From positions 6,081,001-6,145,000 of the forward strand of contig NC_134025.1 of NCBI RefSeq assembly GCF_964204645.1: a DNA stretch of 64,000 bases, given 5' to 3'. A program made the translations under genes and the position numbers. The number at the start of each line of letters is the position of its first letter. Position 1 is the first letter of the stretch. The DNA comes from Tubulanus polymorphus (taxonomy: Eukaryota; Nemertea; Palaeonemertea; Tubulaniformes; Tubulanidae). Of this stretch, positions 1 to 64,000 are shown one piece after another. Below the pieces are notes generated by a model. That model was given only the letters and a program-made list of their open reading frames with translations, did not search any database and had not been told where the DNA came from.

Positions 1-361
1 TTCTCGATCGACAAAATACAATATTTCAGTGGTCATTAATGAGTCTGTTCTATGAAGAAAAATTACATTTCTCATTTTAGAATGAAACACTTATTATGCC
101 GTTATATATATGTAAGAAACGTTCATTTCATATCATTTCTTATATGAACATATGATCTGCACAGACGACCCTGGAGAGAATAGTGTCAACATGTAATATT
201 TATTACTCGGTATTCCAAACTGTAGCATCTTCGATAACAAACTAATGAAGAACAGACGAGCTAAATCTATGTCCTGAACGCTTTCGTTACATTTTTTATT
301 TAAGAAAAATATGAAAGATCTTTACCTTTAGAAAAAATAATTCACATTCAGTACATTTATG

Positions 362-384
362 TATATATATATATATATATATAT
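362..384. repeat. (TA)n microsatellite
   Basis: An uninterrupted run of alternating T and A of about 23 bases. It is a simple repeat with no other signal. Confidence 0.85.
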
Positions 385-3300
385 AAAGGGAGATTCTAGA
401 AATCAGTTAATGAGAGCAGAGGCTCCATTCAGGATCCTGACCTGCGTGACTACAAAGCACACAGTCACTTCAGGTGTTGGAAATAATCCCCACGCGGAAA
501 GCAAAACATTGTTTTAACCTCGTGTCACACAATAATCCGATATAACACGTAAATGGGACAGGTAAAAATGCCCGTTAATCCGCATTAACATCTCTCGGGC
601 ATTATCTAAACACTGGTAACCGGATAAACGACGAAGGGTCTACTTAGACGATGATTCTTAATCAACAGTAAAATAAATATGACGACAAAAATGTGATTAA
701 ATCCTTCTATTTGCGTGCGATCTCTTTCACTGCTTTAACGCACCGTTTCGTCATTGTGAGGTTTTGCAGTGTTCACGATGTTCATGGTGAACTCATTTTG
801 AGTATTTTTTTAGTATATATGTCGTTGCATCTTTCCGCAATAGGCTTTCGTATCATAGCTCGCTTCCTCTATTGAACCATGGACTCTAAAACGATTTAGA
901 GTCCACGATTGAACCTATGCCTCTTCGTTCATCGTATAGGCCTAAACCGGACAAGACGAAAGAATCAGTTCCCACGGTTGAATATTCCCAACAGAGACCG
1001 TAATATGGCCGTGGCGTCAAGCTGCAGGAGAACTTCATAGAGTTTTATAATCCATGATGAATATTCCAAATAACCGAGTCTAATTCTATTTGACTGGATC
1101 CGACGTCAAAATACTCTACACGGTATCTACATCCACTAAATCGTTAGTTGTTTCACATTCATTCCAGTGATAATATAAAATGCGTCCCGGCATCTTATGG
1201 TGGGATAAGCCAGGAAATCTTGATTTTTATCATTTGCTGTGACCGTGTTCTGCATCGTCTGACAGTCAGAATTCTGATGTTGGGGAAACGAGCTTTCCAG
1301 TCCTTTATATATTGTCAGTAGCGTTCCTTTAGCACCTCTTGTGCTCTATCTTTAGACTGTTATCGTGTGCCTCTCTCTGCCCCTTCAATCGACTCCTTGT
1401 CTCTTGTGTAAAAACCCTCTGAAATGGCCTCGACAGCGAACGTAGATTTATAAAAGTGGGAAAAGTGGTTTATATAGTCTGGAGGGTGCATCTTTATTCA
1501 TTTTCTTACACGAGTGCTGGGTATTATGGAGCGCAAAGAAGAGTTCTTCAGTCAACTCAACCCTCGATGGCTCTCGTTCGTTCTACAGTGAAGGGTTCTC
1601 TCGTGAAATCTCGTCTTGGCGAGAGTAGGGCACTGCAGGCGACAGCAGTCTAGATGGATAACGATTCGGCTGAAACAAAATGGAGATAGACGGTTATACG
1701 TTTACCATTATCATTCTTGGGATGGCATGGTCTCGCATATTGTTATAGAAGCCATATTTGATTTAGATTTTGAGATTTCTCTCACCGGATCGTGTCTGTA
1801 TTAATTACATCGAAATCCGAGTGACAGAAAAGCGTATATAAAACATCTCAGTAACTATTCTTTGTACGTTCTAGTGTGGCATGGTCAAGTGTTGTATTTA
1901 TACAGGATCAGATGACACTTCGAAGATTTGTCTCGGTATTTACGCCAGGAGTGGACTTCCGAAATTTGACTCTTAAGAGGTTAACGGAAATCTAATCATA
2001 CCATCATATCATAATGAATGAATTCTATATGACGCCTGCTGGCTGCTGACCATGTTTGTATATCCGGAAGATATGGTTATTCTATATTCTATACCCTTCA
2101 AATCGAGTCACTCAGTGGCAATAATGCATAAAAATATATTTTTATAGGGTTTTCATTCCAACTTTTATGATACAAATTATTGCTTTCTTTTTTTCTATTC
2201 ACGGGGTTTGGTTTATAGGGATTGGCCATGGCTCGATGGGCAAACCTCGGAAGACTTTCAGATGATTTGATATGATGTTTTCCGCATAAAAAATCTATTT
2301 CATATCATATCTCAGGGGAATTTCCAGTCCGAATAAGAATAGGGTCAAGTCAGAAGGCCGCCTTGATTTGTTAAATTTGTTGCATGGCCAAAATTAGCTT
2401 AGCTATGTCTACAATTTTCCATCAATAAAATAGATTACTACGTAGGAAGTATCAGCAATCTTTGAATACATTCTTCCAATCCAAATATGAGTTCACATTG
2501 AATACGAGTGCATTTTAAGATTTGATACGGAAAAGAAAATGTTGGTGTTCTGTACAAGTAAAAGCTTTATTTCAAAGAAAAATTTATGCATTTATTCACA
2601 GTAAACCGATCTTATGTCACATTGAGGAGTTCGCATGAGGCTAGTTGTTTACCTACAAGCTGTGACCACATCAAGGACAAAGTCATCCGCAGCTCAAACT
2701 GTTAAAACCCTCTTGAGCGTTTTAAAAGGAACATTAAAACTTTCGAGAACAGATAAGCCTTTAACTTTGTTTGTTTTCGTCACAAAACAGCTGCTTACTA
2801 TGATGCTTTTTCTCTAGTTTCGGTGCATGAACATAAAACCTGTGCAAATTGACTCAGTTTTCGAGTTCGTTTGTTTTGTTTTAGTTCGACAAAAATGGGA
2901 CTGGTCAAAATCAAACACGACGACAATGCGAATACAATGAATGGATGTGATTACGGACGAGTAAATCATTGTTTTAGTCGCTGTTGACATCAAGAGTCAG
3001 GACAACGATTAAACTATTCACTATGCCCCAAATACTGCGTACAGATTTTCGGGTGACATTTCATCCATCTCGAGTTAATAGTTTAGATAATTCTGTAAAG
3101 TTCAGATATATCCGATTTCGGAAGTCATTTTGAGAGCCGTTTAAGAGGCTTTAGATAGATAGGATACTGACGTTGAATGAATGACATTTTTCGCAAAATG
3201 CATGCACACATAAATGGCCAATTCCCATCGTTCTAGAAATTGCAGAGGATTTTTACACGATTTTTCATACATTCTACTATGGACATTATGTCCCAATCGG

Positions 3301-3986
3301 ATACAATTAATCATGAATTTTCGAAATTCATTTATTTAGATGCTAGCATCAATACGCAAGTATGAAACCAACTCGACGGTTCTGCCAACTTCCGCTCATA
3401 TTCCGCATTTTCGCGCGGTCCACAAACCACTGTCGCATGCAATGCGCAGTACGGTCGTGCGCACCTAGGTTAACTGCTGTTTTGTTTTACCGACGAACGT
3501 GTTCGACAATTAATCAAAGTTTGGGCGAATTGTCGAGAGCTCTCCAGTTTTTCCCGTAATTAACGGTTCTCTTTGCGACAGACTCGTGCGCACACTCGAG
3601 TGATACTTGAAGACGTTTGCGAGGGGAACATTTTCGTAAATTTATAATGAGCCAAGGTTTGTATTCTGGTTTCAAATCGTCTGCCTCCGGGACGTGATTT
3701 ATTTAGTAAATATCTCGGCTGTCAGACAGAATCCATTGCGCCTGCTACTCAAACACGATGGCGAGGGCCTCTTCAAAACGCCAGTTCAGTTTGTTCTTAG
3801 ATAGTAGGGTTTTGGTTGCATCATTTATTTTGGGCTATTCAAACATACCTTACACGTGTTCAGTTTCCAAACCCTTTGAACTATGACTTCAAATCTTACC
3901 TCATGTCTTTTTTTATCTTTGATGCTGATGTATGTACAAACGAGATACAAGAAAAATTGGTTTCCCCAAGCTGGAGATCCAAGAGT

Positions 3987-3999
3987 CCCCCCCCCCCCC
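3987..3999. repeat. Poly-C tract (C13)
   Basis: Thirteen consecutive C bases. It is a homopolymer that is prone to sequencing and replication slippage. Confidence 0.85.
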
Positions 4000-6900
4000 A
4001 CTGTCCCCTATACATTGATCACCAAAGTCAAAGCTGACGAGTTTCAGTAAGAACGACTCAAATCCGATTATTACCATGCGTGTCAAAACGATTGTACTTC
4101 TAGTGCTTTTTGTGCTTATCGTGGGACCCCTGCAGTCTTGCGACCCGACCATTAAAACATTAAACTGTGTCGTGTGAGGGATCCATCGAGAAAACACGAA
4201 ATAGTAATGCCACTTCTAGAAAAAGTGTTCGGTCAAGTGAGTTTCCTGAACTTCACGCTTCGTGTTGTCTTCTTTCACACTGAGATAATAACCATATCTC
4301 GTATACTCTTCGTTGTCAAAACCGAGTTTAGCAGATGTTTCCACAAATTACGTTACGTCACCTATCCGTCGTCCTTTTCATCCGTGGCGAGGTCTCGTTA
4401 TAATTTGTTTATTCAAATCAGAATTGCTGACAAGACTCCGGTTAAATCGAGCATTTTCCGCCATTTATCCGGTTAAATTATTTTAGAATCGTGCGCCCAA
4501 CTACGCGCTAATTAGTCCAATATAGACCCGTGTATATTTAATCAGCCGCGATGCGGTAGAGTTAATTTTTGATGGTGCCAGCTAAAGATCGGGATGACAG
4601 CCTGGCAACGTGGACCGCGATCAGACCGGCACAAAGGCATGATTCGCATGCCTGTAGGGACAGCCCAGCGGGTTTGCTTTTCGACGCGTGATTTCTCTCG
4701 CCTGCCCACGGACATTATAAAGACCGCGAAACTAAACATGAAATTATTTTATTACGGTCATTAGAACTAGTATTAACCGGTGCGAATTAATAAAAGGATC
4801 GAGAGTTAATCATATTCCCAATCGACACCTGCCTCGAACGTCATGATTACGTCACAAACTTCAATCTTGTTCAGCATCTTGAGACGTTATCATTTCGAGA
4901 GGCCACTTCTCATCTGAATTTTGTGTGGTCGGGAATCTGTAAGGAGACTCAAGGCAAATTACTAAATAAATTTCGTTTTCTTAGAATCACTGCACCACCT
5001 GTCCCCTGAATTCACCATCCTCCAAGGTACAGAGGCGATGAACTATGAATTGTTAAATGAAATAGAATATCGCGTCGGAATTGAACGCCACACCTGAGTT
5101 AGAATTTTCAACGACCGCAGTCGTACTGATCGTGGACCATGAACCCGATTTGTCGAAAAAGTTCCTGTGAAGAAATTCTGAGAAGGTCTCTCGTATGAAA
5201 TTCGATATGTTTACCAAGTTGTTATTTTCACATGGTGCGTTATTGAACATGTCGAAGCTGCAAGTGAAACAGGAACCGGCGTTTATTTGCTCGTCATGAA
5301 ACGTACACCGCGCGTACAGTGGATGACAACCGAAGGAAATGTATTTCTGAAGAGGCTCCATCACCGACCGTGTCACGTCATTGTCTTCCTGGGATCTTCG
5401 ATGAAATTCACGAGCAGACGATCGTAGAAAAATAACGTTCGTGAACTGACATATCCGTTATGGTATCGTGTCATCATATCACTTTAAAGACCGACCCTAA
5501 AACCGTTCTTTATGTCATCAGTTTCCCGTATTTTGTTTCATCTTTCATATATTGCGTGTAGTTTATACTTCCTGAAGATATCGTGTCAGGAAGGAGACGA
5601 AACGCTCGCCGGAACATTACGCAATAAGGCTAGACCACTAATCGATAGTTTAAGACCTACAATTTTAATATTTGGTCTAAGTCCTGATTGCAGAACCGGG
5701 CCCTGATATGGGTCATGTTGTTTTCTTATCATTTATAGACAAAATGTCACGAAACTAAAAAAACTACTAATTCAATATGCCCCGAAAACTAAATGAATGA
5801 AAAGTTGGAGTTATGAAATATTGCCAACGGTAGACACTTCAACATGAAATTGCCTCGCACCAGGAGACCGACCTATCATCATTAAAATCTCATAGAAACT
5901 CGTTAATTTGCCCAATTACGATAACCTTGAAGAATGAAAAAAATGATTGGACTCGGAACGGAAAGTGTACGGTGTCTCAGATGAGGATGTATGGATCAAA
6001 CCCTGCTTTTCGCGAATGGTGGTCAAACAAAAGGTGCAGTTCGTTTCGAAAAGTCCAGTAAGTCGTGCGCTATTTCGGCGTTCTGTAGATTAAATCACTG
6101 TGACATCTTTCAGAATTTCAAACTTTCTCTCGCCTCTAAACCAACAAACCGTCAGCAATGAACGGTTTCCTCTATTAGTTCCTGGCTGATTAAGAAGTTA
6201 CCAGCCAAGTACGACACACTCGTTTAATATTGTCGCACCTGCTTAACACATTCGTAAATCACTGCAACGTGTCTTGGCTCACGAACTATATTAGCAGTGA
6301 GAAGTTAAACGTAAACCGTAATATTTGCTCCAAGAACGTGCGTCTATTAATGTTCGCCCATTTCTCTCATCGGGAGGGAGGACGACTCTTTTATATGGCG
6401 CGGTACTATTCGTATTTTCGAGGCAGATCAGAGAATGACGAAACGTACTTATAGAAATCACATTCTATTATTGGCCATTTTAAAGTTTCGGGGACATTTT
6501 CGATGGTTAATATTTCGTGTACGTCTCGATGAAATCTTTCGAATCGAAATTTCAAAATGTAGCTAAGCGTGAAAAAACTGCGCGCGCATTAATACCGGAC
6601 ATGGAACTCAATTAGGCCTGGTAATGAAAGTCGATTAGAAGTCCCTCTTCTCAGGATGCGCATTGTAGGGAAGCAATTAGTGCTACATCCGAGAAAAACA
6701 GCCGCTATCGGATACAGTTTGGCTTGCTAGCTCTCCAATTTTTGATTCCTTCCCCGGGATAAGGGCTCTTAACACAGATCGCTCTCCATTAATTTCACTG
6801 AACAAATACTCGACTATGCTACCATTAAAGTTTCCCATATCTCGGCATATGATATGCAGGTATATGAACTCGGGCACTCTATTGACACATGTATCCAGGC

Positions 6901-7789
6901 TGTCATCTTGGGCCTCTTCATTTCCGCGGGATCTAGATCGAGTAGGGGACACCCTCATTGAGTTGTGTTACGAAGGCAGGACACGTATAACAAGCACGTG
7001 TTTGGAATAGACGTATATATAGCGAGCTATTTTTCCGGGTGACATTCCTTTATTGTTTATTTTTTACACATGCCATTTTTCAATTATCGTACTCGAACTA
7101 TTATTGCGAACTGCTCGAATCTGAAAAAGCATAAACCTTTTTATAGATTACGTGCAAATGTTAAATTAGGATTTGATATCCGGTTTTGCTTGAACTAACT
7201 CGATATTATACAGTTCAAATCGAAACTCTGAGGATGGAAAATGAATGGGACTCGTAAAGTGTTTGATGCGTCAGTTGTATCTACCAGTCACGTTCTAATC
7301 GAAAGAACCATTGAATAAATGCAGCTTCCTGTGGAGATGAACATCGGTTTTTGAATCGCTGTCGTTAGTATCACGCAAACATCCCACAGAGCACTTAACT
7401 ACTTTGTTAATTATTGACCTCGCTATCCCCGTCTTCATTCGTCATTAGATAATCTGGTGGTAGATTCAACAATCTTTTCTTTTCAAACTTTTTCATTAAA
7501 AATACTGATGATAGAACGGTTTAAGAATCTGTAGTTCGACTAAAGAATCCTCCTCGGTTGAAAGCATTCCTGTTAAAAATCCCTGATTCGATTGGCCCCG
7601 TTTACCACTGGGTGCTATGAAATGTACCGCTTTTTACAAACCTAATATAATTAATGATGAGAGAATAGAATCAAAGTAGGGTAAGAGGAAAGTTCTCATT
7701 AAGAAATTCATCGTTTGCAATCTGGCTAAGCATTGAATCTTTTGGGAACAAGAAAACCAATTACGGTCGAATTGTTCACGGTTTTATTC

Positions 7790-8060
7790 GAGCTATTACC
7801 AAAATAAATTTGTTCTGATCGTCTGGATTCGCCGCGAGCAACGCCTCGGAGTGGCGTCTGCTTCGATGCACGCGCGCGAGCTCGAACGGGCTGTGCGGTA
7901 AGCGCCGAGATTATGTTGCGTCGATTTTCCGCTTGCCTCGCTTTTTGACGAATGCGGCAACAATCGGCGCGAGTCACGTTCCGCGCGTCCACAATCAAAG
8001 ACCATCGCAGCGTCTGTGAAAGGACGCATTGATGATAATGGCATCGATTTTGCCGTAACC
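7790..8060. promoter_or_regulatory. CpG-dense island in the gene desert
   Basis: About 30 CG dinucleotides fall in roughly 180 bases (7818-8000), in a region that is otherwise AT-rich and CpG-poor. The patch contains CGCGCGCG and several CGCG boxes, and a good 5' splice donor on the plus strand (GCG then GTAAGC, GT at 7898). It also lies inside the longest open frame of the desert (155 codons, minus strand, 7726-8193), which has no domain I recognise. It could be an unmethylated promoter or first exon of an unrecognised or noncoding transcript, or an enhancer. Confidence 0.35.
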
Positions 8061-8199
8061 CCGACATCTTCCCGACTCCGCTCTCAATCGCTGCTTGTTG
8101 ACATGTAAGAATAACGTGAGCCGATGAAAGACCGAGAGTTGTCTCCGAGGATACAGTAAATGACAATTTCCTGATGCCGAAGATTTTTGACATTTAAAA

Positions 8200-11100
8200 T
8201 ACTGCACTTGAGCACGTGTCGCAATAGGAGGCACGGTTTTTATAATCGTACCCAATTTTCTGTTATTTAGGGCTCAACTGATTCAATAATTTCTTGTGTC
8301 GCACCAATCGTAATAACGATCGCCTGTGAATCATCGTCGAAAGCGTATATAATTCACACACGTATCTCGCTAGTTAGTTCCATTTATAAAGCAGCGTAGA
8401 AATGCGTATAGCTTTTATTCATACTTTTAATGGAATCGACAAAACGCGTTTTGAACACTTAGAAAAAAACGTGAACATGTGAGGTTGATTGTAAATGGTC
8501 GCAAAAATGGTTGTGTTGATGATGAAACCTGGAATATTCACAAACACCTATTATATTAAAGACCGTTCAATTCGTTTTCTAATCGATTTAATGAATAATG
8601 GATGATTTGATGGTGTTGTTTATGAGGCACATCGTGTGATGGTAATTTGTTGGTTTAATTGCTCTGACGCGGATCGAATCAGAGTTTTACGCCGCGAATT
8701 GAGGTTTCCGTTCACACTTCACGTCATTTCACGCGAGACTTCCCACCACCGGAAGTAAATCGCAATTAACGCGGTCATTCGAGCATTTATGTCATCAAAG
8801 CCAAGAACAATCGTTTGGAAACAACTGTCAGGTCCTCGTCGGTGATGGATCCATTTCTCTCAGCAGACTCCCAACAGTGCCTTATTTCGTGGTGTTCTCA
8901 TCCAGAATTCTGTTAATTGGGTGTTCAGGTGGTCAAGTGCTTCCTACTCAACTGGCAATTACATTGTTGGATTGCAATTCTACACGCCTTGGTCAAACGA
9001 TCACCTCTTGCTCTAAATTGAGATGCTACCAGCGATAGGGGGTCTTTAGCCAGCCCTGACAAAGAGCTATTTATTGTCAAAAATGCGACCACATGGCCGC
9101 GAAATATCAATCACTTCAATACATCCACAAACGACTATGACTATAATTATGCACTTGTGTTAAGTATTATTTCCATGAATTATAATTAACTGATAAAATA
9201 AAGATGATTAGTTTACTTCGACGTTTAACAAGTTTGAAGCCGCGCGTACTTGTCAGAAATGAACCCGTCACGATGTCAGACATGGACACCGGGTTTATTC
9301 TTGACGCACGGCACGAATCTCAGTGCAGGGTACGTGATCCTGGTGGCTGAATATAGAATATTCAACGACACATTTTTGCCCAAAATATTTTCATACATAA
9401 CACAGAGGCAAGAAAAACCTACAAGTCGACAAGGGTCCTTATACGTTCGTCACATTTCAAGTATATTAACTCGTAGTCTTAATGTTTATGTTAAGGACAC
9501 CATCGACGATTTGCTAAACAAATAAAAGACTCGTTTCTTAAGAATTCGGTGTCAAACTTTGCGCATTTTAAAATATTGGATATTTGTGTAGGAAAGTGGG
9601 TTCGTTCTTCAGCGTCCAACGGTTAATCTTGATGAGTGACACTTTGGTATTGTTGATGATGTTTTGTTAGTAAATTGCCGCAGGAAATAATAAGCAAAAT
9701 TCATATTACGAGCATGATTATTTTTCACGCTCAGACGATGAATAAAACGTCTCTATTTTGTCGGGGACGGAGTTAAAAATGGCATCCATTGTACAGGGAA
9801 ACAGTTGCATTGGTTCGTGAGAGCACGCCTCGTCCGGCGAATCTATTGAGCCAGTTTCGAGGGCTGATGACCCTGCGGCATAGCACGGTGTTCATCACAG
9901 ATGCCAAAATATAGCAAGAAATCTGGCACATAATGCAGACACAGCGCGACCCGTTCAGATGCCGGAGGACGCGAGTGTTTGTATTCTCATAAAAGAGCGC
10001 TGGCATTAACGACCGTAATGCGAACCTGCTATTAGCAATTTGTAACCTCTTGGCTTCAAACGATTTCAACATTTATTGTTTGTTTTCTATGATGTCTTTC
10101 TCGCGAAAAATTAGCAATTTAGACTGAGCTAAATCTGTGCTGCCTGAAACGGAATAAACCCCATTGAATGAAAAGATAATTGGAATCGAATGAATGATAT
10201 TTTTTTCACAATTCACGAATAATAATGAATGAAAAACGTGGATATTGCTTTAGAACTTAATATATTCATAGTACACTGGAATCTGTACTTTTATCTTGCC
10301 TGATTCTCAGCACTGTTTCATATTGGATATTATTTGTTTTCGCGTGTTCCCTCGTCTTTATATTAGGTAATGCAATATCCTCTGCACACGCAGTGATGAG
10401 ACCAACAGATTCTTACATAGCATCTCTGGAATTGAATTGTCATCAAATTGGCTTTGTATTCTATCGCCATTTAGCATTGGTGTGGTGGTCATCATTTACT
10501 ACACGAGCAGTTGTGTATTAATACGCCCTGAGCAAAATGAGGACAACGCACCGCCAACAATACGACATACGTAATACGAATTGGTTATTATCATATAAAT
10601 TCGATACAGCTCATAATGTTGACTATATAACAGCATCTAATCACATTTATTAGTAATATCAACACGGGTAGACGAGCAGATAATTGCTATGTGACAGCAG
10701 GGGTATATACTGCGTGCACGATCTTTACTGCAAATTATTCGCAACTGAAAATAGAATAAGAACAAGAACGTTTGAAATTACCCAATCTAATTCCTTGAGA
10801 AATGTTCTGGCGACAGGATAAGAAAAATAACGCCATTGTCTGACGCATTTTTCATGAAATTTCTTCACAGTTGGTTATGTTTTGTGATAGTATACTATGT
10901 GCTCTACCGCAGCTGAACCTGAAATTGGCACAAATTTAAATTCTGATTGGATCATCGATTATCAATAATCAGTTATCTTCGGTCGATACCACCTAAATCT
11001 GGCAGTTGTAGTTGGAAATGTGTCGCAATTTGGAGAGCCACTTCATAGGATATCGAGGGCTGGCTCGTTCAACGACATGCTCAAAATCCTCGTCGGCTGC

Positions 11101-14100
11101 TTGAGTATCATGGATACGCATCGAAAACCCGGTTCTCAGCTATAAACACCATCAAACCAAGATGCACTCATCAATTCCTCTGATCAGCTTCCTGATGAAA
11201 TTTATTACGAGCCAGCCACCTGATTGGACGGATTTCACCGCTAATAGCCGCTTCGTAGCTGACGGTTATTAAATATTGCCTGATCGGAGACAACTATTTA
11301 CGCGTCGGTTTCATCTATACACTGCGCAGTCAGCCTGAAATCATTTTCGTTTTCCGCGCGATTTCATCCGATGAAAATCAGCTTTCATTGAATTACGGAG
11401 ATAATTCAGCGTGATGATGCACCAGCTATACTGTCACCGGAGACGAACAGATCAAACTTGACACAGCAATATCGAAGAACAATGGCGTTTCCTCTTCTCT
11501 TTTTTAAATGTATAGATTTTATCCTAAAATGTATATTTGATGAAATCACGCTTGTCATTTCGTTTTTTTTAAACTGTGAGTAGACATTAATCGGAATATT
11601 TTCAGCGATGTAACATTTAAACGATTGAAACGTATTTTCTAATGATTAGGTCGTAAACATCCCGATTAGATTACGGTAGCTGAGTGTGAAATTTCTAGAT
11701 GCTGCTACACATGTTTCACTTTCTATTTCCTAAATACGGATTGACGCGCGGCAGTACCGCAGTGTAGTGAGCTGTGCACGTAGACACGACGACATGAAAT
11801 TAAATATCGCATCCGCGTGAAAGCTACGGGTAAAGAGCTGTCAGTTGCAGTCGCAACTGCGTGAAAGCCACTAAATTGCCGGTAACACTGCCGACAAAAG
11901 TTTAATGGCGTTGATTTAATTGGAGGAAAGAAAGCCGTCGATTTGGTACTGATTAAGTTAGATTATGAGCGGCTCCTCGTGACGTCAATGGTGAGTCAAT
12001 AGACTTCCGCTTCCCAGTTGCGCACGAACATTTGACCGTATCTATTCATTTCAATGCATCGGTTAAACTTTAACAAATTCACCTCGATGTTGATTTCGTT
12101 TTACCCCGCTAGAATAGAACCGATACATCTGAGTGCAAATTACAGAAAAATAACATCACAATTAACATAAAGCAAAGTCTACAGTATGCTCATTTACAGC
12201 AGATGACACAAGCGCACTTGGCAAAAAGATTATAGGCGATATATTTGTCACTGAAAACCTAAATGATGTCAGAATATAATTTACAACGGATTTTGCCAGA
12301 AAATGCTGTTCGTTTGCTCTGATCTTTGAATATACGTTCGTTGCTCGTTGTGTTCTGCTGAGAGAGATGACACCTCAACTCTCTTCATTAAATGAAATAA
12401 AAGATCGCTTTCGAATTAAATCAATCAAAATGAAAAACAATTTAACTGTCAACTTTATTTGCACCGACAACTGACACTAAAGTTCGTACGACATGAATCA
12501 TTGTACCTTCCAACAGCGTGTGTCATGGGGCCGTTTAGTAGATTAAACTTAGATTAAAATCATGTAAATAAAAGCCACATTTCATAAATAGACACGTCAT
12601 AATACACGTATTCAAACATAGCGAAGCTGTCATCTCGTTCCTACAGCACGCGTTGTCGGTGGTACAATGAGAGTCTGTGCGGGATTCATCTGAGATACGG
12701 ATTGATTTTTGGCATCCCTCGGTGTGTCTTCGGTATTTGAACCCTCGGGGTGAAAATATATAGCGCATTTAGACGGATAGTATGTAAATAACAGAGATTT
12801 GTGACTCTGGATTAGCCAGCTATTTCGCGCGCTCTCCGTCCATCTTGTGTTGGCAGCTATTGTCGTGATGTGGACATTTTGCACGTGGTCACAAACTTTA
12901 TTGCGATGCCCCGAGAAATTTCTCGCGGCGATAGCGGCCTGAAGTGTGGACAGCAATAAGCGTTATACTCGCCTGGGGCGCGGATTCAACCGATCTGTGG
13001 CTCAAGGCGAAGCCTACAGGAACAATGCCGAGACAAAGATGGAGGCGCGCTGGACCAACATTAGGTCTGCATAAGTGGTCCTTTGTTTCAACGAAGAGAA
13101 TGGTGTTTTCTATCGACGCATAATCGCTATTTAAGGCGGTATTTTACACACATTTATCGCAAAAACAACCGCTTTGCCAAGAAATAGTTCGGCGCACTTG
13201 ACAATGTGTAATAAGGTATCTTCAACTCGGGGTTAACCAAATTGTAAATAACCTTAATGATGCTATTCATATTGTTGAAATACGTACAAAACAAGAGCCG
13301 GCTGGAGATCTGTCACTCAGTCAATTACTTCACCGAAGTGTTTGACATTAATTCCCGTATTTCGAATGCCACGAAGAAAGGAAATGATCGTTTAATTTGC
13401 TCTTAAACCAATGCGAAAAGTTCGTTGGTTTTCTCGGAACATTAGGGCGGGTGGTCTATATAATCCGTTGTCATTTTGAAAATACATGATTTTTGGGTTA
13501 CGCGACACCGCAATGTATCCATCCAGCTGAGACGATTGTAAAACGATTTTAATCACTGTTTGCGTTTAGTCGTCAGTCCGACAGACAGGGGAGGTACTTT
13601 TTACCGAATATAGTATTACCGACGCGCGGTAAATGTTTGTCGTACTAAACATACAAAATTCAATTTAGACGTTCTCTGTATGCAGCGTTTAATCAGACGA
13701 CTATTTCACTAATCATATAATGTGATATTTCCCTTTTCAAAATGCTGAAATATAAGGGAAAATTAACTTAATCCTTTGCACATGTATTACTTTTTTATGC
13801 CTCAATATAAGTGTATATAGTATGAGGGACTTGATCGAGTTTTGGACCACGCAGGCGCTGTGTTAAGAGGCCGGTGCTGGTTCAATTGTTCGAGGGCGTA
13901 CAGCACTTCTTCAAATGGAAATAAATAGGGAACCATCCCACGACTGCGAATAGAACTAAATAGAATAAATCTTTAGAGAAAGCGTCTCCAAAAATAGAAA
14001 TGGAATTGTTACAGGGTTCCGGTCAGATAATCAACTGGAGTCATTCACTGACCGCTCTTCAAATAAACCGACCACCCTTAAAACCACCAAACGTGTAATT

Positions 14101-16600
14101 CGATGACGTTCGACGTTAAAACATTCAACAAATAATATAATTGAAGTATTTGCACGAAGAATTTAGTTCGTCTGTTCGTTAAAGAGAGTATAAAACGGAA
14201 GTAATATTTTCGTTCGGTTTGTTTGATATGAAATGCGATACTATTATATTCTTCCCCGAAAATACGCTTTATTTTGGTCAATGAACGGACGTGAAATTAT
14301 GTAAGGCTGATATCAAACGCGTATATAATTAGCTATGGAAGGGTCATGAATGCCCGAACTTGGAAAGTGTATTTACGAATTTTAGCCGATGTCTTTGCAT
14401 AAGCCACGTGAGAAAAGTTTCATTTGTGCGAATTGTATTTCGCTGCAAGGCGAATGTTTTGAAATGGATAAGACCGAGCTTGAAGTTGGCTCCAGCATTT
14501 CTAGGACTTCTCGAAGTTGCCCAGGTTCGGATAATCCTTTGCCTACACCCGCTCGGTGGCCACAGTACCATGTGTTCCCGTGACCGAGTATCAACCATTA
14601 AACACCAAATAGGAATTTATGACAGAGAGGAAAATAGGGAATTATTCGTCTCCGGCTTTCAAAATGGTTAAGGTATCGTTGGTGGCCGGAGGCAAATACG
14701 GATGATGAGGAAATGATACGTTGACCAATTTCCTCAGCGCGGAAACATGCGACGGAAAATAGATACATCCCCGTGAGATTAGAATGCGCGAGAGAAGAGA
14801 AGGGAACATTCTCGTCTGATTAACACGGGGATCATGGATCACACAGGCCACGTCATAAACTTTACAGATGGCATTTGAACTGTATCGTTATTCATTCGAC
14901 CGAGTTTCAGAATCTGCGCAGTCTGAACACATGTAACTACTTTTAGAGAGTAGAACGACAGGTGCTTATTACAATCCAGATTGAAGAAACGACATATGCG
15001 TATATGTAACATATATACATATATTTTGCATTATTCATAATTTTGCATGATAACTATTTTTAGTCAATAGGCAGTATCAATAGGGAAATCTTTGCCCAGA
15101 AGAAACATCACGTGCTACGGAAGTATAGTCGATCAATCTGAAGAAGTACTTCCGGTTAAGGTTCGGTACTCTATCCTAAAGAACCAAGAACAAAATTCCT
15201 TGTTACGATATATAAAGAAATAAAAAAACGGCGAAGCGAACGGATCAACCATCAAAGTCTGAGATTCTTTTTCGATTTCGTATCATTTTGAAGTCGAAAA
15301 TGTGAAACTATGCAAAGTTCAGTGCACAAATGTCAACGTGTAAATCTTTTGTCAGCCGCCAAAACAGGCAATTAATAACACGATGCTATAGCTTGAAACA
15401 AAAGCAGAAACAGCTGCCTTTGTAATTATACGCGCAATACTGATCAATGTTTTAATATTAATTACATGCTCGACGATCTGTTTATTGCAAAATCGGAGCT
15501 CATCTGACCTACTTATGTACAGGGTGCTCGTGGATGGTGCTTGACCAGCTATTTAATGACCATTGACATCGAGATTTGAGAGCCACAATAACACGCGGGG
15601 ATAAGAACACTTTCAACTGGTTTATTACTCGATGCAAATAAACCATATGAAAACACAAGTAAAATCTATACGCGGAAATGCATATCATGTCTGCATCAAT
15701 ATGTATTTATATATGTATGGATGTATATATGTATGGACGTTTATGGCGGCCATTTTTGTAGAGAACATGACGTTATTCGATCGCTATAATTGTTCGCACA
15801 ATTAAAAACAACAAACGAATTATAATATATATTTTATAGTGACAGCTATAGGCAACTACTACAGATAGATTTGACGTGTAATGTATAGCTGAAGTGGCCG
15901 GTGTGTAATCATAAGTACGTTTAATTGTCTGTCTAAAAAATCATATGTGTGAATGATCTGTGCACATACGTATCTGTGAAAATGAAAAATAAAGAATAAT
16001 GAAATGTTTGAATGTTGTCGAAAAGATAGCAGATTTTCATTTGAAGATGTTCAAAAGCAGATGCAAGTTCACCGAAATCATTCAATGATGAAACAACGCA
16101 CCTCATATTTCCGATTAAATGTTATGCTACGTGTATACAAAATACGGAAGTGTCTTAGATTTCATGCTCCCAGTTACTTCGTTACATAGTAGTTACGTAT
16201 ACGAACGGTTCTGCATGAAACGGGAATCGGATGAAGGACCTATCATTGAAATAAAATTGAGCAGAGAGCCCTTCAAGGAGACACTGCAAATCATCGTGAT
16301 AAACTCACACGAGAGCAATATTTCATATAAATACAAATCGATTTACATGAAAACCGATCGAATTTGAGAAAGGCGTTCGGCGAATATTGCTCGTCGCCAA
16401 TCTACATAATTCCCAGGGTAAAATAGGCCTCAATTTGTGAAGGATTTCATCTAGAAGTACCAATGAAAGTGTAATACACTCGAGAGGTGGTCAAGTCGCT
16501 GCTCTGTCGTATCTGATACGCCTCTAGGCATATCGCGTTTTGAATAAAACCTACAACTAAGAAAAATACGATATTTTTTTTCGGATGATACTGAAAACAA
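8200..16600. other. Gene-free AT-rich stretch, middle part
   Basis: No supported gene. Open frames such as 9250-9525, 12630-12956 and 14360-14671 are short, overlap counterparts on the other strand and carry no recognisable motif. A short tandem duplication based on TATATATGTATGGA sits near 15705-15737. I see no tRNA cloverleaf, homeobox or transposase segment. Confidence 0.45.
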
Positions 16601-16942
16601 CGTTCTTAAAATGTAGAAAATGAAGAAAAATTTCGCCCCCTTTCTTCGGCCGAGTGACCTTGCAATTTTCTCCTCCTCCCCCAAAAGAGAGGATATGGCG
16701 AAATTGTGAGCATGTTTCATTCATAATTGCAACCACCAAGAAAGAGCTCAGAACGCATCTGATTTTTCAGAACGCATCTGAGTTTTCTGGGGAGGACACC
16801 CAGACCCCCCCCCTTTGGGGGCTTCACGCCTACTGCGCTCGCTGATAACGGCGTCATTACGGGCCACAACCGTGTGTAAGTAGTGCCTCAATATTCCATG
16901 TGCGCCCTCTTTTTTTCCCAAAAGCTAGGTCCACCCCTGTGG
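16600..16942. mobile_element. Degraded dispersed repeat with a hAT-like terminus
   Basis: The composition changes abruptly to C-rich and G-rich blocks. TTCAGAACGCATCTGA is duplicated in tandem (about 16746-16784). It is followed by a block with C10 (16805-16814), a G5 run and a motif ending in TGCGCTCGC. The right edge reads AGGTCCACCCCTG; its reverse complement begins CAGGGGTGGACC, which resembles hAT-superfamily terminal inverted repeats. I found no matching left terminus. The arrangement looks like a truncated DNA-transposon or MITE copy. This is inference from composition and from a general resemblance to repeats common in marine invertebrate genomes. Confidence 0.35.
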
Positions 16943-19900
16943 TATCTGGTGATCATATGCCGGGTAAATAAAAAGTTTGGCATGATTCGTTGCTATCATG
17001 TCGATTCGATAACTTTCTATTTCCCGGACGAAGACAGTTAATTCGCTGATTTTGCATGCGCTGCGGATGATTAGGGAAATGATGCTGTAGGAGGATGATG
17101 GCAACTCGCCGTCGCATAAAAGCGAAGGAATTCCTATAAACATCGATAAACTGTTTGTCCGGTCAATTAGGCATAGTGTTCCTGGCGAATAGTCGACAAA
17201 ATGACATTTACTCTGCCAGACAATATAGCGCAGATTTGCAAATCTGAGCATGACTAAACACTGTCTATCTCTAAACGTGATGCTGGTGGAAGATCGACGT
17301 CGCTGCAGTTTTTGTCATCCGGGTATAAGGGATATAGAGATGATGAGTGAGAAGGTGTGTCTTATGACCGATGACTTCATCTTGAGGGCTTTACACAGTA
17401 AAACTGTATAGATATAACCCAGCGACAACCATTTCCAAATTCGAAGTTCCGTGACACGTTGAAATTCCTTCTTGGATGTAACATTCTTCACGAAAATTGG
17501 TTACAATACAAAATATCAACTAATGGCTAGAAGTTAAGAGTAATCATTTTCAAATTGAAGTGAAATTAGTTCATTCGTTTTCTAGATGCCGAGGTTGCAC
17601 GAGATTGTTCGAAATCCAGTTGCCGTCAGATTTTTTACTGCTCTCATGATCTGTCAGATTCCCTTCATTTTGAGTGTTATTCGATACATGTCGGTAAAAC
17701 TGTACCAGGACGATGGAAAAAAACGCAGGGTGGCTGATTCGGATGTCGGGAAGGAGGCAATATGAAGTAGCTAGGTTCTCATCGCTCCCGCATCAATAAT
17801 TCAAACGATGCAGAAAGTCGGCGAAATATATACCGACGCATGTCTCCATTCCCAGGATAAAATGGTTAATAACACAAAATAGGACGCACGGTTATCTTTA
17901 CAATAAATATAATCTCAATTCCGGTTAATACATACATATGTAACGTCGCTTTAAGATGACAGCGAAATATTGCCATGAATTGATCCAACAAATTCCTTAT
18001 AATCTCTCCATTGTACAGCCACTTTAAGCATTTATACTCATTATATCATATATATAAATATCTGGAACCTTTTACACCTGAAAATTTACACCTTGGTTCA
18101 GAGTTTCACCTCGTCTTTTTAGAGTTTGAATAGATAATCATCGTTTAACTTTCTATAAGAGTCAAATTCTAACTCAGGAACGTGATAGGATAGAAGCTAT
18201 GGATGACCATCATATTTCGTTAATGAAAAGTTAAGCTACAAGAATACAGGAACCAGTAATTTAGTGTGAGTCTTGTACTGCTGCGAGCAATTATTACCTA
18301 TTCCTGGAGATAAGGAAAGCTCTTGCCGTGATTGCTAAATATCACCGTAAATTTCATACAGAAAACTCTACTGTCTTTAGGCGGAATTGACGAAGAAAGT
18401 CATCATTTCCATTATGTTGCGCCGTTAATACCTTGTTAGCGCTAATATCAATAAAATCTAATCTAAAACTGTGCGATCATCTCTGCGATGTTTCTGTGTT
18501 TGTTGTCTAAGAGTTGTGAGAAATTTCCTCGGGGTTTTCCGTCCCGTCGTAAATCGCTCCGGCTTTTCATTATGACACCATCAACAAAAGGTGCTAAGAC
18601 TCTTCAAGATGAGCACTAGAAAAATGAAAACCCACAAAATGCCCCTTATCTATGCATTTTTATACTTCTGAATCGTTGTACTTTCAATACTCTAAATCGT
18701 CGTTTGTTTCAGGGTTTCACATTGATGGTAAATTAGAAAATTCTTAATAATGTATTGTTCATGTGACATATTTTACTAGTCATCCGTTTTCAACACGAAA
18801 GCGCCTTCGTAGCCGCTGTCAATCAAATTTCAATCCAATATTTGAACAAGCCGCATTACTCAAGTTATTACATTTCTTGACGATAGCCTGACAACAAATG
18901 TTCAAATACGCTCACGTCAAGAAAGTGGACACCAGTTACTAACTATCAAACACTGTTGTGTGTGTGGACATCGATCAGCGATTGAGATATTATTAGATTA
19001 AATATGACTGATTTTAATGGACTTTAGCAGTTATAGGCAAGACAGTATGAACCACCTACAACCAGAAAAACATTTTCACTGTGCCCAGATTAACGAAATC
19101 TACAAAGGATTAATAACCACCCAGCAACCGACTTATCATGTCCCATAAACAATCACAATTTTAAATCATCTATCGTGTCAACAAATGATTATCTTTGTTA
19201 TAGCATCTAGAAGAAGAGTTGTTGTTTATTTGTATAAAATGACCGGTGTAATTGATCGTGACAAGCGGAGTTTAGATCCTTCAGGCAACGGAAGCTGTTC
19301 ATCAAAGTCGTAACCGTACATTTTTTCCTCGCATCTACGGTGAAAGTGCTATATCGGCAAAATTCCTCCGATATTTTCGTCAACATTCGTAGATGACAGG
19401 TCGACAGGTTTCTCATTGTCTCGTCGGCTTCTCGTTACTAAGCACAACTACCCGTCGCTCTCACTCGACGGTCTACGCTGCTCCCCGGAACATGTATTGA
19501 GCGAAAATCCATGATAAAGGTGCACGTTTTGTGAGAAATATATAACATATATAGAATTTACAAAAGTACTATATTTTTACGTTAAAGTTCGGAAATACGG
19601 CAGTTATTGCTAACAAATCGCGATAGGAGTTTGTTTCATTTTGGATGGCTCCTCGAGCATTGAAGTTATAAGGCTTTTTTATTCGAGTCTATATTTATTG
19701 TATAAAACGCGTTTTACATTGCGAATCCCTCGTGTCTACAGTCGACGAAACTGTGGATACAAAATTCTTCGGGGACTTACCGAAACGTCCTTCGTAATTA
19801 CTTTCATTGAGAACTGCAACGATTGATTCAACATTGAACGTAATGATGCAACTTGAACAACAAACAAAATTCTGATTGATCGTAAAATTAAAATGAAGCA

Positions 19901-21341
19901 TCCTCTGCTCCCTATTGAACGTGTAATCCGCTTCGTTTTCTGATTGATACTACTGAGCCTTTTTCGCAATTTACTGAATTGAATTTCTTTCTAATTAATG
20001 CGTAATAAAAAGTGATTATTTGAATAGATCAACCTATTTTCTTTTGTTGACATTGTCGGAACTGGCAAATAATGTCGAAACGCAAGTCAAAATTGAGGTA
20101 TTGTCTGTGAAATCAAATAGAAGCTAAAGTTACATTCATATTTAGCTATTAATGCGTGCATTCAGTGGTAGAAACAGACATATTAAACCAAAATTGTCTA
20201 CATTGCTATATCGGTCACGTGTATCGTTTAGGCAGATAATATGCCCATATAATTCGAATAGAACTTTTCATAGATCTTTTTTTTGTACGTTTTAACGGGA
20301 TACAAGAATATTTGACTCGAAATACGACCAAATAGATCGGTAATCTGTGTTAAGAGTCGCAAGCAGTATACAATAAGGATAATTTCACAACTTCCCCTTA
20401 TTCATGATTTTTAATGGGTTGTTTTGGAAACTTAACGAAACTGGTAATTATCATTAGATAATTAACACAATTGCTACTAATTGCATGAGCCCATATTGTC
20501 GCAATAATAGCCCGTGGCGAACAAATGGCTTGACACGTTAAGTGTCCGGAAATTTTCTGGTTGGACGCCTTTCCATAGAGAAGAACTGCGTGAAATTTGC
20601 CTATAAATGCTAGCTTTCATAGAGGCCCACCTGCCTTCTTTAGTGCACAGTCGTAGTGGTTAAATTCGATACAAAACAACGCTTAAGTTATAGTGTCTAT
20701 TATTATAAAGATCGCATCGGAGTATTGAGAAAACGCTTGAGCAAAATGTTTGTTCGATTTTGCCGGTGATTATCTGGGCAGAATTGTTCAATTATCCAAA
20801 CAACCATTACTGCTCTAAGTGCGCTTCAAAAATACATACAGTACGACAATGCAGGGGTTTTGATCTCATGGCTAACCACGAAATATAATACAAGAAAAAC
20901 TAAAAAGGAATCACTTTCCAACACGTACCCTTAACCGAGTCACTAACGAACTTAACCGGAACTTGTATCATTAGTTTGGTATTTTGCGGATTATTTGAAA
21001 ATCGCCAATAGTAATGACGTTGCTGCGATAAGGTGATTAATTTTAAATGAAAGCAGTGCTTTTCAATTTGCCGGATCAATTACCTCCCGTTGGTAATTGC
21101 CAGTCAAACAATGTCTCATATCAGAAATCAATTTTGTTCTCGAGTTCATCAGACCATCGTATATCACATTTTTTTCCTGTATTCGCGAACAGCAGAAAAA
21201 TAAATGGCTTCCACATAAAAGATTCCGCAAAAATCCACGAAAGCTAATTCCGAAACGTAACGACTCATAAAAGATGAATGAAAAAGTGTGCAATTCAAGA
21301 TATATTGTATATTATACATCGGTTATGTTCCGTTTTATTCA

Positions 21342-21378
21342 AATATATATATATATATATGTGTATATATATATAATG
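21342..21378. repeat. (AT)n microsatellite
   Basis: An interrupted alternating A/T run with one GTGT break. It is a simple repeat. Confidence 0.8.
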
Positions 21379-21519
21379 TATATGTATATACGAATTTCAC
21401 AAAAAGTTCATGTTTATTTATTTTTGTACGGTTTATTTATTCATTCATATTTATCAATATGCATTTTAGCAAAGATTCAGTATGAACGAAGAGTTTACAC
21501 AATACATGGCTACAAGGAT

Positions 21520-21550
21520 GAGAAGAGAGATAGAGAGAGAGATAGAGAGT
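21520..21550. repeat. GATAGA/GAGA purine microsatellite
   Basis: A short purine-rich tandem array of GAGAGATAGA units. It is a simple repeat. Confidence 0.75.
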
Positions 21551-22888
21551 ATCTGTGGATTTTACCGCTGGTAGGAAACGATAAACGACAGACGACGAGT
21601 TAAAGTTAAAGCGGTATCAAAACAACATTTACACCGCTTGAATCTTTTTACAAACACGGACTTTTAGGATAGGATTTTTTTTGTATTCTGCATTTACACA
21701 TTTTTTCACAATACAAAATATTCGAGCGATACTTTTTCATCAGTATCATCTTTCTTTCAATTCATCGTGTATTGATTAATAATTTATATATAACATTAAC
21801 ACTATTACTTCACATAAATATAATTGAACCGAAATAAAGACGAAACATAGGAAGATTTTGACGACAGGAGAGTCCGTGTACTCCTCCTGAGAATGAACAC
21901 GCCATTGATTTGGGGAAATATAAGTTTTTAGATGTTGGAACATCATATTAAAGTTTCAACTGTTCTGATTCTAAACAAATTCGATGGAATCCATACACAC
22001 TACAATCCTAATTCAAAGTGCCTTTTTATGTTTCTACACGTTACAGAATTCTCTCAAGACCGTTTATACTTTCTACACGATCACTGAGAACCTAATGTAT
22101 TGTAGTTAACCTTGAGTACTGGCTCTAGATATTGCGAATAGGTAACAAAATACAGAACGTAATCACTATACGATTGTAACAAGTTTGATTTGTTTTCATC
22201 GGGCCAGCTCAATAGAGGGAATGAATTATTGCTATTAAAACTGACTAAATTAATAATTTCATCACTGATTGTCCGCTCTCTTGATTTGGCGTGGATATAC
22301 GATATAAACGGTACTTTGTATTTGCCGATTGGTTTACGTACCTTATTACATGTGAACCAGTTAATACTGCAATTTTGCGAAAGATGTGCTTCAATATTTT
22401 TCTGATGATCCATCTGAGGTAAAGATTTCTGTCTCAGAGATCTTGGGTAAACTTTTTCTAATTATTCACATAACCTTAATATTCGAAGAAAGAAATGTCT
22501 CTTTTTTCTTATTTTTAAAGTGTCGTACGTTCAGAAAGAAAGTTCACGAACACTGTCTGAATATGTAGTTTGTTTTTAACACACATCCTTGGTTATCTTT
22601 CTTCTCACGCTCTTCACGTCGATCGCAATTTTTGAATTGTCAGAATCTCATTATGAAGAGGTATATATTTGAATACATCACCGAAGATCCCCGCGCTCAC
22701 TTTTCCGTCGCACGACCGATGATATGAAATTGCAAGCGAGTACGAAATATTTCAAAAATGTTCAGACGATGCTATAATGACTATATCTCGTAGTACGATG
22801 TATTTTGGCAATATAGGTTAACTCGTTTAGTTGCACAGTTTCCCCGTTATTCCCGATCGAATCGTCTTCTCGGGACTTGGAATTAGCG

Positions 22889-25795
22889 TTACCAAGTTCG
22901 CCCGTTCAGTAGGTAAGACGACGTTGACATATTATTCGCGTTCACCGAAGAGCTAGTCGGATAACTTTCGTATTTGATAGTGTTTAAATTTGGTACATTG
23001 GTCAGATTTTGAGACGTTCCATGCGACGACATGGTAACATTAACAGATCCGTTCGTGTTATCATGTCTATTAGCGCTGTGAGCTTGTTGTTGCTGCGAAC
23101 TCACTGTTTGTCCCGTTTGTCCGGTCTGACCGTTCGACTGAGAATCAGCGCCCGTGCACGGTTTCCCGTCCTTTACCAAGACGGGCACGGCTACTCTTCG
23201 AGGTGACGGTTGGCACGAGTTATTGATAGTTTGCGAGTCCATCTTTTCCTTATCTTTCTGCTGGCGTTTACACTTATAACGGTGGTTTTGGAACCATATT
23301 TTGACCTGGGTAGGAGTAAGATTAATCATGCTGGCTAGGTGCTCCCGTTCCGGCGCCGACAGGTACTTTTGCTGCTTGAAACGCCTTTCGAGTTCATAAA
23401 CTTGTGCTTGAGTAAACAAAACACGTCTTTTCCTTCGTTGGGTTAAAGGAAATTGCATTCCAGGATGCTTATTGTGGTCTAGGCCACCGAGTCCCATGTT
23501 CATATTCATACTTGATGACATTCCCGACATCGAACCGCATGAATTCGGTCCCATGAGTCTTGAAACTGAAAATAGAAAATCGACACAATCTTACAATATG
23601 CCCATGTATAGACCTTGAGGAAAAAATGTCACCTTTATTCTGAAAATATGGGTAAAAATATAAACAACGGGCAGCTGTTTATGGCGTCGATAATTTTTTA
23701 TCATTATGATATATCAGCAACATATGCGCTATGAAAAAATAACAGCGACATTAAACAGTTATTTCATGGTTTAGATATCTATTGATGAGTAAGCTATGAA
23801 TAATTGAAAATCATGAAAATAAAGGCCATCAGAATTAAAACGGGTCCCCAATAATCGAGCGGGTTGCGGGTAGTTTAACGTAAGTAATTCTTATTTGAAC
23901 AAGCGTCGATAATCCAAGTAAAATAAATGACTAAAAGGTCTCTAACTTCACCACAATTCACATCAAATATTAGATTTGAATGAATTAATAATATTTGTAC
24001 AAAGCGCGTATTCAGGCATTAAGAGCTATTTCATTACGAATCGTACACGCAGTTAAAGGAGATCGGCAATATTTATGAAGGATTTGAAATTAGATTTTGA
24101 CTGGAATTAGATTCCGAAAAAAAAATTTGATCCATCTTGCATTTCGGTAAGAATAAGTACGCAATTGATCCGGGAGTTGTCCAAAACTATATCAAAATGG
24201 TGAAAATTGAATCCGATAAACAAGGTCTACGATAAGCTATACATAAGGAGTGATTGCACCGAGAAACACGGTTTCCTGATCGCTAAAATAAATAGTAGCA
24301 ATAATTGTCTTTAAAATTCGATTATATCGCGTGAACCTGTCACCGATAACAGTTCAGATATTGTCTGATCGAACTGTATGTTGACATCTGACGACATTAC
24401 ACGTGAAAAATTAGATAAATCACTCGCTTCCATTTTGCGCCGGCTGAATGAAATGAAATAAATTTCGCCCCGTATTCATTTATGAAAGCAGTTTTATTGG
24501 CCTGTATTTATCTAGCAGATAGTCGAGGCTCCGCGAAAATGTTTGTAATAACATTGGCGTCTCGGGCGTCAAGTCGCCGAGAGAATCCTAGACAATTTAC
24601 TCTTTATCTGCTCGTGATAGCATAACCTCAATTTCGAATCACATTATCGAGATAAAATTGCGTTTAAATCTTAAAATTCTATCATTCTATCCTGGTCTCA
24701 ATGCTGACACGATTGTAATCTATAGATAAATTCTCAATTAATAAGAAAGTCAGGTATATGTATTATGAATTATTGCATAAATAGATAGAGATTTCATATG
24801 ATATAACATATATACATTTAGTATCTACGAGTTGGAACGACTCAACATTTACTAATGCGTACAGCTATAAGCGCTTGAATTAAATTATTTAGCCGCGGTA
24901 GAAATACACATAATTCGACACGTAATTATGAATATGCCGTTTGAGATAATTATTTTCTTATCTTCGAATTTAATTGTGAAATATTCAATATCGATTGAAC
25001 TAGAATCGCGGATCGAATTGGGTCAAAATTTCTTTTCGATAAGTTGAGTAGGGGAGTTGACATGAATAACGGGCTTTCAGAGGCAGCTAGACGCAAAAAT
25101 GTGAGTCAAAAAACCTAAGTGTATATCTATACACTCCTAGAGCCCGATATACTACAGAGTATATAGTTTTATAAAGGTGAATACTGGCTGAAGTATCATC
25201 CACCCACACAGAACTGCTCTCCACTAAGTGCCCGTCCCAACATCTCTATAAGAGTTCACGTTTCAATCGAAATATGGACCACTTCATTACCACCGCGGTA
25301 AACATAGTTTCCATAGATGTCCAATTTCATTACAAGTAAACGAAAATTGAAGTTGCTAGAAGTTGCTCTATTACCTAATCTAGATCCAATTCGCGCATAG
25401 TTCTTAAACACGTATTAAGTCCGTATTAGCTACCTGCAAAAAATACGATTATACTTACTTGCAAATCTCGGGTCCGGATTGGCTCCGTACCAACTCGAGG
25501 TGCTGTGACGACTCGGGTCTCCATAATGACTTAATTCTGATCCGTTGCAATACTGAGTAGGAAAGGACGGCGTATGATGGGTAAGCTGCGGCACATAATT
25601 GTGATACGGACTGGCGGTCACTGGAACACTCATGCTACCCATACTGGTCATGCTGCTCGGTTGATGAGGTGGACTACGATACGGGGCAAGCGGCGGGATG
25701 CTTGCCTCAATTGATGTCTTCTTGTAAGCTTCTTCGATCGGACTCAAGATATCGCTGACTGAAAATGGAGTAGTGTGTTTAGGGCTCAATGACAT
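22889..25795 (-). CDS. nkx2.1: NK2-class homeobox transcription factor Nkx2.1 (TTF-1 / scarecrow type)
   Basis: A DNA-binding transcription factor of the nucleus. In animals Nkx2.1 patterns ventral forebrain, pharyngeal endoderm and endostyle or thyroid. There are two coding exons, 25459-25795 and 22889-23565, joined in phase 1 across GTAAGT...CAG to give 337 aa. At the N terminus (about residues 10-26) is the TN/eh1 motif FSVSDIL, which binds Groucho co-repressors. The homeodomain is residues 156-215, with WFQNHRY carrying Tyr at position 54, the hallmark of the NK2 class. The NK2-specific domain [15 protein letters not shown] follows at about 235-249. The C terminus ends LLNGRTW, resembling vertebrate Nkx2.1. 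The exon junction reads AISRLMGP, matching the AISRFMGP that I recall at this place in vertebrate Nkx2.1. Human NKX2-1 is 371 aa, so this model is nearly full length. The alternative Nkx2.4 is a vertebrate paralogue. The next homeobox neighbour is msxlx. Confidence 0.95.
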
Positions 25796-25951
25796 CGTCC
25801 AAGTTAAAATGAAAAATCCTTGTGTTGATAATACCCTTATATATGATGCACCGCCTAGTTATGTCACAAACTCTACAATGAGTCCTTCTGGGTTTCCCGG
25901 CTGTTTTCTATATTCAACTCATTCTAGCAAATGAGAGCGCTCCATTATACC

Positions 25952-25963
25952 CGCGCATGCGCA
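25952..25963. promoter_or_regulatory. NRF1-type palindrome upstream of nkx2.1
   Basis: CGCGCATGCGCA contains the perfect 10-base palindrome GCGCATGCGC, the consensus for the NRF1 (erect wing / P3A2) family. The only other perfect copy that I found in the window lies in the msxlx promoter. Confidence 0.55.
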
Positions 25964-26103
25964 TTCTATTGAACAAGTCCGCCGGCGGTAGGAGGGTCTA
26001 TCTAATAACAGGTTAGGCTCCATTGCTCGCTCCCGAACTCAATTTAGAGCGCGCGACGGGTATTTCAAATTTAATAAAATCGAGCAAAACTGCAAAAACC
26101 TAC

Positions 26104-26131
26104 CTTGTTCTGAATGCGTCGAATAATCCAT
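26104..26131 (-). CDS. nkx2.1: Candidate alternative first coding exon of nkx2.1
   Basis: On the minus strand an ATG at 26131 opens the frame MDYSTHSEQ, followed directly by the donor G/GTAGGT (last exon base 26104). Joined to an acceptor-like CACAAG before 25818, it would read in frame into the main nkx2.1 start and add about 17 residues. Human NKX2-1 also has a longer isoform starting in an upstream exon. The acceptor lacks a pyrimidine tract, so this is a weak model. It may instead be a noncoding 5' exon or chance. Confidence 0.3.
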
Positions 26132-26199
26132 GTTTTCGGGATCTTCTTTCCAAAGAAACCAGTCAAAAATGGAAGTTATCGGGCAACTGAATGAATATT

Positions 26200-29100
26200 T
26201 CTAGACGAATAAATGTATGTTGATCGACATCCGACGAGTTCACTCAATCTATAATAAAGGCGGAGCTGATCGTAATAAATTTAGATCAATGGAACTACGA
26301 TGCACGTCGGCGCGTCGACGTGAGGACACGGTCAGGTTTTGAGTGACATGTCGGCATATTAATTCCGACCTAATAATGGTCGTCAAATCGTCTTCGTTTT
26401 CGACGTTGTATTTGCTGTTGAGATAGAGCGGTCAGACAGTCACATGCTCCGCAACTGTCGCGGATCAGCCGTCAACTTTCGACGATGTCGATGTTTTGAG
26501 TTATCGTGTTTTGAACTATCTGAACATGACGAAAGGTTTAGCAAAAATAAATATTAATTTTGATTTCGTTTCTTCAAGTTCTCTATTCGGATACAGAAAC
26601 AAAGAGACACAGACTACTTATTAACTTCATGGCAATTTGTCTATAGTGGCATAATCAATTAAGAATGAAATGAGATTTTTTTTCAACAATTAGTATCAAT
26701 TTAAAGATTCCACACGTCGCTTGTTAGTGCTAACGCACGGCCATGTTGGCCCTATCTGTCAATCATGATCATATAGACCAAATAATCCATTTCACGCTAC
26801 AGAAGAATAAGACGGCCATAAGATTTCCAGTCCATTTTGTGGTCTTTAGTAAATTAAACTTGTGTTAAATTGGGACTTTATTCAATTGGGTTCTGGTCGG
26901 CCATTGTCGTGCAAAATGGGGAGATACATGGCCCTTGAAAGAAACGTAGATTGACTATTGTCACTCGTTTGACATCGCGAAGGAGCTAGCGACAATAATT
27001 CCCGGCTTTTTTCGAATATAAAAGCTTACTGTGAATATATAATGTACTTGGGGGGTTGGCAATTTTATATCATGTATTAATTGATGTTTATAGAAACCTA
27101 TACCTCAAAAAAGACGTACGCATATTTCCAGACAAGTGAAATGCGTGCACAGATTATCATTCAAATCAAGATATTAACTTTTTATATGTTCATCTCGACA
27201 ATAAAGGTAAACTTCATCTTTAGATAGATCTTACTCCGACCATTTTCATAAAATACAATATTTTTACTTGTGGTGACGAAAAAGCATAAAGCTTCAATTG
27301 TGCTTAATTTACGTACATCTTTCATCGAATATATTCCACGTACATTTTGCGCGTTCACTACTTACAAAAGCGAGCTATCTGACATTCTAGTTTCGAACAT
27401 CGAGTTTTATAGGCACCTAAGATTAAATGTTAAAGAGCCAAATTAAGCAATTTAGCAAATATAAATATTGAATTTGTCGAGACGCGTGTTTATTTCAAGA
27501 ACCGGTTCTATCGAGGTTTATGCTTTCCTATTTAACCGGGGCCGAGCGTTTCTGAAACCCAATAACTAAATCCTCTAAATCACTACTGTAGAAGATTGTC
27601 GGGGCGGAGAAAATAAATTACTAAAGGGTTCTTTCATCTTCTCGAATCACCGGGCACAATGGTATAATAAGTGGATTTACACTGAGTGAATGGAGCTTTG
27701 TAAAGCGAACGTATAATTTAAATTCAAATAGTGTGTAGGATTCTATCAATTTTATCATAATTACTTATTCTGACACTTCAGTCAAATCTAGTGTCCGCGA
27801 ATGAGGTTTACATGTATATGTATCATCAAGATGATTTTGTCCACAGCAAAATTATTGTATTACGAAAGTATTTAGTATTCTCTCACGAGAAAGGTAAAAA
27901 AACAACATCATAACCTCGTCGTCAGAAGCATACTAATCGCAATATGTTAGAAACATAGTTATCGCAATATTTTGAATCTTTTGAATTGATATGTTATTTT
28001 CTAGCCAGGCACGGATTGCTCCGATTTCTAGCGATCAGTCGTGGATATTTTACCCATAGGAGAATTGATTTATACTTCGAAAACATTCGTGCAAAAATAT
28101 TCAATAATTGACCATACGAGTTTCGGTATTCCTGTTACTTCCTTTTTTGTAATTTACATATATGTTTCAAAAATCAATGCGCCCATATTATTATTCTTGT
28201 GATTACGATTCAAAAAATTTCAATAATTTTCAATATTCATTAAGTTAGCTATAATGCCGCGCATCAGGGTATTTTAAATAACATTTCCATATTTTGCCGT
28301 ATATAGATATTTAATCACATGTAATATATCGTATACCTTTTTATTATGGTGAAAATTCAAGAAGAATATATGTAATATTTCCAAGCAAATGATAATGATG
28401 AGAATAGATGGTTGAATTTTCTAGAAATTTAAGTGAATATTTTAGGAAATATTTCGTCATTTGAATCTGATATTTGAAAAGACCTATCCTTCTATGTATA
28501 GATATCTAAGGCATATTATTAGCACCAGCTTTTTTATTTCTAATAAAAGGATTTATTACATATAACGAATATTATCAATCTACGTGCAAGTGTTATTTTT
28601 TTGCTAACAATTTTGAGAATATATCCAGTAATTTAAGGCATGAAATAAACTGACTATTTAATGGAAATAAACGATCGGCATCATTTGAATTATTATTGGC
28701 AGAAAATGTCCGCTTTAGTTTGATATTGATGTAACAACCAAACTGACAAGTATAGAGTGAATGTTTGGAAAAACATCATAATTATGATCACCATTTAAAT
28801 ACGATGTTTTAACAAATATATCATTATGGATTGAAAGCAATATCAAGTGAGATTATTGTCATTGTTATTGTTAATATTAGGCCAATTAATCACGGGGAAA
28901 ATGAATCTTGTATTTTGAAAGACACGGCACGACCAGTGGAGTGGGGTACGAAATTTACACCCAAAGTGTTAGCAAAATGTCCGTTGTTTTTCTTTGCGCG
29001 CAATTAACCTTATGATATTCGAGATGTCAAGAAAATCACGTAATTTTCGAATTAAGCGTGAAAAGGGGTACTTGTAGGAATAATGTAATTTCAAAGGATT

Positions 29101-32100
29101 ATTGCAATTTTCTGATAGAAATATCAAAGTTACTCATGCACCACGCAACCGAATACTGAATTTCAAAATTTCTATTAGAATTCTATTGCGCCTACAAATA
29201 TCATTTCGATTAACCTTTCCTCTTTGTTTTGTGCTTATTTTAGCTAAATCGAGCTCATAATTTCCTTATCGGGATACTAGTAGTGGTGGAAATAATGATA
29301 ATGATTCTAAAATTTCATTTGTTATAGACGATGAAAGTTTGGCTATACTCGCGAAAGAGCCGTAAATTATACGACGAAAGAAATGTATTAACAAGATTCA
29401 AAAGAAGTAAAAGTATCCAAATAATTAATCTATAAGTAGATATTATGTAGTAATTATAGTAATAATTATAGTAATAATTCATCTATCAAATGTTCATTAA
29501 ATGTAAGATATTTGCGCGCGTGCGGTTTGGCTGCTAATCCTTTTATATTTCAGGAAGATAATTCTGCGCTTAATCTTGGAATTCGGTGCTATGAAATAAG
29601 ATACTAGATTTATATGTGACAATATGAAAATAAACAACTTTAAATGATTTAGAAATTATTTTGGGAAGTGCAAAACGTATAGTTACGTTTTCATCTAAAG
29701 AAATGCATGGGAATACCAATTCCTGCTATAATATAGTTATTTGGCTTCGGTATGTTATATCTGATGGATATTCCATTCTTGTATTTATGCGCGGTAGGAG
29801 GAATTCATCTGAAGCCTTTTAAAATTGATTGATTCAAGCGTTTGTTTCCGCTGAAATGGAGTATCATCGGGCGTTGCCTATTAGGTATATGCTTTTCATA
29901 ATAACATATTTAGATTAAATAATTTTTATCTTTACATTTGTGGTAGAGATATACCGCTTCTGCGTTCGGTTTTTATTGTTTTTCTAAATTCTTTCCGCAC
30001 AATAAAAGGTTTAATTAGAATGTTGTTGGAAGCAATGAAAATTGAAACTCATTTCATTATTGAGTGATACGTGATCTTTGTTGTTTATCTATTTCTGGTC
30101 CGTGTCAAATGCTGATCGCTGAGAGAAAAATGCCGATAGAAAAATGAAAAATGAAAAATAGCAAGCAGAATTCGATAACGCGAATTATATAATTGTATCG
30201 AATTATCAGATACTAACCAAATAATGAGATTTCTATTATCCGTCGGTCAGGCTTCAATGCCTCGGGGTTAATTTCTGCGCAAAAATATCTCATCGGCGCC
30301 CCCTTTCAATTTTTTTTAGAACTAATTAGTTCTTCCCGTGACCGCTGAGGGCGCCGCTTCCAACGCTTGACGGGAGCGAGTTCAATAATGATTTTACAAA
30401 ACGACACAAATATTTCTTTCAGTAAGCATGTGTAAAAAACTACATTTAACGAATCTTATTTAAAACCGTGTAATTTATCAAACTGTTGAAATCAATTAAC
30501 CTATTCATTTAATCTTCTGATTTATAGCTTTCATCAGCGATTTCATCACAAAGGCGCAGTTTTTGATGAAACATAATTTCAAGGAAATTCAATGTATAAC
30601 TTTTTCACAAAATCGTGTCATAAAACAAAGTTATTTCTCCAACTCAGTTGACTGCGACATGTTATTGAACATATTATTTTATCGCAACAAACCTCAACAA
30701 AACCACTTGAAATATGCGCTACCTGTATAAATCTATACTGTAGTGGTTTACGAGATTTCTTAAAATTGAATTTAATCTTATTTTCCACCAAATAAATGAA
30801 TACACATTTTACCATCAAAACGAGCCGTGACTAAATTAATCGCCAGACAGTCGTTTCTAATGCGAGTCGTTCGCCCCCTATCTACTCGTCTAGTCAATAC
30901 TCTTCTGGTCGCTCCACATCAATTATTGGTTGCTCACAATCTCACTGTCATTTCTAAATTTAGTAGTCAAATTTTTATATCTGATGACCTCATTATTCAT
31001 GCATTTTTTCATAAGTTTGTAATCACGAGTGAATAAACTGCCATTTTACTCGGACTCATCACCCTAAACCGTCCATCCATTATAATTGTAAAATAAACGG
31101 TTATTCTCCATCCGTGTAGAATCAATTTGATTTTCATTCATCATAAAAACGCTAACCCAATTCCAGAGGGATAAGATTTGATTCTAGAGTAAAAACATTG
31201 GAAATTAATAAATTTCAACTCGGACACAAACCTAACCAAGAAATATAGAATTGGGTCCTGCAGTCCATGGTCGATATCTAAGATGTATTTTTAAAATCGA
31301 TCAGTGTATCAACTGAAATTACATCTTAACCACGGTGTAGAAACACTGCTTGATTAACATCAATTTCTTCGTACAATAAACAATCATCGGGAAGGTCAGA
31401 ATTGAGTAAATGTAGCTGCAAGAACTTGTAATCTTAGGAAAAAAGTCACGATATGTTCGCAATTTAGTCGCTAGAAAAGAGGGTATATAATCATCATCTG
31501 TTTTCCCGAATCAATTTCCTCGCTCGAGGAAATTGCTTTTCTTTGAGCTATATGATATTTTCCTGAACTTACAAACGTTATTAACATAATAACGGCGTGA
31601 ACTTCGATATGTACATTAATACAGCGTATTAACGAATGACACGGTTGTGTGTCGGTGTGTGTAATCTGCTAATGCCGTTCTATCTCCTGTGATGTTTAGG
31701 TGAAAAAAACCGCGTTAAGTCAATACGATATATACGTAATTTTAAATCATATGTACAATGTTTATTTCGTCAAAGTGTTAACATTTGTATGAAAATTATT
31801 GCAGAACAAAATCATTAATATAGATGGCGTTACGATTTTTTTTTACAATACAGTAGCTTAATTGATGAAGAAATTATCTTGATAAGTAACACTAGGAGCT
31901 ATCTTCTACGCCTAAACATCCCTAACAAATATTTTCTAATAGTAGTTGACCTGCAAATAGACCACGAGCGTAGAAGCTCTACAAATTTGAAAATATTTGG
32001 ATTACGAGTATAGTATCTTGGTAAAAGGTCTAAAAAGAGTTAATGGAGATCAGGGGAGGATCTATAAGCCTACCGCTCTTGCCACTCGAACGGTACTTCA

Positions 32101-33200
32101 CAAAATTCACAAAATTTTGTAAATTTTGTAAATTCTAGGATCTTTCCTTTTTCTTTGCTGTGTCACAGTCTTCTTTGATATATCGGTTATCCAAATCACA
32201 TAATGAATATCATGAAGCGAGAGAATGATTATTCCACGCGTCCGCATTTAAACGAAGTCCTACGGTTTCTGGGGGGGGGGGGGACCCCGGACCGCCCTCA
32301 AGAGATTTGTTCCTGCGACGCCATGATGGCAGTTAGTAAGTTTCTATGCACAGAATTTGAATCTGCAGTGCAGGTTGGAAATATTTAACAAGAAAATGCT
32401 ATGTTAAGAAAATGGCCGATATGATTACTGGTAGGTATAGGATCGCGTAAAACGAATTAGACTAATGTGTTAAACAACAGGAATCGCTAGAATTCCCCTT
32501 CTTTCAATCCACACATCTTACTACAAATCATGGGTACAAGAATAGCTTACATGTTCTTTTATGACACTGAAAGTTGTTCTAAAGTTTTGAATATATCGGG
32601 TAGAGAATTCCGTACCATCGGTCTAGTAACATTCTCAGGAAGAGGAACAATAGATATACACCGCTCGCAGGTGTGATAAGATGGCTGAACTGAAATCGAA
32701 TCAGCCGTTATTTTCGCATCGTCAGGCGTGGAAGATGTTAAATTAATTAACCGTAGGGTAGAATTCAATCCCGGACTACGTTAACGCCACGCGTTTAGCG
32801 GTCAGGAATATCCTACGGTTCGTGGCGGGGTTTTGTCGAAAAAACCCGTTTTCAACTATTCCCTTTTCTGTCATAATACACCGAGCTGGACGCTCCCAGT
32901 TTTTACAACGCATCAACGTTATTGACAATGTTTGTAATTCAATATCAACTCAGATCTCTTTCGCCTTTTCACGGCAAAACACGCGACGTGTTAGTTGTGT
33001 AGGCGAGCTGGCGGAAATTAATGAAAATCCAGTTAACAACCGAGATGCCGGCATAATTAATTAACTATTCACATCTTTCATCAAATAGATGATTTCGCGT
33101 CCTTTAAAAGTGGCCGATTGTCTCATCATTAGTTTAAGTGCCAAACGATAAATAATGTTACGCGTACAAATAATGATAATCGATTCCGCAGCTCACTTTT
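26200..33200. other. Intergenic spacer between nkx2.1 and msxlx
   Basis: No supported exon on either strand. The DNA is very AT-rich. It holds a small array of AGTAATAATTAT-like units (29443-29478), a 38-bp near-palindrome built from CACAAAAT/ATTTTGTA (32097-32136) and a G13 tract (32271-32283). A second homeobox gene such as nkx2.2 could be expected here from other animals. I looked for a WFQN helix-3 signature in the translated frames and found none. Confidence 0.45.
32271..32283. repeat. Poly-G tract (G13) in a GC-rich patch
   Basis: Thirteen consecutive G bases followed by ACCCCGGACCGCCC. The abrupt GC-rich block inside AT-rich DNA suggests a fragment of a dispersed repeat. Confidence 0.6.
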
Positions 33201-33304
33201 TGTGATTCGTCGACCCATCGCGATTATTTTTGAATCAATTTGTCTATCGTTTTATTCAAGCATTGGTTATTGGCTAAGGATGAAAATGAAACTTCGTTCG
33301 AAAA

Positions 33305-33528
33305 TACGAGAGAAATTCCGCAATAATTCAGCCAAAGACGTAAAGAGTAAATGGTTTATATATTTGAGCAACGATCGGCCAAAGACTATCAGATTAGCCT
33401 CATCAGACGTACAGATTCGGTTCGCCTGATGATATCTAAGTCTTTAGCCGAAACGTTGCTCGAATATACAAACCCTTTAATCAAGAACTTTACATCTTTG
33501 ATTGAATTATTGTAAAATTTCGTGTAGT
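33305..33528. mobile_element. Diverged inverted-repeat element, relative of the 36-kb palindrome
   Basis: Two arms of about 100 bp face each other around 33410-33420. The left arm contains CAATAATTCAGCC, TATATATTTGAGCAACG, CCAAAGACTAT and CATCAG. The right arm contains the reverse complements: CTGATGA, AGTCTTTAGCCGAAACG, TTGCTCGAATATA and TTGAATTATTG. The order matches the element at 35889-36167, but the arms differ from each other by many substitutions and small gaps. It is therefore an older copy of the same family. I could not define a target duplication. Confidence 0.65.
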
Positions 33529-34362
33529 GAGTGATCTTACACGGATTGTATCTTCCCGACTTAATATTTTATTCGAAAACATTTTTAAAGGGATGATGAA
33601 TTTTGTACCTTGTATATAATATATACATTATCTTATAGATTATACATTCATTTGATCATTTTTCCGAATTCATCCTGTTAGTATTCCGTCGTCCTATTGT
33701 AAATTGGGTCGTTTAGAATAACACAAGATGAAATATATAGAATCATTATAAACCGATGAGACGGTTATTGATATGCTCGACGACCAATATGCTGAGGATG
33801 TCACGTGAAGGGCTGTATCTGTTTTAATGTTATATTCAATAATGTTGCATATTTAAGGAAATGTGCTTTGAACTATATTAATATTACTTTATCATTACCC
33901 TGAAAGCAATTCAATCAAATCGTGTTTGCTGTACCAAAAACAATCACTTAGTTGATAAATCGTTGGCGGCAATGTATTGAAAATGTTACTTTTCATGTTC
34001 ATCAAGTGTGTATTGAATGTCTATTACAGTCTTTTATCATCACACTTTCTGATAATTGTTTCACATGCAGCATTCCAAATGTATTCATTGTTTTGTCTCC
34101 GTTTTTCGCCGTATCGTCTTTCACGCTTCTCTTCCTCAAAGTGATGAATGAACATTTGAAAAAGAACCACGGGTCACAACGTCTATCGGCATCAGAACAA
34201 CCTAGTATGAGTTTTTGTTTTGATCTTCCTAATCTGATGTTTCACAAGTTGAAGTCAGTCACTCGCTCCTACAGCATCAGTGTGCGGAAAGACTTTCGAC
34301 ACGGTATACTATGATCCTCATTTCATAATAAGAGACATTTTCACGATTTTTGTGATAAGCAA

Positions 34363-34500
34363 ATTAATGAAAAAGATATAAAGAGAATCCCACAGAATTC
34401 CATCCCAAGAAAGATGATCCATGAAGATAACTATTGGGTTATAGGCGAAACGTGGTATCAATAAATCATTAGCTGAAAGGAAACTTTTCGGACTTTTCGT
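34363..34500 (+). repeat. Possible single-arm relative of the inverted-repeat family
   Basis: The segment carries AAAGAGAATCCCACA (compare AAGAGAAATCCCACA in the 36-kb element), then TGAAGATAACTATT and GTTATAGGCGAAACGTGG, in the same general order but without a facing arm. The similarity is patchy, so this may be a different small retroelement tail. Confidence 0.25.
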
Positions 34501-34509
34501 GTTTCATTA

Positions 34510-35090
34510 ATGGATATTAATGAAACAGAATTGAAAAACACAAAATTTACATCAAGATATATATATTCATTTCTTTAAGAATCTTAAGATTTTATTTTCA
34601 TTTGATACACATATAAACAGGTTGAGCAACTGTACGACGATTGTATATTACAAATATATAGTTGATCAAGCCCCATGATAAGGCACCAATTCAAAGAGTA
34701 TATCTATATATGAATACATTCACAAACGACACCGCAGTGCTGCATCAAGTATTTCGCAAGTAAATACAACATAAGAAAATAGCAGAAAATTAAATAAAAA
34801 CAAAACATGCGTTTTTGGCGATCTGAAATGTTTCCCGAGGTTTTTCCCGGGGTGAAATGCTTCTAATCGTCAAAAGAGAAAGGAATGTCGCGGAAATCAC
34901 GGCTGAAACCTGACATTTTCAGTGGTTAAATTAGTGAATGGATCTTGTAGTGATACAACTCATCTTTTTTTCAAACTATTGTTTCTCCCATCAGAATGAA
35001 TTCGTGTTCGACAAAGGATTTCAGAGAAAATACCACAACATATTCACATTCAAAACAGATGGTCGGTTGATCTTTTCACTATTCCGCAAT
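34510..35090 (-). other. 3' flank / probable 3' UTR of msxlx
   Basis: No coding frame. A minus-strand AATAAA (34591-34596) lies about 500 bp after the msxlx stop and is a candidate polyadenylation signal. Confidence 0.35.
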
Positions 35091-38000
35091 TTACACCGGG
35101 TTAAAAGCTGAGCAATTATTCTGTTTGATTGCGTGGGAAAACTGCGCAGAAGCAAAGCTACTGGGTGGTAGAGGACAGAATGTCTGTTTTGGCGTTTCTA
35201 CACTAGACGGCGCTGTATACGGTTTCTGATCGATCGTTGTTTTTGAAGTATTGGCGCCCCCTATTTGATCTCGTTCCCGTCGTTCGCGAGCTCGCCGATT
35301 TTGAAACCAGATTTTCACCTGAAAATGATAACAAGAAAATGGTAAATTGTAAGTTTATTGACGCCTTGAACATTATTTTTGAATATTGACGACAAATAAT
35401 ATGATATATATCATATAATATCAATGATCAATAAAGTTATTATGGATTTGAATATATCAATAATTGAATTGAATTGGTCGGCAACCAGTCCAACCCGATA
35501 TATCGATGACATAGTGCACATCCTCTCAAAACCAATCATTAAACAATCATTCGACATTAAACAATCATTAAAATCATAATAAGATAGGAGTTATGAAAAT
35601 GTATAGAATCACAGAATTAACGCTAAAATTCACTATTGCAATTTTCATTTTTAAACGCCCATATCGATGATGTAGTAGTAGACATCAACTCGCCAAGAAC
35701 AGGTATCAATGTATATAAACGTTATTGTAACGGTTTCTACAGTTTAAAAAAGATTCATAATGCAAAAATAACGAATTGTAACGATCTATTATGCTCGAAT
35801 CATTTTCATAATATTGATCCGACTATAAGTGAACCAGTTGAGTCAGCGCACACATCTTGCGGAAAACCGTTAAAGTTTCACCGGGCTCGATGAGACGAGA
35901 AGATACACAATATCCGTGTAAGAAGATAACAAGAGAAATCCCACAATAAGTTCAGCCAAAACGAGAAACTTGAATAGAAGAGTTATATATATTTGCGCAA
36001 CGTTTCGGCTAAAGACTATTAGCCATCATCAGGCGTACTGAGTATCATCATCAGTACGCCTGATGATGGCTAATAGTCTTTAGCCGAAACGTTGCGCAAA
36101 TATATATAACTCTTCTATTCAAGTTTCTCGTTTTGGCTGAACTTATTGTGGGATTTCTCTTGTTTTGTTCACCGGGCTCAGCTACTTAGTTCAAATCGAT
36201 TTCCCGTGTTGAATGAAATCTATTAAAAACTATTCTTATTCACTGCACGAAAGTAAAAATAAGTGGATATTTTTGACAAAATCGTCGTCGGTATTTCTAC
36301 GCATCGATAAGAATATTAGTGGGTTATTCTTTTCGCATAAATAATGAATTCTGGAATCATCTCGTATCATAACAGTTCCGATGATACTAGACTTCCGCAC
36401 AGGAGTTATATTTAAGAACGAAGATCGCGGTAATTGAACATCAGGAAATCAGATAACGTTGTCGTTCGAAGATACGGAATAACTGAACAAAGGCGAATGA
36501 ATACAGACCGGGATGACGTAATGAAGGACACCATTATTGGTATATTGAAAAACTACTAGCACGTTCGTAATATCCGATTTATATTAATAAACACAATTGG
36601 AAGTAAACATTTACAAAAATAAACGAGAATCTATTTATGTCGATAAGAATTTGTCGCCCATTATATAAGCCGAGACTGTTGGCTAGGAAGATTGGAAAAC
36701 GAGAATGGGTGATTTTTTTAAACCTGACGCGTGCCACCTTGTCGAAATGCTCCGGGTGAAAAACGCTTTGACGAATGAAGTCTATTCAAGCAGTGAAAGA
36801 AGTTACGACCACTTAATTCGCGCTTACCGGATTACCTCCAGGCGCGTGTCTTGTAAAATATGAGAATTAAGTTTCTCGCCGGAAACTCCCCGATATACTG
36901 TTTACTCTCGTGTAAGGACAGATCGAAATAAAGGTTGGAGTAAGGTCTGAATGGGTAGTTAGATTCAAGATAACACATGTTTAGATTGGATTAGAGAAAA
37001 AAAACTCATCGAGTAAACAAAGTAATCATTTCATGCCAAATTGATGCTCCATCTATTTATAGATAAGTAAAAAAACAATCAGGATAATCTAAATAATCGT
37101 ACTCATATAAATGTCTATATTTCACGATTACTTTCTTGTTTTTCTGTGTTCAGAAACATTACCATCGGCAGGGAAAGCAGTATTCACCGAGTTGATGATA
37201 TTATTCAATTAATATGTTTACTTCGTGCGATCCCAGGGGCCCCGGATGAGGAGGGAACGCGATTTAGACACTATTCAAATGCATCTCCTTCCGCAAATAG
37301 TTTAAGATAATATCCCGAGGATTCAGAATACGATTTTCTTTATCTCAAAATTCTAAGAGCAAGAGCAAAGGATGAACCTTATAGAACAAATCACTATACT
37401 GGTATCTTTTTATACTTACTGGTATCAGTAGCTTTCAGGAAGTTTAATTGAAAATCAAGTCGCTAGACAACCAAAATATTCTTAAGCAGAAAAAGGACAA
37501 TCTCATCGGAACATGAGACGTGGGATTGATTTTACTAATCTAATTTCGAAGAGTTCAATCCATCCAATATTAGATATAAAATACTTACTCTGGTTTCTGT
37601 CAGGTCCAACGTGGCTGATAAACTGGCTACATCCATACTACTGAGATATCGAGTTTGGTGAAATTTGTTTTCTAGACTGCTGACTTGATGTTGAGTGAAC
37701 GGTACTCGCGGATTGCGGCCGAGTTTGCGTTTTTTCTGTCCACCGCCATCTTTCTTTTTCTGACCTGATTGACAAAAATGGAGAAAAAAAATCTATTATC
37801 AATGATGCATTAGATAAGAATTAAGGAATTAAGGCACGAACGAGGGAATGAAATATATTGAAACATTCTTCCGTTATTTAAGCCGTGAAGACGGAGAAAC
37901 TGTAAACGACCCGAATCTGCTGATTGATGATCAAGAGATAATTGACTTACAGAATCCACATAATCCACTAGGTTTTCGTGATATTCTGACCTCGTATCAG

Positions 38001-41000
38001 CTATTCGATGATTTTAAGTATCACACATAAGATTTATAGAGAAGGTTTCAAGAAATACTTTACTTGGTAGTACCTTTCTCAGTGAGGTGAAAAAATCTAA
38101 TTTTATCCCCCAATAATCCAAGCATCTATACATTCATTAATTTGATGAATACAACATCATCAATCTGATAAAATGAATTGGAAAATTCTTTCTACAGATG
38201 TTTAAGACACGTAAATTGCTTCTTGGGTTTACGTACCTATATATGACACGATATTTGTAATATATGAAACGCCCATTTTAAAATCGAGGTAACGTTTCGA
38301 TATGATACAAGTATCATTGCTTTGATGAATTAAGATTATCATTATCAAATCAACTACGAGGTACAAGCAAAACACGCCTGGTAAGCTAATTAGTTCATCG
38401 CGAATAGCTATTGTCATTATGTGGGATTCACATAGCAATTCATTTGTTTGCAATTAGTGTCATGAACGCCGTGGTAATTTGGGTTAATAATGAAGTTTTC
38501 ATCAATTTTGACAGACACAATAATTCATGTTTTCCCGTCGCGGTGTCGGATTTCCGTGTTGTTCGGATAGCCGGACTATAATCTGCGCCCGGGACGCCCG
38601 TAGGCCAGTGTTGCCGTCACCCTTGGTTTGGTTAACTCGGTAACAACGCAGCTAGAAACGACAGCGACTCAATCTTGTGGAGCGAATTTTATTTTTCAGA
38701 TAATTTGCAGAGGAGGCACTGTTCTATTGAAGAGGAGTGCTTATGATACGCATATCACGCAGTACTTTTTTAATGAAATAAGTAAAAGCTTTATAGAATT
38801 ACTTTATCAATGTTGTGCGTCAGATTTTGCCAGCTACGTAATCATCAACAGGATGTGCCGACCACAACGACATTGAAACTATATTAGAGTGTTTCATCAA
38901 ACACGTTCGCTAATATACTCAAAAATACAATTAATTAGCTTCCAATTTGAGAGTTACTGCGCTTGAGAAACGTGATATCAATTCACTAATTCGTCATTGT
39001 TTGAAAGCATTTCGGCTTCAGTTTATATAAGAGACGCGACGTGTCCGCGTCAAGCAAAGCTATTAAAATCTATGATTTCAAAGTGAAACGCATTAATACA
39101 ATCACGTCCGTCCATTAATACGATTCGATTATGGGCGCGCGCGTGTTTTGTGACCAAACACCTGCTTATGGGAGTCATGTTCAAATTAAACAAATTGATT
39201 CTTATCACTGCCAGTGTGATGGGCATAATAATTTGATAAAAGTCGATGATAAAATCGTCGTCGATTGGCTCATGAAAACCGAAATATGTGCACGATTGAG
39301 AAAATGCGATTGTCGTATCAATAAAATGGCGTTTATGAGGTGAAACTACACAAAAATGATATTGGAATTAGCGCCAAGAAATACATTGATAGCAACGTTT
39401 CACTGAACATGAATGAAATTGCATTTGAATTAAGGTTTGAACAGGAATCGAATTTCCCAACTATATACTTCGATTTAAACAAAAAATTCTGTAAATGCCC
39501 ATCACGCAAATATGTACATTTCCGTTTTCAAAATCAAACCCCCGTTTCGATCCCGGCTGGTGTGCTGGGTTTGTAAGAGACACCAAATATAAAGAAAATA
39601 ATCAAACGAAATCTACCAATCAAACAAATAACAGCGTCAGTCCCTATATTCTAAGATCAAAACAACTTTTCGAATCTAAATTTTTCTTCTGCATGGTTTT
39701 GTTTTGTTTTGATTGATTAAGTTTGATTCTGCGACCTAGTTTAACCAATTTCTAGTTCAGGGCAGCTTTCATTTAGTTGAAGACAAGTTCGTTTGTCGGC
39801 AAAAATCCTTCTCAACTCGAGGAGTAATAACGAACCATCTGGTCCAGCTGAGATTCAACGATAAGTACTCATAACTAAGTATTGTGTAAAAACTGCCTCT
39901 GGGTTCGAAATGTGGACAGATTTCGCGAGGGTGTTTACCCCGAAGACAGCCGTCTCAGTCCACGTGTCCCACAACTAGGGGCCTGTTGATCCCCGTCAGA
40001 GGACCTGCTGTATTCACGCTGTGGCAGAAACTACCTTTGTCACAAATCCAGATAAATTAAAAGCTAAGTAATTGATAATTATCAACGGTGATTCGAATTG
40101 TGGCGACATATGTTGTCGAAACTGAAGTCAGACTCCAGAAACCAAATCGGAAGTCAGTTTGTTGCCCGGATGAACGAATAGATCGAGACCAAGAAGATCA
40201 ATGTCGCACCAGGGGGCGCGTTTTATTCAATCAAGGCTACTTAAGATTATGGTGGGTTTTTTGAAATTGAGCGACCGCACTGATCAATAGAAAAAAAGAA
40301 ATTTTAATCACGAAATGAAGGGTCCGCTCACTGTTACGCCTTCTAATTACACAAAATCAATTCTTGCGCGAAAGTTAAGGAGAAATTAATCCTTCAATCA
40401 ATTTAGAATGATCTTGCTGCGAATAGATTTGAATAGCAAGCGTAGACCTTTGGAGCATTAAGACATTTGCAATCACGTTCAATGGTTTTTTTGAAATACG
40501 ATTTGATCTTATTTTATTACTATGTCATTCTTTTGAAAACTACATTAACCAACAAAACTGAAAAGGTTACCGAGATGTTTGTGGTTTTGGTGCTAGTTGA
40601 ACAGGCGTAACTTGGAATCTAAGGGCAGCTATCAGAGGAACTTTGGTGGCCTTAAAACGAATCGAATTGAAACTGGGCTGGAATCCTTTAGCCTTCCATT
40701 CACTAGTGATGCAACTCGCCCCCAAATAAGAATAAGCCTGGTCTCGAAAAGTATGTGTCTGTTAAGGCCGGTCAGTCAGACTAAATTTGATACTGCATGG
40801 AATCCGATCTGCATCTGGCTATTAATAGATTCGGTAAAACTTTGTTTCCATGATCGCATCTTCACATATTGTCCACTTGCACCTGTGGTGACCATGACTC
40901 GTGAACTATCAACTCGTATTTGATTTCAAAGCGGACAAATTTCCGTTTAATTGTCTATAATTATGAAAATGTTTGCGCAGATTCGACAAACAAGTTGATA

Positions 41001-42059
41001 CAAGGAAGGAGCCGATGTGGTTTCGAGCCGCAACAGTGTAATTACCAACCGAAATAAAACCATCCCGCATACGGACACCTCCCACCAGTAAATTGGTAAT
41101 TATAGCCCATAATGGCCGGAACGGCGCTGTCCTACGGGAGCTTCGGGGCAGGGCAGTTCGCGACTGTTTGGAGTTTGACATCCCGACAGCGATAATGCTT
41201 AACCGTTGGCAATATGAAAGCTGACCAGCAGCCGCGATGTTAACCGCGATATTGGCGAAAGATCTGAAGTCACGTCACGGACTTCGCCCTAAATGGCTTT
41301 TAGTCATAGCATTTGTTTGAATTACTAAGATAATGCAACAAATACCCGTATAATTATCTAATCTATAAATCATAGAAATATTGAAATAAAATACCAATAC
41401 TTCGACTCCCGATAGAGTTTAGTAGTTCCATTTAAAATGTGATAATCGAAAAGACTCGTTTAAACTATCGTAAGTTTTAAGTAGGAAATGATACATAACA
41501 GTTATCTAATAAAATTAGAAAAAAAATACATACGTTGAAGTTTTGGTGGTTTGTATCTAGTGCAGTTTAACCAGGAGTAATACACATCTTGACCGTCTAA
41601 ATTTTGTTCAACCAAACGCTTGACATCAATTTCTTCAGCATTATCAAACTCGTCAATTTCATCGTCATTTTTCGCATTGTCCTTTTGCTCGCATCCTGAT
41701 ACGTTGTTACTATAATTCGACTGTTCCGATGAATAGTTTCGCTCCGGCCTCAAAATGTCCTCGATATTGAAACCCATTTTACCGCGGTGACAGTTCGTTT
41801 TTTGACTGTTGGAAACTCTTCGGTAATTCATAGAACCGCTGTTGTTTTGCCGAATTATCTGCTGATGACTAGTTTGATCTGCCGAAAATTCTTTAGAAAA
41901 TTGTCCTGTCAGGTAATTCCTGCTATACGGCCAAAGCAAAGGGCTACATGCCTGTTGTTGCCCGTCTATCGTAGATAGTTGAGCCGCGTACATATAATAA
42001 TAGCTGGGGTACCAGATAGAAGGCAGTTGAGGAACTCTGTATTCCATTCTTTCAGCCAT
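35091..42059 (-). CDS. msxlx: Msx-like-X homeobox transcription factor (Msxlx)
   Basis: A nuclear homeodomain protein. Three coding exons (41534-42059, 37589-37764 and 35091-35318) join in phase to give 309 aa. Each junction has good signals: GTATGT and GTAAGT donors, TTTTCAG-type acceptors. Residues 97-103 are FNIEDIL, a perfect eh1 (FxIxxIL) Groucho-binding motif. The homeodomain spans 191-250 and begins GRNPRVPFTQHQV. It contains RYLSSMDVASLSATLDLTETR and ends VKIWFQNRRARERRERD. The NPRVPF arm and TETRVKIWFQNRRARERR are what I know as Msxlx features; true Msx has NRRAKAKR. The second intron cuts the homeodomain between positions 44 and 45. The exon-1 N terminus is rich in Tyr, Trp and Gln. 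Msxlx is linked to nkx2.1 in several invertebrates, as here. Intron 2 carries a recent palindromic insertion. Confidence 0.88.
35889..36167. mobile_element. Young palindromic retroelement-like insertion with 12-bp target duplication
   Basis: Positions 35928-36041 and 36051-36164 are exact reverse complements of each other: 114 bp, no mismatch, with a 9-base spacer. The insertion is flanked by the direct repeat TTCACCGGGCTC at 35877-35888 and 36168-36179, which defines its limits and shows a real integration. A unique 39-bp segment (35889-35927) lies on the left only. Each arm contains CTGATGA, then a six-pair stem GGCTAA/TTAGCC, then GAAAC, which is like a hammerhead ribozyme core. No coding capacity is present. 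The element lies in msxlx intron 2. Penelope-like elements are known for inverted partial copies, variable target duplications and hammerhead motifs, so that class is my best guess, not a proven one. Confidence 0.8.
37765..41533. other. msxlx intron 1
   Basis: A 3.8-kb intron bounded by GTATGT (donor) and TTGTCAATCAG (acceptor). I see no exon of another gene inside it. Open frames such as 38628-38876, 39131-39343 and 40597-40923 show no recognisable domain. Confidence 0.6.
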
Positions 42060-42260
42060 CCCGTCACGTCTCCTTGATAATTAACTTATAAAACCCACAA
42101 GCAAAGTGATGCTGAATTTATACGGGGCCAAACTGTGACATCACGCTCCTCCTCATTTCTAATTAATTCATAAAATATTGGCAGAAATAGTCAGTTTGCG
42201 CATGTGTGCTAGCGTTTGCCTGCTGGTGGTTTGAACACGCGCATGCGCCAGGACAACCAT
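42060..42260 (-). promoter_or_regulatory. msxlx proximal promoter
   Basis: A TATAAA box lies on the minus strand at 42117-42122, 58 bp before the ATG, compatible with a 5' UTR of about 30 nt. A second TTTATAAG at about 42085-42092 is too near the ATG to serve it. A perfect NRF1-type palindrome, CGCGCATGCGCC, is at 42238-42249. Confidence 0.45.
42238..42249. promoter_or_regulatory. NRF1-type palindrome upstream of msxlx
   Basis: CGCGCATGCGCC, 179 bp upstream of the msxlx ATG. It holds the same 10-base palindrome, GCGCATGCGC, as the nkx2.1 promoter at 25952-25963. A half-site, TTGCGCATG, lies about 40 bp nearer the gene. Confidence 0.55.
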
Positions 42261-42269
42261 TTACAGTCT

Positions 42270-44400
42270 TGATGAAGGGCGCACCTGAGACAGCGGAAAC
42301 CCCACTGTGTATTCCAATGTCAGCTATTATGATACAGACAACAGAAGAGCAGTTTAATTAAGGAAATTCAACTATTAAAGCTCAGTTAACTAATCATTTT
42401 CTTTTGAGGATAACATCACACATAGATCTAGTAGCGAGGATTTATCATCATGTTCACTGAGCTGAATTAGTAACGGTGGGGGAGAGAGTGGGAGTACGTA
42501 CTGCATTAATCGATGTCCGTCCCCTTTTCATCCTTCATAGTTTTATGTTCATGGAACAATCTGTTTGTTAAATCTAGTTAATGAAGAACTCAAAGACTTG
42601 GAAAATCGTTTAAAAACGACTACCCAAAATTTGTTTCAATGCTTATACCTTTAGCTTTGTAGTGAAACAGATAACCTCGTCTATACTAGGTTTCTTAGAC
42701 TCACTTCTGACTGAACCTGCTGGTTCAGCAGATCGTGGAATAAAATTTGTATGAGAGCAGATTTTGAAAACGTAATTTGCTAAACAAAAACAAGTCACGA
42801 AAGAGGCCTTCACTGGCAATTCCGATTTGATTTGAAACCAAATGCGAGTAGTGTAATTGAAAGAACATTTTTTTTTATTTCAGGAGAATATAACAAATGA
42901 TTTGAAAACATCATCCAAGCATGTATACAAACTTTCTCGTCCCCCCTGGAAGTAGCTTTTGATTAATATAGGCTTTTTTGAAAATTTAAAAACCGATAAT
43001 CAAACACCACATATTGCTAATCAGAAAAAACAACTTTTAGTTAACATTAGAAAGAAACTGCTCAATTAAGAAACTCCTTGCGCAACTTGTTAATAATCAT
43101 TGCCCGCTGCAATTATTAGCCGTCATATTTCGGAACTCAAATTACACGCAATTTAACACTGCGCAGTCGTGTGTCAATCGTCGTTCCATGTCATCTGATC
43201 CGCGTTTTCCTGCCACCCCAAGGGCTACTGTAAATAAGAAATTTGGGATAAAACGATGAGCAAGATTAGCTTAACTATGGTGATATTGAAACTGGCGGCT
43301 GCTGTCCACAGGCGCAAAGCATCAATTATAATTGTTTAAACGGATAGAACATATATATTCAAGAAATTGCTTGTTATCAAAGAAGGCATTCATTATATTT
43401 GTCGGATCCTCAGGCGGTGAAAACAAACAGTCTTAGTCCGAATTTCTTTTTTAAAGTAAATCAGTGTCATGCGGCACGTGTGTCGATGCGGCATTCATTC
43501 CACCTGGGTTGATGTTTTCAAATATCTTTGACCAAAAATGATTGATATAGAAAAAAAGTTGAGTTGATAATCGGTTGGTCATCAACTATAAATTGAGGAG
43601 TAAATTCAGGTCGGCATAGCATAAATAACTGCATTTAATTTGGTGGTTATCTGTAGAATCTTTTTTGATCCTCGGTAATTTTTCGCTTGGCTTTTTGTTC
43701 AAACCCGAATCCTGAAATCCGATAACTCTCCCCAAATACATATCTAAAATGAAAACAACAATATAAAGGTGCTATTAGATAACTTTTTATTATATGAAAA
43801 GATGCGGAATTTTCTATTTGTAAATTATCAATGATATTTTAATATCCATTAAGCATCTCAGAAGTAAGAGAAAACATAAGAACTATATAATATATGATAT
43901 AATGAAAAAATGTTTTAAGTTTCGAAAGGTTAAACAGTTAACAAAATATCAGTGCCTAAACATGTGCGCGATAGTGCGCGCGGTTTTTCGGTATAAATTC
44001 ACCCCGATGATAATCATTTATTTGTATAGATTGATTTCATCAGAGAAACGTTTTTACAGCAATTCTTCTCCCAGAAAATAACCTCTATATAGCAAGCGCT
44101 AGCAGATCATCACTGAATGATATGCCCCCTCCCCCCTTTGTTGAAATATCAAACACCAACGGAATTGGTTTATGGAAGATTTATCGAGAAAAATACATGA
44201 TATATAAATGCATAGCAAAAGATTACGATGTGTAAGCGTTAGGCATAGAGCAAACATTTCAGTACAAAATGAATGAGTTGGTTGAACCAAATGTATATAG
44301 ATTCGGTTTATGTACGAATAGAGATAAATTTATTGACATATGGAGTTCACCATATATCTTCGGTAGCAACCAGATCTACTGCGCAGTAACGGTCGTTTCT
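42270..44400. other. Intergenic stretch between msxlx and the MS4A-like gene
   Basis: No supported coding exon. A minus-strand AATAAA at 44329-44334, about 90 bp beyond the stop of the MS4A-like gene, is its likely polyadenylation signal. Otherwise I see nothing. Confidence 0.45.
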
Positions 44401-44422
44401 TTCAAAAGAAACATTTCATTAC

Positions 44423-45124
44423 TTAGAATGCTCGGTTACTTCTGCGGGCGCAGCAAGTCGCTTTGCAACAGAAAGCCGACTGCACGATCGAAGTGATGAA
44501 CTCGGTGAGAAACAGGAGCGTATCGATCACCAAAAGGACCGTGATCAATTGGTGTCGATCGCAGGTTATGTACCGCATATTCTCAACTACACTGTTGATG
44601 ATGGTGGCCGTAGATTTTTCAATTTCGCCGTTGACATCTATATCCTCCATTTCGCTGAACTTCTTGCAAAGGACATCGTGAAAAGTGCCAATAGACACGG
44701 CAAACGAGGCTGCAATCAGCAGAGACACGAACGAACTTATGGAAGAGATGATGCTGAACACCATGCTCGTGACAATGAAGCCCTTGCCCTGGACCTTTCT
44801 CTTTGCAGCAGCAACGGCAAACGCTCCAGCCAAGATGAACCACAAAGGACACCAGAAATTGTAGAAGTAGTAGTTGATCATGCTCATGCTGATTTCGAGG
44901 ATGCCAATAAACAGCGAAATGACACCGATAGCTATCTGGACAGCACCACAGCCGTGTAATCCCGAATTGACAGCTGGAGACCTTGTTTGCGCGGATAGGA
45001 CAGGCGGTTGGTACCCCGCAGTATAGACGGTCATAGGAGGAACCGGATAAGAAGGTGGTGGCTGCGTCCATGCTGGTGGCACTTCAGCGTGCACTAAATC
45101 AACTTTGTCTCCATCAGATGCCAT
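44423..45124 (-). CDS. MS4A/CD20-like four-transmembrane protein
   Basis: A membrane protein of 233 aa encoded in one coding exon. The N-terminal cytoplasmic segment is proline-rich and contains PPSY at residues 23-26, a PPxY motif that could bind WW domains such as those of Nedd4-type ligases. Four hydrophobic spans lie at about 60-83, 89-107, 115-146 and 192-216. The larger loop (about 147-190) falls between spans 3 and 4. The G-x-x-Q-I-x-x-G-x-x-x-L-x-x-G pattern in span 1 and the FWCPLWFILAG span 2 are typical of the MS4A (CD20-like) family. A cysteine cluster (C219, C220, C224, C225) follows span 4 and could be palmitoylated. MS4A proteins act as channel-like or chaperone-like partners of receptors; the role of this one is unknown. 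A noncoding first exon is visible upstream. Confidence 0.8.
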   Translation of the reverse strand: MASDGDKVDLVHAEVPPAWTQPPPSYPVPPMTVYTAGYQPPVLSAQTRSPAVNSGLHGCGAVQIAIGVISLFIGILEISMSMINYYFYNFWCPLWFILAGAFAVAAAKRKVQGKGFIVTSMVFSIISSISSFVSLLIAASFAVSIGTFHDVLCKKFSEMEDIDVNGEIEKSTATIINSVVENMRYITCDRHQLITVLLVIDTLLFLTEFITSIVQSAFCCKATCCARRSNRAF

Positions 45125-45700
45125 TGTAGTAGTAGTATTAACCTGATAGAAATAAATGATAACGCATGAGTCAGTCAGGGTGACCTACTACCAACGAGTT
45201 ATTTTGTTGTGGTATGCACATTGTAGGCCACGCCATCTTATTAACCAATTTCCTTCTTCCCCACCAATCCTATACGTGATTATTATATATACTGGTTTAT
45301 CTATTAAATTCTTTGGGCAATTGTAATTTTCACTTTTTGCCTAAGTGCGTATAAAATGGCCTTCTTATATTCAGAATAGCAGCAATTTTCTTTTGACATG
45401 AAACATATTTACATATAATTATGGGTGTTTTACGTATACAAAATGGCAAGGTTCACACAAAATGGTCCATTCAAATACTGTAATTTCATCATCTAGTCTG
45501 AATTTACTAGAAAATCAATCACCGAATGAAACTGTGTTTTGATACAGCTTCGAGAGAAGGTTACGTAATGATACATTTATACACAACTAAAACTCACCTT
45601 GTCTCCGTTTAGCGTTTTTCGAGACGTCAGACGTTTAGACAGACGTTGTTGGCGAGCTGGTTGGTATACTGCGTTGTTGCATGTAAGGTATGGTGAAAAT
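45125..45700 (-). promoter_or_regulatory. 5' UTR intron, noncoding first exon and promoter of the MS4A-like gene
   Basis: An acceptor (TTTCTATCAG) lies just before 45142, 18 bases above the ATG. A matching donor, ACAAG/GTGAG, lies at 45598. This gives a 455-bp intron in the 5' UTR. The first exon starts somewhere beyond 45650; a CRE-like TGACGTCT lies near its donor. The exact transcription start cannot be seen. Confidence 0.5.
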
Positions 45701-45959
45701 ACCAAATCAATGGGGCGCTGTATAACGCCAGCTTAGCTATTGCGCACAGCTTGTAAAGCCTCCGATATGCGCACACTACTCTTGATCGAGTCTAGTATAT
45801 CTATTCAATCGTCACTTCTTTTTATTTTCTGTATGAGAGAGCTCGTTTATCGTGTAGTGTCTTTTATTCGGTTTACAAGAATCATTCAAATAGACCTATA
45901 TGCCTTGAATTTATAAAGTAATAAGTATAATCTAAAGGGATAATTATCTGCTAGTAAAT

Positions 45960-46260
45960 CAGGGCCCGAGAACTGAGGGAACCGAGAGGGGTTGTGGGGC
46001 TGCAGGGACTGATGTCCTCCCCTTTTTTCCTGATCGACGTCCTAAAATTCATTATGGTCTATTTGATCTGTTTGACCGTCAGAGTTTCGATCAATTCTCA
46101 ATGCCACTAATCTGATGTCTCAGAATGCACCAAATTATGTCTTGAAAATAGAAATTTCTCCCCGACCCCCGCATTTGGTCCCACGATTTTCGAACGCCTC
46201 GTGCTTGGGGGACTCGGTCTTAAAACCCCCACACCTCGAAATTGCGTCCGTAGGCCCTGT
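45960..46260. mobile_element. Candidate 300-bp MITE
   Basis: The left edge CAGGGCCCGAG and the right edge, whose reverse complement is CAGGGCCTACGG, form short imperfect terminal inverted repeats beginning CAGGG, as in hAT elements. The interior is C-rich and G-rich, unlike its AT-rich surroundings, and contains no coding frame. No clear 8-bp target duplication is visible, so the call is tentative. Confidence 0.35.
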
Positions 46261-46743
46261 AAGTATCGGAAGAAAATCGGTCGCTTAAGGAGAAAATTTG
46301 TTTAATTCAAAAGATGAAGGAAAATGATATTTCTTAGAGTTAGTTATTAGAAGGATCTAAATAATTGGAACAAGTATTTTCATGCATTTAAAATAATAGG
46401 CTCGTAGCGTGAGGAACATGCGCATGGTTTCGTTTTTATATTGCTCGGAACGTATTGGGGCCTGGGCATCTGGGGCCCTTTCCCACAAAAATGTGAAAAT
46501 TCCATTAAACTTCCTCAGTATATTCCTTGTTAAGATAAAAGTGAGCACTCAACACTTCGGGCCTGATTTTTAAAACCACAGCTAATTCATAAGTATACAG
46601 TTTATTTCAACCTTAAAACAACTTTTTCACATAATTTATGTTAAATACATAACACATAAAGCAATTTCATGCGTTTATCACAGTATACTAAAATAAGGTA
46701 TACGCCGTAGTCTAGATCGAGTTGAAAATAATCAAAGGCAGTG

Positions 46744-49733
46744 TTAGTCTGTGACATCCACTATAACCGGCATAACATACTCAGAATGACGTATTCCCAT
46801 TGAAAACCTAGGTACCGACGGCTTGTGGGCGTTTACTTTATCTGGGTCATATGCACCCGGTCCAGGGATTTGTGTTTTGTCCCTGGGTAACGTCGGTCGA
46901 CCTTGCATGGAATACTGTCCGGATCGGGTTCTGAATGTGTTCGGTTCTACCGAGCCATATCTCGCAGGACCGGGAGTTTTTGCCAAATCGTACGCAGCGC
47001 TGAACATATCGCTTCTGGGCGCCATAGAAAATCCCGGTGCTCCTCGTATATGTGGAATTTTTGGACCCAGTGTAGCCGGTATGTGATAAGAATTGGGGGC
47101 GGGTATTTTGTCGCATCGGCGTAGTCTCGTTCGTTTGCCTATTGAGAACGACGGGGCTGAGACCCCGCGGTCAATTCGTACGTTTTCCGGATTGTAAGCT
47201 CCTGGAGCTGGTGTGAAAAATGATTCCGCGAGTCTTCCCTCTAAAAAATAAGAAATATACATTTATCGTCAACGGATACCGTGTTTAGTTAATTCTTAAG
47301 TTAAGTAAATAGTTCTACTACAATGTTCTAAAATTGGAACTGGAATTAGGTATGGTTAACTTACTTGGATCTCTATGGCGACCGAGAATTGAAAACTTCG
47401 GGGTTCCATCTTTACCGAATCTCGTCAAAGCAGGATCAACAGCATAACCTGGTCCTGGAATCGTATCACGGGGTCCTACAAGAAAGAAAGATCGTTAACA
47501 CTGGTTATGAGGAACGAAGTGAGAGTTTCATCAGTCGCGTGAACAGATCTAATCAAAACATTTCCCGTTAATGCATCGGAACCTTTTCAGACGTAATAGA
47601 GTGAAGGGTCCTCGAAACAATTCAAACGATGCTGACGACCATTCGGTGCATAACAATTTTATCAACTGGCAATAGTGACGCTAATCGCAGCCATCTTGAT
47701 CATCCGATAGCAATCAAAAGCACAAAAAAGGGAATCAAACACGTTTTATACCCGGTATTTTAGAGTTGCGTCACCATCGCTACACCTCCAATAACATCGC
47801 TCTCTCGGGATCATAAACCTTCGAGAACTTAGCTTCAATTACAATCATCTAAAAACGTACTTCAAAACGTCATACCTGGACATTTGGAGCCGAATGAATA
47901 AGCAGGATCTCTGCGCTTGCTGACATCATGTTCTCTGTGCCCTAACGTCGGTGGCAGTTTATACCTCCCCGGACCTGGACCTGAAATCATGATGACAAAT
48001 GTCAATACAATACAGTAATACATGAAATGGTTAAAGCCATCAAAAATTCATAAAGACTAGTCTTTACGAATTTTTGATAAAACCCAGGTATTTCTATCGT
48101 AGCCTCTTTCGATCGTTTTGATCTGATAGGAGAACTCATTATCTATACACAATACATTGCTCCACAATTGCTGCGACAATAATTGATCTCTCTACGATAA
48201 TAGAATTGTCATCAACAGACCTTACTATTATTATACCACACATCCACGCCTATCCTATCGGCGAAGCTGACACTGATAATAAAGATATAACATATTATAC
48301 ATCTATTGAATAATAAATATAAGGTCGATGATTTGCAGTGTTCGTCGAAAGTAAGGCAACAATAAAATATTTTATTGATAGAAATATACGTAACATCGTC
48401 ATGGTCCCTGTTGGTTAATAAGTATGGGAGCCTTATTAATTATTCTCGCGAACTTTGAGTCACACCTCATAGGCATAAATACGACATCCACGGCATCGTA
48501 TGGAGTATATAGATTCCAATATATTGAAACAAAAATGTATCGTATTCAAGGAATGAGCAAAAATATATTTAGTTATGAAGATCAACGATATATCTAAAAT
48601 TATCTAATTCAATTCAAACGCATTGGGTTTTCATTATTCTTGGCTCTAGTTTCACGAGACAAAATTACGTAAATAGTCGATAATGAACTGAACAATCTAA
48701 ACTTATGAAACAAGGCCCAGGTTCTCGAGGGAAGCAGGGAAACATACGCTCAATTTACGCCAGAATGTCGAGGGTTTAAGCAGCGTACAGGTAATGCGCC
48801 TGACATCACGCATCACGTAAGGCGTCAAGCGCAAGCTACAGACTGAGGTAACCAGAAAACTGACTTGAAAGTTTATTGACGCCATGGAAAATAACACACA
48901 TATTCTGTGTTTTGTCGACAATAAATTATATTGTAATACAAATTATATTACATTGAACAAAACAGCCGCGATATATTGATGACGTACGTGAATAAGGGCC
49001 TACCTAATTAGTCGCATAGTGTGCAATTCTTGTGCGGAACTATTCCGATATCAATTTTAGATGAAGTACAGGCTTGTGGTAGGAGCATTAATTAACTGAA
49101 CCATGTAGATGAAATGCACCAAGCCAAGTTATACACATGCACATACAATTTTTAAATTTTCAACTCATTGGTGACTAATGTTTGATGTCTGTGATCATTT
49201 ATATGCATATACAGTACACATGTGTATATATTAAATGATACAAATTTTCAGTTCTCAAGAGTAGCCTTATTAATGAACATTTGCAAATTGAAAATTTTCT
49301 TTTACTCAGTAGCATTTTCATTTTTAACAATAGATAGAAAATAGGTCTAGTCCCAGGATAACATAAATCTTAAAGAATAAGCAAATTACGTAAATCGACG
49401 TATTTGTGACGTAAGTGCACAATAAATTTTCCTCAGCCTCAACTTCATTCTATGTGAGTGCAGTACATTATAATTAGCGATTTCTTTCTGAAGTGTTTCA
49501 GTACGTAGAATTCTCGTAAAAAATGATGAAATTTCGAATGATTTTTATTTTTAAAGTTCATGCACGATGAACACATCTAAAACTTGAATTTCATTATGAT
49601 TTTTCTCTTCAGAGTGATAATGAAATTACCAAGCAGTATCGATAGAATTATTAAACATCTCGTTTTTAATTATTTTCTCACCTCTTTCCATGGCTTCTAC
49701 CATCGGTCGATTATTTTCTCTATCTTCTGGCAT
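46744..49733 (-). CDS. ODF3/CIMAP1-type STPGR-repeat ciliary microtubule-associated protein
   Basis: A protein of axonemal microtubules in cilia and sperm flagella, where this family lies on or inside the tubules. Four exons (49682-49733, 47876-47980, 47365-47475 and 46744-47240) join in phase to 254 aa, the length I recall for human ODF3/CIMAP1A. Exon 1 gives MPEDRENNRPMVEAMERG and runs into PGPGRYKLPPTLGHREHD, the usual family N terminus. PGPxxY (STPGR/SHIPPO) motifs follow along the protein: PGPGRY, IPGPGYAV, APGAYNPE, APNSYHIP, TPGPARYG and IPGPGAYDPDK. Each is followed by a segment such as PKFSILGR or PRFSMGIR. A minus-strand AATAAA lies at 46601-46606, about 140 bp after the stop. Exon 1 is short and was found by frame and motif, so it is the least certain part. 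An X-box-like RFX site lies upstream. Confidence 0.88.
48039..48078. repeat. 40-bp near-perfect palindrome in ODF3-like intron 1
   Basis: The left arm ATCAAAAATTCATAAAGACT and the right arm AGTCTTTACGAATTTTTGAT are reverse complements with one mismatch in 20 and no spacer, centred on ACTAGT. It could form a cruciform, or be the remnant core of a small inverted-repeat element. Confidence 0.7.
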
Positions 49734-49871
49734 TTTCAAATGGACAGTTTAACGCCGCAAATATATAATATTGTAGTTCAGTCCTTCGGTCTGGATTGCT
49801 CCCGTCTTCGATGTTGTATGGCAGCCAGAACTTCTCACGTGTACCTTTTAGCCAACTTGTCCCGCGGGAAC

Positions 49872-49885
49872 GTTGCTAAGGTGGG
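49872..49885 (-). promoter_or_regulatory. X-box-like RFX site upstream of the ODF3-like gene
   Basis: On the minus strand CCCACCTTAGCAAC fits GTNRCC-N2-RGYAAC except for the first two bases. It lies about 140 bp before the ATG. RFX factors drive ciliary genes, so the place and target make sense, but a single imperfect match is weak evidence. Confidence 0.3.
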
Positions 49886-49899
49886 AATGCGGTATAACG

Positions 49900-50750
49900 G
49901 GACGCGAGATGTTAACTCATCAATATTTAGAGTAAATACATGCACAACATTCCGTCACTTTTAGCAACAGAAAACAATAAACAGATAGCCGTAGCCACGA
50001 GTTGCGCGTCACTGGCTGTCTATCACAAGTTCGTTGTGAGATATACGCGTTGTATTAGGTATTTGCAGCACTTCAGACACAGCGAGAAGTGGCGTGAAAA
50101 ACTACCAACGATGACAATGAGTGTACTTTTTATCGGTAATAAATTAACCGCAATGTAGTGTAGTCATAGTATAGTTACATAGAGATGCATGATAATAGCG
50201 GTTTTATGATGATGATGAATTTTGCTTTCAAATTTGATTTGTTTCAATGTGTTTAGAACCGTGACGTTGTACGTAAAAGACTAAGAAAATCATCACGCGA
50301 TCCTTTCTGAATATTAAACCATGTAAACAAAATTCGCCTATATCTCGCTTTTCTACTAAGTTAAAACGCCGCGGCCCGATAAAATCGGAGGGTATAAAGA
50401 GCTACATATTACATAAAGGGAGGTTGGTTCCGTGGCTTATACACACAAAAAAATCCAAATCAGATCCGATTAATGCAAAAAAGGGGATCGGCGAAACTGT
50501 GGCTTATACAAATAAATCGGCTATTAAGACCAGCAGATGGCGTCAGCGTCGTCGTACACAATGTTGTCGCTAACAAAAATCTCAACACACGAACATTCAC
50601 ACAACTATTTCCAAATATTGTAATACGTTAAGAGCAACCTTTGTTACCAAAAGGAGATAACGTGACGTAATTCTAAAATTTTCGACAGCTTCTTGCTCAT
50701 ATTTAACGTACGTATATTCGATAAATCTTGATAAGTATCGCGCTTCTCGC
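49900..50750. other. Intergenic stretch between the ODF3-like gene and the 379-aa gene
   Basis: No supported coding region. It is the upstream flank of the ODF3-like gene and the downstream flank of the next minus-strand gene. I see no clear element. Confidence 0.4.
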
Positions 50751-50757
50751 ATAACAT

Positions 50758-51897
50758 TTATTTTGCCACAGACTCGTCGTTCGTTGCACCTACACCATTA
50801 GTAGCGTCATTTTTGCTACTTTCCCCAGCGCGGTTTTCATCGGCGTTTTTCTTTTTTGCGTCGTTTTCTGCTTGAGTTTCTAAACGTTTACTTAAAGTCT
50901 CTAAAAACGCCATACGCAACGCCGGACGCAAGCGGTACGAAACAGGACGCCGAGGTGACCTCTTACGGGGAACGTGCTGCCTACTGAGATAATCATCAGA
51001 CGCCAAGCACGCCCTGAAACAGCCTTGACAACGCTGTCTCTCACATTCCTCGTTATAAAACAACGGTTTTAACCCTTGATACTGTGGTTTTTCTTCGATT
51101 TTAGTTTTAGTTTTTGGACTGTCGGATTGTCCGTTAATTTTCTCGTCATCATTCGGTTCTGGCTTTCGGTTGTTGCTGTGTTTGTCTACCTTAGTTCGCG
51201 TATCGAAGGCTTCTTTCATCGCGTCGAATGACCGAAAACTGACCGTTTCGTTATCGAGAATTGTCACCGTTCGTTTCAGCTCAGTGACGCCTACCGATTT
51301 ATCATTGCGATTGCGCAGCTGTGGCGTGTCGGGTTTAATCGTTTGTTTACGAGATGCGAGCAGATGTGTAATACTAATATCGGGTAGATCCCGCTTCCCG
51401 TACTGCGTAGGCGCCGTAACCGGTCGTTTCCTCTGTCTCCAGTCACTAATGCAACTATACGTGCGCTTATGTTCGGGCTTATACGGTTTACCTGCCGTTC
51501 TATTATTATTGATAAGCAACGTTTTCACCTCGTTGTCTTTCTTACACTTATCGTTGTTATCATTTTCACTTTTCTCCGCTTCATCCGAATCTTGACCTAA
51601 TTTTTGGCCTTTGAGTATTTCGTTTGGACCGAGAACCTGTCTGTCGAGTTCGTAATGGCGCCGCCCGAGGACGCTGCCGGCACTCTGCGCCCTCTCGCGA
51701 AGACTCGAACGTACATCTTCGTGTAATTTTGGTCCGATGCAATATTCCCGTTTAGAAGAAAATCCGATCGGTGATAACCACGTATTTGCCGATATTCCCC
51801 GATAGATCATACGCAGCTTGCCGATTCCGCCATCCGGGTCGGGAATTTCTTTATCCACTCTTAACTCCTGAAATGGTTTATCGATCTCGGATTTCAT
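50758..51897 (-). CDS. Unrecognised basic, largely disordered protein (379 aa)
   Basis: I do not recognise a family. The frame is long, the base composition is balanced and the opposite strand offers only a much shorter frame, so it is likely a real gene. Residues 1-100 look most conserved in character: GGIGKLRMIYRGISANTWLS, then charged helices (VRSSLRERAQSAG, LGRRHYELDRQVLGPNEI). Residues 100-275 are charged and low in hydrophobics. RKRPVTAPTQYGKRD (157-170) resembles PVTAP-type segments seen in some ciliary proteins. A cysteine group, C-x4-C-x2-C-x3-C (285, 290, 293, 297), is followed by a very basic stretch (311-328) and a helix, RPALRMAFLETLSKRLETQ. The ATG directly follows CGCAG, so an upstream exon is possible. 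The TAA stop lies inside an AATAAA hexamer. It sits beside and in the same direction as the ODF3-like gene. Confidence 0.7.
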   Translation of the reverse strand: MKSEIDKPFQELRVDKEIPDPDGGIGKLRMIYRGISANTWLSPIGFSSKREYCIGPKLHEDVRSSLRERAQSAGSVLGRRHYELDRQVLGPNEILKGQKLGQDSDEAEKSENDNNDKCKKDNEVKTLLINNNRTAGKPYKPEHKRTYSCISDWRQRKRPVTAPTQYGKRDLPDISITHLLASRKQTIKPDTPQLRNRNDKSVGVTELKRTVTILDNETVSFRSFDAMKEAFDTRTKVDKHSNNRKPEPNDDEKINGQSDSPKTKTKIEEKPQYQGLKPLFYNEECERQRCQGCFRACLASDDYLSRQHVPRKRSPRRPVSYRLRPALRMAFLETLSKRLETQAENDAKKKNADENRAGESSKNDATNGVGATNDESVAK

Positions 51898-51899
51898 CT

Positions 51900-53040
51900 G
51901 CGAATAGTACGTGTATGATATAAGATCGTAAGATCATAAACACCAACTTAATCAATCCTTAACTTCGGAATGATGATTAACTGCACTTGTATCTATCCTT
52001 TACATAGAAAAAAAACCGGAAATAGTAAAATGTATAATCCTTGACATACACCCTTCTATTTGAATAATCTTCCTTGAATCAATCAGTATCTCCAACTTTT
52101 CTTTTGCTACGATCTCAATACATTTAACGTATTTATAAAAATTTACAATTAATCGTACATACTTCTTACGAGGACTTTCATCAGAAAAAAATGATTATCA
52201 CGCGTAATTTCCATATTTCGCCGATGATGATTTCCAATTTCTGTCTGGAAAAGAATGTTCCGTATCCGTCCGTATCCCGAAAAACGTAGAGATATTGCGG
52301 CGATGCATCTTTTTGTCAGGCCGGTCAGCCTTAACTACGCAACTTTCCAGACAGAAATCACCGACGCAATGTATTATTAATCTATAATTCGATGCTGTGA
52401 TTGAGTGATTTAGAGGATTTGACGTATGCGTGGATACGGTCGCCAGGAAATTGTCGCTACCCGATGATTCGAAATGCCTTTAGCTAATAACAACAGATTT
52501 ATTTTATCAGCGACCGATTTTCTATGAATCAACGCCTAAATGGACTGATTGATATGGTTATGAGCGCCGCAGCAATCACGTCCGCAAGTAGAAAGCTTCA
52601 TTAGCGCGCCCTAGTTGGTTATTGCGTGGAAGTCCACGGCTCCAGCCAGTATTACAGCATCTATGCCATTATTAACTTTCGTTGTACCGAATGTTAGTAT
52701 CCATTCAAAGCATCTACGAAATCATAGAGAAATCCTAGGTCAGGTCAGCAATAATGTACAAAGGCAGAAGATATTAATTGCATTTATTAACTAACACATT
52801 ATTAGTTTGTACAATCACGCAGAACTATCCTAACAACATAACATAACAATGTCGATTCATATAAACTCAATAGACAAGTTTACATTTTATTTTTCATCTC
52901 AAATTGTATATTGATATTACATATATTATTCCTAACAGCTTAACAATAAATTCATCAATGTATATAATATTCAAGGACGGCACAAGACAAAAATAATAAG
53001 ACACAATTGAAATGCACAATATCATTTGATTCTATACTTA
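51900..53040. other. Intergenic stretch upstream of the 379-aa gene
   Basis: No supported gene. It contains a 15-bp inverted repeat (ATTTCTGTCTGGAAA near 52238 and its complement near 52346, about 90 bp apart) that could be the ends of a small MITE. A minus-strand AATAAA at 52886-52891 could end the MFS transcript, which would place the SINE inside its 3' UTR. Confidence 0.4.
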
Positions 53041-53049
53041 AAATTCATC

Positions 53050-53235
53050 TATCAATTTACAGTCGTTTCTTTTTCTAGTTTCAGTTTTTCGAATTCGCTG
53101 TCGCTTTTTCCTTATTAATACCAAAGGAAAAACGTCAGCCAAGAGACTTTTACACCACCAGGAATCGAACCCATTAAATTCTGGATTAACGAGACCAGCG
53201 ACTGGTGTTTTAAACCAAACGGCCACTACGTCACT
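53050..53235 (-). mobile_element. tRNA-derived SINE
   Basis: On the minus strand the segment begins GACGTAGTGGCCGTTTGG, a decayed RNA polymerase III A box, and about 55 bases later has a perfect B box, GGTTCGATTCC (53161-53171). A hairpin, ACCAG/CTGGT, lies between them where an anticodon arm would be. A non-tRNA body follows (AAAGTCTCTTGGCTGACG, then TATTAATAAGGAAAAAGCGA) and ends in an A-rich tail. This is the standard SINE plan. It begins just after the stop of the MFS transporter gene and is in the same orientation. No target duplication is clear. Confidence 0.65.
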
Positions 53236-53238
53236 TTT

Positions 53239-54573
53239 TTAGTTCATTGGTTGATAGATGGCTTTTGATTTCTGGTTGTTTTCTTCCACTGACCGTAACG
53301 TCATGGACAACAAAGCGACAACGATTAATGTAATAGATATATAGAAATACATATTGGCAATTGAACAACATTGAAAATTCACGAAAACAGCACTGAAAAC
53401 AAACCCTAAAAAGGCGCCTAAAACACAAGCAGCTTGGTAGAGAGAAAACAAAGCGCTTCTATCGTGCTGTTTCATATCAGCAATATGCCAAGCGACTATC
53501 GGGAAAATGACGATGAATATACCTAAAGAAATGCGCATTAACATTTCGGAAAGTATGAATGACCATTTTGCCCTGCTATAACAGAACACCATAAAAGCGA
53601 CACCTTGGCCGACTAAAGCGACAAATACCAATACCCAATTTTTGAATTTTGTGGCAATATATACGGTGGCCAAAGACGATAAAACTTGCCAGATTGCTCC
53701 TAGCAAGGTGAAATATCCAAATACTTTCAGCGAAAATCCTAGATCAGTTTGTAAATACAGCGGTAGCGTAGCGAAGTAGTAACAAATGCCGAAGTTACCG
53801 AATACAGTCAAGATTATGAATCCCAAATAATGCAGATCTACGATGACTTTCTTGTAAAACATAAATGTTTCTTTGATAGAGATTGTAGTATTGGCTGTTT
53901 CAGCTCGTTCGTCCCCGGCATACAGCAGACCGAATATTGACGCCAGTATTAAGAATGCATTTACGACGAATAGTGCCGAGATCTGCGTTTTGTAGTAACT
54001 GTACAGAAGTGAACTTATAGGCGCCCCTAAAACCAGGCCCACACTTTTGCCGAGAACGGACACACCGATGAGAACTGAAAGGTTCCCGTTATCGTTAGAC
54101 ACCGTTCCGGACACGATGACCAAAGATACGATAACAGCGACTGCAGTTCCGACTCCTATAACTGTCGAAGATACAACGACGACGACATATTGCGAAACAA
54201 ATGCCAAAACGATCGCTCCGACGACTGCCATTAAATTCGAGGCAAATAAAGCGAATTTACGATTTGCCTGAGCGTTGATGATCACTCCGATTATTGTCGA
54301 AATCATGAATTTAACTACTAAGGCTACCGCTAGTGCCCATCCATTGGCGATTTCCAGCTGACCGACGTCCTTTTTACACTTATCCACGTAGGTTCCGTTT
54401 ACGTCACACGTTAAATTCATTTTGGCATTTGCGGCCAATATAGATGGCTGAATCGTAGTTATTACAGTCTGAAAAAAGCCATCGTTAAAATTGGCGAGAA
54501 ATCCCAATATACAGAGACAAGTGTTCGAATTGCGAAAGGTCTGCAGCATTTTTCTGTATCCCGAATCAGCCAT
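53239..54573 (-). CDS. Intronless major facilitator superfamily transporter
   Basis: An integral membrane transporter of 444 aa with about 12 hydrophobic spans in one uninterrupted exon, the normal size for an MFS carrier. The first outside loop (about 45-75) has two N-glycosylation sites (N53, N59) and a cysteine pair (C56, C66). The loop after span 2 reads INAQANRKFALF. This fits a degenerate MFS motif A (GxxADRxGR), with the usual Asp replaced by Asn. A central loop near 220-235 (AGDERAETANTT) separates the two six-span halves. The substrate cannot be read from the sequence; relatives carry drugs, organic ions or metabolites. The start at 54573 is the first Met before span 1. It is divergent from the ENT gene, with 1.8 kb between them. 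Confidence 0.85.
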   Translation of the reverse strand: MADSGYRKMLQTFRNSNTCLCILGFLANFNDGFFQTVITTIQPSILAANAKMNLTCDVNGTYVDKCKKDVGQLEIANGWALAVALVVKFMISTIIGVIINAQANRKFALFASNLMAVVGAIVLAFVSQYVVVVVSSTVIGVGTAVAVIVSLVIVSGTVSNDNGNLSVLIGVSVLGKSVGLVLGAPISSLLYSYYKTQISALFVVNAFLILASIFGLLYAGDERAETANTTISIKETFMFYKKVIVDLHYLGFIILTVFGNFGICYYFATLPLYLQTDLGFSLKVFGYFTLLGAIWQVLSSLATVYIATKFKNWVLVFVALVGQGVAFMVFCYSRAKWSFILSEMLMRISLGIFIVIFPIVAWHIADMKQHDRSALFSLYQAACVLGAFLGFVFSAVFVNFQCCSIANMYFYISITLIVVALLSMTLRSVEENNQKSKAIYQPMN

Positions 54574-54579
54574 CGTCGA

Positions 54580-56360
54580 AGAGTATGTTCATTAATAACA
54601 AAACAAAAAACGTGTAAACAAATTCCGGTTTTTCAAGTTGAAAATCCCTTGATCGTCCAGGTTACCAGCGACATGTTATATTTGACTAATCCATTCGATC
54701 CGAACAAGTCTGTTTTCGCCCGAGTAGCGTTATTATCTAACAGCGATCCTATGTTCCGCGTCATGGCAGATCGTATAGTCTCCAGTGAAAGAAAAACCTA
54801 CGATTATGAAGAAAACAGGAGCAGGACACGTTTGACGTTTTGACCCATTCATATGAGCTATTCTTTAAACTGATTTGCCATGTCCAGTTGTTGTCTGGTC
54901 AAAATACACTTAAATAATCATGAATGTGAGACTATCATCAAACGATTCTTTTCTAGTAATCGGACGAAATTCGAATGACAGATTATTGTCAATAGTGCCA
55001 GATGTTTTTTCAATTAGGAAAAATAGAATACATACATCGTGCACATACAATGTTCATATCCAATTGTCCAAATGTAAATGCGTATGTATCAGCTTTCATA
55101 ATTTTCATGTTCCGGCAGTCGAAACCATCTGTGCACTTAATACCACACTTAACGGTTATGTCAACGGCGGTGCTTTTAAAGCGATTGCCGATGAATTTGA
55201 TCACCCCGATGCCGGGATGAATTCAGGCCGTCGGAGCACTCGATCATGTATTTCTCGTTTAATAACCAGAAGCAGATGACGTACGATGACGGCGCGGCAA
55301 TTTGGCGAAATATTCCTTCTTCTTTGATGGTGGCGCGAATGATTCGCTCGAGAATTTCCAATTAAAATGCGCTTCTTCGTCGTTCAGTTAAACGATCGTA
55401 AATCAGTTTGTTTATTGAATAAATCACGTATCAATAAAGAAGGTGTTCGTTGTGAAGCTAGTGAGGATTCAATATACACTCAGTACGTACACGTGTACAT
55501 CATGCAGGCTTCATTTTTATACATTTCAGGTGTTTTACGTAGCATAAAACGATACATACAAACTAGCGCGAGAACGTTATCAGAATAGGCATAAAGCAAT
55601 TTGTTCGCATTTGATATTGATCATAGACACACCACCATGTGGGGAGTAGTTAGAAACAGTTTAATGCACCGAACAGGTTCGCTTTGGTTTAGCTCGTGCG
55701 TTTAGAAGTTCATTAGGTTTTTCTCTGCAGTTGAATCGAATAATGTTAAACTCCTTGAAAATGAGTGTAAAAAACTATTTCTAAGCAGATGTTTTTTTCG
55801 CGAATCCCAATATTGATTCTTAGTAAGCAACGTGACATAAACATAGTGGTGTAATACGATTAGATTCATTCTATCTCAAATTAAGGGACTGATTCGTAGA
55901 AACGTGTATTCATTTCGATTTCATTCAGTTATGATCGATGCTCAGCTATAAAACGTATGAAATACTAACTCAGCAGTGATATACATGAATATGGGGCATC
56001 ATGTTTTGCCAATAAAATGTCACTTGAACCATGAATTTTACCAATGTAAGCTAGTTTTTTAGGTTGTGTCAGGAAAATACTAGTTAAAACGATGTATGAT
56101 ATTATAGACTTTACTCTTAAATACCAATAAGAGGTAACACGAAATGTAAATATAAACTAGCTGTAGACTGCACATATATCGACATATTTATCTAATCGAT
56201 CAAAACAAAACTGGTTTCAATTAGAATCGGGTTTTTATACGGGTCACATAATCAACAAACTTTACAGGTTGGTGATTGGTCAAAGTGGACTCCTATAAAC
56301 TCCGACACTAACTGAAATATCATTCTCGGATCTCGAAACATACAAGAGCGCAACTGAAGT
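54580..56360. other. Shared upstream region between the MFS and ENT genes
   Basis: The two genes point away from each other here, so both promoters lie in this stretch. Small frames (54649-54843 plus; 55010-55204 and 55176-55361 minus, overlapping in different frames) have coding-like composition but no recognised domain. They could be a decayed gene. I see no clear core promoter motif. Confidence 0.35.
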
Positions 56361-56366
56361 AAAATC

Positions 56367-59363
56367 ATGAGAGAAACAAACTTAGATGATGAGGATAGGT
56401 CGACGAAGGAGATTGGAAGGTGTGACAAAATTGCCCTAGCAAGCGAAGTGGACCGGGGGCTGTACACGAGATGTGAAGTAACAGAATCTACGCCACTTTT
56501 AGAAAAGTCAAAACATAAAAATGATTCATGGTGCGCAAAAGACAGGTACATATACAGGAACAGATTAAACAGCGTCAATAATGGCGTTAATACAACGAGC
56601 ACACCGTTATTTTCATGTATTCACATTTCTTGAATAGGTATTACATAGTGTTCATTGTATGCATGATGCAAGGTCTCGGCATTTTGTTACCTTGGAATCT
56701 CTTCATGACGGCTAAGGAGGTTGTATGCAAGATTCAAATTGTAGCATATAATATGCCCAATATCATCTTCGTATGATAAAGATGCTTATCCATTGTTCTT
56801 TCTAATTTCAGTACTTCATCGACTATAAACTGTATCCGGCTGGTGATGTTGATTATCGTAGAAATTTTCTTACATATGCCGGAATATCTTCGCAGATACC
56901 AAACACATGTTTGAACATTTTCAACTTGTTTTATCAAGGTAATGGAAAGTAAGTAAATATATACAGACTTTTAAGGTGAAAGATAAAAACTCTGCAACGC
57001 CCCCAAGTGTCAGAGCCTGACATTAAGACCACCTCAATAACCAAAATGATATTTTCCATGGGTGGACGACAAAGTTCCCGACATTATGTGTATACAGAAT
57101 AATCGAAATTCATTAAATTTTCAGGACGAAACCTTCTATCCGGATTGTGGTCAGTATGCTGGTTCTGAGCGGTTTGTTTGTATTGACAATAGCACTTGCT
57201 GTTATTGATACGTCACAAGGTACAGACGTTATCGCGTTATCAATATTCATTTCATTTATCGCTCTCTACTAAATCAATGATCGGAGATTCGTCTCTCTTG
57301 GTTCAAAGTTCGAAAGGGTCGAATTATAATGCTCGATTTTCGATATTTTTAGCTCCCGAATTATTTTTTGGCGTTACGTTGCTTCTCATCGTTTTTATGA
57401 ACAGTAAGTTTGGATGTCTTAACCATTTTTCCCTGAACCCAAGGAAATCTTGGAAAAGATCTTGTCATTCTCATTTTCAAGTGTGCACTGGTGTTTGGAG
57501 TAACTGTTTCTTTGGCATAGCAGCCCAATTTCCGGCAATTTACCTCAACAGTTGTATCACTGGAATGGTGAGTTCCCCATTTTCATTCCAGGTATATACT
57601 ATTTCCATGGCATTATTGGTCAGATAATCCTCTCTATCTTTTTAGAACGTATGTGGTGTCATAGTTTCCGTCCTTTCAATGACTTCCAAAACAGGTATAA
57701 AAATTCTTTTCCATCTCAGTCTTCCAAGAACAATCTTCATTTCAAAATCATTATTCTACAAATCTCACAACATTTTGTGAGATATTTAATGTTTACGTAC
57801 TTCATCAACGGTTTCGCGAATGCTTTTTTCTTTTGCTTTCCCGTCACGGTTTTTGACATGAGCGAAAAATTGAAACAGTTTTTAATTTGTAGGAAGTGAC
57901 CCTCGTTCGTCGGCTATAATATATTTCGTAGTGGCTCTATTGATATTGATAACGGCACTTGATTTGTTTATAGCCCTACCACTTACGGTAATAATGACGT
58001 TTGACCTAATGTCACAGGTCTACGGGTGGTGTTATAGGTGACACTGGGTTTTCATCTATATGTTTAAGATGCAACGGGTCTCGGACACAAATCAAAATAT
58101 AAATTCGATAATGATTTTCAAACTTTACGTTGAACAAACAGATTTAGATTTTATTTGTTGTTCGATCTGGAAGTAAGATGATATTTTGATTATTCTAGAG
58201 ATATTACCGGGTAAATTATGCAGAGGATAAACAGCAATTAGCGGAAAGTCAACTAGTGGAGGGTTTACCGTACATGAAAACATTTAAACAAGTAAGATTC
58301 TTAAGACTGCACGTTTCAACGGTGACGTTCAAGCAGAGCTATGGGTGGTTATTAGTTCACTGCGATTGTATTTTGAGAAATAAACAATTTTTATTACTGA
58401 AATTTTTGAAAGAAAATGTCCCCTAGAAATAAGTCCCCAACGCTTGTACTCCCCTTCATTGTAAATAGTTTAAGTTGATGCATAGTTTTCGCTTTCAGAT
58501 GTGGTTAGCGTTATTTGATGTTTGGTTCCATCGTTTTATTTCTATGACAATTTATCCGGCTATATTAGTTGACATAAAGAGAATGGACCCAGATTTCTTC
58601 ATTCCTGGTAAAAATAAACTCCGGCCTCTTCCTCGTACAACGATGCCAATGAATACTTCATAATATTTCCATTCTTACCGATTTCAACAATCCAAATCAC
58701 ACCTTGTTCGATTCGTGAAATAGGGTCATGCGAATAGACCAAGACTAATCTTATTTTCTAGATGAGTATTTTACGGATGTCATCGCTTATATGATACCGA
58801 ACGTATTAGCGGTGACGACAAACATGCTCAGCTATTCACGGTTTGCACAGGTAAAAATATAGTCACATTGAGATACCCCCTGCCCTCACAAAATAGCCAT
58901 AATACTTAAGAAAACATGTACGTATAAGGTCACACGACTAAAAGTGTATCTTCATTTTGTAGCCTCCGCCGAAGACAATAATATTGTTTCAAATGGCGAG
59001 ATTTATGTTCATTCCATTCTATTTGTTGTGTAACTTTCGTCCGGAAACGCGCAGTATTCCGGTAGTGTTAAATGATTATTGGTTTCTGATTGGAGCTGTA
59101 GTATTTGGTCTACTTAATGGACACATGTCTGGTATTACGTTCATGTACGCAAAAAGGTAAATTAATTTGAAGCCCCTCAATTTAGCCAAGGTGTCTTTGT
59201 AGTATTATATATACACCTTGCACTTTTTAGAGCTGCTGGTTCAGACCCCCGAATGCAGAAAGTTGCAGGAATGATGACTGGAATTGCTCATAGCACTGGT
59301 TACCTCACAGGTCACCCTTTTACACTCGTCGTGGCGTACCTAGTAGAAAATATAGGAAGATAA
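56367..59363 (+). CDS. Equilibrative nucleoside transporter (SLC29 / ENT family)
   Basis: A membrane carrier that moves nucleosides down their gradient. I rebuilt 13 exons, all with GT/AG ends and matching phases: 56367-56545, 56638-56719, 56812-56948, 57125-57219, 57353-57403, 57482-57567, 57646-57694, 57893-57987, 58199-58291, 58499-58607, 58762-58850, 58963-59156 and 59231-59363. They give 463 aa; human ENT1 is 456. The cytoplasmic N terminus holds an acidic dileucine-type signal, ESTPLLEK. Span 1 is MQGLGILLPWNLFMTAKEYF, the ENT signature. It is followed by the long outer loop, APELFFGVTLLLIVFMN, and RFMFIPFYLLCNFRPETR with GLLNGHMSG near the C terminus. The end is TGIAHSTGYLTGHPFTLVVA. 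Introns are short (about 70-210 bp). AATAAA lies at 59625-59630. Which of the ENT subtypes it represents is unclear. Confidence 0.9.
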
Positions 59364-59624
59364 TGCTATATTGTGGACGGTCTCGCCTGTACTTTTGAGG
59401 AGCTTCAGATTTATATGAAATAGTGACTGAGTGATGATAAAGATTGTACCTGGTAAAATGAAAAGACCAGAAAAACTTCTAGTACGACTAGAATGTATGT
59501 TTCCGCGCAATTTATTTCGAAACGAATGTAAGACAACCACAAACGGGAGATTCCACTACGTATGTGTTCGGCAAACTCTTTGTTTCATTGTAATTTTTGA
59601 ACCTCTGAATATCAATTGATTCTC

Positions 59625-59678
59625 AATAAAAATCAATGGATGTGAATTTTGATTATGAGTACATTGATAAGTTTTATT
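59625..59678. terminator. Tail-to-tail polyadenylation signals of the ENT and GPCR genes
   Basis: A plus-strand AATAAA at 59625-59630 serves the ENT gene, and a minus-strand AATAAA at 59673-59678 serves the GPCR gene. With cleavage 15-25 bases downstream, the two transcripts would end within a few bases of each other or overlap slightly. Confidence 0.5.
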
Positions 59679-59877
59679 TGCCTGACATACATATCCCATG
59701 AACTGACAAGTTTCTCAAACTTGCTAATTTTCGAATAATTTAAGATATTAATACAAATACATAGATAGTCGTGGAAATTGTATGGCTATTTAAACATCTA
59801 TATTGTTAATAATTCACTATAAATCGATTTGTTAAAACAGTTGACATTTCTTATGATGGTAGCGTCGCCTTCACATA

Positions 59878-62800
59878 TCACGTGACAGTGGTGGATATAT
59901 CGACTCCGCTGACGGCAGCTGTGGCGCTTTCGCCGTACGTCGCATCGAGCGATCTAATCGCGTTCCGAGACGTTTTTCTTAAGCTGTTTCCCCTGAGAGT
60001 CGACGGTAAAATCCGCAGGTCACTCTCCTCGAGGAAATACACGGCGTATAGCTTCGGACAAAACAAAATCAACAAAATAACGTACGCGTTTGCGACAATG
60101 GGGGCCGTAATGAACGTTAGCGACATGCGGGAACCGGCTCCATTCGTAAAATAAATAGCAATGAACGCCAACCACATGACGATGCTACTGTACACGCTGA
60201 AAGCGATAAATTTGCTTTCGTTGAAATTATCGGGTACGTGTCTGGTTTTGAATGCGTACACCGCACACGATAGAACCAACAGGAAATTGAAGCCGAGAGG
60301 AACCATGACCGACACTGCGTAAATAGAGCAAATTCTTTCGACGAAACGGCGGTCAGGCGAAGGCATCGATTTAGTCGGTAATGGAGGTTCCATAATGGCT
60401 ACGATGCCGCACAATACTATCTGAAAATAGAACATCAGTTGTGAATTGAATTATACATGAAGCGCTAAAGTTCGCAGATAATATGTCACGACAGGGAATA
60501 TGGGTCGCGAGAATCGAATGAGGATCACGAAGAAATAAACCTGGAATGCGGTAATGAAATAACAATAAATAAGACTCCAAGACTGAATAACTACCAAGAG
60601 GATGCATACTTATTGTATACATGTTTTAAAATTGATTATCATAGTTGCTTTCGATCTATTCAGATTTAATCAGCTGTTCATTGCAAAAAGAAGTTTCTCA
60701 GCCCTTCGACAAAAACTTAGAAATCCTCATTTATCGGGTATACACCGATTACGATTGAATATTTACACGCATCTCCCAGTGACGTTCATCAAGTTTAAAA
60801 GTGAAATTTCGAAATAAATCTCGAGGCTGTCTTCAAAAGAGATTTAATGTTGACTGCCAAATCGATCTAGCCGCGTCGTGATGAATATAATTGGTTCTAC
60901 GTTAGGAGAACCTTGTTTACTCTCATCCCATGTTCTATCTGATATGTCACGATGCTACGAAGGAAATTAGTCGTAACGACGAACTGTCGGGTCGATTCAC
61001 CTCTTACCTTGTCTGACTTAATCTGTCTTTCGCTTTTCGCATAAGAATTGGTTTTTCTAGTCTTACGGCATCGTAAAAAAGTGTTATAGTGAGCCATAAA
61101 GGCAGAAAATAAATATTGTGGAAGTCAGTCGGTGAATGTAAAATCATACATAGAATTTAGCACCTATTTATGACCACTTTTTGACATGAAGAATAGTTTG
61201 CTATATGAATGTGCTTGTCAGAATTCTAAAAAATTCTTTACCAATATACCGAGAATTATTATCGAAATTAAACGGAAAACAAATAACAGATTCATTAAGT
61301 ATTCCTGTAGGGCTCTCAAAACATATCGACTAAGCAGCACTGAGTAATGTATACCTTAAACACTCGGTGGTTTGCTATTAGAAAGAAAACCCAAAATATA
61401 GATTTCAAATAACCTTGAATAAGTTATTAGGGTTGCAAATTATTGGACTGCGCGAAACAAAATATATTCAACTCTTGCTATTCTTAGTTTTTTGTGTGAT
61501 AAAATTTTTCGGTAGCAAAAGATTGGAGTGTCATTAAGCAGAATAAAAAACTAGGGATCCAAAATTGTGGATTAGATACATTTTATCTAAACGATTTTTC
61601 CACGTGTAAACTAAACTATTAAACATCTTTTTGGGCCTAGATATTTCAAGATTTTCCAGACACACGTCCGGTACGCCACAAAAGATTCTGCTGGACGCAT
61701 AAATCACATCAACGTTTATTGACGAGTAGTCATGTTACCTGAATTGTAATCAGTGTGGATACAAAGATGAGTTGAACGTGGCGACTGATCCATCTTGGCG
61801 GTGTTCTCGTGCGCTTCCCGTAGTCAAATATCACAAATATTCTGCGTGTTTTAATGAGAATCGGCGCGTAGACGGCCGAGAACACGATCCCCGGACCGAC
61901 CATATTGAAGTAGCATATCACAGTCGTTGGTGGAGACAAATGCGTGAAAACTAGCACCAAGCTGACTAAGATGCTCACTATTATGATGTACATAAGTTCG
62001 ACGCTGGACGCTTTGATCAGTTTCGACTCTCGAGCTCGACAAAAAAGTATGAAAACTAAAATTGTCAGGACAAAACCGAAAGACGCGAACACTACGACCA
62101 CTAATACGAAAGGAGACGACCACTTGTATTCGGAGGGCTCGATTTCTTGGCATGTCGTAAAGTTGACGCTGTCCGGCCACCAGTAAAGCGGACAACGTTG
62201 GCATCGAGTTTGATTGACGACCGTTCGTTCGTTCGGTCGACATCGCAAACAATCCCAACAGCAGACCTGCTTGCGGCGCTGATACTCGAAGCCAGGGGGG
62301 CACGGAGTCGAACACACGGAGAGAGGAACGCCGTACGGGCCGAACCTGGATACATTCGAATGCCACTGTATAGGCGTGTCGGTCAAATTCATCGCGTTCG
62401 AATTGATATCCCAAATGGCCACCGTTTCAACCGTCGGATCACTCCGGCCAGATCTTTGAATATTACGTATTACGTACTTCCCGACCCTATCGCCAAACTC
62501 GTCGAATTGTACACTCTCCCAGGGACCTATTTGTGTGGAATTCAACAGCATTGAACGGATTTTGCTTCCGTCGATGCAATGACTGACCGTGGCGCTGTTC
62601 GCGGCTGGACAGTCGGCCAATATGAGAGTCTTAATAACTTGCGCAAACGCGGAAACGCCGTTAAGAACAAGCGAAATGGAGGAATCGCTATAGAAACCGC
62701 GAGATTCGTCGTAACGAGATGACGCGTCGCAGGTATTGTTTGCGAACGAGCAGTCAAATTTACTTTCCCAGAAATCGCGCAATACGATATTATTCTCGGC

Positions 62801-63820
62801 ATCGGATGCGTTCAAATCTTTGAAATAAGCGTCGAATTGAGTTTTATTTGACATGAACGCGTCGGCGACGAGTAATCCAGTGGGAAGCTGTGCCAGACTG
62901 GACGGATTGTTCAGATTTGGGCCACCTAGTCCATCCGAACCGATAACGATGAAATTGCCAGCTGCTTTGGCCCTGTAGATTGCGGCTAGTAGATGCTTGG
63001 CTTCGGTTGTGTAGGCGTACAATATTAAAACAGTCGCATTCGTGTAGGTTTTAAGTGTTTTCACTATCGAGTCGTATTCTTTAATTGTCGTATATTTGTG
63101 TATACTGAACTTAGCGGCGAAACATAAAGTGAAGTCGTTTTCTACTGCCATCGTTTCCAGCATGTTAATCCCATCTCTTCCGTACGTATCGGACTGGTAA
63201 ACAGCCGACACATAGCTCCACGAGAACTTCTGCAAAAGCGCCAAAATAGTTCGAACCTGAAACTTCGACGGTGGTATAGTTCGTAAAAAGTATGGATAGT
63301 TCGTTTTGTCGCTAAGTGCATCGCTCGTAGCGTAAAAACTGATGTGCGGTATCTGGAAAATGCCCAATAGTGGAGATATCAATGAGCTTGTGGAACTTGT
63401 AGCCGGTCCGATGAGTCCTGCTACTTTGAAGTACGGATATCTACTCGACGATTGGTTGTTTGATGGTGACTTATCGGGTAGAATGTGCATAAGTTGTGAC
63501 AGAGCAGTTGACGGTTTACGACACGCGTCGAAAATAACATAACCGAGTGTCAGATTATTCGGCAACCATTTTAACGAATTCAACTCCCCGACCGCATACA
63601 TCATAGATGTCGCGTGATAAACGGCCAAGTCGAAGATATCTTTACCGCACGAATTTGAGCCTCCGTGGCCGTGTATCGAAAAGAGTCCAGCGAGTAAAAT
63701 GTCTCCCGGTTTGTAGAAGTATGCGTTGTCGGCATGCCCAGGTATATATTCATTTAAAGTTTCACCAGTCATCGTCGATAAAAAGATGATTAAAACGCAG
63801 TGTACGGTCCATTTCGACAT
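59878..63820 (-). CDS. Metabotropic glutamate receptor-like class C GPCR
   Basis: A plasma-membrane receptor of 874 aa in two coding exons, 61739-63820 and 59878-60420, joined in phase 0 within TM4. A signal peptide spans about residues 1-19. The Venus-flytrap ligand domain follows. Residues of the amino-acid pocket known from mGluRs are present: Ser142/143, Thr165 in YATSDALSDK, Tyr213 in YGRDG, Asp296 in IGSDG and Lys420 in CIDGSK. The Arg that in mGluR1 (R78) holds the glutamate side-chain carboxyl is not there; the aligned site reads CGKDIFD. The cysteine-rich domain (503-557) has all nine cysteines. TM1-TM4 lie at about 568-694. Exon 2 has IMEPP, TM5, AFKTRHVP, NESKFIAFSVYSSIVMWLAF (TM6) and TM7 with FCPKLY. 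The cytoplasmic tail is short. A glutamate receptor paralogue or an orphan amino-acid receptor are both possible. Confidence 0.9.
60421..61738. other. Intron of the class C GPCR gene
   Basis: A 1.3-kb intron with donor G/GTAAC and acceptor CTATTTTCAG/A. The open frames inside it show no domain. Confidence 0.8.
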
Positions 63821-64000
63821 TTTGTCAGCTACCGCGTAATGACGAGACTGAATTCAAAATGACATATACTTATATCTCATGCGTGTACATTCTTTTTGAT
63901 GTGTACTTCAAGCTCGTTTGCTCGAGAGATTTTCAGCCAGAAACTTCCGACAACCACCGCTTTGAATAGAATAGAAACGCTCCAGCCGCTATTATGACAC
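63821..64000 (-). promoter_or_regulatory. 5' flank of the class C GPCR gene
   Basis: Upstream of the ATG at 63820. A TATA-like GATATAAGTATATG lies on the minus strand at about 63871-63886, some 50 bp above the start codon. The gene may also have a noncoding exon beyond the window. Confidence 0.3.

Follow-up and report, generated by a model that had tools for sequence, protein, structure and literature searches.

The window, i.e., the whole stretch of 64,000 nt that we analysed, contains a palindrome that is probably a pLTR-only, promoter-proximal insertion of a young Penelope-like retroelement (PLE), formed from two cDNAs of one RNA, one per target strand, that were joined head to head. One arm and its leader (together 153 bases) match pLTR and tail of a PLE without any difference. 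The window thus holds two head-to-head pLTRs and no other part of the element. If the proposed reading is true, two-ended priming alone explains inverted pLTRs, the one-sided tail and palindromic stubs. The individual window insertion is an ordinary member of its kind. Its parts are, in window coordinates:

35877..35888, unstranded: first copy of the target-site duplication (TTCACCGGGCTC), an exact 12-bp direct repeat
35889..35927, minus strand: PLE tail of 39 bp, present on a single side, identical to the L010 segment that separates the pLTR from the ATG
35928..36041, minus strand: arm 1, the tail-bearing pLTR copy of 114 bp, with 100% identity to the pLTRs of intact PLE units in L010 and L011
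35999..36032, minus strand: hammerhead-type core CTGATGA...GAAACGTT in arm 1, a pattern match; its mirror lies at 36060-36093 on the plus strand
36037..36041, minus strand: TCAGT, an Inr-like start site at the inner arm end; its mirror lies at 36051-36055 on the plus strand
36042..36050, unstranded: junction filler of 9 nt (GTATCATCA) between the two putative cDNA copies, private to the window palindrome at up to 3 mismatches
36051..36164, plus strand: arm 2, the inverted tailless pLTR copy of 114 bp, exact reverse complement of arm 1
36165..36167, unstranded: TTG, three additional bases that separate arm 2 from the target repeat
36168..36179, unstranded: second copy of the target-site duplication (TTCACCGGGCTC), an exact direct repeat

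This anatomy agrees with an earlier note on the same DNA: the arms match as reverse complements at 114/114 positions, the 12-bp direct repeat is exact on both sides, the 39-bp leader is absent from the opposite side and the copy is non-coding. Also the suggested recent insertion is borne out, since there are 0 differences from the intact element across the 153 bases. The outer end of arm 2 coincides with the short start site used by sister copies, and the right flank of the insertion occurs once in the assembly.

The insertion was said to be intronic, which we can confirm. The minus strand encodes a split Msx-type homeodomain at ~37.69 kb and ~35.31 kb, and the palindrome therefore sits in the intron between these two exons; an exon with the FNIEDIL motif lies at ~41.77 kb. 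The host gene appears to be an Msx-type homeobox gene, with msxlx as a putative exact name. Beside it, we recognised by eye an Nkx2.1-like homeobox exon (22889-23590, minus strand), and this adjacency presumably resembles the conserved pharyngeal gene cluster. For an RNA of the palindrome, the duplex expected by the earlier note is indeed predicted as a 114-bp hairpin (RNAfold, -210.7 kcal/mol). Intronic palindromes of this type are a possible source of double-stranded RNA, which might enter RNA interference or editing as the earlier note proposed. Rfam microRNA matches on the element were discarded, as they are sub-threshold only and of the sort any long hairpin yields. We propose that the palindrome persists as an intronic hairpin and claim no host function for it. 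Beyond the single locus, a retrotransposon can in this way distribute across a genome many short perfect hairpins derived from its own promoter-proximal RNA.

The source PLE carries a single ORF of 817 aa (L010, 2727-5180) with a reverse transcriptase and a C-terminal GIY-YIG domain, which match RVT_1 (9.3e-12) and GIY-YIG (1.6e-5), both above the Pfam cut-offs. The 39-bp leader ends immediately 5' of the ATG of this ORF. Tandem PLE units are found in L011, where pLTRs of the same orientation are 2856 bp apart. The element thus shows what characterises EN+ PLEs, i.e., reverse transcriptase and GIY-YIG in a single ORF, tandem pLTRs, an optional tail of 30-40 bp and target-site duplications (TSDs) of variable length; the reverse transcriptase itself is assigned to PLEs by domain order only. 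Given the identity of arm and leader to pLTR and tail of an element with intact ORF, the family guess of the earlier note, i.e., a Penelope-like origin, was right. The genome search it proposed came out likewise: besides the full-length relative with both domains, the host genome contains hundreds of arm copies, and the relatives have target duplications of their own (see below). Searching the 268 Mb host genome yielded at least 92 matches among 40 scored candidates, and 441 matches to the arm core that are exact or show one mismatch. For PLEs, 'tail' denotes the sequence bounded by two reverse-transcription start sites (PMC11167929), such that the leader is no oddity. We further observe a candidate minimal hammerhead motif in the pLTR, composed by pattern of the core CTGATGA-stem II-GAAACGTT/GTC. 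It is to be read as a motif match only, because an Rfam search of the element gives no hammerhead match. We also considered hammerhead-cut RNA as the template and rejected it, since the arms do not stop at the predicted cut site but continue to the TATA/Inr start. Separately, L010 holds a 3.3-kb palindrome (positions 1-3338, 99.9%) of two PLE units placed head to head with the centre in the C-terminal part of the ORF. That is, the element makes large palindromes, too.

To characterise sister copies, we scored the tail by a fixed 26-mer tail core test on each side; the sample comprises the copies most similar to three queries and is not a full census of the genome. The tail core is found on exactly one side in 63/70 short head-to-head copies and on both sides in none (0/70). 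Including decayed tails, the one-sided count rises to 66-67: the tail is diverged but detectable by BLAST in L043, L087 and L092 and cut in L078, while L084, L090 and L091 are too decayed for a reading. A tail-blind search that uses the central 153 bases as query reads one tail for 28/30 palindromes, with 2/30 unreadable. Ten palindromes were newly found with it; a single tail is seen in eight of them, and two cannot be read. The one-tail rule is thus independent of a tailed query.

TSDs of sister copies have a median length of 12 bp and mostly measure 9-17 bp. Flanking repeats of at least 8 bp are present in 46/55 copies, compared to 1.1% expected when flanks are re-paired. Five longer insertions of ~1-5 kb (C2:16218, C4:13621, C2:15609, C3:14107, C3:17549) each combine one tailed with one tailless inverted end and show duplications of 11-13 bp. 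For the insertion at C2:15609, we found two paralogous empty sites, each with a single occurrence of the 11-bp target GCTAAGTCAGC. These observations bear on the question whether the window palindrome is a false inverted duplication introduced by the assembly. Perfect inverted repeats can in general arise from hairpin reads. On the other hand, about 70 loci share this anatomy and most of them have a separate target duplication, the arms of old copies have diverged, and a related insertion has its two empty sites, which makes an assembly artefact hardly conceivable. By the same recurrence at some 70 other loci with own target duplications, the palindrome is not a product of chance either.

Three loci of the sample deserve a separate remark. 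L009 contains two tailed pLTRs (738-893 and 7166-7321) in inverted orientation around a LINE with a zinc-knuckle ORF and an endonuclease/RT ORF. Nested insertions are likelier here than a two-tailed palindrome, because the left pLTR continues into the PLE ORF. In L014, a second, unrelated 230-bp inverted repeat (1107-1336, ~90%) stands beside the PLE palindrome. The PLE insertion at C4:13.62 Mb (L029, 1-400; L098, after 243) lies inside a frame that by eye looks like a LAGLIDADG-type homing endonuclease, which is unusual on an animal chromosome.

Outer arm ends fall on two fixed sites 39 nt apart with little scatter, while most inner ends of sister palindromes lie at TCAGT or a few bases away from it. 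The intact element has TATAAATA starting at position -31 relative to the A of TCAGT (TATA/Inr), so TCAGT is the expected 5' end of the RNA; start sites and RNA 5' end are here read from DNA only. Some copies deviate, i.e., L012-L015 end further upstream, with the tailless arm exceeding the tailed one by 5-27 nt. The tailless arm also reaches further in for L060, L061, L067 and L068, and the tailed arm does so for L065, L077 and L079.

These length differences matter for the idea that a single cDNA (or antisense RNA) bends back on itself at its end and serves as its own template for the inverted arm. Such self-priming was proposed for the inverted pLTRs, junctions and palindromes of rotifer PLEs (PMC3846280), would derive both arms of a copy from one template, and fits the several fillers that are stretches of the arm, as these require annealing between complementary cDNA ends. 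Yet it needs a first strand that extends at least as far inward as the second, and either arm can be the longer one (tailless in L060, L061, L067, L068 and L012-L015, tailed in L065, L077 and L079). Furthermore, it leaves unexplained that, in nearly all copies, the second arm ends at the tail boundary instead of continuing through the tail. We therefore consider fold-back self-priming unlikely, albeit the most credible among the rivals to two cDNAs primed at the two target strands.

Sequence variants connect the arms of individual copies. In the older subfamily, rare variants (present in at most two arms) are common to both arms of one copy 6 times versus 0.63 on re-pairing (p<0.0005). The second subfamily shows the same for 4 cases versus 0.56 (p=0.0005). 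Examples are a 4-bp insertion in both arms of L062, A48T in both arms of the young L004 and a private substitution in both arms of L013. Other variants differ between the arms of one copy, e.g., in L003 and L016, which may reflect post-insertion mutation, errors of the reverse transcriptase or a second template. An apparent case of different haplotypes in the arms of L045/L050 (alignment columns 89-92) turned out to be a gap-placement artefact and was dismissed. Were the arms copied from two separate RNAs, or inserted in two successive events, and then joined by recombination or repair, such arm-specific variants would be in accordance with it. However, the sharing of rare variants, the single target duplication around each arm pair and the lack of any two-tailed pair (0/70), where independent choice predicts many, all speak against this, and we deem it quite improbable compared to the copying of one RNA.

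According to the earlier note, the palindrome is a non-autonomous member of its family. Our data do not support this. Allowing up to 3 mismatches, the genome contains the window junction a single time, and nearly all palindromes carry different fillers, from which it follows that palindromes form anew at insertion. A genome search for the centre pattern with any filler of 1-30 bases gave 18 places with 16 different fillers. The two repeated centres are C1:15219438/15228466, a pair inside a larger inverted duplication seen in L011, and C11:12076312/12299407. Among sister copies, fillers span ~0-30 nt and differ in nearly all cases; also for the older subfamily, from which we read 27 distinct palindromes, they are nearly all different. 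Several fillers are stretches of the arm itself, e.g., TGATGGCTAACAGTTGT, with a mean longest match of 7.8 versus 5.4 in shuffles. Annealing of complementary cDNA ends, with template switching between them, would leave such fillers. Fillers of 5-6 nt are shared by three pairs with different target duplications, namely L051/L052 (C11), L054/L056 (C6) and L059/L070 (C7/C3). Two of these pairs are on the same chromosome within ~0.2 Mb, and the arms of filler-sharing copies are no closer to each other than to those of other copies. The three pairs may represent recurrence or a rare copying of a finished palindrome.

A MITE-like or fold-back family that spreads non-autonomously as a finished palindrome could point to these three pairs, to the hundreds of arm copies, of which a great many belong to palindromes of similar size, and to the older subfamily, in which 40/40 scored candidates are palindromic. 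It is nevertheless very improbable: beside the mostly private fillers and the missing closeness of arms where fillers agree, TSD lengths vary, the two ends differ by the tail, and there is no sequence difference between the arms and the pLTR of an intact PLE. Judged by its junction, the window palindrome is a direct product of an autonomous element rather than of a palindrome spreading as such.

Starting from the observed anatomy, one-tail rule, duplications and shared rare variants, we propose the following course of insertion. The RT/GIY-YIG enzyme, for which a dimer is predicted in the lizard PLE (PMC11167929), would cut both target strands about 12 bp apart, and each target 3' end would prime reverse transcription on the same RNA. 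One strand would start at the proximal start site and yield the arm without tail; the other would start 39 nt downstream and yield the arm with tail. Both cDNAs would extend to the RNA 5' end, their 3' ends would be joined by microhomology or template switching, leaving the filler, and gap filling would produce the target duplication. If the start sites of the first pLTR of the mRNA are used, 114 and 153 nt would be copied and a palindrome of ~280 bp results. If, instead, a tandem transcript is copied and the tail-side cDNA starts in a downstream pLTR, the product would be a longer element that carries a single short pLTR in inverted orientation. We infer the use of one RNA molecule for both cDNAs, the assignment of strands to sites and a joining enzyme; shared variants would likewise result from two RNAs of one source locus.

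Biochemical data on the lizard PLE protein are partly in line with this scheme. Both strands of the target are substrates for its cleavage and extension, and its reverse transcription begins at two adjacent internal sites, between which the tail lies (PMC11167929). No difference in start sites between top and bottom strand was observed, i.e., a strict one-of-each pairing is not seen in vitro (PMC11167929). As a generalisation, two-ended target-primed reverse transcription might be obligatory in this PLE family, perhaps in EN+ PLEs generally, such that one RNA is copied twice, once per target strand and once per dedicated start site, before the cDNAs are end-joined. We give this generalisation an even chance.

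Inverted short pLTRs and one-sided tails are already known PLE features. In the part of the PLE literature surveyed, we did not find the asymmetry as a rule, one template for both halves, or a stub of ~280 bp as the commonest form seen. Regarding the completion of PLE insertion, the work on the lizard PLE stops after first cDNA synthesis (PMC11167929). Many natural insertions of varied age with readable junctions in one genome make the missing steps testable, i.e., the relation of strand and start site, the use of one RNA for both cDNAs, and cDNA joining.

Most similar among known systems is Penelope of the bdelloid rotifer Adineta vaga (Arkhipova et al. 2013, PMC3846280), which has direct and inverted pLTRs, TSDs and palindromes at inverted junctions. 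Its inverted pLTR is ~37 bp shorter than the full one, one inverted pLTR has an optional tail of ~31 bp, and TSDs measure 8-10 bp (PMC3846280). In A. vaga, a body usually lies next to the inverted pLTR, and self-priming was put forward (PMC3846280), whereas the commonest form seen here is bodiless, junction fillers vary, and the asymmetry holds across readable copies. With Poseidon PAc of Anolis carolinensis (Frangieh et al. 2024, PMC11167929), our element has in common the RT and GIY-YIG domains, the pLTR, a tail between two start sites and, as a candidate, a hammerhead motif. For Poseidon PAc, cutting and extension of both target strands, as our scheme proposes, were demonstrated in vitro. 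That study shows no head-to-head joining, one-site-per-strand use or shared template and describes later steps as not yet validated (PMC11167929). Animal retrozymes, i.e., hammerhead small circRNAs (PMC7229834), resemble the palindromes in being short and non-coding with a hammerhead-type core and a PLE-type relation. They consist of tandem direct monomers with type I hammerheads and form circular RNA (PMC7229834), in contrast to the inverted arms without Rfam hammerhead match found here, and we thus do not place the palindromes among retrozymes. An assignment to MITEs or fold-back DNA transposons was likewise rejected, given the tail at one end, the variable TSD length and the mostly private fillers. 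In twin priming of LINE-1, two reverse transcription events on one RNA from two cut ends result in an inversion with repair scars; it is occasional, and its second strand is primed internally. For the PLE studied here, two-ended priming would instead be the rule and would use two dedicated start sites.
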